A stretch of DNA of 34,986 nucleotides from Arcobacter nitrofigilis. Its GTDB lineage: Bacteria; Campylobacterota; Campylobacteria; Campylobacterales; Arcobacteraceae. Shown one piece after another: positions 1 through 34,986 of the stretch (position 1 is the first letter of the stretch; every line of letters starts with the position of its first letter). A program made the position numbers and the translations under genes. The notes beneath the pieces were generated by a model, which saw only the letters and a list, made by a program, of their open reading frames with translations, searched no databases and had not been told where the DNA came from. Location: NCBI GenBank assembly GCA_020723015.1, contig DYJR01000004.1:5720-40705 (forward strand), written 5' to 3'.

Positions 1-404
1 CGACAGTTGAAGAAGTTCCGACAGTTGAAGAAGTTCCGACAGTTGAAGAAGTTCCGACAGTTGAAGAAGTTCCTACTGTTGCAAATATTGCGGTAGATGA
101 TAAAAAATCTGAAGAAATAGTAGAAGTTTATTTTGAAGATAAAGTTAAAGATGAGCTTACAGCACAAGTAGCTACAAATATCAAATATAAAATCGATATA
201 AGTTTGTTGGATAAAAATAAACTAAAATGGTTTACGCAACGATATGGAATAAGTGATTATTATACTCAAGATGTAGGTAACGGTAAAGTACAGGTATTTA
301 TAGGTGATTTTAATGATAAAGAGAGTGCAATAAAAGCTTTAGAAACATTGCACCCTTACGTTAATTCGATATCTAAAATAATTGAATTTTCAACTAAAGA
401 CTAA
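1..404 (+). CDS. C-terminal part of a repeat-containing protein (partial)
   Basis: The reading frame is open from base 3 to the TAA at 402-404, so the ORF-track start at 204 (TTG) is only an internal codon and the gene begins outside the window. The visible part opens with a (TVEEVP)n repeat encoded by an 18-bp tandem repeat. A charged spacer follows, then a globular tail of about 75 residues. The tail contains VQVFIGDFNDKESAIKALETL, cut here to VFIGDFNDKESAIKAL, which resembles half of a SPOR-type domain (inference, weak). The acidic Pro/Val/Glu repeat is typical of a flexible linker in an envelope protein. The next gene starts 3 bases after the stop, so the two are almost certainly co-transcribed. 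The function is not recognised. Confidence 0.75.
   Translation, partial: TVEEVPTVEEVPTVEEVPTVEEVPTVANIAVDDKKSEEIVEVYFEDKVKDELTAQVATNIKYKIDISLLDKNKLKWFTQRYGISDYYTQDVGNGKVQVFIGDFNDKESAIKALETLHPYVNSISKIIEFSTKD
3..74 (+). repeat. 18-bp in-frame tandem repeat, four visible copies
   Basis: The unit acagttgaagaagttccg is repeated head to tail at 3-20, 21-38, 39-56 and 57-74. The last copy ends in cct instead of ccg. Each unit encodes TVEEVP. The array may continue upstream of the window. The near-perfect nucleotide identity suggests recent expansion and possible copy-number variation between strains. Confidence 0.95.
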
Positions 405-407
405 AAA

Positions 408-2537
408 ATGAATTTCACAATAGGTAAAAAGTTTCTTATATTGGCCGTAAGTTTATCATTAATAACTGTTTTATCTTTCGGTTATAACTATTTTACGTTT
501 AAAGAGAAAATAACACAAGAATTCGAGCATGGTAACGAAAAAGATATAGAATACGTATTAACAGGGTTACAAGAGGCACTAATGGCAAGTGATTATATGA
601 GTATTTTTAATATTTTAAGAGGTGTTGTAAACACTACAAATATAGAGCATATTAAAATAACGTATAACAGTTTGGTGTTTACTAAAAGTGCTTTGATTTA
701 TAATTCTACGTTTCCGAAGAACTTAGACTGGGATGTAACGGATATATCTACGGATGCTAGAAACGGGTTTATTTCTTTGGAAAGTAATAATATGTATAAA
801 CTATATACTACGGCACTGTTTAATCCAAAAAGAGCCGTGAATGTCAAATTTATATTATACAAAGACGGCACATTGATAAATGCTCAGTCTAGACTGAACT
901 TTTATTATGAATTATCAAGAAATGATATAGATATTACAAAGATAGATAATCCTGAATTTGTTAAGACAAAAGATATATATTTTGTAGATGAGCCTTTTGC
1001 AAAAATGAGTTATGTTATTGATGATACCGTAGTAGAAAAGCGTTTAAGTAATTTTTATAAATTGTTTTGGATCTATTTTATTGTATTGCTTATAGGTATT
1101 AACGCAGTTTTAGGAGCTATATACTATCTATTTGTTTTGAAATTATTACTAAGACCTATCAAATTATTTGAAAGCAATATGCAAAATGCCCTTGACAATA
1201 ATTTTGCAAATAAGATAGAGTATAAAAGCGGTAATACAGACTTTGATAATGTCATAGAATTACTAAACAAAGTTCTGAAAAAGTATACATCAGTGGTAAA
1301 TGAGTTAAATATAAATAAAGATATTTTGGAAAGAAAAGTCTTTACAGATGACTTGACAGGTTTACAAAATCAAAAAGTATTTGAATTAGATTTGAAGAAT
1401 ATGTTTATTACTAGAGCGGACGGATTTATAGGATATATTAAGATAGAAGCACTAGGTGTTTTTACTAAGCAGTTTGGTTCTGCCTTGGCAAATCATCTAA
1501 TAGAAGAATTCGCCCATACGGTACAAAATAAGTTTTATAAGTTTGAATTACAAGAAGCAACTCTTTATAGGTTCTTTGGTTCAGAGTTTGCTATGATTGT
1601 GAAAAATAAAGATGAAGAAGTTATTAATGCCTTTGCGTCAAATTTGATGGATGAATTACAAGACATGGCATTTAGATATGAGGTAAATGATACATTGTCA
1701 AGGTTTACTTTTATACCTTTTGATAAATACGGTACTATTGATTCTATTTTGCACTCTTTAAGTGATTCATACAACAAACTATCTTCAGCTGGAGATGTAT
1801 TTAGTATAGTTAGTTCTTCTGAGGTAGTTGATAAATTTGCCATACTAGAACAAAGTGTAAGGGCTATTATCGATCAACAATCATTTGAAATTAATTATGG
1901 CTTTGATACTCATTTGATTGAGACAGATGAAGTAATTATGCAAGAGGCTATGCCTTTATTGATTGACGAAAACGGTGATAAGTTCCCGATAGGCGTATTT
2001 ATATCTGCTGCAGAAAAGATAGGTTTAGCGTCAAAATTTGATAAATATATACTAGAAAATGTAATATTTTATATTAACTCCAATGAGATACAGCACAAAA
2101 TAGCAGTGAATTTGTCTATGTTTTCATTGGAGGATAGTGAGTTCGTAATATGGCTTCACTCTATTTTATTATATAATGAAGAAGCGGCAAAAAATCTGGT
2201 ATTTAGTATGACATCCTATAATGCTTCGACAAAAGTAGAAGTTTTCAAGCATTTCGTTGATGAAGTACATCGTTTCGGTGCAAAGGTTATTATGAAACGT
2301 TATACGATGAATGATTTTAATCTTGAAGATTTGGAGATATTTAAATTAGATTATTTAAGGGTACATAAAGATTATACAAACGGTATTGCCGAAGATAGGG
2401 ATAAAAAACATTTATTAAGAAGTGTATTGAATTTCTGCGAAGCAAATAATATTATAGCTATAGGTGACAGTATTAAGTCGCAAAATGACTTGAAAGTTTG
2501 TAAACTTATGGGCTTAGATGCAGTTAGTAAGTTTTAA
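408..2537 (+). CDS. LapD-like membrane protein with degenerate GGDEF and EAL domains
   Basis: This 709-residue protein has an N-terminal membrane segment (about 9-29), an extracytoplasmic region (about 30-215), a second membrane segment (about 216-246), a HAMP-like linker, a GGDEF-type domain (about 310-470) and an EAL-type domain (about 480-705). The GGDEF signature reads FGSEF (390-394). In the EAL domain, EAM stands at 513-515. The catalytic acidic residues are lost: the usual E-x-T-E stretch reads SMTS, the DDFG motif reads KRYTMNDF, and the K-I-D motif reads RVHK. Both domains therefore look catalytically dead, which fits a cyclic-di-GMP receptor such as LapD, where binding signals across the membrane. 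The gene starts 3 bases after the upstream stop and is followed 9 bases later by a lipoprotein gene. The LapD-like role is inferred from architecture; a LapG protease was not seen in the window. Confidence 0.82.
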   Translation: MNFTIGKKFLILAVSLSLITVLSFGYNYFTFKEKITQEFEHGNEKDIEYVLTGLQEALMASDYMSIFNILRGVVNTTNIEHIKITYNSLVFTKSALIYNSTFPKNLDWDVTDISTDARNGFISLESNNMYKLYTTALFNPKRAVNVKFILYKDGTLINAQSRLNFYYELSRNDIDITKIDNPEFVKTKDIYFVDEPFAKMSYVIDDTVVEKRLSNFYKLFWIYFIVLLIGINAVLGAIYYLFVLKLLLRPIKLFESNMQNALDNNFANKIEYKSGNTDFDNVIELLNKVLKKYTSVVNELNINKDILERKVFTDDLTGLQNQKVFELDLKNMFITRADGFIGYIKIEALGVFTKQFGSALANHLIEEFAHTVQNKFYKFELQEATLYRFFGSEFAMIVKNKDEEVINAFASNLMDELQDMAFRYEVNDTLSRFTFIPFDKYGTIDSILHSLSDSYNKLSSAGDVFSIVSSSEVVDKFAILEQSVRAIIDQQSFEINYGFDTHLIETDEVIMQEAMPLLIDENGDKFPIGVFISAAEKIGLASKFDKYILENVIFYINSNEIQHKIAVNLSMFSLEDSEFVIWLHSILLYNEEAAKNLVFSMTSYNASTKVEVFKHFVDEVHRFGAKVIMKRYTMNDFNLEDLEIFKLDYLRVHKDYTNGIAEDRDKKHLLRSVLNFCEANNIIAIGDSIKSQNDLKVCKLMGLDAVSKF

Positions 2538-2546
2538 AGGAAATAT

Positions 2547-3197
2547 ATGAAAACAGCTTTTTTTATAAATATATTATTGTTGGCTCTATTCATATCCGGA
2601 TGTTCTCAAAAAGAGATTGTGACACTTAAGTATTATGACAAATTCTCAAAAGATGATGTTTTATTAGCAGGTAAAAGAGCATTTATTACTGCACAAAATG
2701 ATAAATACATTATAGATTCATATAGAGATAGACTTGAAGTTACCAAGATAGATACCTTTTACCATTTGGTAGGTAGTAAAATAGTAGTGAAAGAGTATTT
2801 ACTTGAAGTTGAAGAGGATGATTTAGGAACCCTAGCAAAAATGACCGTTATCGGGTATTATGACCCTGATAAGAAAGGTAAGTATTATGTAGATAAAGAT
2901 GAACATAATTTTATATGGGAAAAAATGGATTTCTTTTTGGCTGAACGTGATAGTCTTTATCTTGATGCTTATAACGACAGCAAAAAGACCGCCTTGGGAG
3001 ATTCTTTTAAGACGAATATAGGTGGCTTTTATGAAGAAAAAATAATTAAGCCTTCCAAGTTTATGAAGGCAAACCAAGAGTTTGAAAAAGGTGTAATAGA
3101 ATGTGGTCAAAAAGATACGGTAGAATCAGATACTATTATAGAAAAAGATGATGAACTAAATATTGAAGAGATTGGACACGATGAAGAAAACTCTTAA
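2547..3197 (+). CDS. Putative lipoprotein of unknown function
   Basis: The 216-residue product starts with a short hydrophobic signal ending in the lipobox LFISGC at about residues 14-19, so it is predicted to be a lipoprotein anchored through that Cys. The start ATG is preceded by aaggaaa at a normal distance. The mature part is rich in charged residues (many Lys, Asp, Glu) and ends in a very acidic tail (EKDDELNIEEIGHDEE). It has no motif I recognise. It lies 9 bases after the degenerate GGDEF-EAL gene and overlaps the Sel1-repeat gene by 17 bases, so it probably belongs to the same envelope operon. Confidence 0.8.
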   Translation: MKTAFFINILLLALFISGCSQKEIVTLKYYDKFSKDDVLLAGKRAFITAQNDKYIIDSYRDRLEVTKIDTFYHLVGSKIVVKEYLLEVEEDDLGTLAKMTVIGYYDPDKKGKYYVDKDEHNFIWEKMDFFLAERDSLYLDAYNDSKKTALGDSFKTNIGGFYEEKIIKPSKFMKANQEFEKGVIECGQKDTVESDTIIEKDDELNIEEIGHDEENS

Positions 3198-4131
3198 AAC
3201 ATTAACGGCAAGTTTATTTGTTGTATCACTGTTATTTGCAGGTGATTTTGAGGAAGGTGTAAATAGTTACTTGTCAAAAGACTATACAAAAGCGTATGAG
3301 ATATTTTCAAAACTAGCAAATGAAAATAATTCAAATGCCCAGTATAATTTGGCTATTATGTATCAAAAAGGCTTAGGCGTTGAGAAAAATTTATATGAGA
3401 GTTTTGTGTGGCTTGAAAAAGCTTCAAATTTAGGTAACGTTCAAGCACAAAATAATCTTGCTTATTTTTATGAACACGGTCTTGTCGGAGAGAAAAATAA
3501 AATAAAAGCTATAGAATGGTATGAAAAAGCATCCAATAGCGGTTATTCAATAGCACAGTTTAATCTTGCTATGTTATATGAACAACATGAATTAGATAAA
3601 GAATATCAGAAAAAAGCATTTATGTTGTACGAAAAAGCCGCAACACAGGGTGTAGTGCCCGCACAAAACAATCTTGCAAGATTTTATTACTTTGGTTTTG
3701 GAACAAACAAAGATATGAAAAAAGCGGCTTATTGGTATGAAGAGGCTGCAAAACGTAATAATGACGTGGCGGCATTTAATTTAGCTTTGATGTATTATAG
3801 CGGTGAAGGTGTTGCAAAAGATAATGACAAAACCTTATATTGGCTTGAAAAAGCTGCAACTTTGGAGAATAAATTTGCCCAAACACAACTTGCTGATTTT
3901 TACCGTTCCGGAGAACTTGTAAAACAAGATTATGAAAAAGCTTTATTTTGGTATTTTGAAGCAGCTACGCAAGAGTATGCAAAAGCTCAGTATTATGTGG
4001 GGCTTTTTTACTATGAAGGTTACGGTGTGCCTCAAGATAAAGAAAAAGGGCTGTTTTGGATGACAAAATCAAAAGAAAACGGATATTCTTTTGCAGATGA
4101 ATTTATCAAACGGGTATCAAAAAAAGATTAG
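3181..4131 (+). CDS. Secreted Sel1-repeat (TPR-like) protein
   Basis: The ORF track begins at a TTG (3163), but the ATG at 3181 opens a clear signal peptide (MKKTLKTLTASLFVVSLLFA, then GDF), so 3181 is the better start. This makes a 316-residue protein whose first 17 bases overlap the lipoprotein gene. The mature part is about seven Sel1-type repeats of roughly 36 residues, with recurring A-x-x-N-L-A-x-x-Y, G-x-G-V and W-x-E-K-A-A positions. Sel1 proteins usually act as scaffolds for protein contacts. There are no cysteines, so it is not one of the disulfide-rich Hcp proteins of Helicobacter. Its 3' end overlaps the convergent permease gene by 4 bases. The binding partner is unknown; the lipoprotein or the degenerate GGDEF-EAL protein are candidates. 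Confidence 0.87.
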   Translation: MKKTLKTLTASLFVVSLLFAGDFEEGVNSYLSKDYTKAYEIFSKLANENNSNAQYNLAIMYQKGLGVEKNLYESFVWLEKASNLGNVQAQNNLAYFYEHGLVGEKNKIKAIEWYEKASNSGYSIAQFNLAMLYEQHELDKEYQKKAFMLYEKAATQGVVPAQNNLARFYYFGFGTNKDMKKAAYWYEEAAKRNNDVAAFNLALMYYSGEGVAKDNDKTLYWLEKAATLENKFAQTQLADFYRSGELVKQDYEKALFWYFEAATQEYAKAQYYVGLFYYEGYGVPQDKEKGLFWMTKSKENGYSFADEFIKRVSKKD

Positions 4132-5096
4132 TTTATTTTGAAGTTTGGATTGAGTTTTGCTAGTATCAAATCAGCTATGATATTCCCTATAAGCGTTAAA
4201 AAAGCACCTATAATAAGAATACCCATAATTACAGGGTAGTCACGACTCATTGCACTTTGAAAAAACAATAAACCCATACCGTCTATCGCAAATATAGTTT
4301 CCAAAATAACACTTCCACCTATAACTCCGGGTAATGAAAGACCAAGTAGAGTAATAACAGGAGGATAAAGATTTGGAAGTATATAGTACCTAAAAAGTTT
4401 ATATCCAGTGATCCCTCTCGATTTGGCAAAGAAAATATAATCACTTCTGAGTATTTCTAACGTAAGTGAACGAATATACAAAGTTAGACTTCCTATTCCT
4501 CCGAAAATAATGATAGTGATAGGTAATAATAAATGCCATGAGATATCCAAATAATATTTTATACCATCCGTATAATTACCTGAACTTATACCTGAAATAG
4601 GTACCAATTCAAGCCATAAACCAAAAATCAAAATACCTATAACCGCAAGATAAAAAGAGGGCATAGAAAAGCTTATAAGTGAAAGTTGTTTCACAATTTT
4701 ATCGTACAACATATCTTTTTTGAGTGCAGATTTAATACCTAGATAAAGTGATATAACGAATATAAAAAACATACTTGTTATATTTATCGCTAAAGTAATA
4801 GGTAATTTTTCTAAAATCATATCTTTTACCATTTCACCGCTTGAAAAACTGACACCGAAGTCAAGCACTAAAATAGAACTTAGCCATGAAAAGAATTGTA
4901 TGTGTAGAGGTTTATCAAGACCATAAATGGCTTTTAGGTTTGCTATGGTTTCAGGGGTAATGTTTGGATTTAATTCCCCGCTAGCAAAAAATGAGTTAGG
5001 GGCAAGTTGGATTACACTAAAAGATATTACGCTTATAAGAAGAAGCATCAATACTATATAGCTAAGCTTTTTGACTAATACCCTCAATCCCTGCAT
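4128..5096 (-). CDS. Peptide/nickel-type (DppB/OppB-like) ABC transporter permease, orphan
   Basis: The 322-residue integral membrane protein has the family layout: an N-terminal membrane helix, an extracytoplasmic loop containing YGLDKPLHIQFFSWL, GVSF, then five further hydrophobic segments with the coupling region FAKSRGITGYKLFRYYILPN and the tail motif ETIFAIDGMGLLFFQSAM. Length is normal for DppB. It would form half of a membrane channel for peptide or metal-chelate import or export. No DppC, ATPase (DppD/F) or substrate-binding protein gene is adjacent: upstream is a redox fusion protein and downstream is the convergent Sel1 gene. Its partners must be elsewhere, or it is a relic. The substrate cannot be inferred. 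Confidence 0.88.
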   Translation of the reverse strand: MQGLRVLVKKLSYIVLMLLLISVISFSVIQLAPNSFFASGELNPNITPETIANLKAIYGLDKPLHIQFFSWLSSILVLDFGVSFSSGEMVKDMILEKLPITLAINITSMFFIFVISLYLGIKSALKKDMLYDKIVKQLSLISFSMPSFYLAVIGILIFGLWLELVPISGISSGNYTDGIKYYLDISWHLLLPITIIIFGGIGSLTLYIRSLTLEILRSDYIFFAKSRGITGYKLFRYYILPNLYPPVITLLGLSLPGVIGGSVILETIFAIDGMGLLFFQSAMSRDYPVIMGILIIGAFLTLIGNIIADLILAKLNPNFKIN

Positions 5097-5100
5097 CTAT

Positions 5101-5142
5101 CATCCTTAACCCTTAAATCTCAACCAAGAACCATCAACCATT
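5101..5142. repeat. Heptamer-phased intergenic repeat
   Basis: The space between the permease and the redox fusion gene is almost entirely a run of related 7-mers in strict register: CATCCTT AACCCTT AAATCTC, then AACCAAG AACCATC AACCATT. It belongs to the 7-nt repeat family seen in other gaps of this window. Confidence 0.6.
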
Positions 5143-5147
5143 ATTTG

Positions 5148-5888
5148 TCAATTTCCGCTAATAACTTTGCCTTTATATGTCATAATACCGAAATCAAAGT
5201 TTATAACTTTTCTAAATCCTAAATCATGCATTACATGTTGGCAATATGCGCTTCTACTACCGCTATAACAATATACGATAGTAACTATTTCTTTTTGGTT
5301 TTCAAGTTGTCCTATGGTGTTATAAAAGCTTGTTGTCGGGATTAGATAGTCTGTTCCTTCAATTCTTCTTGATTTCCATTCCATCCACTCTCTAACATCA
5401 ACAAGATTAAAATCAACCATTTTTAAAGCTCTTGCTTCAAGTAGTGCTTCGAGCTCATCTGCATCAATAGACTCTTTTTCTAGTAATAGCTCACATTCAA
5501 GTGTACTTAATCCTCTTGAGTGTGTATGTACTACAATTTCAGCTTCGTTTGTACTCGCAAACTTACTAGCATACTCTTTTGTACAAAAAATACCACAATG
5601 ACATTTGCCTTCTTCAGGTATTTCATACTCTAAAGCAGGTTTACAAGGACAAATTCTATTATCTGCTGCTTTTTGTTCTTCCTTCGTTATTCCTATTACC
5701 ATAAAACATGGACAGTATCTTTTGTTGTATATTAGTTTATTTCTAGTAAGACCCATTTGTACTGATTCGTTGACTTCATCTTCAGGGTTATATACAAAGC
5801 CAAATTGTGAACATACTTTGTCTGTAAAGTTTTTTGTATTTTCTAGTTCTGTTTGGAATTCAGTTGAGTTCATATCTATTTTTATCAT
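5148..5888 (-). CDS. Ferredoxin-thioredoxin-reductase catalytic domain fused to a rhodanese domain
   Basis: The 246-residue protein carries the cysteine pattern of the catalytic (beta) chain of ferredoxin:thioredoxin reductase: CPC at 59-61, CPC at 80-82 and CHC at 96-98, followed by GIFC. Known FTR beta chains use CPC-x16-CPC-x8-CHC; here the spacings are 18 and 13, so the loops are longer. These cysteines normally hold a [4Fe-4S] cluster and a redox disulfide. The C-terminal part (about 155-246) is a rhodanese domain with the active-site loop CYSGSRS (Cys207) and the typical LVDVREWMEW start. The ATG is preceded by AAGG about 8 bases upstream. The two domains together suggest cluster-driven reduction of a sulfane-sulfur or disulfide substrate (inference). 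No FTR variable chain is nearby. Confidence 0.85.
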   Translation of the reverse strand: MIKIDMNSTEFQTELENTKNFTDKVCSQFGFVYNPEDEVNESVQMGLTRNKLIYNKRYCPCFMVIGITKEEQKAADNRICPCKPALEYEIPEEGKCHCGIFCTKEYASKFASTNEAEIVVHTHSRGLSTLECELLLEKESIDADELEALLEARALKMVDFNLVDVREWMEWKSRRIEGTDYLIPTTSFYNTIGQLENQKEIVTIVYCYSGSRSAYCQHVMHDLGFRKVINFDFGIMTYKGKVISGN

Positions 5889-5949
5889 TAAAAAACCTTG
5901 TGTGTAATATATGAAAATTGATTATATCAAAAGTATGGTAAAGGGAAGA

Positions 5950-6106
5950 TTAGGTGTATTGTCCTCAAGCTTTGCCCTGCGGGATTTTTCCAGTGGGATT
6001 TGCCTACGGCTACATCGCTTCGCTACATGGTGTATTGGTGTATTGGATGAATAATTATTTATCTTACCAATAACCAATAACCAATAACTATTAACTACTT
6101 ACTCAT
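5950..6106. repeat. Intergenic repeat element: GC-rich hairpins plus ACCAATA heptamers
   Basis: Downstream of oorC the DNA holds short GC hairpins (CCCTGCGGG at 5975-5983, GCCTACGGC at 6002-6010, and GCTTCGC around 6017) and GTGTATTG duplications. A heptamer run then reads ACCAATA x3, ACTATTA, ACTACTT at 6066-6100. The GGTGTATTGG side and the ACCAATAACC side are roughly inverted, so the whole could fold. The heptamers run into the 3' end of oorC and provide its TAG stop codon (read on the minus strand). It may also act as the oor operon terminator. Confidence 0.6.
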
Positions 6107-6652
6107 AGCCTCTTCAGCGTATTTGTAACCTAAGTCATAAGCTTTGTTGTTTACTGCGTGAACTTTTGCAGGAACTTTTGAAAGCATTACTTCTCTCAGT
6201 GTTTCTTTATCGATAGCATTCATAAATTTGTTTGCTATAGCAAGAGCTACAACAGATTGTGTAATAACGTTTCCGATTTCTTCTTTTGCAATGGTAATAA
6301 TAGGAATTTCAACAATTCTCCATTTTTTTCTATCTTCTTCCGTAGGTGTTACTAGATTTGGTTCAACTACTATTGTACCGCCTTCAGAAACACCGTTTTT
6401 GAATAAATCATAACTTTTTTGTGCAACGGAAAGCATGAAATCTATCTCACCGTCATTTGCGTAAGGGTAGAAAATTTCATTATCATCTAACGTAATATCA
6501 ACAACCGTTGGACCACCTCTAACTTGAGAAGTATATGTTGCAGTTTTTAAACCATAACCACCGGTTTTGATTTTTGCAACTGCAAAAATCTCTCCGGCAA
6601 GAAGTACACCTTGTCCACCAACACCCGTAAATCTCATTAATGTTCTAGCCAT
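6095..6652 (-). CDS. oorC: 2-oxoglutarate:acceptor oxidoreductase, gamma subunit
   Basis: The 185-residue product has the gamma-domain hallmark GVGGQGVLLAGEIFA near the N-terminus, followed by SQVRGGPTVVDI, as in the gamma subunits of 2-oxoacid:ferredoxin oxidoreductases. It is the last gene of a four-gene operon in the order D-A-B-C, the arrangement of oorDABC in Campylobacter and Helicobacter. There the enzyme oxidises 2-oxoglutarate with CoA to succinyl-CoA and passes electrons to a low-potential carrier; run backwards it serves the reductive TCA cycle. It starts 11 bases after oorB. The final codons and stop fall within an intergenic heptamer repeat, so the extreme C-terminus (MSK) may be repeat-derived. 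Confidence 0.93.
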   Translation of the reverse strand: MARTLMRFTGVGGQGVLLAGEIFAVAKIKTGGYGLKTATYTSQVRGGPTVVDITLDDNEIFYPYANDGEIDFMLSVAQKSYDLFKNGVSEGGTIVVEPNLVTPTEEDRKKWRIVEIPIITIAKEEIGNVITQSVVALAIANKFMNAIDKETLREVMLSKVPAKVHAVNNKAYDLGYKYAEEAMSK

Positions 6653-6663
6653 AGTGTTACTCC

Positions 6664-7521
6664 TTATATCTTTTTCTCAAATTCGTCTTGAGTGATTGCT
6701 TTTCTTTTGCCTTGATGTACTTTTTTAATTTCTTCGTACATTTCACAGTATTCTTTAGCATTTTCATCATGTTTCAAGATACCTGTTGGGAACGCGTTTA
6801 ATTGCTCTTCAGGAGTCATTTTTTCCCATTTTGATAGTGGTGCAGTTATAGAATCAATCCACTCTAAGTTTTTCATAGCACTATCCATTTTGTTTTTTCT
6901 ACCAAGGTTAATATGGCAGTTTGACATAATATCAAAGAATGCAAAACCTTTATGTTGGAAACCTTTGATTAAAACTCTCTCTAGTTTTTTAGGGTCAAGT
7001 ATAGTTTCTCTAGCTACAAATGAAGCACCTGAAGCGATTGCAACTTTACAAGCATCAAATGTAGGGTCGATATTACCTGCTTTTTGACTTACAGTCCAGA
7101 AACCTCGCGGAGTCGTAGGACTTGTTTGAGAATTTGTCAAACCATAGATGAAGTTATTGATCATAATGAAATTTATATCAATATTTCTTCTACATCCGTG
7201 AATCGTATGATTTCCACCGATAGCCATGGCATCACCGTCACCGGCAACACATATTACGTGTTTGTCTGGATTTGCAAGCTTTACACCTGTTGCAAATGCT
7301 ATAGTTCTACCGTGAGTCGTGTGGATAGTATTGAAATCAACATATGATGAAAATCTTCCGGAACATCCAATACCTGAAACTACACATACGTCATCTTGTT
7401 TCCAACCGCAAGCGTCAATGGCTCTAATAACAGCTTTAAGGATAACACCGTCACCACATCCCCAACACCAAAGTGTCGGCATTTTTTCTAATCTTAAGTA
7501 TTTATCGTAATTGAAAGCCAT
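6664..7521 (-). CDS. oorB: 2-oxoglutarate:acceptor oxidoreductase, beta (TPP-binding) subunit
   Basis: The 285-residue protein shows the thiamine diphosphate site GDGDAMAIGGNH followed by NNFIYGLTNSQ, which marks the beta subunit of 2-oxoacid:ferredoxin oxidoreductases. The cysteines of WCWGCGDG near residue 20 and GIGCSG further on fit ligands of the [4Fe-4S] cluster that receives electrons from the TPP intermediate. Length and the N-terminal MPTLWCWGCG are as in known OorB proteins. The gene lies 1 base after oorA (stop and start nearly touching), so translational coupling is likely. It works with OorA, OorC and OorD. Confidence 0.95.
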   Translation of the reverse strand: MAFNYDKYLRLEKMPTLWCWGCGDGVILKAVIRAIDACGWKQDDVCVVSGIGCSGRFSSYVDFNTIHTTHGRTIAFATGVKLANPDKHVICVAGDGDAMAIGGNHTIHGCRRNIDINFIMINNFIYGLTNSQTSPTTPRGFWTVSQKAGNIDPTFDACKVAIASGASFVARETILDPKKLERVLIKGFQHKGFAFFDIMSNCHINLGRKNKMDSAMKNLEWIDSITAPLSKWEKMTPEEQLNAFPTGILKHDENAKEYCEMYEEIKKVHQGKRKAITQDEFEKKI

Positions 7522-7522
7522 T

Positions 7523-8674
7523 TTAGAATACCTCCTTCACTTTTGTAACAATCTCATATGGAGAGATAGCACGTCCATTTACCTTGTATAGACCTTGTAT
7601 ATCAAGTCTGCTTGATACTCTTTCTACTTCTTCCGTATACTGTCTGATATTTAATTCAACACATAATACGTTTTTAATCATATCCGTAAAATGTTTAATT
7701 CTGTTTGCAGGACTCGGCCAAAGTGTAATAGGTCTAAATAATCCGGCTTTTATGCCTTCTGCTCTTAAGTGTCTAATAGCCTCTTTAGCTGCAAGTGACA
7801 CTGAACCGTAAGCTATAATTAAAACTTCCCCTTCGGCACCTGTCATATCATCAAGCATAAATTCCTCATTTAGCTCTATTTCATCTGCATGCATCATAAC
7901 TTTATCTTCAAGTCTTTGGATAAGTTTTCTACATGTTTCTATCTCTTCGGTAGGAAAACCTTTTGCATCATGGTGTAAGCCTGTAAAATGGTATCTATAT
8001 CCCGTAAACATTGGGTTAAGAACCGCTGCTTCATCTGCGCCGACGCCGTAAGGTCTATAATCTTGTGGTTCACCTTCAAATTTTTTTCTTGGAACTATAC
8101 CGGCTTTTACTTCTTCAACAGTTGGAAGTATTGCTTTACCGTGCATATGACCTAAAGTTTCATCAGTCAATACGATAACGGGTTGCATAAATCTATCTGC
8201 AAGATTAAATGCTCTTACTACCTCAGTATAACATTCAGCTAAGTTACCTGCACATAGTGTTATAGATCTATAGTCACCGTGACTTGGATTTCTTGCTTGT
8301 CTAACGTCACCTTGAGATACCCTTGTAGGAAGACCAGTACTTGGACCACCTCTCATAACGTTTACAAGAACCAAAGGAACTTCTGCCATTTGAGCAAGTC
8401 CTAAATTCTCAGCTTTTAGTGAAACACCCGGACCTGATGTAGCAGTCATAGCTCTAACACCGCTCATTGCAGCACCTATCGTTGCAGCGATTCCGGCAAT
8501 CTCATCTTCCATTTGTATAGCAGTACCGCCGACTTCAGGTAAAAGATCAGATATTTCGTGCATTACTTCACTTGAAGGAGTAATAGGATACCCTCCAAAA
8601 AATCTACATCCAGCATCAACAGCTGCCAAAGCAGACAGTTCATTACCGCTTGAAATTATTTCTCTAGTCGCCAT
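7523..8674 (-). CDS. oorA: 2-oxoglutarate:acceptor oxidoreductase, alpha subunit
   Basis: The 383-residue protein has the domain I features of 2-oxoacid:ferredoxin oxidoreductase alpha chains: GGYPITPSSEVMHEI near the N-terminus, then ATSGPGVSLKAENLGLA and the RGGPSTGLPTRVSQGD stretch. The C-terminal part (AYGSVSLAAKEAI, FRPITLWPSP) forms the second pyrimidine-binding fold. It binds the pyrimidine side of thiamine diphosphate opposite OorB. It is the second gene of the operon, preceded by oorD with a 10-base gap and an aaggagaaa-type ribosome site. No changes to key motifs were seen. Confidence 0.95.
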   Translation of the reverse strand: MATREIISSGNELSALAAVDAGCRFFGGYPITPSSEVMHEISDLLPEVGGTAIQMEDEIAGIAATIGAAMSGVRAMTATSGPGVSLKAENLGLAQMAEVPLVLVNVMRGGPSTGLPTRVSQGDVRQARNPSHGDYRSITLCAGNLAECYTEVVRAFNLADRFMQPVIVLTDETLGHMHGKAILPTVEEVKAGIVPRKKFEGEPQDYRPYGVGADEAAVLNPMFTGYRYHFTGLHHDAKGFPTEEIETCRKLIQRLEDKVMMHADEIELNEEFMLDDMTGAEGEVLIIAYGSVSLAAKEAIRHLRAEGIKAGLFRPITLWPSPANRIKHFTDMIKNVLCVELNIRQYTEEVERVSSRLDIQGLYKVNGRAISPYEIVTKVKEVF

Positions 8675-8684
8675 TATTTTCTCC

Positions 8685-9002
8685 TTAAGCGCTTAATATT
8701 CTATAGTTGTTATCTTTAATTGCTTGCGCTCTTTGTTTTGCTTCATCTGTTAGTTTTGCAAATTTAAACTCTGATTTGTCAGCTACATATATAGCAAAAT
8801 CAGGACATGACAATTCACAATCATTACAGCCTATGCAACTCTCAGGAGCAATTATAGTAATCATTGCACCTAGTGTTGAAGTTGGTGCCGGTCTCATTGC
8901 GAGAACTCCGGCAGGACATACAGAAACACACACGTCACATGCTTTACATCTGCTCTCATCAACCCATACAGGTGTATTAGCAGGAGCTTCTATCTTTGAC
9001 AT
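8685..9002 (-). CDS. oorD: 2-oxoglutarate:acceptor oxidoreductase, delta (2x[4Fe-4S] ferredoxin) subunit
   Basis: The 105-residue protein has two complete C-x2-C-x2-C-x3-C motifs, CKACDVCVSVC and CIGCNDCELSC, the signature of a bacterial 2x[4Fe-4S] ferredoxin. Each motif is followed by P (CP), as expected. It heads the oorDABC operon and would carry electrons between the OorB cluster and the external acceptor. The start ATG has ggggaaaag just upstream. A promoter should lie in the 141-base gap to the heavy-metal gene, but I could not pick a convincing -10 box there. Confidence 0.93.
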   Translation of the reverse strand: MSKIEAPANTPVWVDESRCKACDVCVSVCPAGVLAMRPAPTSTLGAMITIIAPESCIGCNDCELSCPDFAIYVADKSEFKFAKLTDEAKQRAQAIKDNNYRILSA

Positions 9003-9143
9003 CTTTTCCCCTTACATTGAATTTATTTCAAAGTGAACCTTTATCACTATGACAGAATAACGAATCCTAAGTAACAATTCTTTTAAATATTAAAATTAAT
9101 GATTCATAAAATACAAAGTGTTACTATTTTAAACAAATAATAG

Positions 9144-9425
9144 TTAACTATCTAGTTTACCTATTGCATATGAGACGAAACTCTTAGCTTTTGTTTGTAT
9201 ATTTTCAAATGTTGAGAGCTCATCTGTTACCAAAGGATACCCTAATGTTCTCAATTTACTTTTAAGAGTGTCTATTTTCGTATCATCTATATCTAGCGTA
9301 ATTACTCTTGGCATTACTTCAAGGTTTACTTCTACTTCACCGAAATCTTCTTTAAGTGCTTTTTTTAGAGTATTTGCACATCCACCGCATTTTACGTTAT
9401 TTACTTCAAACGATTGTAGAGCCAT
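9144..9425 (-). CDS. Small heavy-metal-associated (HMA) domain protein
   Basis: The 93-residue protein is a single HMA fold with the metal-binding loop KCGGCANTL (C-x2-C), followed by predicted strand VITLDID and helix. HMA domains bind Cu(I) or related soft metals and act as chaperones or as domains of P-type ATPases. The usual GMTCxxC lead is replaced by NVKCGGC. About 30 extra residues follow the core, more than in CopZ. No copper ATPase lies nearby, so it is a stand-alone chaperone-like protein. AAGGAT sits about 6 bases before the ATG. Its promoter overlaps a perfect inverted repeat, suggesting repression by a metal or redox sensor (inference). Confidence 0.82.
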   Translation of the reverse strand: MALQSFEVNNVKCGGCANTLKKALKEDFGEVEVNLEVMPRVITLDIDDTKIDTLKSKLRTLGYPLVTDELSTFENIQTKAKSFVSYAIGKLDS

Positions 9426-9460
9426 ATTTTATCCTTGTATAAAGATTTAGGTACTGATCA

Positions 9461-9484
9461 TACTATATATTGTATTATAGTATG
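9461..9484. promoter_or_regulatory. Perfect 8-8-8 inverted repeat, likely operator
   Basis: ATACTATA (9461-9468) is the exact reverse complement of TATAGTAT (9477-9484), with an 8-base spacer. On the minus strand it contains a TATAAT box (9475-9480) about 50 bases upstream of the HMA gene start, so a protein bound here would block that promoter. It is also upstream of the divergent peroxiredoxin promoter. Which regulator binds is unknown; a Fur/PerR-like or copper-responsive protein are options. Confidence 0.5.
9475..9480 (-). promoter_or_regulatory. -10 box for the HMA gene
   Basis: TATAAT on the minus strand, inside the 9461-9484 dyad and about 50 bases from the HMA start codon. No -35 box is evident, which is usual for vegetative promoters in Campylobacterota. 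Confidence 0.45.
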
Positions 9485-9562
9485 CTATTTTTTAAGATAT
9501 TTAAAAAATTCTTAAAGGATAAAATTTGTCCTATTTCTTTTGTTATTTTAATTTAAAAATGA

Positions 9563-9568
9563 TATAAT
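9563..9568 (+). promoter_or_regulatory. Extended -10 box (TGA-TATAAT) for the peroxiredoxin gene
   Basis: TGATATAAT with TATAAT at 9563-9568 would start transcription near 9575, giving a leader of about 30 bases before the ATG at 9605 with AAGGA at 9594-9598. The same TGATATAAT box occurs upstream of folK and prs. Confidence 0.65.
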
Positions 9569-9604
9569 TTTACAATTACAAAATTAAATAAATAAGGATT
9601 GAAT

Positions 9605-10201
9605 ATGTTAGTAACAAAAAAAGCTCCGGATTTTACGGCTACAGCTGTATTAGGTAACAATGAAATAGTAGATAATTTTAGATTGTATGATAATTTAGGT
9701 GAAAAAGGTACAGTTGTATTTTTCTACCCGTTAGACTTTACATTCGTATGTCCATCTGAAATTATTGCGTTTGACAAAAGATTAGAAGAGTTTACTTCTA
9801 GAGGTGTTAATGTAATAGGTGTATCTGTTGATAGCCAATTTTCACACTTTGCATGGAAAAACACTGCAGTTAAAGAAGGTGGTATAGGTCAAGTTAGATT
9901 CCCTCTTGTAGCGGATTTAAATAAACAAATTTCAAGAGATTTCGATGTATTATTCAACGAGTCTGTTGCATTGAGAGGAAGTTTCCTATTAGATTCTGAC
10001 GGAACAGTAAGACACGCAGTAATCAACGATTTACCGCTTGGAAGAAACATAGATGAGATGATAAGAATGGTTGATACTATGATTTTCGTAAATACTCACG
10101 GTGAAGTTTGCCCAGCTGGATGGCAAAAAGGTGACGAAGGTATGAAAGCTGACACAAAAGGTGTTGCTGAGTACTTGGCTAAAAATAGCGACAAACTATA
10201 A
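9605..10201 (+). CDS. 2-Cys peroxiredoxin (AhpC/TSA family)
   Basis: The ATG at 9605 is preferred over the TTG at 9599 in the ORF track, because AAGGA at 9594-9598 is correctly spaced for it. The 198-residue protein has the peroxidatic site DFTFVCPSEI near residue 50 and the resolving cysteine in GEVCPAGW near residue 170, so it is a typical 2-Cys peroxiredoxin that reduces hydrogen peroxide and organic peroxides using a thioredoxin-type donor. It is a single-gene unit with its own promoter and is followed by a strong hairpin. It is convergent with dxs. The family assignment is firm; the physiological reductant is not visible here. Confidence 0.95.
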   Translation: MLVTKKAPDFTATAVLGNNEIVDNFRLYDNLGEKGTVVFFYPLDFTFVCPSEIIAFDKRLEEFTSRGVNVIGVSVDSQFSHFAWKNTAVKEGGIGQVRFPLVADLNKQISRDFDVLFNESVALRGSFLLDSDGTVRHAVINDLPLGRNIDEMIRMVDTMIFVNTHGEVCPAGWQKGDEGMKADTKGVAEYLAKNSDKL

Positions 10202-10227
10202 TAAATGTGGCGAGAGCCATATTTATT
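10200..10227. terminator. Hairpin terminator between the peroxiredoxin gene and dxs
   Basis: AATAAATGTGGC (10200-10211) pairs with GCCATATTTATT (10216-10227) around a GAGA loop. This is a 12-bp stem with one G-T pair and AT-rich flanks, beginning within the peroxiredoxin stop codon. It lies between convergent genes and could stop transcription in both directions. Confidence 0.65.
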
Positions 10228-10306
10228 AATTAATAATTAATAGCTAATAATTAACAGTTTTGGAGTTGCTTCACAACGGTAATTGACTAAAACATCACTA
10301 AGTGAT
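10221..10306. repeat. AATTAAT heptamer run and small hairpins
   Basis: ATTTATT AATTAAT AATTAAT, then AGCTAAT AATTAAC, fill 10221-10255 in a 7-nt register. A small hairpin GTTG-CTTCA-CAAC and the dyad ATCACT-A-AGTGAT (10294-10306) follow. The layout (AT heptamers next to a GCTTC hairpin) is shared with 16952-17007 and 20676-20721. Confidence 0.55.
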
Positions 10307-10320
10307 ACTTAAGTTATTAA

Positions 10321-12144
10321 TTATTCATTGTTGGTTACTAATTTAGCTATTTGTTCCGGTGTAACTCCCAAACCTCTTTCCACGTCTTTCGTATCACCGT
10401 GTTGTATAAATATATCATCATATTCAAAACTTGTCAGTTTAATATCAGTTATTTGTTTTAGGCTCAAAAATTCTAGTATAGCACTTCCGACACCGCCTTG
10501 TTTTTGCGAGTCGCTAAATACATACCAGTTTTTGTATTTGTGAGATAGTTTTTCAAGCATTTCGCTATCAAGAGGTTTTACGAATTTCAAATCTAGTATT
10601 GCTATATCTTTGTCTATTTGTTTTGCAGTATTTATCGCTTTTGCTACTCCCGTGCCGTAACCTATAAATAATATATCGCCATTACCGTCTTTTAAGAGTT
10701 CACTTTTACCTATCTCAAAAGTTGTAGGGGCAAATTCTAAAGTTTCATAAGCACCTCTAGGGTATCTTACGGCACAAGGGTGTGGACATGTGTATGCAAA
10801 TTCTAGAGATAGCTCAAGTGTTTTTTCATCTCTTGGAGCCAATAAAACCATATTCGGTATAAATCTAAGATATGATATATCATAAACACCTTGATGTGTT
10901 TCTCCGTCATTTCCTACTATTCCTGCTCTATCTATGGCAAATACAACAGGTAAATTCATCAAACATACATCATGTACTATTTGGTCAAATCCTCTTTGTA
11001 AAAAAGTTGAATAAATAGTAATAAAAGGCTTAAAACCCTCTTTTGCCATAGCAGCCATAGAGGTAACTGCGTGTTGTTCTGCTATTGCAACATCCCAAAA
11101 ACGTGATGGGAATTTGCTCATTAGTTTATCTATTCCGGTACCGCTTGGCATAGCTGCCGTTACACCGACTATATTTTCGTATTGTTGTGCCATTTGTAAA
11201 AGTTTATCGCTAAAAACGGCAGTTGCACTTTTTGCTCCCGCTTTTTTTATGAATTCACCCGTTTCTACACGAAAAGGTCCTACTCCATGCCAATGTTCAT
11301 GACACCCTTCAGCTATTTTGTAACCTTTGCCTTTTATAGTTTTAGCATGAACTATTACCGGTTTGCCCATCTCTTTTGCTATTTGTAAAGTGTCGATGAT
11401 TTCTTCAAGATTATGTCCGTCAATAGGTCCTATATAATCAATCCCCATCTCTTCAAATAAAATACCAGGTGTAATAAGCTTGATACTTTCTTCAAATCTT
11501 TTTGCCAAATATGTAGTACCGTCAGGGAAGTTTTTTTTCAAAAAGCTATCTACTTTTTCTTTAAAGTTTTGATACGTCTTACCTGCTAATATTTTACTTA
11601 AGTGTTTGCTGATAGCACCTATCGGTTTTGCTATACTCATTTCATTGTCGTTTAGTATGATAACCACAGGATATTTGATATCACCAAGTTCATTTAGTGC
11701 TTCATACACCATCCCTGCGGTCATACTTCCATCTCCTATCATAACAACAGGAACTCTTGACTCATTTTTTAGTTTGATAGCCTTTGCGGCACCTACTGCT
11801 AAAGATATGGATGTAGAACTATGCCCTGCAACGAAATAATCTGCATCACTCTCCTTTGGTTTTGTAAAACCGCTCATACCGCCGAATTGTCTAAGGGTGG
11901 TAAACTCCTCCCATCTATTTGTGAGAAGTTTGTGTGGGTAGCATTGGTGACTTACGTCAAATATAAAAGGGTCACTTTTTGCATCAAAAACATAGTGCAT
12001 ACCGAGAGTTAGTTCAACTGCACCCAGTGTAGAACTGAAGTGTCCACCGTTACGGCTAACTACTTCTATTATTCTATTTCTTATGTCTTGTGCAATTTGT
12101 TCTAATTCTTGCGTACTTTTGTTTTTGATATTTATATCTTTCAT
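10321..12144 (-). CDS. dxs: 1-deoxy-D-xylulose-5-phosphate synthase
   Basis: The 607-residue enzyme joins pyruvate and glyceraldehyde 3-phosphate to give DXP, the first step of the MEP isoprenoid pathway and a source for thiamine and pyridoxal. It shows the N-terminal TPP-binding motif GDGSMTAGMVYEALN with the downstream asparagine in ILNDNEMSI. The middle domain has the catalytic-glutamate motif AEQHAVTSMAAMA and DRAGIVGNDGETHQG, and a transketolase C-terminal domain follows. Length is normal. Its ATG overlaps the hisC stop in TAATG, so the two genes are translationally coupled. It is the last gene of the aroQ-mqnX-sppA-hisC-dxs run. Confidence 0.97.
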   Translation of the reverse strand: MKDINIKNKSTQELEQIAQDIRNRIIEVVSRNGGHFSSTLGAVELTLGMHYVFDAKSDPFIFDVSHQCYPHKLLTNRWEEFTTLRQFGGMSGFTKPKESDADYFVAGHSSTSISLAVGAAKAIKLKNESRVPVVMIGDGSMTAGMVYEALNELGDIKYPVVIILNDNEMSIAKPIGAISKHLSKILAGKTYQNFKEKVDSFLKKNFPDGTTYLAKRFEESIKLITPGILFEEMGIDYIGPIDGHNLEEIIDTLQIAKEMGKPVIVHAKTIKGKGYKIAEGCHEHWHGVGPFRVETGEFIKKAGAKSATAVFSDKLLQMAQQYENIVGVTAAMPSGTGIDKLMSKFPSRFWDVAIAEQHAVTSMAAMAKEGFKPFITIYSTFLQRGFDQIVHDVCLMNLPVVFAIDRAGIVGNDGETHQGVYDISYLRFIPNMVLLAPRDEKTLELSLEFAYTCPHPCAVRYPRGAYETLEFAPTTFEIGKSELLKDGNGDILFIGYGTGVAKAINTAKQIDKDIAILDLKFVKPLDSEMLEKLSHKYKNWYVFSDSQKQGGVGSAILEFLSLKQITDIKLTSFEYDDIFIQHGDTKDVERGLGVTPEQIAKLVTNNE

Positions 12145-13241
12145 TATTTACCTAGCACTTCTTTAAAAATCTTAAAAAATTTACTATTTTGTTCGTTTGT
12201 TCCTATGGTAATTCTAATAGCATTTAGACCATAGCTTGTCAAATCTCTTATAATCATACCTCTTTTTAGAAGTGCATTTGCAACCTCTTTTGAGCTTACA
12301 CCTTCAAGATAGTATGTGATAAAGTTTGTATAGCTTGGGATATAAGTGATATTCATTTCTTTTGCAAACTCTTCGTATCTTGACATTTCCGTAAAGTTTT
12401 TTGCTATACATTCACTTATGAATTCTTCGTCTTTAAGTGCTTCTATAGCACTTGCAAGGCTCAACGTGGTGATATTAAAAGGTGGTCTTACTTTGTGTAA
12501 AGTCGATATTATATCTTCGTTTGCGATACCATATCCAACCCTCATACCCCCTAGTGCATAAGCTTTTGAAAATGTACCTAGATATATTACGTTTGGATAT
12601 TTTGCTATCACATCTGAAGCTACTATCTCTTTTTTGCTATCTTTGTATTTTGCATATTCACCGTAAGCACAATCAAGAATTACAAGCGTATCACTTGCAA
12701 CTTCATCTAAAAATTTATATACATCTTCTTTATCAAGACATTCACCAAGAGGGTTGTTTGGAAGGCAAAGGAATATTATATCCGCACCTTCTTGCGTGTA
12801 TATTTCTCTAAACTCATCTAAAACATGGTGGTGGCTAGGAGTTCTTAATACCTTTGCACCTACGTGTTTAGAATATATTTCATACATAGCAAATGTAGTT
12901 TTACTCATCAATACTTTTGAATCTTTGTTACATTTTGCATGGATACAAAATTCCAAAACTTGGTCACTACCGCTTCCTATGATGATATTTTTACTATTTA
13001 CTCCGAATTTACTTGATAGGGAATCTTTTAATTCAAAAAAACTATCATCAGGGTACAAAAACGCTTTACTTGCTATCTCTTGAAGTTTTGCGATAACTTT
13101 TGGAGATGTACCGTAAGGATTTTCGTTTGAAGCAAGTTTTACTACATCTTTTGGTTCTATACCAAACTCTCTAACAACAAGCTCTATAGGTTTACCCGCT
13201 TCATAGCTTGTAACGTTGTCTAAAACACTATTAAATTTCAT
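12144..13241 (-). CDS. hisC: Histidinol-phosphate aminotransferase
   Basis: The 365-residue PLP enzyme catalyses transfer of the amino group between glutamate and imidazole-acetol phosphate in histidine synthesis, and relatives also act on aromatic amino acids. It has the fold-type I features [10 protein letters not shown] near residues 36-44, the phosphate-binding GSGSDQ (89-94), PNNPLG (161-166), and the PLP lysine in [11 protein letters not shown] (Lys226). Fold and length match HisC. It sits between sppA and dxs, away from hisH and hisA at 24-26 kb, so histidine genes are scattered here. It overlaps dxs by one base. Confidence 0.94.
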
Positions 13242-13261
13242 TTTATGCTATTCCTTAATAA

Positions 13262-14137
13262 TTAATTAAAATCCATTTTTGCACTTAGTCCTGAACTGAA
13301 GTATTTTACAACACTTTGCATACTACTTTCCATAAGTTTGTTCATAAACTTCTCAAATTCGTCCTCTTTCGTCCAAACGGGAACACTTACACCGCTTAGA
13401 GTCATAAGCTCTTTTTGAGCAGTTGATAATGTTCCTATCTCATCTATAAGACCTACTTCTTTAGCTCCGTGAGCAGTAAAAATATGAGCATCTGCAAAAT
13501 GTGTATGATTTTTTGGGTCAAGATTTCTAGCACTACTTACGTCTGCTACAAACATATCGTAAGTTTGGGATATAACCTTTTGAATCTCTTCTTTTTCGTA
13601 CTCTTTCCACTCTCTAAAAGGGGTACCTGTTTCTTTGTATTTACCTATTTTTTCTGTTTGAGGTTTGATGCCTAGCTTTGAAATAAGTTCTTCTACATTG
13701 AAGCTTTGGAAAATCACACCGATACTTCCTATCATACTGCCCGGGTTTGCTATGATTTTGTTACTCCAAATAGAGGCATAATACCCACCGCTTGCCATAA
13801 CACCGCTTGCATAAGCTACTACGGGTTTCGTCTCTTTTAGTTCTTTGATAACATAAGCTAACTCAACGCTTGGAGCAACCGCACCGCCTGGAGAATCAAC
13901 CACAAACAAAACACCTTTTATGTTTTTGTCATCTTTTGCCTCTTGAAGTTTTTCAAGAACTTTGGATGTATCCATAATAGCACCTGATAGCTCTATTTTT
14001 GCAAGGTTTGCTTGAGGTACTATTTCACCGCTAGGTGTCAAAACTAAAAAAAGGATAGTCAAAAATACCACTGTTTTGAAATAGTTTTGTATAAAATCAA
14101 ATATTGCTTTTATTTTTTCAAGTATTAAACTAAACAA
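13262..14137 (-). CDS. sppA: Signal peptide peptidase SppA (36K type)
   Basis: The ORF track starts at 14164, inside the upstream gene. The better start is the TTG at 14137-14135, because AGGAG lies 6 bases before it; this gives 291 residues and an 8-base overlap with mqnX. The protein has one N-terminal membrane anchor (FKTVVFLTILFLVLTP) and a protease domain with VDSPGGAVAPS, the nucleophile Ser in GVMASGGYYAS (about residue 116 from the TTG) and the general-base Lys in KYKETGTPFRE (about 168). It degrades cleaved signal peptides in the inner membrane. The 36K (short) form is usual outside enterics. Motifs are intact. Confidence 0.93.
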   Translation of the reverse strand: MFSLILEKIKAIFDFIQNYFKTVVFLTILFLVLTPSGEIVPQANLAKIELSGAIMDTSKVLEKLQEAKDDKNIKGVLFVVDSPGGAVAPSVELAYVIKELKETKPVVAYASGVMASGGYYASIWSNKIIANPGSMIGSIGVIFQSFNVEELISKLGIKPQTEKIGKYKETGTPFREWKEYEKEEIQKVISQTYDMFVADVSSARNLDPKNHTHFADAHIFTAHGAKEVGLIDEIGTLSTAQKELMTLSGVSVPVWTKEDEFEKFMNKLMESSMQSVVKYFSSGLSAKMDFN

Positions 14138-15356
14138 TTTTTTCTCCTTTGATAAATGTTGCACTACTATTTGACGTGTGTAATATTAATTGTAAAAAAA
14201 TATCTTTTTTTTCACAAGCATCAGGTAAAGTTACGGTAATAATATCGGCATCATAACTTTTTTTAAGTGAGCCTTTGTTTTTCATACCTAGTGCTTTTGC
14301 GCCGCCTTTTGTAGAGGCATTGAGTAGTTTTTTGCTTAAGTCCGTGATATTGATATGCTGATGTATAAATAAAGCATTTTTCATCTCTTCCCAAAGGGAT
14401 AAAGAGTAGTTCGAACTTAAGCCGTCCGTTCCTAGTGCAAAGCTTCTGTGTGCGATATTTTTGTATTCAAGGGTTGAATTTGTCAAAAATCTATTTGATA
14501 CGGGACAGTGAATAATAGTGGCATTTAATTCGTCTATTGTTTCTAACTCTTCATCGTTTGCTTGACAGCAATGTGTAAAACTAAGATTTTCTATCCCTTT
14601 GAATTGATTTAAAAACTCGTGAGCTTTTGTAATACTTTGCGTTTGGTTCAGAAAATTTTTGAAAAAATCAGACATACCTCCGCTTGAACTCTCTAGCCAC
14701 TCTTTTTCTTCTATGCTTTCCAAAAAGTGTGCCGTAACGGATAGGTTTTGTTCACGTGCTAGTTTCAAAGTTTCTCTTATCAAAAACGGATGTACGGAAT
14801 AGGGTGAATGGATAGCTATTGCAGGAGTATATCTATCGCTTTTTAGCTTTGCTGAAGCCTTGAGTCTAGCTTGAAAATCTGCAAAAAGAGTATCAACCAT
14901 AGAGGCATTACTCCCTATTATTTCGCTAAAATGAACTACGTTTAGTTTGGTTTTTTGCAAAGACTCCATATCAAACCCATAGCTACTTATAGCTCCTATG
15001 GTAGTAGTACCGTTTTTTAGTATGGCTTGAAGCTCATTATCTATTAACTCCGTATCTGCTTTTTCTATGAGTTGGGCACGGTGTTCTATGACGCTATTTA
15101 ACCATGTCATAAAATTGCCATATTTTAGTGTAGTTTTGTTTGCACTAAATTCGAGGTGAACGTGTGGATTTATAAGTCCAGGGAGTATTACGGTGTTTGG
15201 AGCTGTCGTCGTGATAGGCGTATTTGGATATTTTGAAGAAATATCTTCAAAACTACCCAAATCTATTATCGTGTCGTCAAAAACAATACAACCATTTTCG
15301 ATGATATTATCGTATTCATCGCACGTTACAATCCAATCGGCTTGAATAATAGTCAT
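14130..15356 (-). CDS. mqnX: Aminodeoxyfutalosine deaminase-type amidohydrolase
   Basis: The 408-residue protein belongs to the amidohydrolase superfamily: metal ligands are seen in NPHVHLEF (His65, His67), in AHFLES, in THCCQ and in the aspartate of LGTDGLSSNYSLSLWEE. In Campylobacterota this family member deaminates 6-amino-6-deoxyfutalosine in the futalosine route to menaquinone; the Nitratiruptor enzyme was characterised for this reaction. The assignment rests on family and lineage, because related enzymes deaminate other purines. Upstream aroQ ends 3 bases before, and the 3' end overlaps sppA by 8 bases. No other mqn genes are in the window. Confidence 0.8.
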   Translation of the reverse strand: MTIIQADWIVTCDEYDNIIENGCIVFDDTIIDLGSFEDISSKYPNTPITTTAPNTVILPGLINPHVHLEFSANKTTLKYGNFMTWLNSVIEHRAQLIEKADTELIDNELQAILKNGTTTIGAISSYGFDMESLQKTKLNVVHFSEIIGSNASMVDTLFADFQARLKASAKLKSDRYTPAIAIHSPYSVHPFLIRETLKLAREQNLSVTAHFLESIEEKEWLESSSGGMSDFFKNFLNQTQSITKAHEFLNQFKGIENLSFTHCCQANDEELETIDELNATIIHCPVSNRFLTNSTLEYKNIAHRSFALGTDGLSSNYSLSLWEEMKNALFIHQHINITDLSKKLLNASTKGGAKALGMKNKGSLKKSYDADIITVTLPDACEKKDIFLQLILHTSNSSATFIKGEKIV

Positions 15357-15359
15357 TAG

Positions 15360-15833
15360 TTACGCTTGTGCAGGTGCTTGTGCTTCTTGGTAAGCTCTTA
15401 TTTCGTTTAGAACTTGCATAAGAGCAATAAGTCCTAAATGGTATCCAAACGGTCCAAATCCAGAGATAATACCCGTACTACTTGCCGCCGTTAGAGATTT
15501 TTGTCTGAAATCTTCTCTTTTATAAAGGTTACTGATATGTACTTCAACAGTCGGAAGATTTACCGCTGCAAGAGCATCTCTGATAGCAATGCTAGTGTGA
15601 GTGTAAGCTGCAGGGTTAATAATGATACCTTGAACCGTACCTAAGCACTCTTGGATTTTGTCAACTATTTCACCCTCTAAGTTGCTTTGGAAAAATTCTA
15701 TTTCTACACCGCTTTGTTCTGCCGTAGCCTGAAGCTGTGCGTGGATTTGATCTAACGTCATACCACCGTAGATGTGTTGTTCTCTAACACCTAACATATT
15801 TAAATTTGGTCCTTGAATAACTGCTATTTTCAT
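15360..15833 (-). CDS. aroQ: 3-dehydroquinate dehydratase, type II
   Basis: The 157-residue enzyme dehydrates 3-dehydroquinate to 3-dehydroshikimate in the shikimate pathway. It carries the type II signature [16 protein letters not shown] with the catalytic Tyr near residue 22, the [15 protein letters not shown] motif with the catalytic His, and [16 protein letters not shown] closing the active site. Size fits the dodecameric type II family, slightly extended at the C-terminus by an Ala/Gln-rich tail (EAQAPAQA). It heads the leftward operon and diverges from the aminopeptidase P gene, an arrangement familiar from Helicobacter. Confidence 0.97.
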
Positions 15834-15879
15834 ATATATAGTTCCTTTTTTGTATTTCTCTTATTAAAAATTAGCTAGT

Positions 15880-15885
15880 ATTATA
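15880..15885 (-). promoter_or_regulatory. -10 box for the aroQ operon
   Basis: TATAAT on the minus strand lies 47 bases upstream of the aroQ start codon in the divergent gap of 92 bases. No clear -35 box is present. Confidence 0.5.
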
Positions 15886-15925
15886 CATAAATTAATATAA
15901 AAGTGACTTTTGATATTGGGGTATT

Positions 15926-16951
15926 ATGAAAAACTATATTTTAAAAGATGAAAATGCGGTATATTTTGAGAGTGGATTTAGTTGTGATAATGTTTTGTTT
16001 TTAAGACTTGGAAGTGAAGGGTTTTTTATAACCGACCCTAGGTATTCAAGTGAAGCAAAAGAGTGTGTAAAAAACGGCATAGAGGTGATAGAAGCTAGAG
16101 ATTTACACAAAAGTGCAAGAGAAATCATAAAAAAAAGTAAGATTAGTAAGCTGTTTTTTAATCCTGCCGATTTGACTTACAGTGATTTTTTGGGACTTGA
16201 TAAAAAGCTAAATATAAAGCTGACTCCAAAAAAAGAGTTTTCAAAACAGATGCGTATTATCAAAACAGATGAAGAGATAGCTATCTTGAAAGAAGCTGTA
16301 AGGCTAGGGCGAGAGGGGTTTAAAACTCTTGGAGAGGTTTTGAAAAGTTCGGTAAATTTGAGTGAAAAAGAGATACATTATAAGGCAAAAGAGTCTATGA
16401 TCTTCAAAGGGGAATATGACTTAAGCTTCGACCCAATAACCGCTATCAACGAAAATGCGGCCAAACCCCATGCACTTCCCACAAATAAAATCTTACAAAA
16501 AGATGATTTACTTTTGATTGATGCAGGGCTTAAATATAAAAGATATTGTAGTGATAGGACTGTTACCCTTAGCTTTGGTGATGGTTTGGATATAGAAAAT
16601 AGAGAACAAAGATTTACAAACCAAACTTGGCAAAAGATATACGATATAGTCCTAAAAGCCCAAAGAAATGCGATAGAAAACGCTAGGGTAGGGATGAAAG
16701 CAAGTGAGATAGATGCCCTTGCAAGAAGTGTAATAGAAGATGCTGGATACGACAAATATTTCGTACATAGTACTGGACACGGAGTAGGGCTAGACATCCA
16801 CGAATACCCTACAATTAGTTCAAAAAGCGATGTCATCATCGAAGAAAATATGGTATTTACCATAGAACCGGGGATTTATCTTGATGGGGATATGGGTGTG
16901 AGGATAGAGGATATGGTAGTGATGAAGGGTGGGAGGGCGGAGGTGATGTAG
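15926..16951 (+). CDS. Xaa-Pro aminopeptidase (M24 family)
   Basis: The 341-residue protein has an N-terminal creatinase-like domain (about 1-115) and a C-terminal pita-bread metallopeptidase domain. Metal ligands are visible: Asp in LLIDAGLKYKRY and Asp in CSDRTVT, His in HSTGHGVGLDIHE, Glu in MVFTIEPGIY and Glu in GVRIEDMVV. These define a two-metal M24B peptidase that removes N-terminal residues ahead of proline. It matches the short aminopeptidase P (PepP/PepQ-like) of Helicobacter and Campylobacter. The start ATG follows TTGGGGT, a G-rich ribosome site. A heptamer repeat and hairpin begin directly after its stop codon. Confidence 0.93.
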   Translation: MKNYILKDENAVYFESGFSCDNVLFLRLGSEGFFITDPRYSSEAKECVKNGIEVIEARDLHKSAREIIKKSKISKLFFNPADLTYSDFLGLDKKLNIKLTPKKEFSKQMRIIKTDEEIAILKEAVRLGREGFKTLGEVLKSSVNLSEKEIHYKAKESMIFKGEYDLSFDPITAINENAAKPHALPTNKILQKDDLLLIDAGLKYKRYCSDRTVTLSFGDGLDIENREQRFTNQTWQKIYDIVLKAQRNAIENARVGMKASEIDALARSVIEDAGYDKYFVHSTGHGVGLDIHEYPTISSKSDVIIEENMVFTIEPGIYLDGDMGVRIEDMVVMKGGRAEVM

Positions 16952-17007
16952 ATTAATTAATAACTAATAATTAATAGTTAATAATTGCGGTATCGCTTGG
17001 GCGATTT
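16952..17007. repeat. Heptamer run with hairpin after the aminopeptidase gene
   Basis: ATTAATT AATAACT AATAATT AATAGTT AATAATT run at 16952-16986 directly after the stop codon. ATCGC-TTGG-GCGAT (16992-17005) then forms a 5-bp stem followed by TT. The architecture matches the elements after the peroxiredoxin gene and after mnmA. Confidence 0.6.
16992..17007 (+). terminator. Weak hairpin terminator
   Basis: ATCGC pairs with GCGAT around TTGG and is followed by TTAATAAAT. The short stem and poor T-tract make this a modest candidate for the end of the aminopeptidase transcript. Confidence 0.35.
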
Positions 17008-17086
17008 AATAAATATTTATATTATATTATAAAAATTAAGTTCTAATATAGTAAGATCCAAAATATATAAAATAACGGAGTATGTA

Positions 17087-17953
17087 TTGACTTATCCACA
17101 AAGTATGGCTAGTTTGAAGTTTCAACCTTTTATAAAATGGGCAGGTGGCAAAAGGTCATTATTACCGGAGCTACTATCAAGGATACCTGAAAATTTCAAT
17201 AACTATTTTGAGCCTTTTGTGGGTGGTGGTGCATTGTTTTTTGAGCTCAAAAGATTAGGATTGCTTGACAACAAAAAGGTATATCTATTTGACAAAAACA
17301 AAGAACTTATCAATACTTATAAAGTTGTTCAAAATCACCATAATAAACTGCTCAAACTTCTCAAAGTTTATCAAGAAAAACATTCATATGATTTTTATTA
17401 TGAAACTAGGGCTATGGATAGAGATGCAAACTTTGCTGATTTGGATCCTGTAGAGAGAGCTGCTAGATTTATATACCTAAATAAAACTTGTTTCAATGGA
17501 TTATATAGGGTCAATAGCAAAGGTTATCATAATGTACCGCTTGGTAGCTACAAAAATCCGAATATCTATGATGAAAATGTTATAAATCTTAGTTCTATTG
17601 CTTTACAAGGTGCAACTATAGAAGTAGCTGATTTTAGTAAAACTTTGGAATATACCAATGCAAATGATTTTGTCTATTTTGATCCACCTTATTATCCTCT
17701 CAATCCAACATCTAGCTTCACGGTTTATCATGAGGATGTATTTTTGGATGATGAGCAAAAAAGACTTTTTGAAGTATTTAAAGACTTGGATAAAAAAGGC
17801 GTTTATATAATGCACTCAAACTCTGATACTGATTTTATAAAAGAACTTTATAAAGACTATACTATAGATTTTGTTGATTGTGCTAGGTTTATAAATAGTA
17901 AGAGTTGTGGACGAGGGAAGATAAAAGAGGTTTTAGTAAAGGGAAATAAATAA
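17087..17953 (+). CDS. DNA adenine methyltransferase, D12 (Dam/DpnM) class
   Basis: The 288-residue enzyme has motif I FIKWAGGKRSLL near the N-terminus, FEPFVGGGALFF, and the catalytic motif IV DPPYYP (in FVYFDPPYYPLN), so it transfers a methyl group from AdoMet to adenine N6. D12 enzymes commonly recognise GATC, but the target here is not provable from sequence. The TTG start at 17087 is supported by GGAG six bases upstream; the ATG at 17082 is out of frame and hits TGA. No restriction enzyme gene is adjacent. A decayed second methyltransferase follows at 18084-18460, so this is probably the remainder of a restriction-modification locus, or a solitary methylase. Confidence 0.92.
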   Translation: MTYPQSMASLKFQPFIKWAGGKRSLLPELLSRIPENFNNYFEPFVGGGALFFELKRLGLLDNKKVYLFDKNKELINTYKVVQNHHNKLLKLLKVYQEKHSYDFYYETRAMDRDANFADLDPVERAARFIYLNKTCFNGLYRVNSKGYHNVPLGSYKNPNIYDENVINLSSIALQGATIEVADFSKTLEYTNANDFVYFDPPYYPLNPTSSFTVYHEDVFLDDEQKRLFEVFKDLDKKGVYIMHSNSDTDFIKELYKDYTIDFVDCARFINSKSCGRGKIKEVLVKGNK

Positions 17954-18083
17954 TGAAGAACTGACCTTACGATAATCAAAAAAACACAAATATCTTAAAT
18001 TGTTTCAAATTTCCACACAAGTACTTTGCTAGCAACCAATTCTATTTTCAAATCTTAACAATAAATAGTTTAAATATTAATAA
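17954..18083. other. Intergenic stretch with no recognisable gene
   Basis: This AT-rich stretch has stop codons in all frames and no clear ribosome site. It may be the eroded N-terminal part of the following methyltransferase pseudogene, but I cannot see conserved residues in it. Confidence 0.4.
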
Positions 18084-18460
18084 AATTGGGTACAAATAAA
18101 CCCAGATTATGCCGATATAATAACCTATTCAGACAAACAAATACCGCAAGATTTATCGAATATTCATGATTTGGATAAAATTTGTGATGAGATGGAAATA
18201 GTAGCAAAGGAACTTTTTAGGGTACTAAAACCAAATAAATATTGTGCTATTTTGATAGGTGACACTAGAAGAAAAAGATGTATCAGCCTTTGGCTTTTAT
18301 GGTAATGCAAAGATTTCTGAAAGTAGGATTTACGCTAAAAGAAGATATAATAAAACATCAACACAACTGCAAAGCTACAGGTTTTTGGGTCAATAAAAGT
18401 AAAGAAGCCAATTTCTTACTAATCATGCACGAGCATTTGTTTGTGTTTCAAAAGGTATGA
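18084..18460 (+). pseudogene. C-terminal remnant of a second DNA methyltransferase, frameshifted
   Basis: Translation from 18084 gives a run containing PDYADIITYS, DLSNIHDLDK, AKELFRVLKPNKYCAILIGD and TRR. After an A5 run at 18272-18276 the same protein continues in another frame (ORF-track entry at 18278) with YQPLAFMVMQRFLKVGF, KEDIIKHQHNCKATGFW and NFLLIMHEHLFVFQK. Adding one A to the A5 run restores a single reading frame (TRRKKMYQPLAF). The joined sequence resembles the C-terminal half of AdoMet-dependent DNA methyltransferases with an RVLKP-x-x-x-x-x-I-x-I-G-D core. The N-terminal half is missing, so even without the frameshift the gene is truncated. It lies downstream of the D12 methyltransferase in the same direction. 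Confidence 0.72.
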
Positions 18461-18528
18461 AAAAGGTTTCCCTAAAATTGTATGATTTAAAAACACAATC
18501 ATTAAACTCAGCTTTTGTGATTTATTTA

Positions 18529-18552
18529 TTTTGGAGGTTAATCCCCTCAAAA
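18529..18552. terminator. Hairpin between convergent methyltransferase remnant and small membrane protein
   Basis: TTTTGGAGG (18529-18537) faces CCCCTCAAAA (18543-18552), giving a TTTTG/CAAAA outer stem and an AGG/CCT inner stem with one bulged base. Symmetric T and A flanks suit a bidirectional terminator for the two convergent units. Confidence 0.45.
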
Positions 18553-18585
18553 CTCTCTTCAAAACTTGTAAATCTTTGTTTGTTT

Positions 18586-18837
18586 TTACTGCAATGCTAA
18601 AAATATTTTAAAATATACCATAAAGAATTCACAAAATATTCTCCAAAATATCTCTAAAACTACAAACGCCACGAATAGGTAAAGTCTGTATTTGCTACTG
18701 TTGATATGCAATCTGTATTGTTTGAAATAATATACCACTATAAATGGAACGACAACAGCACCGGTGATATAGATAAAACCTATAATATAAGGGGTGATAA
18801 GTATATTGAAATTAAAAAAGTTAGTGATACCTTCCAT
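18586..18837 (-). CDS. Small two-helix membrane protein (DUF4282-like)
   Basis: This 83-residue protein has two hydrophobic helices, about residues 12-37 (ILITPYIIGFIYITGAVVVP) and 50-75, separated by a basic loop (KQYRLHINSSKYR). The FxEIFWRIFCEFFMVYF pattern in the second helix resembles the small DUF4282-type membrane proteins common in Campylobacterota. AAGGA sits about 9 bases before the ATG. Function is unknown. It is a monocistronic gene on the opposite strand to its neighbours; the overlapping plus-strand ORF at 18706-18918 is a shadow. Confidence 0.68.
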   Translation of the reverse strand: MEGITNFFNFNILITPYIIGFIYITGAVVVPFIVVYYFKQYRLHINSSKYRLYLFVAFVVLEIFWRIFCEFFMVYFKIFLALQ

Positions 18838-18951
18838 GATTATTTTTCCTTTTTTATTCTCTTATATAAGAAGTTGTATTTAAATATTTTACATTTTTCT
18901 CATTTGAATGTGCATTAAAAAATTCTTTTATTCGATATTCAATTTTTGAGA

Positions 18952-18957
18952 ATTATA
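18952..18957 (-). promoter_or_regulatory. Possible -10 box for the small membrane protein gene
   Basis: TATAAT on the minus strand about 115 bases before the ATG at 18837. The rest of the 18838-19121 gap is AT-rich with no other recognised element except the folK -10 box and another plus-strand TATAAT at 19002-19007. Confidence 0.3.
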
Positions 18958-19109
18958 CACTATCCTTTTCGAATATTCTTTACTTTAAAACCTGCATTTT
19001 TTATAATGTTGCATAATAGCAATAAAAAAACTAGATGTCAAGATTATTTTTAATTAAGTAGAGCACGGACTAAGATGATAGACAAATGTATCAATAAATA
19101 AACTTTTGA

Positions 19110-19115
19110 TATAAT
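19110..19115 (+). promoter_or_regulatory. Extended -10 box six bases from the folK start codon
   Basis: TGATATAAT with TATAAT at 19110-19115 ends six bases before the ATG at 19122. Transcription would start at about the A of the start codon, so this mRNA may be leaderless. No Shine-Dalgarno sequence is seen before the ATG, in keeping with that. Confidence 0.5.
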
Positions 19116-19121
19116 GCCATT

Positions 19122-20693
19122 ATGAAAAAACAATTAACCAAAGATTTAACACTTTTTTATACGGGCAACTTTCCTAATAAGAAAAGCATAAAAGATATTT
19201 CAAAATATATAGTGCTTGGGATTGGCGGTAATGTAGGTGATGTCAAAAAACGATTTGATATGCTATATATGATGCTAAAGCAAAATACTCAAATAAAGCT
19301 AATAGCAACTTCACCGATACTTCAAAATCCACCGTTTGGGTATGTGGATCAAGATGATTTTTATAATGCCGTAGTGGCGATAGATACACATTTAAGTCCA
19401 AATGAGCTTTTGAAATATACCCAAAGGTTGGAGAGTAGATTTCATCGTAAAAATGAGTTCAAAAATGCTCCACGCACTATAGATATAGATATAATCACAT
19501 ACAAAAACAAAACGGTAAAATCCAAAAATCTCATACTCCCACATCCTGAATACAAAAAAAGAGAGAGTGTGATGATACCGCTTAGTTTTGTGTGTAAAAG
19601 ACAAACCCAGATAAATCTGGGGTTCCGTTTATCACTCAGCACTCAGCACTCAGCACTTAGTACCTCAAAAAAAGTTTTAGTCGGTCTAAGCGGTGGAGTT
19701 GATTCTAGTATGAGTGCCATGATGCTCCAAAAAATGGGCTATGAGGTAGAGGGTGTTTATATGAAACTTCATAGCGTTAGTGAAGATTATCATAAACAAA
19801 ACCTTGAAGCGGTGGCAAAGGTTGCTAATTTCTTAGGTATCAAGTACCATATACTTGATATTGAGGATACTTTCAAACAACAAGTTTATGACTATTTCGT
19901 CCAAAGCTATCGTGACGGTATCACTCCAAATCCTTGCGTAGTTTGTAATCGTCTTATAAAATTCGGTGCTATGGTGGATTTTGCTAAAAGTTTGGGGATG
20001 GATAAAGTAGCAACGGGACACTATGCAAAAACAGACGGCAACTTTATATATTGTGCAGATGACCAGAGCAAAGACCAAAGTTATTTTCTAGCTCAAGTCG
20101 ATAAAAACGTAATTCCTATGCTTATATTTCCTATGAGCAACTACAAAAAAGAAGAGATTATCTCTATGGCTTCAAAAATGCCTAGTTTCAAATCAATAGC
20201 CCAAAAGAAAGAATCCCAAGAGATATGTTTCGTACCTACGGTTTATACAGATATTTTAAGTCAATATTACAATACAGATATAGAAGGTGATGTGATAAAA
20301 GAGGGTAAAGTAGTAGGCAAACATAAAGGTTATATGCACTATACCATAGGCAAAAGAAGAGGTTTTAGCGTCCACGGTGCTCATGACCCCCATTTCGTAC
20401 TATCAACCAACCCAAAAGACAATACGATAACGGTAGGCACCAAAGAACAACTAGCGGTAAATAGCGTGATTTTGAGTAGCCTTAATATGTTTATAGATGA
20501 TTTGGAGTTTGATGCAGTAGTGAAGCTAAGATATAGAAGTAGCGGAGTGCCTTGTCATGTGGTGATAAAAGACTCTAAAGCGGAAGTTGCTCTACAAGAG
20601 CCTGTTTACGGTGTGGCTGTTGGTCAATATGGGGTGTTTTATATGGGTGATAAGGTCGTGGGGTCGGGAGAAATCTTAACAACTAACAATTAA
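19122..20693 (+). CDS. folK-mnmA: FolK-MnmA fusion: HPPK kinase joined to tRNA 2-thiouridine synthase
   Basis: One uninterrupted 523-residue frame encodes two normally separate enzymes. Residues about 28-160 are 6-hydroxymethyl-dihydropterin pyrophosphokinase of folate synthesis: GIGGNVGD, NPPFGYVDQDDFYNAVVAI, APRTIDIDIITY and LPHPEYKKRESVMIPL. Residues about 184-523 are MnmA, which thiolates U34 of tRNA for Lys, Glu and Gln: PP-loop GLSGGVDSS, nucleophile Cys in NPCVVCN and the sulfur-carrying Cys in ESQEICF. The linker (LSLSTQHSALSTS) is translated from an ACTCAGC heptamer repeat like those in intergenic spaces, next to a CCCAGAT-AA-ATCTGGG hairpin. No in-frame ATG, GTG or TTG lies between the GTG at 19590 and the MnmA domain, so MnmA seems to be made only as a fusion. 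A 27-residue N-terminal extension precedes HPPK. The last codons and stop also lie in heptamer repeats. Confidence 0.87.
   Translation: MKKQLTKDLTLFYTGNFPNKKSIKDISKYIVLGIGGNVGDVKKRFDMLYMMLKQNTQIKLIATSPILQNPPFGYVDQDDFYNAVVAIDTHLSPNELLKYTQRLESRFHRKNEFKNAPRTIDIDIITYKNKTVKSKNLILPHPEYKKRESVMIPLSFVCKRQTQINLGFRLSLSTQHSALSTSKKVLVGLSGGVDSSMSAMMLQKMGYEVEGVYMKLHSVSEDYHKQNLEAVAKVANFLGIKYHILDIEDTFKQQVYDYFVQSYRDGITPNPCVVCNRLIKFGAMVDFAKSLGMDKVATGHYAKTDGNFIYCADDQSKDQSYFLAQVDKNVIPMLIFPMSNYKKEEIISMASKMPSFKSIAQKKESQEICFVPTVYTDILSQYYNTDIEGDVIKEGKVVGKHKGYMHYTIGKRRGFSVHGAHDPHFVLSTNPKDNTITVGTKEQLAVNSVILSSLNMFIDDLEFDAVVKLRYRSSGVPCHVVIKDSKAEVALQEPVYGVAVGQYGVFYMGDKVVGSGEILTTNN
19604..19668. repeat. In-frame repeat element within the folK-mnmA fusion
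   Basis: The perfect 7-bp hairpin CCCAGAT-AA-ATCTGGG (19606-19621) is followed by ACTCAGC x3, ACTTAGT and ACCTCAA in a 7-nt register (19633-19667). The ACTCAGC and GTACCTCA words recur in the prs-lepA intergenic space at 21884-21904, so this is a translated copy of a dispersed intergenic element. Confidence 0.7.
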
Positions 20694-20729
20694 TAACTAA
20701 TAATTGTTGAGTGCTTCGCACATTTTTTA
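20676..20729 (+). terminator. Heptamer run plus GTGC-TTC-GCAC hairpin terminator after mnmA
   Basis: TTAACAA CTAACAA TTAATAA CTAATAA TTGTTGA run in register from 20676 to 20710, so the last MnmA residues (LTTNN) and the TAA stop are repeat-encoded. GTGC-TTC-GCAC (20711-20721) followed by ATTTTTTAT resembles a Rho-independent terminator with a short stem. Confidence 0.5.
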
Positions 20730-20762
20730 TATACCGAATAAATTCAGTGTTCCAAATTCTTC

Positions 20763-20827
20763 CCAATAACCAATACACTAATTACCAATTACTATCTTCA
20801 TTCAAAATTCAACATTCAAAATTAAAT
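20763..20827. repeat. CCAATAA and ATTCAAA heptamer runs upstream of prs
   Basis: Two sub-arrays stand side by side. CCAATAA CCAATAC ACTAATT ACCAATT ACTATCT occupies 20763-20797, and ATTCAAA ATTCAAC ATTCAAA ATTAAAT occupies 20800-20827. A two-base shift separates the registers. They precede the prs promoter and encode nothing obvious. Confidence 0.65.
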
Positions 20828-20858
20828 CTAATCTTCCATTCCTTAAGCTCCTTTTTGA

Positions 20859-20864
20859 TATAAT
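20859..20864 (+). promoter_or_regulatory. Extended -10 box (TGA-TATAAT) for prs
   Basis: TTTTTGATATAAT with TATAAT at 20859-20864 would give a leader of about 38 bases to the GTG start at 20909, which has AAAAGGA nearby. Confidence 0.65.
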
Positions 20865-20908
20865 CCGTGAAAATTAGACTTTAAAATTTCCTATAAAAAG
20901 GATAAACT

Positions 20909-21838
20909 GTGGATAGATATGAATTAGTAAGTGGTACTGCAAACTCTGAATTTGCAAAAAAAGTGGCTGAGCATTTGGGCAAAGAACTAGCAGAAGTTCA
21001 AGTAAGCAGATTTAGTGACGGCGAAATAAACGTAAATATCACTAAGAGTGTAAGAGGTGATGATATATTTATTATCCAACCTACATGTGCACCTGCAAAC
21101 GACAATCTTATGGAACTTCTTGTCATAGTAGATGCTTTCAAAAGAAGTAGTGCAGGAACTATAAATGCCGTAATACCTTATTTCGGTTATGCAAGACAAG
21201 ATAGAAAAGCAGCACCTAGAGTGCCTATTACAGCTAAACTTGTTGCTGATATGCTAGAAACTGCCGGTGTTGATAGGGTTATTACGATAGATTTACACGC
21301 TGCTCAAATACAAGGGTTTTTCTCAATACCTGTGGATCATTTGCTCGGAAGTATGTTGTTTGTTGATTATATCAAATCAAAAAATCTAAAAAACCCGATT
21401 ATCGCTAGTCCAGATATAGGCGGTGTTGCACGTGCTAGAAGCTACGCTGAACAACTTGGATATGATTTGGTGATAGTTGATAAAAAAAGAGAAAAAGCAA
21501 ACCAATGTGAAGTTATGAATATCATAGGTGATGTTGAGGGCAAAGATGTAATTATGCTTGATGATATGGTAGATACTGCAGGAACTCTTGTAAAAGCTGC
21601 CGAAATCTTGAAAAAAAGAGGTGCTACATCTGTAATGGCTTGTTGTACTCACGGTGTTTTAAGCGGTCCTGCTTATGAGAGACTAAACAGTGATGCTTTA
21701 GATGAACTTGTAGTATCTGATACTATACCTCTAAAACAAAATCACCCAAAAATAACTGTTTTAACAGCATCAAAAATAATGGCTGAAACTATCAAAAGAA
21801 TATATAGTAACGAATCAATAAATTCGATGTTCAATTAA
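20909..21838 (+). CDS. prs: Ribose-phosphate pyrophosphokinase (PRPP synthetase)
   Basis: The 309-residue enzyme makes PRPP from ribose 5-phosphate and ATP, the precursor for purines, pyrimidines, NAD, histidine and tryptophan. Motifs: SRFSDGEINV near residue 34, YFGYARQDRK, the metal/ATP flexible region with DLHAAQIQGFF, and the PRPP-binding signature DVIMLDDMVDTAGTL near residue 215. The start is GTG at 20909, preceded by aaaaaggataaact, with a good extended -10 box upstream. Length is normal. PRPP made here feeds the hisH/hisA pathway and the ComF-type phosphoribosyltransferase downstream, although that proximity may be coincidence. Confidence 0.97.
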   Translation: MDRYELVSGTANSEFAKKVAEHLGKELAEVQVSRFSDGEINVNITKSVRGDDIFIIQPTCAPANDNLMELLVIVDAFKRSSAGTINAVIPYFGYARQDRKAAPRVPITAKLVADMLETAGVDRVITIDLHAAQIQGFFSIPVDHLLGSMLFVDYIKSKNLKNPIIASPDIGGVARARSYAEQLGYDLVIVDKKREKANQCEVMNIIGDVEGKDVIMLDDMVDTAGTLVKAAEILKKRGATSVMACCTHGVLSGPAYERLNSDALDELVVSDTIPLKQNHPKITVLTASKIMAETIKRIYSNESINSMFN

Positions 21839-21846
21839 AAAAAGTT

Positions 21847-21911
21847 CTGAGGTATTTAGCTACTGAGGTACTAAGAGAAGAAAACTCAGCACTCGGTACC
21901 TCAGTGCTCAT
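21847..21911. repeat. Palindromic heptamer element between prs and lepA
   Basis: ACTGAGGTAC (21862-21871) is the exact reverse complement of GTACCTCAGT (21896-21905), with further imperfect pairing outward, so a long hairpin can form. The right half reads ACTCAGC ACTCGGT ACCTCAG TGCTCAT in a 7-nt register, the same words as in the folK-mnmA linker. Confidence 0.65.
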
Positions 21912-21933
21912 TAGCTTATAAAAGGAAAATTGT

Positions 21934-23724
21934 TTGCAAGAAAATGTTAGAAATTTTAGTATCATAGCTCATATAGACCATGGTAAAAGTACATTGGCAG
22001 ACAGAATCATCCAAGAGTGTGGAGCAATAAGCGACAGAGAGATGTCGGCTCAGGTAATGGACACTATGGATATAGAAAAAGAGCGTGGTATAACCATAAA
22101 AGCTCAAAGTGTTAGACTAAACTACGTAAAAGACGGTAAAAACTATATCCTAAATCTTATAGATACTCCGGGTCACGTGGATTTTAGTTATGAGGTAAGT
22201 AGAAGTTTGGCTTCAAGTGAGGGGGCTTTACTAATAGTAGATAGTACGCAAGGTGTTGAGGCTCAAACCATAGCAAATGTTTATATAGCATTAGATAATG
22301 ACTTGACTCTTTTGCCCGTAGTAAACAAAATAGACTTACCTTCTGCCGATCCTGATAGAGTTTTGGCTGAAGTAGAAGAGGCTATAGGTCTTGATTGTAC
22401 CGAGCATAACTTAATCAGTGCAAAAACGGGACTTGGGGTAAAAGATCTTATAGATGCTATAGTTGATCGTGTGCCGCCTCCAAGCGGTGATGAAAATGCA
22501 CCTACGAAAGCTCTTATTTATGATAGTTGGTTTGATAATTATCTAGGGGCTTTAGCACTTGTCCGTGTGTATGACGGAAGCATCAAAAAAGGGCAGATGA
22601 TAAAAGTAATGGGGACAAATGCTTCCCATCAAGTAATCAGTCTTATGTACCCACACCCACTAAAAAGACAAGACACGACCGAGATAAAAACAGGTGAAAT
22701 AGGTATAGTAGTCCTTGGGCTTAAAACCGTTGATGCTATTGCGGTAGGTGATACGATAACCGATAGTAAAAACCCGACAGCTGAGCCTATTGACGGTTTT
22801 GAACCGGCAAAAAGTTTCGTATTCGCAGGACTTTATCCTATTGAAACTGATAAATTTGAGGATTTGAGAGACGCTCTTGGTAAACTAAGACTAAACGATA
22901 GTTCTTTGACCTATGAGCCGGAAAGTTCTCATGCTCTTGGAAGTGGATTTAGAACCGGATTTTTGGGTATGCTTCATATGGAAGTTGTCAAAGAGAGGCT
23001 TGAGCGTGAGTTTGACCTTGATTTGATAGCTACGGCTCCTACAGTTATTTATAAGGTTGTTATGACGGACGGTACTGAAATAGAGATACAAAATCCTAGT
23101 GAGATGCCAAATCCTAGTAAAATAGATAAAATCTTAGAACCTTATGTAAAATCGACTATTTTGGTCCCTGATGAGTTTTTGGGTAATATGATAAAATTAC
23201 TAAACGACAAAAGAGGAATCCAAAAGAAGATGGATTATCTAGGTAAAAGGGTGTTATTAGAGTATGAAATACCTTTGAATGAAATTGTCATGGATTTTTA
23301 CGACAAGCTAAAAAGTTGTACGAAAGGGTATGCAAGTTTTGACTATGAGCCAATCGGATATAGAGAAGGTGAACTTGTAAAACTAGATGTTAGGGTAGCA
23401 GGTGATATAGTAGATGCTCTTTCTATTATAGTCCCAAAAAGCAAAGCCCAAAGTAAGGGTAGAGATTTCGTAGGACAGCTAAAAGAACTAATCCCTAGAC
23501 AACTTTTTGAAGTGGCTATTCAAGCAAGTATCGGCAATACGGTAATAGCTAGAGAAACAGTCAAATCTATGGGCAAAAACGTTACCGCTAAATGTTACGG
23601 CGGTGACATCACAAGAAAAAGAAAACTTTTAGAGAAACAAAAAGAGGGTAAAAAGAGGATGAAAGCTATCGGTAAGGTAGATGTTCCTCAAGAAGCCTTT
23701 ATGGCAGTTTTAAAGATAGACTGA
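21934..23724 (+). CDS. lepA: Elongation factor 4 (ribosome back-translocase LepA)
   Basis: The 596-residue translational GTPase has G1 AHIDHGKST, the switch region [15 protein letters not shown]3 DTPGHVDF and G4 NKIDLP. The EF-G-like domains follow, and the LepA-specific C-terminal domain ends with [17 protein letters not shown]. It acts on stalled ribosomes. The start is TTG at 21934 with AAAGGA seven bases upstream; it lacks a nearby ATG in frame. It is followed by the ComF-like gene in a TGATG overlap, so those two are coupled. Confidence 0.97.
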
Positions 23725-24296
23725 TGAAGTGTACGGTTTGTCAGAAATTTTCTTGGGAAATTATCTGTCAAACCTGCCAAAAAAATTTATTAGTGCCAAA
23801 TCTTCACAAACGAGAAGTTGATAAAGACTTTTTTGTTTATTCTTTTTATAATCATAGTGAAATATCAGAACTTCTAAATGCTAAATATCACTTTTTCGGC
23901 GATAAAATATATAATATTTTGGCAAAGCATACACTTAAGAGATTTGCGACAAGTTTTACGTATTCGAATACGGTAAGTGCAATACCTATAGACGATACCG
24001 TGAATGATAACTTTTCACATACGGCAATATTAGCAAAAAATCTTCAATCAAAGATAATAAAACCTTATTATAATGTACTAAAAGCAACTAATAAAGTAAA
24101 ATATGCAGGACAAACTCTTGAGTTTAGGCAAAAACATAAAAGGGATTTTAAATATAGCGGTAAGAGTTTTTTGGATGTTATTTTGGTAGATGATATAATA
24201 ACGACCGGACTTACAATGCTTGAAGCAAGAGAAATATTACAACAAAACGACTGTAATGTATTATTCGGCGTAGCTTTAAGTGATGCGAAATTTTAA
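23724..24296 (+). CDS. ComF-family phosphoribosyltransferase-like protein
   Basis: The 190-residue protein begins with a small zinc-finger-like pair of C-x2-C motifs (CTVC at 3-6 and CQTC about 15-18). It ends with a type I phosphoribosyltransferase PRPP loop, VILVDDIITTGLTMLEA. That architecture is the ComF/GntX family, associated with DNA uptake in some bacteria but of unknown reaction. It overlaps the lepA stop by one base (TGATG). No other competence gene is near, so a role in DNA uptake is not shown here. Confidence 0.85.
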   Translation: MKCTVCQKFSWEIICQTCQKNLLVPNLHKREVDKDFFVYSFYNHSEISELLNAKYHFFGDKIYNILAKHTLKRFATSFTYSNTVSAIPIDDTVNDNFSHTAILAKNLQSKIIKPYYNVLKATNKVKYAGQTLEFRQKHKRDFKYSGKSFLDVILVDDIITTGLTMLEAREILQQNDCNVLFGVALSDAKF

Positions 24297-24302
24297 TTTT
24301 AG

Positions 24303-24308
24303 TATAAT
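24303..24308 (+). promoter_or_regulatory. -10 box for hisH
   Basis: TATAAT at 24303-24308 lies about 30 bases upstream of the hisH ATG and just after the comF-like stop; AAAGG precedes the start. A T-rich tract lies upstream instead of a -35 box. Confidence 0.5.
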
Positions 24309-24337
24309 ACAAACATATTGTAAAAGGTAAATAAATA

Positions 24338-24946
24338 ATGACGACGATAATAGATTATAATGTTGGAAATCTTGCTAGTGTTTTTAATGCTTGTTTGAAG
24401 CTAAATAAAAAAGCTGATATAGTAAAAGACCCACAATTAATAAAAAACTACGATAGGATAATCTTACCCGGTGTTGGAGCGTTTGGTGATGCTATGGAGC
24501 ACCTTAAGCAAAGCGGTATGAAAGATGCGATTAGCGATTTTGCAAAAAGCGGTAAACCGCTTATCGGGATTTGTCTTGGTATGCAACTTCTTTTTGATAG
24601 TAGTGAGGAGTTTGGTATAAACGAAGGTCTTGGTCTTATTAGCGGTAAAGTAGTGGCATTTGATAAGTCAAAAATGAATATGGAAGACCACAAAGTTCCA
24701 CATATGGGTTGGAATAAAATTTTTAATAATAACAATAAACTTTTTGATGGCTTGAAAGACCCTTATTTGTATTTTGTACATTCGTTTCATGCTGTGACGG
24801 AAGAGAAATATACTATAGGTAAGACTTTGTACGGGTATGAGTTTGTAAGTGCCGTAAATAGGGATAATATTTATGGATTTCAACCACATCCCGAAAAGTC
24901 GCACGACAACGGTTTGAGGATTTTGGATAATTTTTTAAAACTTTAA
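24338..24946 (+). CDS. hisH: Imidazole glycerol phosphate synthase, glutaminase subunit
   Basis: The 202-residue class I glutamine amidotransferase supplies ammonia to HisF for imidazole glycerol phosphate formation in histidine synthesis. It shows the oxyanion region PGVGAFGDAM, the nucleophile in GICLGMQLLF (about Cys80) and the His/Glu pair in FQPHPEKS. Length is typical. HisF is not in the window. HisA is two genes downstream, with the frameshifted epimerase in between. Confidence 0.95.
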   Translation: MTTIIDYNVGNLASVFNACLKLNKKADIVKDPQLIKNYDRIILPGVGAFGDAMEHLKQSGMKDAISDFAKSGKPLIGICLGMQLLFDSSEEFGINEGLGLISGKVVAFDKSKMNMEDHKVPHMGWNKIFNNNNKLFDGLKDPYLYFVHSFHAVTEEKYTIGKTLYGYEFVSAVNRDNIYGFQPHPEKSHDNGLRILDNFLKL

Positions 24947-24967
24947 TTTAATCATAAAGGACTCCTG

Positions 24968-25821
24968 ATGAAAATAGCAATTACGGGCGTAAGCGGTTTT
25001 GTAGGTACTAGTTTGAAAAATCATTTTGTATCAAAAGGTTATCAGGTAATTGATATAAGAAGAGGTGATTTACTTAGTCTTCACGGTTTAACAAAAAAAT
25101 AGACGGTTGTGACGTAATGATAAATCTTGCGGGGGCTAGTATTATTGCTCGTTGGACGCCTGAATACAAAGAATTATTGAGAAGTAGCAGACTAGAAACT
25201 ACGCAGGCCGTAGTAGATGCTATAAGTCATGCAGAACATAAACCAAAGCTTCTTATATCAACGTCAGCCGTCGGTATATATGCAAATGACGGTGTTTATG
25301 ATGATATTAGTGCAAAATATAGCGACGATTTTTTAGGAACTTTATGCAAAGAGTGGGAAGCAACTGCATTGAAGGCAAAAAGTGAAACTACAAGGGTAGC
25401 TATTTTTAGATTCGGTATAGTTTTGGGTCGTGACGGTGGAGCTTTGAAACAGATGCTTACACCTTTTAAATTCGGACTAGGTGGAACTATAGGCAACGGT
25501 TCTCAGGCATTTTCATTCATACATATAGATGATTTGATAAATGCTTATGATTTTGTTATAGCAAACGAATCGCAAGATGGAGCGTTTAATATAACGGCAC
25601 CTACACCTACTACGAATCGAGGACTTACAAAAGCTTTGGGAAGAAGTCTAAATCGTCCTACGTTTTTACCGTTGCCAGAGTTTGTTTTAAGACTGATTTT
25701 CGGCGAAGATGCAAAGGTACTCACAGACGGTCAAAGTGTAAGACCTACAAGGCTTCTTGAAGCAGGATTTGAATTTAAATATAGAAATATAGAAGATACG
25801 ATAGAAAATTTAGTTAAATAA
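24968..25821 (+). pseudogene. NAD(P)-dependent epimerase (YfcH/TIGR01777-like), frameshifted in a poly-A run
   Basis: Reading from the ATG at 24968 (after aaggactcctg) gives the Rossmann start MKIAITGVSGFVG with its GxxGxxG loop, then stops at TAG after 44 residues, just past the A7 run at 25093-25099. The remainder, CDVMINLAGASI and on to FLPLPEFVLRLIFGEDAKVL and NIEDTIENL, is in another frame and appears as the ORF at 25117. One extra A restores a continuous protein of about 284 residues (TKKIDGCDVMINLAG), normal for this family of short-chain-dehydrogenase-like sugar-nucleotide epimerases. The break is therefore a single-base change, a sequencing error, or a site bypassed by slippage. The gene lies between hisH and hisA in the same direction. 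Confidence 0.85.
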
Positions 25822-25837
25822 AAGGGAAGAGAGATAG

Positions 25838-26548
25838 ATGGATATATTACCGGCGATTGATTTAAAAGATGGAAAAGCAGTAAGACTTACAAAAGGGCTT
25901 ATGGATAGTGCAAAAATATACTCTGATGAGCCTTGGCAGGTTGCAAAAAGGTTTGAAGAACTTGGAAGTAAATGGATACATATCGTTGACCTAAACGGTG
26001 CTTTTAAAGGTGAACCAGCAAACTTGGAACAAATCAAAAAAATAAGAGAAAATTGCAATCTCAAAATGGAACTAGGCGGTGGTATAAGAGATGAAGATAC
26101 TATCAAAATGTATCTTGACCTCGGTGTGGATAGATTAATCCTTGGTTCTATTGCCGTAAAAGACCCTGAATTTGTAAAAGCAATGGCATCAAAATATCCT
26201 ATAGCAGTAGGTATAGATGCAATAAATGGAATGGTCGCCGTAGAGGGATGGGCAGAAGTTAGTACTATGAAAGCTACCGATTTAGCACAAGAGTTTGCAA
26301 ATGCTGGAGTTGAAGCTATCATATGTACCGATATTAGCAAAGACGGTATGCTTTGCGGTGTAAATGTTGAATTTACGCAAGATATAGCATTAGCAAGCGG
26401 TGTAGATACGATAGCAAGCGGTGGAGTAAAAGATATACAAGATATTATAAATTGTAAAAACAACGGTAATGTAAGTGGTGTTATAGTGGGAAAAGCTTTT
26501 TATGAAGGTACTCTTGATTTAAGCGAAGCATTTAAAATCTTAGGGTAG
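25838..26548 (+). CDS. hisA: Phosphoribosylformimino-AICAR phosphate isomerase
   Basis: The 236-residue TIM-barrel enzyme performs the Amadori rearrangement of ProFAR to PRFAR, just before the HisF/HisH step. Diagnostic regions are [17 protein letters not shown] with the catalytic Asp8, [11 protein letters not shown] with the first phosphate site, and [11 protein letters not shown] with the second. The second catalytic Asp is in [10 protein letters not shown]. The ribosome site is gggaagagag. The sensor kinase gene starts 2 bases after its stop. The 217-residue ORF on the opposite strand here is a shadow. Confidence 0.96.
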
Positions 26549-26550
26549 AT

Positions 26551-28959
26551 ATGTTTAATAGTTTGGGTATAAGAGCAAAAACTTTAACGGTACTGATTAG
26601 TGCAATAGTATTTGCATTTTTGGTTGCAGGAATTTTGCAATACTTTTACCTATATAACTATCATAAATCTTATGCTTTTGATAAAATCACCCTTTCTCAG
26701 ACGGTGGTCAAGAATGAATTAAATTTCATAAATTCTCGAAATAACACAGTTATTGAGGATGTATTACATGATAGTAGAATAACCGCAAGTTTGGCTGTAT
26801 TTACCAATTACCAAGATAAGAATAATTATAATCCTATTATATTTGATGAGATGAAAAAGGGGCTTTTAGAACATGTTGTGACTAAATTTGCCCTTTTTAA
26901 CGATATATGCTTTACATTGTTTGATGTAAAAGGTGACGTAATAGCTTATATGCTAAGTAATAATATAATAGGGCTTGAACAAGGTATCGGAACATACAAA
27001 AAAGGCAATTTGGAATTAATAAATCCATATAGTAAAGAAACAATCAAATTTAAATATAATCCATATTCTATATCACAAGATTTTTTAGGTAATGATTCAA
27101 CATTTGATAACTACAATATTATAACAAGAGAAGTTGAAAATAATAAAATATTATGTTTAGTAAAAGTCGTTAAGGTTTACAATAATAATCAACATGTGGG
27201 ATATTTGAAGTTAACAAGGTATATTGATAAGTCTTTGCTTGATGACTTATCAAAAAAAATATCAACTTCTTTAGATATTTATTATGAGAATTTTAATTTT
27301 GATATTGTGGGTGATGATTTCAAAAACAATATTTTTAACAGTATAGAAAATCTTTATGATGACGGTAAAAATTTCATAAAAGGTCAAGAGTTTTTATTTG
27401 ATGATGAAAAGATATATATAGTAAATGCAATTTCGAAAGATGAATTTAACGCACAATTGAAAAATAGTGTTTTAATTGTTTTTATATCTATATTCGTAGC
27501 AATTATTTTAGTAGTACCTATTATGTATATTTTACTTGATAGGGATTTCTTAAAACCGATTTATAGACTTTTTGAGGCTACAAAATCAATAAAAAGAAAT
27601 AATTATGATATAGATGTAAATGTAAAAACTACCGATGTCACTATAAATTCTTTTGCAAATTCTTTTAAATCAATGGTAGAAGCTATAAAACAAAGAGATA
27701 AAGAGATAAAAATAAGAAATTTTTACGATAAACTTATAGCTTCAAGTTCTGCGAAATTTATAGGGTGGAAAAGTTTTGATGAGCAGTTATTCTCTACTTT
27801 AAGGTTTATAAAAATGGCATTAAAAGCTCAAAGAGTATCTTTGGAAACTTTTATTGAAGATTCTAAAATAATAAAAAAAGACTATAAAGTAGGGTTAGAT
27901 TGTAAATATGCTAGTGTATGCGAAGATTGTTTATGTCTTGAGAAATTATTCGCTAATAACGGCAGGGAGATTATATTTGTCAAAGATGTCAGTAGTGACA
28001 CAACTTTTGAAAAATGTAGGATTTTTAAAGAACAAAAAATAAAATCCATGGTAGTTATACCTATATTTCACAAAGATAAAAGACTTGCAATGCTTATAAT
28101 AGAATTTACTAAAATAAAAAATGTGATAGATGAAAACTATTCTTATTTACTAAAGCCCCTTGCTTCAATATTCGAAAACGTTATCAATCAAGAATTGCAA
28201 GATGAATTAAATGTGAGTAGAGAACAAATGTTGTTTCAACAATCCAAAATGGCTGCAATGGGTGAAATGATAGGAAATATTGCCCATCAATGGAGACAAC
28301 CTCTTAGTGCTATTACTACTGCGTCAAGCGGTATGAAATTGAAACAAGAGTACGGTATGCTAACCAATGAAGATATAATAGATTTTAATGACTCCATTAT
28401 AACGCATGCAAACTATCTCTCAAAAACAATAGATGATTTTAGGAATTTCTTTAAAAGTTCTAAGGAATTGGAACTGTTTAACGTACAAAAACTAGTTGAT
28501 AATTCCGTAAAACTTGTGGAATCATCTTATAAACATAATTATATAGATTTGGTTGTAGATATAAAAGATGATATTTCTTTGAAAAGTTTTTTAAGCGAGG
28601 CGATACAAGCTTTAATCAATATATTAAATAATGCTAAAGATGCTGTTGTATCCAATGAACCAAATCAAAAAGTGGTTATGATAAATGTTTATTTAGAAAA
28701 TGATAATATCGTGATTTCTATCCAAGATAGCGGTGGCGGTATTCCCGATAAGATTAAAGAGAAAATTTTTGAACCTTATTTCACTACAAAACATCAAAGT
28801 CAAGGGACTGGGATAGGGTTATATATGAGCAATGAAATCATATCGAAGCATTTGAACGGTAAAATTACTGTGGAAAATATGAAGTTCAATTATAATGACT
28901 CGGAATGTTTCGGTGCAAATTTTAAAATATATTTGCCGATTCATAAGGATGGTGAATAA
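26551..28959 (+). CDS. Membrane sensor histidine kinase with a cysteine-rich GAF-like domain
   Basis: The 802-residue protein has a membrane helix at about 11-34, a large extracytoplasmic sensor region (35-303), a second helix at about 304-329 and a HAMP-like stretch. A cytoplasmic GAF-like region (about 395-545) follows, then HisKA with the phosphorylated His in NIAHQWRQPL (His579), and an HATPase domain with N box INILNNAKDAV, G1 DSGGGIP and G2 GTGIGLYMS. The GAF-like part carries a tight cysteine group, Cys451, 457, 460 and 462, plus Cys489, which could bind metal or sense redox state (inference). No response regulator gene is adjacent. It starts 2 bases after hisA and overlaps the following unknown gene by one base (TAATG). 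Confidence 0.92.
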   Translation: MFNSLGIRAKTLTVLISAIVFAFLVAGILQYFYLYNYHKSYAFDKITLSQTVVKNELNFINSRNNTVIEDVLHDSRITASLAVFTNYQDKNNYNPIIFDEMKKGLLEHVVTKFALFNDICFTLFDVKGDVIAYMLSNNIIGLEQGIGTYKKGNLELINPYSKETIKFKYNPYSISQDFLGNDSTFDNYNIITREVENNKILCLVKVVKVYNNNQHVGYLKLTRYIDKSLLDDLSKKISTSLDIYYENFNFDIVGDDFKNNIFNSIENLYDDGKNFIKGQEFLFDDEKIYIVNAISKDEFNAQLKNSVLIVFISIFVAIILVVPIMYILLDRDFLKPIYRLFEATKSIKRNNYDIDVNVKTTDVTINSFANSFKSMVEAIKQRDKEIKIRNFYDKLIASSSAKFIGWKSFDEQLFSTLRFIKMALKAQRVSLETFIEDSKIIKKDYKVGLDCKYASVCEDCLCLEKLFANNGREIIFVKDVSSDTTFEKCRIFKEQKIKSMVVIPIFHKDKRLAMLIIEFTKIKNVIDENYSYLLKPLASIFENVINQELQDELNVSREQMLFQQSKMAAMGEMIGNIAHQWRQPLSAITTASSGMKLKQEYGMLTNEDIIDFNDSIITHANYLSKTIDDFRNFFKSSKELELFNVQKLVDNSVKLVESSYKHNYIDLVVDIKDDISLKSFLSEAIQALINILNNAKDAVVSNEPNQKVVMINVYLENDNIVISIQDSGGGIPDKIKEKIFEPYFTTKHQSQGTGIGLYMSNEIISKHLNGKITVENMKFNYNDSECFGANFKIYLPIHKDGE

Positions 28960-29465
28960 TGATAGTTAATATTTCAAAAATTAAAACCGAAGCTTTATTA
29001 TTATTTGCCAAAGAGCTTATTAAAAGCTATATTTATAAAGATGAAAAGATATTTTTTGTGGATGAAACAACTATCAAGTTTATAGAAGAAAGAACATACG
29101 AGATATATAAGAATATCGTCAAAACAATTCATAAAGATGAAGTGTATATAAACGGTTCAAATATACATGCTAGGCTTGTGATGAAGTATTTTGATTTTCT
29201 AAATAAGCAGGTTACAAAAGAGCTGAAGATGGGAGAACCTTTTAACCCGTCGGTTCTTTTGTTTTCAATGCTAGCTACTTGGTTTTTAGAACTTGGACAT
29301 GAGAGTAAATCAAAAGAGTATATTTATTTTTCTTTATTTACATACGGTGAGATTTATGATTTGATGTTTGTAAATGCTAATGACTTGGTATACAAAGCAA
29401 TGAATATTAAAATGGTTGATATTGCAGAGAGAATAATATATAAATATGATGGGGTTAGGTTGTAA
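28959..29465 (+). CDS. Conserved-looking protein of unknown function, coupled to the sensor kinase
   Basis: I do not recognise this 168-residue protein. It is rich in predicted helices, has no signal peptide or clear membrane segment, and no cysteine. Stretches such as YINGSNIHARLVMKYFDFL and SVLLFSMLATWFLELG are well-packed amphipathic or hydrophobic helices. Its ATG overlaps the kinase stop codon in TAATG, so it is translated with the kinase and may be an accessory or output protein of that signalling pathway (inference). It has no receiver-domain motif. A palindromic heptamer element follows. Confidence 0.7.
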   Translation: MIVNISKIKTEALLLFAKELIKSYIYKDEKIFFVDETTIKFIEERTYEIYKNIVKTIHKDEVYINGSNIHARLVMKYFDFLNKQVTKELKMGEPFNPSVLLFSMLATWFLELGHESKSKEYIYFSLFTYGEIYDLMFVNANDLVYKAMNIKMVDIAERIIYKYDGVRL

Positions 29466-29555
29466 ATTAGTAATTAATATATTGGTCACTAGTATATTGG
29501 AAAGAATTTTCTTACTAATAACTAATATACCAATACACCAGTTACAAGTTAAGGA
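29465..29555. repeat. Palindromic heptamer element upstream of panC
   Basis: About thirteen 7-mers in register fill the gap: AATTAGT AATTAAT ATATTGG, and later ACTAATA ACTAATA TACCAAT ACACCAG TTACAAG. The left arm (29470-29504) and right arm (29511-29545) are imperfect reverse complements, so the whole can fold into a hairpin with a TTTT loop region. The register runs up to AAGGA (29550-29554), the panC ribosome site. Confidence 0.65.
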
Positions 29556-29561
29556 TTAAAT

Positions 29562-30389
29562 TTGGAAATAGTAAAAACGGTTGATGAATTAAGAGAGATT
29601 TTAAAACGATATAAAAATAATTCAATAGGGTTCGTGCCGACCATGGGGGCTTTGCATGATGGGCATATAAGCCTTATAAAACGTTCTCATGATGAAAATG
29701 ATATAGTTGTAGTTTCTATATTCGTAAATCCTACGCAGTTTTTGGCTGGGGAGGATTTGGATAAATATCCAAGACGTGATGAAGTGGATAAAAAGATATG
29801 TGAACTTGCAAAAGTTGATATACTTTTTATGCCGAATATTGATGATATGTACACAGGCAACGATGAGGTCAAAGTAGTTGCACCTGCCGTGCGAGGATAT
29901 GTTTTGGAAGGGTTTATCAGACCAGGTCATTTTGACGGAGTTTTGAGGGTGGTATGTAAGCTTTTCAATATCGTAAAACCTACAAATGCCTATTTCGGTA
30001 AAAAAGATGCTCAACAATTAGTCCTTATACAACAAATGGTAAAAGATTTGTTTATGGATATAAACGTAGTGCCTTGTGAGCTTATACGAGATAATGACGG
30101 GTTAGCACTAAGTAGTAGAAACGTATATCTTACGCAAGAACAAAGAACACAAGCTTTAGCGATACCGAAATCACTAAAAAGTGCAGCAAAAAAAATAGGT
30201 ATGGGCGAACTTGACGTAAGTGTTTTGAAGGCTTTAATGAGTGAAACTATGAGTGGACTCAATGTGGAATACATCGCTTTTGTGGATAGAGAATTTAATG
30301 AAATCAATAAAATCGAGGTCAAAAATTCTATAATACTTGTAGCTGCTAGGGTCGGTAATACGAGGCTGATAGATAATATTTGGATTTGA
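29562..30389 (+). CDS. panC: Pantothenate synthetase
   Basis: The 275-residue enzyme condenses pantoate with beta-alanine using ATP, the last step of pantothenate synthesis. It has the nucleotidyl-transferase HIGH-type site in [52 protein letters not shown] and the late [12 protein letters not shown]. The start is TTG at 29562 with AAGGA seven bases upstream; there is no better in-frame ATG. Length is typical. panB and panD are not in the window. Confidence 0.96.
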
Positions 30390-30395
30390 AATTTT

Positions 30396-30465
30396 GTAAT
30401 TAGTGTATTAGTTATTGGTGTATTAGAAAGAATAAATCTTACCAATATACTAATATACCAATTAC
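30396..30465. repeat. 70-bp palindromic heptamer element upstream of rimO
   Basis: Exactly ten 7-mers: GTAATTA GTGTATT, AGTTATT GGTGTAT, TAGAAAG AATAAAT, CTTACCA ATATACT, AATATAC CAATTAC. The ends are inverted (GTAATT and AATTAC), and the arms pair if one extra heptamer in the left arm is looped out. It is the same family as 29465-29555 and 6021-6106. Confidence 0.7.
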
Positions 30466-30479
30466 TAAAAAGGTGAATA

Positions 30480-31790
30480 ATGGGTAAAAAATTACATTTA
30501 GTTAGTCTTGGATGTACTAAGAATTTGATTGATTCTGAGGTTATGTTGGGACGTCTGAAAGATTATGAGATAATAGATGATGCAAGTGTGGCGGATTTGA
30601 TAATAGTAAATACTTGCGGGTTTATAGAAAGTGCAAAAGAGGAGAGTTTGAATACTATTTTCAATCTTCATGACCAAAGAAAAGAGAGCTCCGTGCTTGT
30701 AATGGCAGGGTGTTTGTCTCAAAGATATAAAGATGAGTTGGCAAACGAGCTTCAAGAGGTAGATATATTTACCGGTGTGGGTGATTATGACGTGATAGAT
30801 GAGCTTGTGGAGCAAAAAAGAAGTCAGTTTAGTCCAAAGGTATTTTTGGCAAATGATGAGGTTGAGAGAGTAGTAACAAACTCAAATTATCACGCATATA
30901 TCAAACTAAGTGAAGGGTGTAATCAATCTTGTGCATTTTGTGCAATACCTCTTTTTAAAGGGAAGCTTTTTAGCCGTACACTAGAATCAGTAAAAAAAGA
31001 GCTTACATCACTTGTAAAACAAGGATTTTATGACTTTAGTTTCGTAAGTCAAGATAGCTCTAGCTACCTACGAGACCACGGGATAAATGATGGGCTAGAG
31101 CAACTTATAGATTTGATTGATAGTATAGAAGGTATCAAAAGTGCTAGAATACTATACCTTTATCCGTCAACAACTACAAAAAAACTTATCAAAAAAATAG
31201 CTAACTCAAAAGTAGTACATAACTATTTTGATATGCCGTTGCAACATATCTCACAAAATATGCTAAAAGTAATGAAACGGGGCAAAGGAAGCGATAAAAT
31301 AAAAGAGCTTTTAGAAGAGATGAAAAAAGTACCGAATGCCTTTATCCGAACTACTTTTATCGTAGGACATCCTGGTGAAAGCGAAGAAGATTTTGAAGAG
31401 CTTAAAAACTTTGTAAAAGAGTTTAAGTTTGACAGGGCAAACGTATTTAGCTATAGTGATGAAGAGGGAACTAGTGCTATCAAGTCAAAGCAAAAAGTTG
31501 ATGCTAAGATAATTGACATTAGAGCGAAAGAACTAGGCAAAATAATAGCAAAAACCACAAAAGAGTTTTTTAAAAAAGAGGTCGGCAAAGTAGTAGATGT
31601 AGTAGTTAACGGCATAAGCGACGAACATGAGTTTTTGCTAAGTGCAAAAGAGCTTTTATGGGCACCTGAAATAGACGGTGAGATACTTATAAACGATAAA
31701 GATATAGATGAAGATATAGTTTACGGCAAGATTTACAAGGCAAAGATTACGGAAATGGTAGGGGATAAGCTAGTAGCTACGATATTATAA
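30480..31790 (+). CDS. rimO: Ribosomal protein S12 methylthiotransferase
   Basis: The 436-residue radical SAM enzyme adds a methylthio group to the conserved aspartate of ribosomal protein S12. The N-terminal domain begins [17 protein letters not shown] with the first cluster Cys, followed by [14 protein letters not shown] and MAGCLSQRY. The radical SAM motif is [11 protein letters not shown] (C-x3-C-x2-C), and a C-terminal TRAM domain ends the protein. [14 protein letters not shown] and the [13 protein letters not shown] form separate RimO from MiaB. The ribosome site AAAAGGTG precedes the ATG. Confidence 0.95.
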
Positions 31791-31806
31791 GGTAAAAGGT
31801 AAAAAT

Positions 31807-32571
31807 ATGTATTCACTTACGATTTATTTTGTAGATTTAGACTTGAATGAGGTACAAAAAAAGATTGTAGATGAATTTATAGAAATTTCAAAGAAAAAAT
31901 ATCAAAGCACTTTCCATATTTATACGGTTTTTGATAAAAGTTATATTGCAAATAGCGTAAAGAGCGATATATCATTGATAGTAAGTGAGCGATATATGGA
32001 ATTACATTATAAAGACAACCAATACTTACTCAAGTTTTATACCTTAAGCGGTTTGGAAAACGATTTAAATGAGCTTTTTGATAAATTTGAAACAGAGATA
32101 AAAGAACTTGAAGCTCCATATGTACCTGTACATACGGAATATCCACAATACGAACAAAAGTCAAATCATGATATACAAGAATTTGATTTAAAAGGTGCTA
32201 TCAAAGCAATTTTTAGTGAATATATAAAGGGTGCCACAAAGGACGAGCTTGAAGAATTTGCTATGCGTTATCATAGTTTTAAATTTTTATCTATGATTGA
32301 GCAACTATACAAAAGTAGAATAGACAAAGAGACTTTGGATAATATTTCAGCTCACATAGATGAGATTGATTTAGATGAGCTTATGCAGATATTTGAAGCA
32401 AAAGGGAACATGAGAAGTTACGGTAATATTTCAGTCGGCAGTGATGAGAGTATGAGTATAGGAAATAAAATAAAGCCGATAGACCAAAGTGCAAAAAAAG
32501 AGGTTGGAAAGATGGCTACTGTTTCATCACATATAGCCGGTATTGACCCTTTTAAAGGACTGTTTAAATGA
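31807..32571 (+). CDS. Protein of unknown function between rimO and tilS
   Basis: I do not recognise this 254-residue protein. It begins without a signal peptide and has a mixed alpha/beta first part (about 1-100), a Pro/Tyr/Glu-rich linker (APYVPVHTEYPQYEQ, about 105-120) and an acidic helical segment (about 128-200). The tail is low in order and ends in GIDPFKGLFK. The ribosome site is AAGGTAAAA. Its stop overlaps the tilS start in ATGA, so it is co-translated with tilS and co-transcribed with rimO. Whether it shares their role in translation is unknown. Confidence 0.72.
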   Translation: MYSLTIYFVDLDLNEVQKKIVDEFIEISKKKYQSTFHIYTVFDKSYIANSVKSDISLIVSERYMELHYKDNQYLLKFYTLSGLENDLNELFDKFETEIKELEAPYVPVHTEYPQYEQKSNHDIQEFDLKGAIKAIFSEYIKGATKDELEEFAMRYHSFKFLSMIEQLYKSRIDKETLDNISAHIDEIDLDELMQIFEAKGNMRSYGNISVGSDESMSIGNKIKPIDQSAKKEVGKMATVSSHIAGIDPFKGLFK

Positions 32572-33551
32572 AAAATCTTTTGGCATTTTCCGGTGGGATT
32601 GATTCTACGGCACTATTTTTTATGCTACTAGAACAAAACATAGATTTTGATATGGCAATAGTTGATTACGGTATCAGGGCTCAAAGTAAAGATGAGGTTG
32701 CTTATGCAAAAGAACTAGCCCATAAATACGGTAAAAAACTCTATACAAAAGAGGTGAAGTTGGGTGAGTCTAACTTTGAATCAACGGCAAGACAAGAGAG
32801 ATACGCGTTTTTTGAAGAGATTATCAAAACCAATAATTATCCAAGACTGATAACGGCTCATCAGCTCAATGACCAGTTGGAGTGGTTTTTGATGCAACTT
32901 AGTCGTGGGGCTGGGCTTAAAGAGCTTATAGGACTACATGAATTATCAAAACGGGACGGATATGAGATATATAGACCTATTTTGGAATATTCAAAAGAGG
33001 AGCTTTTAGAATATCTAAATCAAAGGAAAATAAAATATTTCGTAGATGAATCAAACGAAGATACGAAATACAAGAGAAATTATTTTCGGAAAAACTTCGC
33101 AAACGAGTTGATAAAAGAGTTTGGTAGCGGTATTAAAAATAGTTTTAGATATTTGAAATCAGACTTAAAAGTAATTTACGATGAAGATAAGATAGATGAA
33201 TTTAGACTCGGTGAACTTGTAATTTTTAGGTATAGCGGTGATGAAAATCTGGCACTCAGAATAATAGATAATGAGCTTAAAAAAAGAAAAATCATCTTAA
33301 GTAGTTCTCAAAAAAAAGAGATTTTAAAACAAAAAGAAATTATAATTAAAAATTTATTTTGTGTAGTTTTGCAAGATTCGTACGTATGGATTGCACCGAA
33401 AGTAGATATGGTTTTGGATAAACCATATAAAGAACTTTGTAGAACAAACAAAATTCCAAAACATATAAGACCTTATTTTAAATTGCAAGGAGTTCAAAAT
33501 GAAACAATTTGTCAAGTTGGTAACGGCTCTATTTTTAACAATAAATCTTAA
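32568..33551 (+). CDS. tilS: tRNA(Ile)-lysidine synthase
   Basis: The 327-residue enzyme attaches lysine to C34 of the tRNA that reads AUA. It has the PP-loop ATP site LLAFSGGIDSTALFF at the N-terminus, then VDYGIRAQSKDE, TAHQLNDQLEWFLMQLSRGAGLKEL and RPILEYSKEEL, which are TilS hallmarks. The C-terminal domain is short, as in other Campylobacterota. It overlaps the upstream gene by 4 bases (ATGA), and its last 53 bases overlap the start of the HtrA gene in a different frame. Confidence 0.94.
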   Translation: MKNLLAFSGGIDSTALFFMLLEQNIDFDMAIVDYGIRAQSKDEVAYAKELAHKYGKKLYTKEVKLGESNFESTARQERYAFFEEIIKTNNYPRLITAHQLNDQLEWFLMQLSRGAGLKELIGLHELSKRDGYEIYRPILEYSKEELLEYLNQRKIKYFVDESNEDTKYKRNYFRKNFANELIKEFGSGIKNSFRYLKSDLKVIYDEDKIDEFRLGELVIFRYSGDENLALRIIDNELKKRKIILSSSQKKEILKQKEIIIKNLFCVVLQDSYVWIAPKVDMVLDKPYKELCRTNKIPKHIRPYFKLQGVQNETICQVGNGSIFNNKS

Positions 33552-34872
33552 TGCCGTTAATATTCAAGATGCTCCCTCTGATTTTGTCAGAGAGATGCCA
33601 AAACAAGGTGTCATAGTTTCATATTATGATGCCGTAAAAGATGCAAAAAAAGCTGTTGTAAATATATCTACTCAAAAAACTGTCAAACAAGCCGATATAA
33701 GAGAACAAATGCCTTTTTTTAATGACCCTTTGTTTAGGGAGTTTTTCAAGGGATTCGGTGATGTGGTACCGCAAGATAGAATCCAAAGGTCTCTTGGTAG
33801 CGGTGTGATAGTAAGTAGTGACGGATATATCATAACAAATTCTCATGTGGTGGACGGTGCAGATGAAATAACTGTTACGTTAGCCGGTGATAGTACGACT
33901 GAACACAAAGCGAAGCTTATAGGAACAGACCCAAAAAGTGACGTTGCTGTCATCAAAATAGAACAAAAAAACCTACCTTTTATACAGTTTGCAAATTCAA
34001 ATAAAGTTCGTGAAGGTGATGTTGTATTTGCGATAGGAAACCCTTTTGGGGTAGGTGAGACGATTACCAGCGGTATAGTATCTGCTCTGAATAAAAGCGG
34101 TGTGGGTATCAATGCTTATGAAAATTATATCCAAACAGATGCAAGTATAAACCCTGGAAATAGCGGTGGAGCATTGGTAGATAGTAGGGGAGCACTTGTA
34201 GGTATCAATACAGCTATTATAAGTAGAAGCGGTGGAAACGTGGGGATAGGATTTGCGATACCTTCAAATATGGCAAAAAGTATAGCCACATCGCTTGTAA
34301 AAGACGGTGTAGTAAAAAGAGGATATTTAGGTGTAAGTATAGGTGATATAAATGCCGATGCCAAGGATTTCTATCAAAACAAAAACGGTGCATTAGTCAT
34401 GGATGTACAAAGCGGTTCACCTGCTGCAAAAGCAGGGCTTAAACGTGGGGATTTGATAATAGAAATAGACTCAAAACCAGTTCTTGATGCTAGTGATTTG
34501 AGGAATCGTATAGGTATGATGGTACCGAATACGAATATTTCTATCAAATACATAAGAGATAAAAAAACTATTGTGACAAACGCTACTTTGGTAACTTTGG
34601 ATGATGAAAAAGTAGTAACGACAAACGGTAATTTTAAACTTTTCAAAGGTCTAAAAGTAAAAGAGGCTGACGGTAGCATTGTGGTTGTAGAGGTTGAAAA
34701 AGGTTCTAATGCAGATAAAAAAGGGTTTAGAATCAACGATATGATAATACAAGTGGAAAATATGCCTGTAGCTACACTAGATGATTTGAAAAAAGCTTTA
34801 GGAGCCTATAAGGGTAAAAAAAGAGTTTTTGTACAAAGAAATAGTAATGTTATGATGGTCATTTGCGACTAA
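33499..34872 (+). CDS. Periplasmic HtrA/DegQ-type serine protease with two PDZ domains
   Basis: The 457-residue protein starts with a signal peptide (KQFVKLVTALFLTINLNA). The trypsin-like protease domain has the complete triad: His116 in ITNSHVVDG, Asp148 in DPKSDVAVI and Ser222 in INPGNSGGALVD. Two PDZ domains follow (about 275-365 and 385-457; GYLGVSIGDI and SPAAKAGLKRGDLI in the first, GSNADKKGFRINDMI in the second). It degrades or refolds damaged periplasmic proteins. AAGGAG lies 7 bases before the ATG, inside the tilS reading frame, so the 53-base overlap is real and links the two genes. It is the last gene seen; repeats follow. Confidence 0.95.
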   Translation: MKQFVKLVTALFLTINLNAVNIQDAPSDFVREMPKQGVIVSYYDAVKDAKKAVVNISTQKTVKQADIREQMPFFNDPLFREFFKGFGDVVPQDRIQRSLGSGVIVSSDGYIITNSHVVDGADEITVTLAGDSTTEHKAKLIGTDPKSDVAVIKIEQKNLPFIQFANSNKVREGDVVFAIGNPFGVGETITSGIVSALNKSGVGINAYENYIQTDASINPGNSGGALVDSRGALVGINTAIISRSGGNVGIGFAIPSNMAKSIATSLVKDGVVKRGYLGVSIGDINADAKDFYQNKNGALVMDVQSGSPAAKAGLKRGDLIIEIDSKPVLDASDLRNRIGMMVPNTNISIKYIRDKKTIVTNATLVTLDDEKVVTTNGNFKLFKGLKVKEADGSIVVVEVEKGSNADKKGFRINDMIIQVENMPVATLDDLKKALGAYKGKKRVFVQRNSNVMMVICD

Positions 34873-34890
34873 AAAAGTGATTCATGAATA

Positions 34891-34970
34891 GACTCCGAAT
34901 CAAGTTCGGAGTGACAAAAACAAGTTCAGAGTGACACTTATTCAGTCATTCTGAGCTTGACTCAGAATCT
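34891..34970. repeat. Cluster of dispersed-type inverted repeats after the HtrA gene
   Basis: Two perfect hairpins with 8-bp stems and 5-base loops are present: ACTCCGAA-TCAAG-TTCGGAGT (34892-34912) and ATTCTGAG-CTTGA-CTCAGAAT (34948-34968). Between them lies a half copy, CAAGTTCAGAGTGACA. All three derive from one unit of the form GTCAxTCyGArCTTGAyTCrGA. The first could serve as a terminator for the HtrA gene. Such units are usually present in many copies across a genome, which cannot be tested here. Confidence 0.65.
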
Positions 34971-34986
34971 AAAAATAGCTATTTTA

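Follow-up and report, generated by a model that had tools for sequence, protein, structure and literature searches.

A widespread fusion of a ferredoxin-thioredoxin reductase-type catalytic domain with a rhodanese in Campylobacterota: a putative persulfide reductase

The fusion gene and its product

The window analyzed here, a stretch of 34,986 nucleotides from Arcobacter nitrofigilis (contig DYJR01000004.1), contains a single open reading frame at positions 5148..5888 of the minus strand that starts with ATG and encodes a protein of 246 amino acids (P0001), as delineated from the translation, the Pfam matches and the full-length homologs. The original prediction, which gave no strand, placed a ferredoxin-thioredoxin reductase (FTR) catalytic domain and a rhodanese within this one protein, and Pfam indeed matches both: FeThRed_B (PF02943) at residues 14-116 (E = 1.5e-35; 121.9 bits against a cut-off of 22) and Rhodanese (PF00581) at residues 143-239 (E = 6e-11; 43.1 bits against a cut-off of 22.2). 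The former, a [4Fe-4S] disulfide-reductase domain of the FTR beta type that also resembles the ferredoxin:disulfide reductases (FDRs), is encoded at 5541..5849 and the latter at 5172..5462, separated by an inter-domain segment of residues 117-142 (5463..5540), all on the minus strand; in the alignment, an HTHSRG motif is common in this segment among the fusions. By sequence, the protein belongs to the FTR catalytic-chain and rhodanese families. The window's own genome carries one copy of the gene. Full-length copies exist in other genomes: one shares 94% identity and comes from another member of the window's genus, and one with 79% identity lies on a single-contig chromosome. They put the reading frame far beyond chance and rule out an assembly chimera: the fusion is genuine.

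The FTR-type domain carries the complete six-cysteine motif, CPC-X18-CPC-X13-CHC (5595..5714, minus strand), which comprises C59-P-C61, C80-P-C82 and C96-H-C98. All six cysteines are invariant across an alignment of 93 distinct fusion sequences, His97 is retained in 91 and C102 in 90 of these, and C26, C132 and C216 are variable. By homology with FTR structures, Cys59, Cys80, Cys82 and Cys96 are presumably the cluster ligands, and Cys61 and Cys98 presumably form the redox disulfide. The motif with its spacers of 18 and 13 residues had been read correctly by the original prediction; the emphasis on longer loops stands as to the lengths but not as to their novelty, given that the corresponding spacers of the FDRs 7pwe and 4tpu, counted on alignments, are 14 and 12 residues. 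The long second spacer looks FDR-like and not unusual for the non-photosynthetic relatives. Among the 93 fusions, it is constantly 13 residues long, and the length of the first spacer varies between 11 and 19 residues, 18 being the most frequent.

The rhodanese domain likewise retains its active-site loop, CYSGSRS (Cys207 to Ser213; 5250..5270, minus strand), intact as had been proposed: the CxxGxR loop is present in 93/93 distinct fusions, with Cys207, Gly210, Ser211, Arg212 and Ser213 invariant. In Foldseek comparisons, the N-terminal domain matches FTR (1dj7, TMt 0.66) as well as the two FDRs, 7pwe and 4tpu. Matches of the C-terminal domain are single-domain rhodaneses, including GlpE, YgaP and Sud (1qxn), and the rhodanese portions of the NADH-dependent persulfide reductase NPSR (3nta) and of CoA persulfide reductase (CoAPR; 8a56). 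AlphaFold2 models both domains confidently, with pLDDT 90.0 and pTM 0.55 from 25 sequences and pLDDT 92.8 and pTM 0.68 from 97 sequences; how the two are oriented toward each other is not firmly fixed, and the deeper alignment yields a better-ordered linker (inter-domain pLDDT 66 with 25 sequences, 80-84 with 97).

Distribution and genomic neighborhoods

The phylogenetic survey that the original prediction had proposed, carried out within Campylobacterota on a sample of 249 genomes, detected the full-length fusion in 65 genomes spread over 7 families. Full-length copies with 43-94% identity are widespread among 41 related genomes, and the named carriers among the best 80 of 422 matches include Malaciobacter, Poseidonibacter, Arcobacter, Sulfurospirillum, Sulfurovum and Hydrogenimonas. 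The FTR-rhodanese fusion is a widespread, conserved domain combination that has so far been uncharacterized; a literature search, which reached few subscription papers, found no description of it. Three copies (G230:C1:1027797-1028585; G072, L142 4179-4893; G248:C1:1722869-1723615) are interrupted by stops or split between frames, through either decay or sequencing errors.

In the window, the gene lies downstream of oorC, the last gene of oorDABC (6095..9002, same strand), which encodes 2-oxoglutarate:acceptor oxidoreductase (OOR) and was assigned by NCBIfam equivalogs, each over its cut-off, and by synteny. The 206 bases that separate oorC from the fusion gene contain short repeated AATAACC units, at 6064-6100; a search around this gap for promoter-like and terminator-like sites found none above chance. 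The suggestion that OOR supplies the ferredoxin for the fusion protein does not hold as a general rule, because OOR adjoins the fusion in 4/4 genomes of the window's genus but in 0/16 of the other neighborhoods compared. In other Arcobacteraceae-like genomes, the fusion gene is convergent with AI-2E/ruvB/panB, and the order argG - fusion - rplI - hslV - hslU, or a similar one, is found in two to three other families. One lineage (G194; L146 3818-4261) encodes an FTR without a rhodanese beside rplI-hslV-hslU, at the site where other families have the fusion, which suggests that this site is the ancestral locus and that the rhodanese was lost once, in this lineage. A sulfur gene neighborhood was not found: no sulfur gene or pathway recurs around the fusion in the neighborhoods read (AI-2E/RuvB/PanB, RplI/HslV/HslU, response regulators, ClpA/Aat and others). 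Elsewhere in the window (19122-20693, plus strand), a single reading frame of 523 amino acids was recognized by eye as combining a FolK (HPPK)-like part with a downstream MnmA-like (tRNA 2-thiouridylase) part, connected by the linker STQHSALSTSKK; either the two are genuinely fused or a short spacer between them is read through.

The placement of the fusion gene amid housekeeping genes, as in the argG-rplI-hslV-hslU arrangement, together with the presence of MoeZ/MoeB-type sulfurtransferases among the Pfam and NCBIfam matches to its rhodanese part, would fit an enzyme that supplies sulfur to biosynthetic pathways (Fe-S clusters, tRNA thiolation or Moco), in which the rhodanese would be the carrier and the FTR domain would provide the electrons that free the sulfur or reset the acceptor. 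However, 168 of the 249 Campylobacterota genomes have no match to the fusion, so the protein is dispensable for core biosynthesis, and no recurring biosynthetic partner adjoins it; we consider such a role unlikely.

The link to a sulfur-based lifestyle that had been envisaged holds in part. Among the 65 fusion genomes, 42 encode SoxZ, but the association is coarse: 23 lack it, and an intact fusion is missing from 9 genomes that encode SoxZ. A strict dependence on Sox is ruled out by these exceptions, and the partial overlap indicates that the fusion protein is not tied to Sox. The abundance of sulfur oxidizers among the carriers could also be taken to mean that the enzyme runs in reverse, oxidizing sulfide or a thiol to rhodanese-bound sulfane sulfur and passing the electrons via the cluster to an acceptor. 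FTR clusters, however, operate at low potential with ferredoxin as the donor, which makes this uphill direction unlikely, and the fusion is also present in 11 genomes of family f19, 9 of which lack SoxZ. We regard the reverse reaction as highly improbable, even considering that two adjacent rhodanese genes of Sulfurovum indicum (IMZ28_RS02435/RS02440), known here as rhodaneses only, are upregulated 2.8-fold during S0 oxidation (PMC10045233).

Separate FTR and rhodanese genes

The original prediction was to be abandoned if relatives encoded the two domains separately, with no genomic link between them. Separate copies do exist, but several of them lie side by side, so the prediction stands on this count: such pairs occur in three Sulfurovum-like genomes (L132, L133 and that of Sulfurovum mangrovi) and in family f15 (L134). 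The S. mangrovi genes LN246_RS15100 and LN246_RS15105, 65 bases apart, are annotated as 'ferredoxin-thioredoxin reductase catalytic domain-containing protein' and 'rhodanese-like domain-containing protein', respectively.

In the FTR tree, which does not include the S. mangrovi pair, the standalone FTRs form a clade of their own (support 95/91), and the FTRs of the three Sulfurovum-like pairs either belong to this clade or share its arrangement. In f15, the gene ahead of the fusion, or ahead of a lone rhodanese (L134), is an FTR of another clade (99/99). Fused and paired FTRs thus fall into different parts of the tree, and the FTR-rhodanese association probably arose more than once, with the pairs originating apart from the fusion; the resolution of the rhodanese tree is poor, and this tree, taken alone, is also compatible with fission. 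Such recurrent pairing supports functional coupling; as evidence for joint action of the two domains it is good, although not conclusive.

Several arrangements around these genes were recorded. In Sulfurovum-like genomes, the order is FTR - rhodanese - dapE - thioredoxin-like - histidine kinase (L132 2414-5027, L133 2603-4916, L152 7998-13826), followed in S. mangrovi by a membrane subunit of the NrfD/PsrC type. In f15, an FTR, in some cases an FTR-rhodanese fusion, and proteins of 97 and ~110 amino acids without a Pfam match are followed, in some genomes, by a lone rhodanese and then by DUF7897 (PF25448, ~580 amino acids), a candidate sulfur-handling operon (L134 4265-6769; L144 3838-7632; L142, L145). 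A divergent FTR-family protein with 26-28% identity and about 215-225 amino acids, with a conserved C-terminal extension, is encoded at L141 3697-4374 and L149 3235-3882; FeThRed_B is over the cut-off in L141.

Standalone FTR paralogs without an adjoining rhodanese are common and, together with the rhodanese-less locus in G194, imply that the FTR domain can function without a rhodanese. Accordingly, the protein might be an FDR-like ferredoxin:disulfide (thioredoxin-type) reductase in which the rhodanese is accessory, serving in docking or in redox or sulfide sensing. FDRs with other appended redox domains are known (7pwe, a glutaredoxin/FDR fusion, and 4tpu, with a chain named rubredoxin), and a thioredoxin-like protein follows the FTR-rhodanese-dapE cluster in Sulfurovum-like genomes. 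Near the split pairs, however, these thioredoxin-like proteins start with an apparent signal peptide and so would not be cytoplasmic partners, and the complete rhodanese loop, with its invariant nucleophile and arginine, exceeds the needs of a docking role. Furthermore, an ordinary NADPH-type thioredoxin reductase (NTR TrxB) scores over the cut-off in 6/6 genomes, so that thioredoxin reduction has another route. On balance, we find an accessory rhodanese unlikely. A heterodimeric plant-type FTR is ruled out in the 8 genomes searched, none of which encodes the FTR alpha chain (PF02941), with the control positive in Synechococcus. Also, CoADR/NPSR (TIGR03385), the family of the FAD-dependent CoA-disulfide reductases, has no match over the cut-off in any of 6 genomes.

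A putative persulfide reductase

The complete, invariant active sites of both domains, the adjacency of separate FTR and rhodanese genes, and the precedent of NPSR and CoAPR jointly make the reduction of sulfane sulfur or of a persulfide carrier, as originally predicted, the most likely activity. We propose, with a probability of about one half, that the fusion acts in the cytoplasm as a persulfide/sulfane-sulfur reductase with ferredoxin (or flavodoxin) as its electron source. The lack of a sulfur pathway in the neighborhoods read, the incomplete overlap with SoxZ and the FTRs that stand without a rhodanese speak against this proposal. The principle is established: in the persulfide-reducing reductase-rhodanese fusions NPSR and CoAPR, the cysteine of the C-terminal rhodanese is the first acceptor of the sulfur (PMC7969121), which it passes to the reductase center (PMC7969121, PMC9405070), and in cells persulfidation of CoAPR was found on the rhodanese cysteine only (PMC9405070).

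The cycle that we infer, including cluster assembly, ferredoxin as the donor, the substrate and every step, would begin with Cys207 of the rhodanese accepting sulfane sulfur from polysulfide, thiosulfate, a low-molecular persulfide or a carrier protein, to yield Cys207-S-SH. Reduced ferredoxin would then deliver two single electrons to the [4Fe-4S] cluster of the FTR-type domain, opening the Cys61-Cys98 disulfide. The Cys61 thiolate would attack the Cys207 persulfide of the same or a neighboring chain, and resolution by Cys98 would release HS- and restore the Cys61-Cys98 disulfide.

We further advance, tentatively, the possibility that a ferredoxin-linked FTR-type cluster reduces the persulfide of a tethered rhodanese to sulfide, convergently with the flavin-based NPSR/CoAPR, and that this reaction is a main route by which free-living Campylobacterota dispose of, or respire, sulfane sulfur in the cytoplasm. 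To our knowledge, the enzymes so far known to release sulfide from bound sulfur are all flavin enzymes unrelated to the fusion. Campylobacterota are major cyclers of zero-valent sulfur, and PMC10045233 describes their catabolism of cyclooctasulfur as not clearly understood. If the proposal is correct, the fusion would be a testable link from ferredoxin to sulfane sulfur in the cytoplasm and would add a new class of substrates to FTR chemistry, so far concerned with thioredoxins and disulfides. The fusion is common across seven families, and the size of the protein suits direct expression and assay.

Comparison with known systems

The catalytic beta chain of plant and cyanobacterial FTR (PF02943; 1dj7) shares with the fusion the six-cysteine CPC/CPC/CHC pattern, the fold and the histidine between the last two cysteines. 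In plant and cyanobacterial FTR beta, the spacers are 16 and 8 residues, compared with 18 and 13 here, where, in addition, a rhodanese is fused and no alpha chain was detected in the 8 genomes. The FDRs of Methanosarcina acetivorans (4tpu) and Desulfotalea psychrophila (7pwe) likewise combine an FTR-type catalytic domain that has a long second spacer with an appended redox domain; FDR-type enzymes work without the FTR alpha chain, for which the 8 genomes searched gave no match. Their partner, however, is rubredoxin or glutaredoxin, their last motif is CYC and their first spacer is 14 residues long, in contrast to the rhodanese and the CHC motif of the fusion.

The FtrB double-selenoprotein (NF041072), a 2008 finding from the GOS data (PMC2398784), is an FTR-family homolog (2e-16), but the fusion has cysteine, not selenocysteine, and membership in that family is ruled out by a score of 59.9 bits against the curated cut-off of 160. 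The rhodanese domain has the same single-domain fold as Wolinella Sud polysulfide sulfurtransferase, E. coli GlpE (1gmx) and YgaP (5hbo), none of which is fused to a reductase; Sud, moreover, is periplasmic.

A functional parallel is provided by NPSR (3nta, A. fulgidus Npsr) and CoAPR, in which a reductase is likewise joined to a rhodanese at the C terminus; the rhodanese cysteine accepts the sulfur, and the product is sulfide. Those are FAD/NADH/CoA enzymes of another fold, whereas the reductase domain here is the Fe-S domain FeThRed_B, which places the protein outside the NPSR/CoADR flavoprotein family (TIGR03385) and would make it a functional analog of these enzymes, not a relative.
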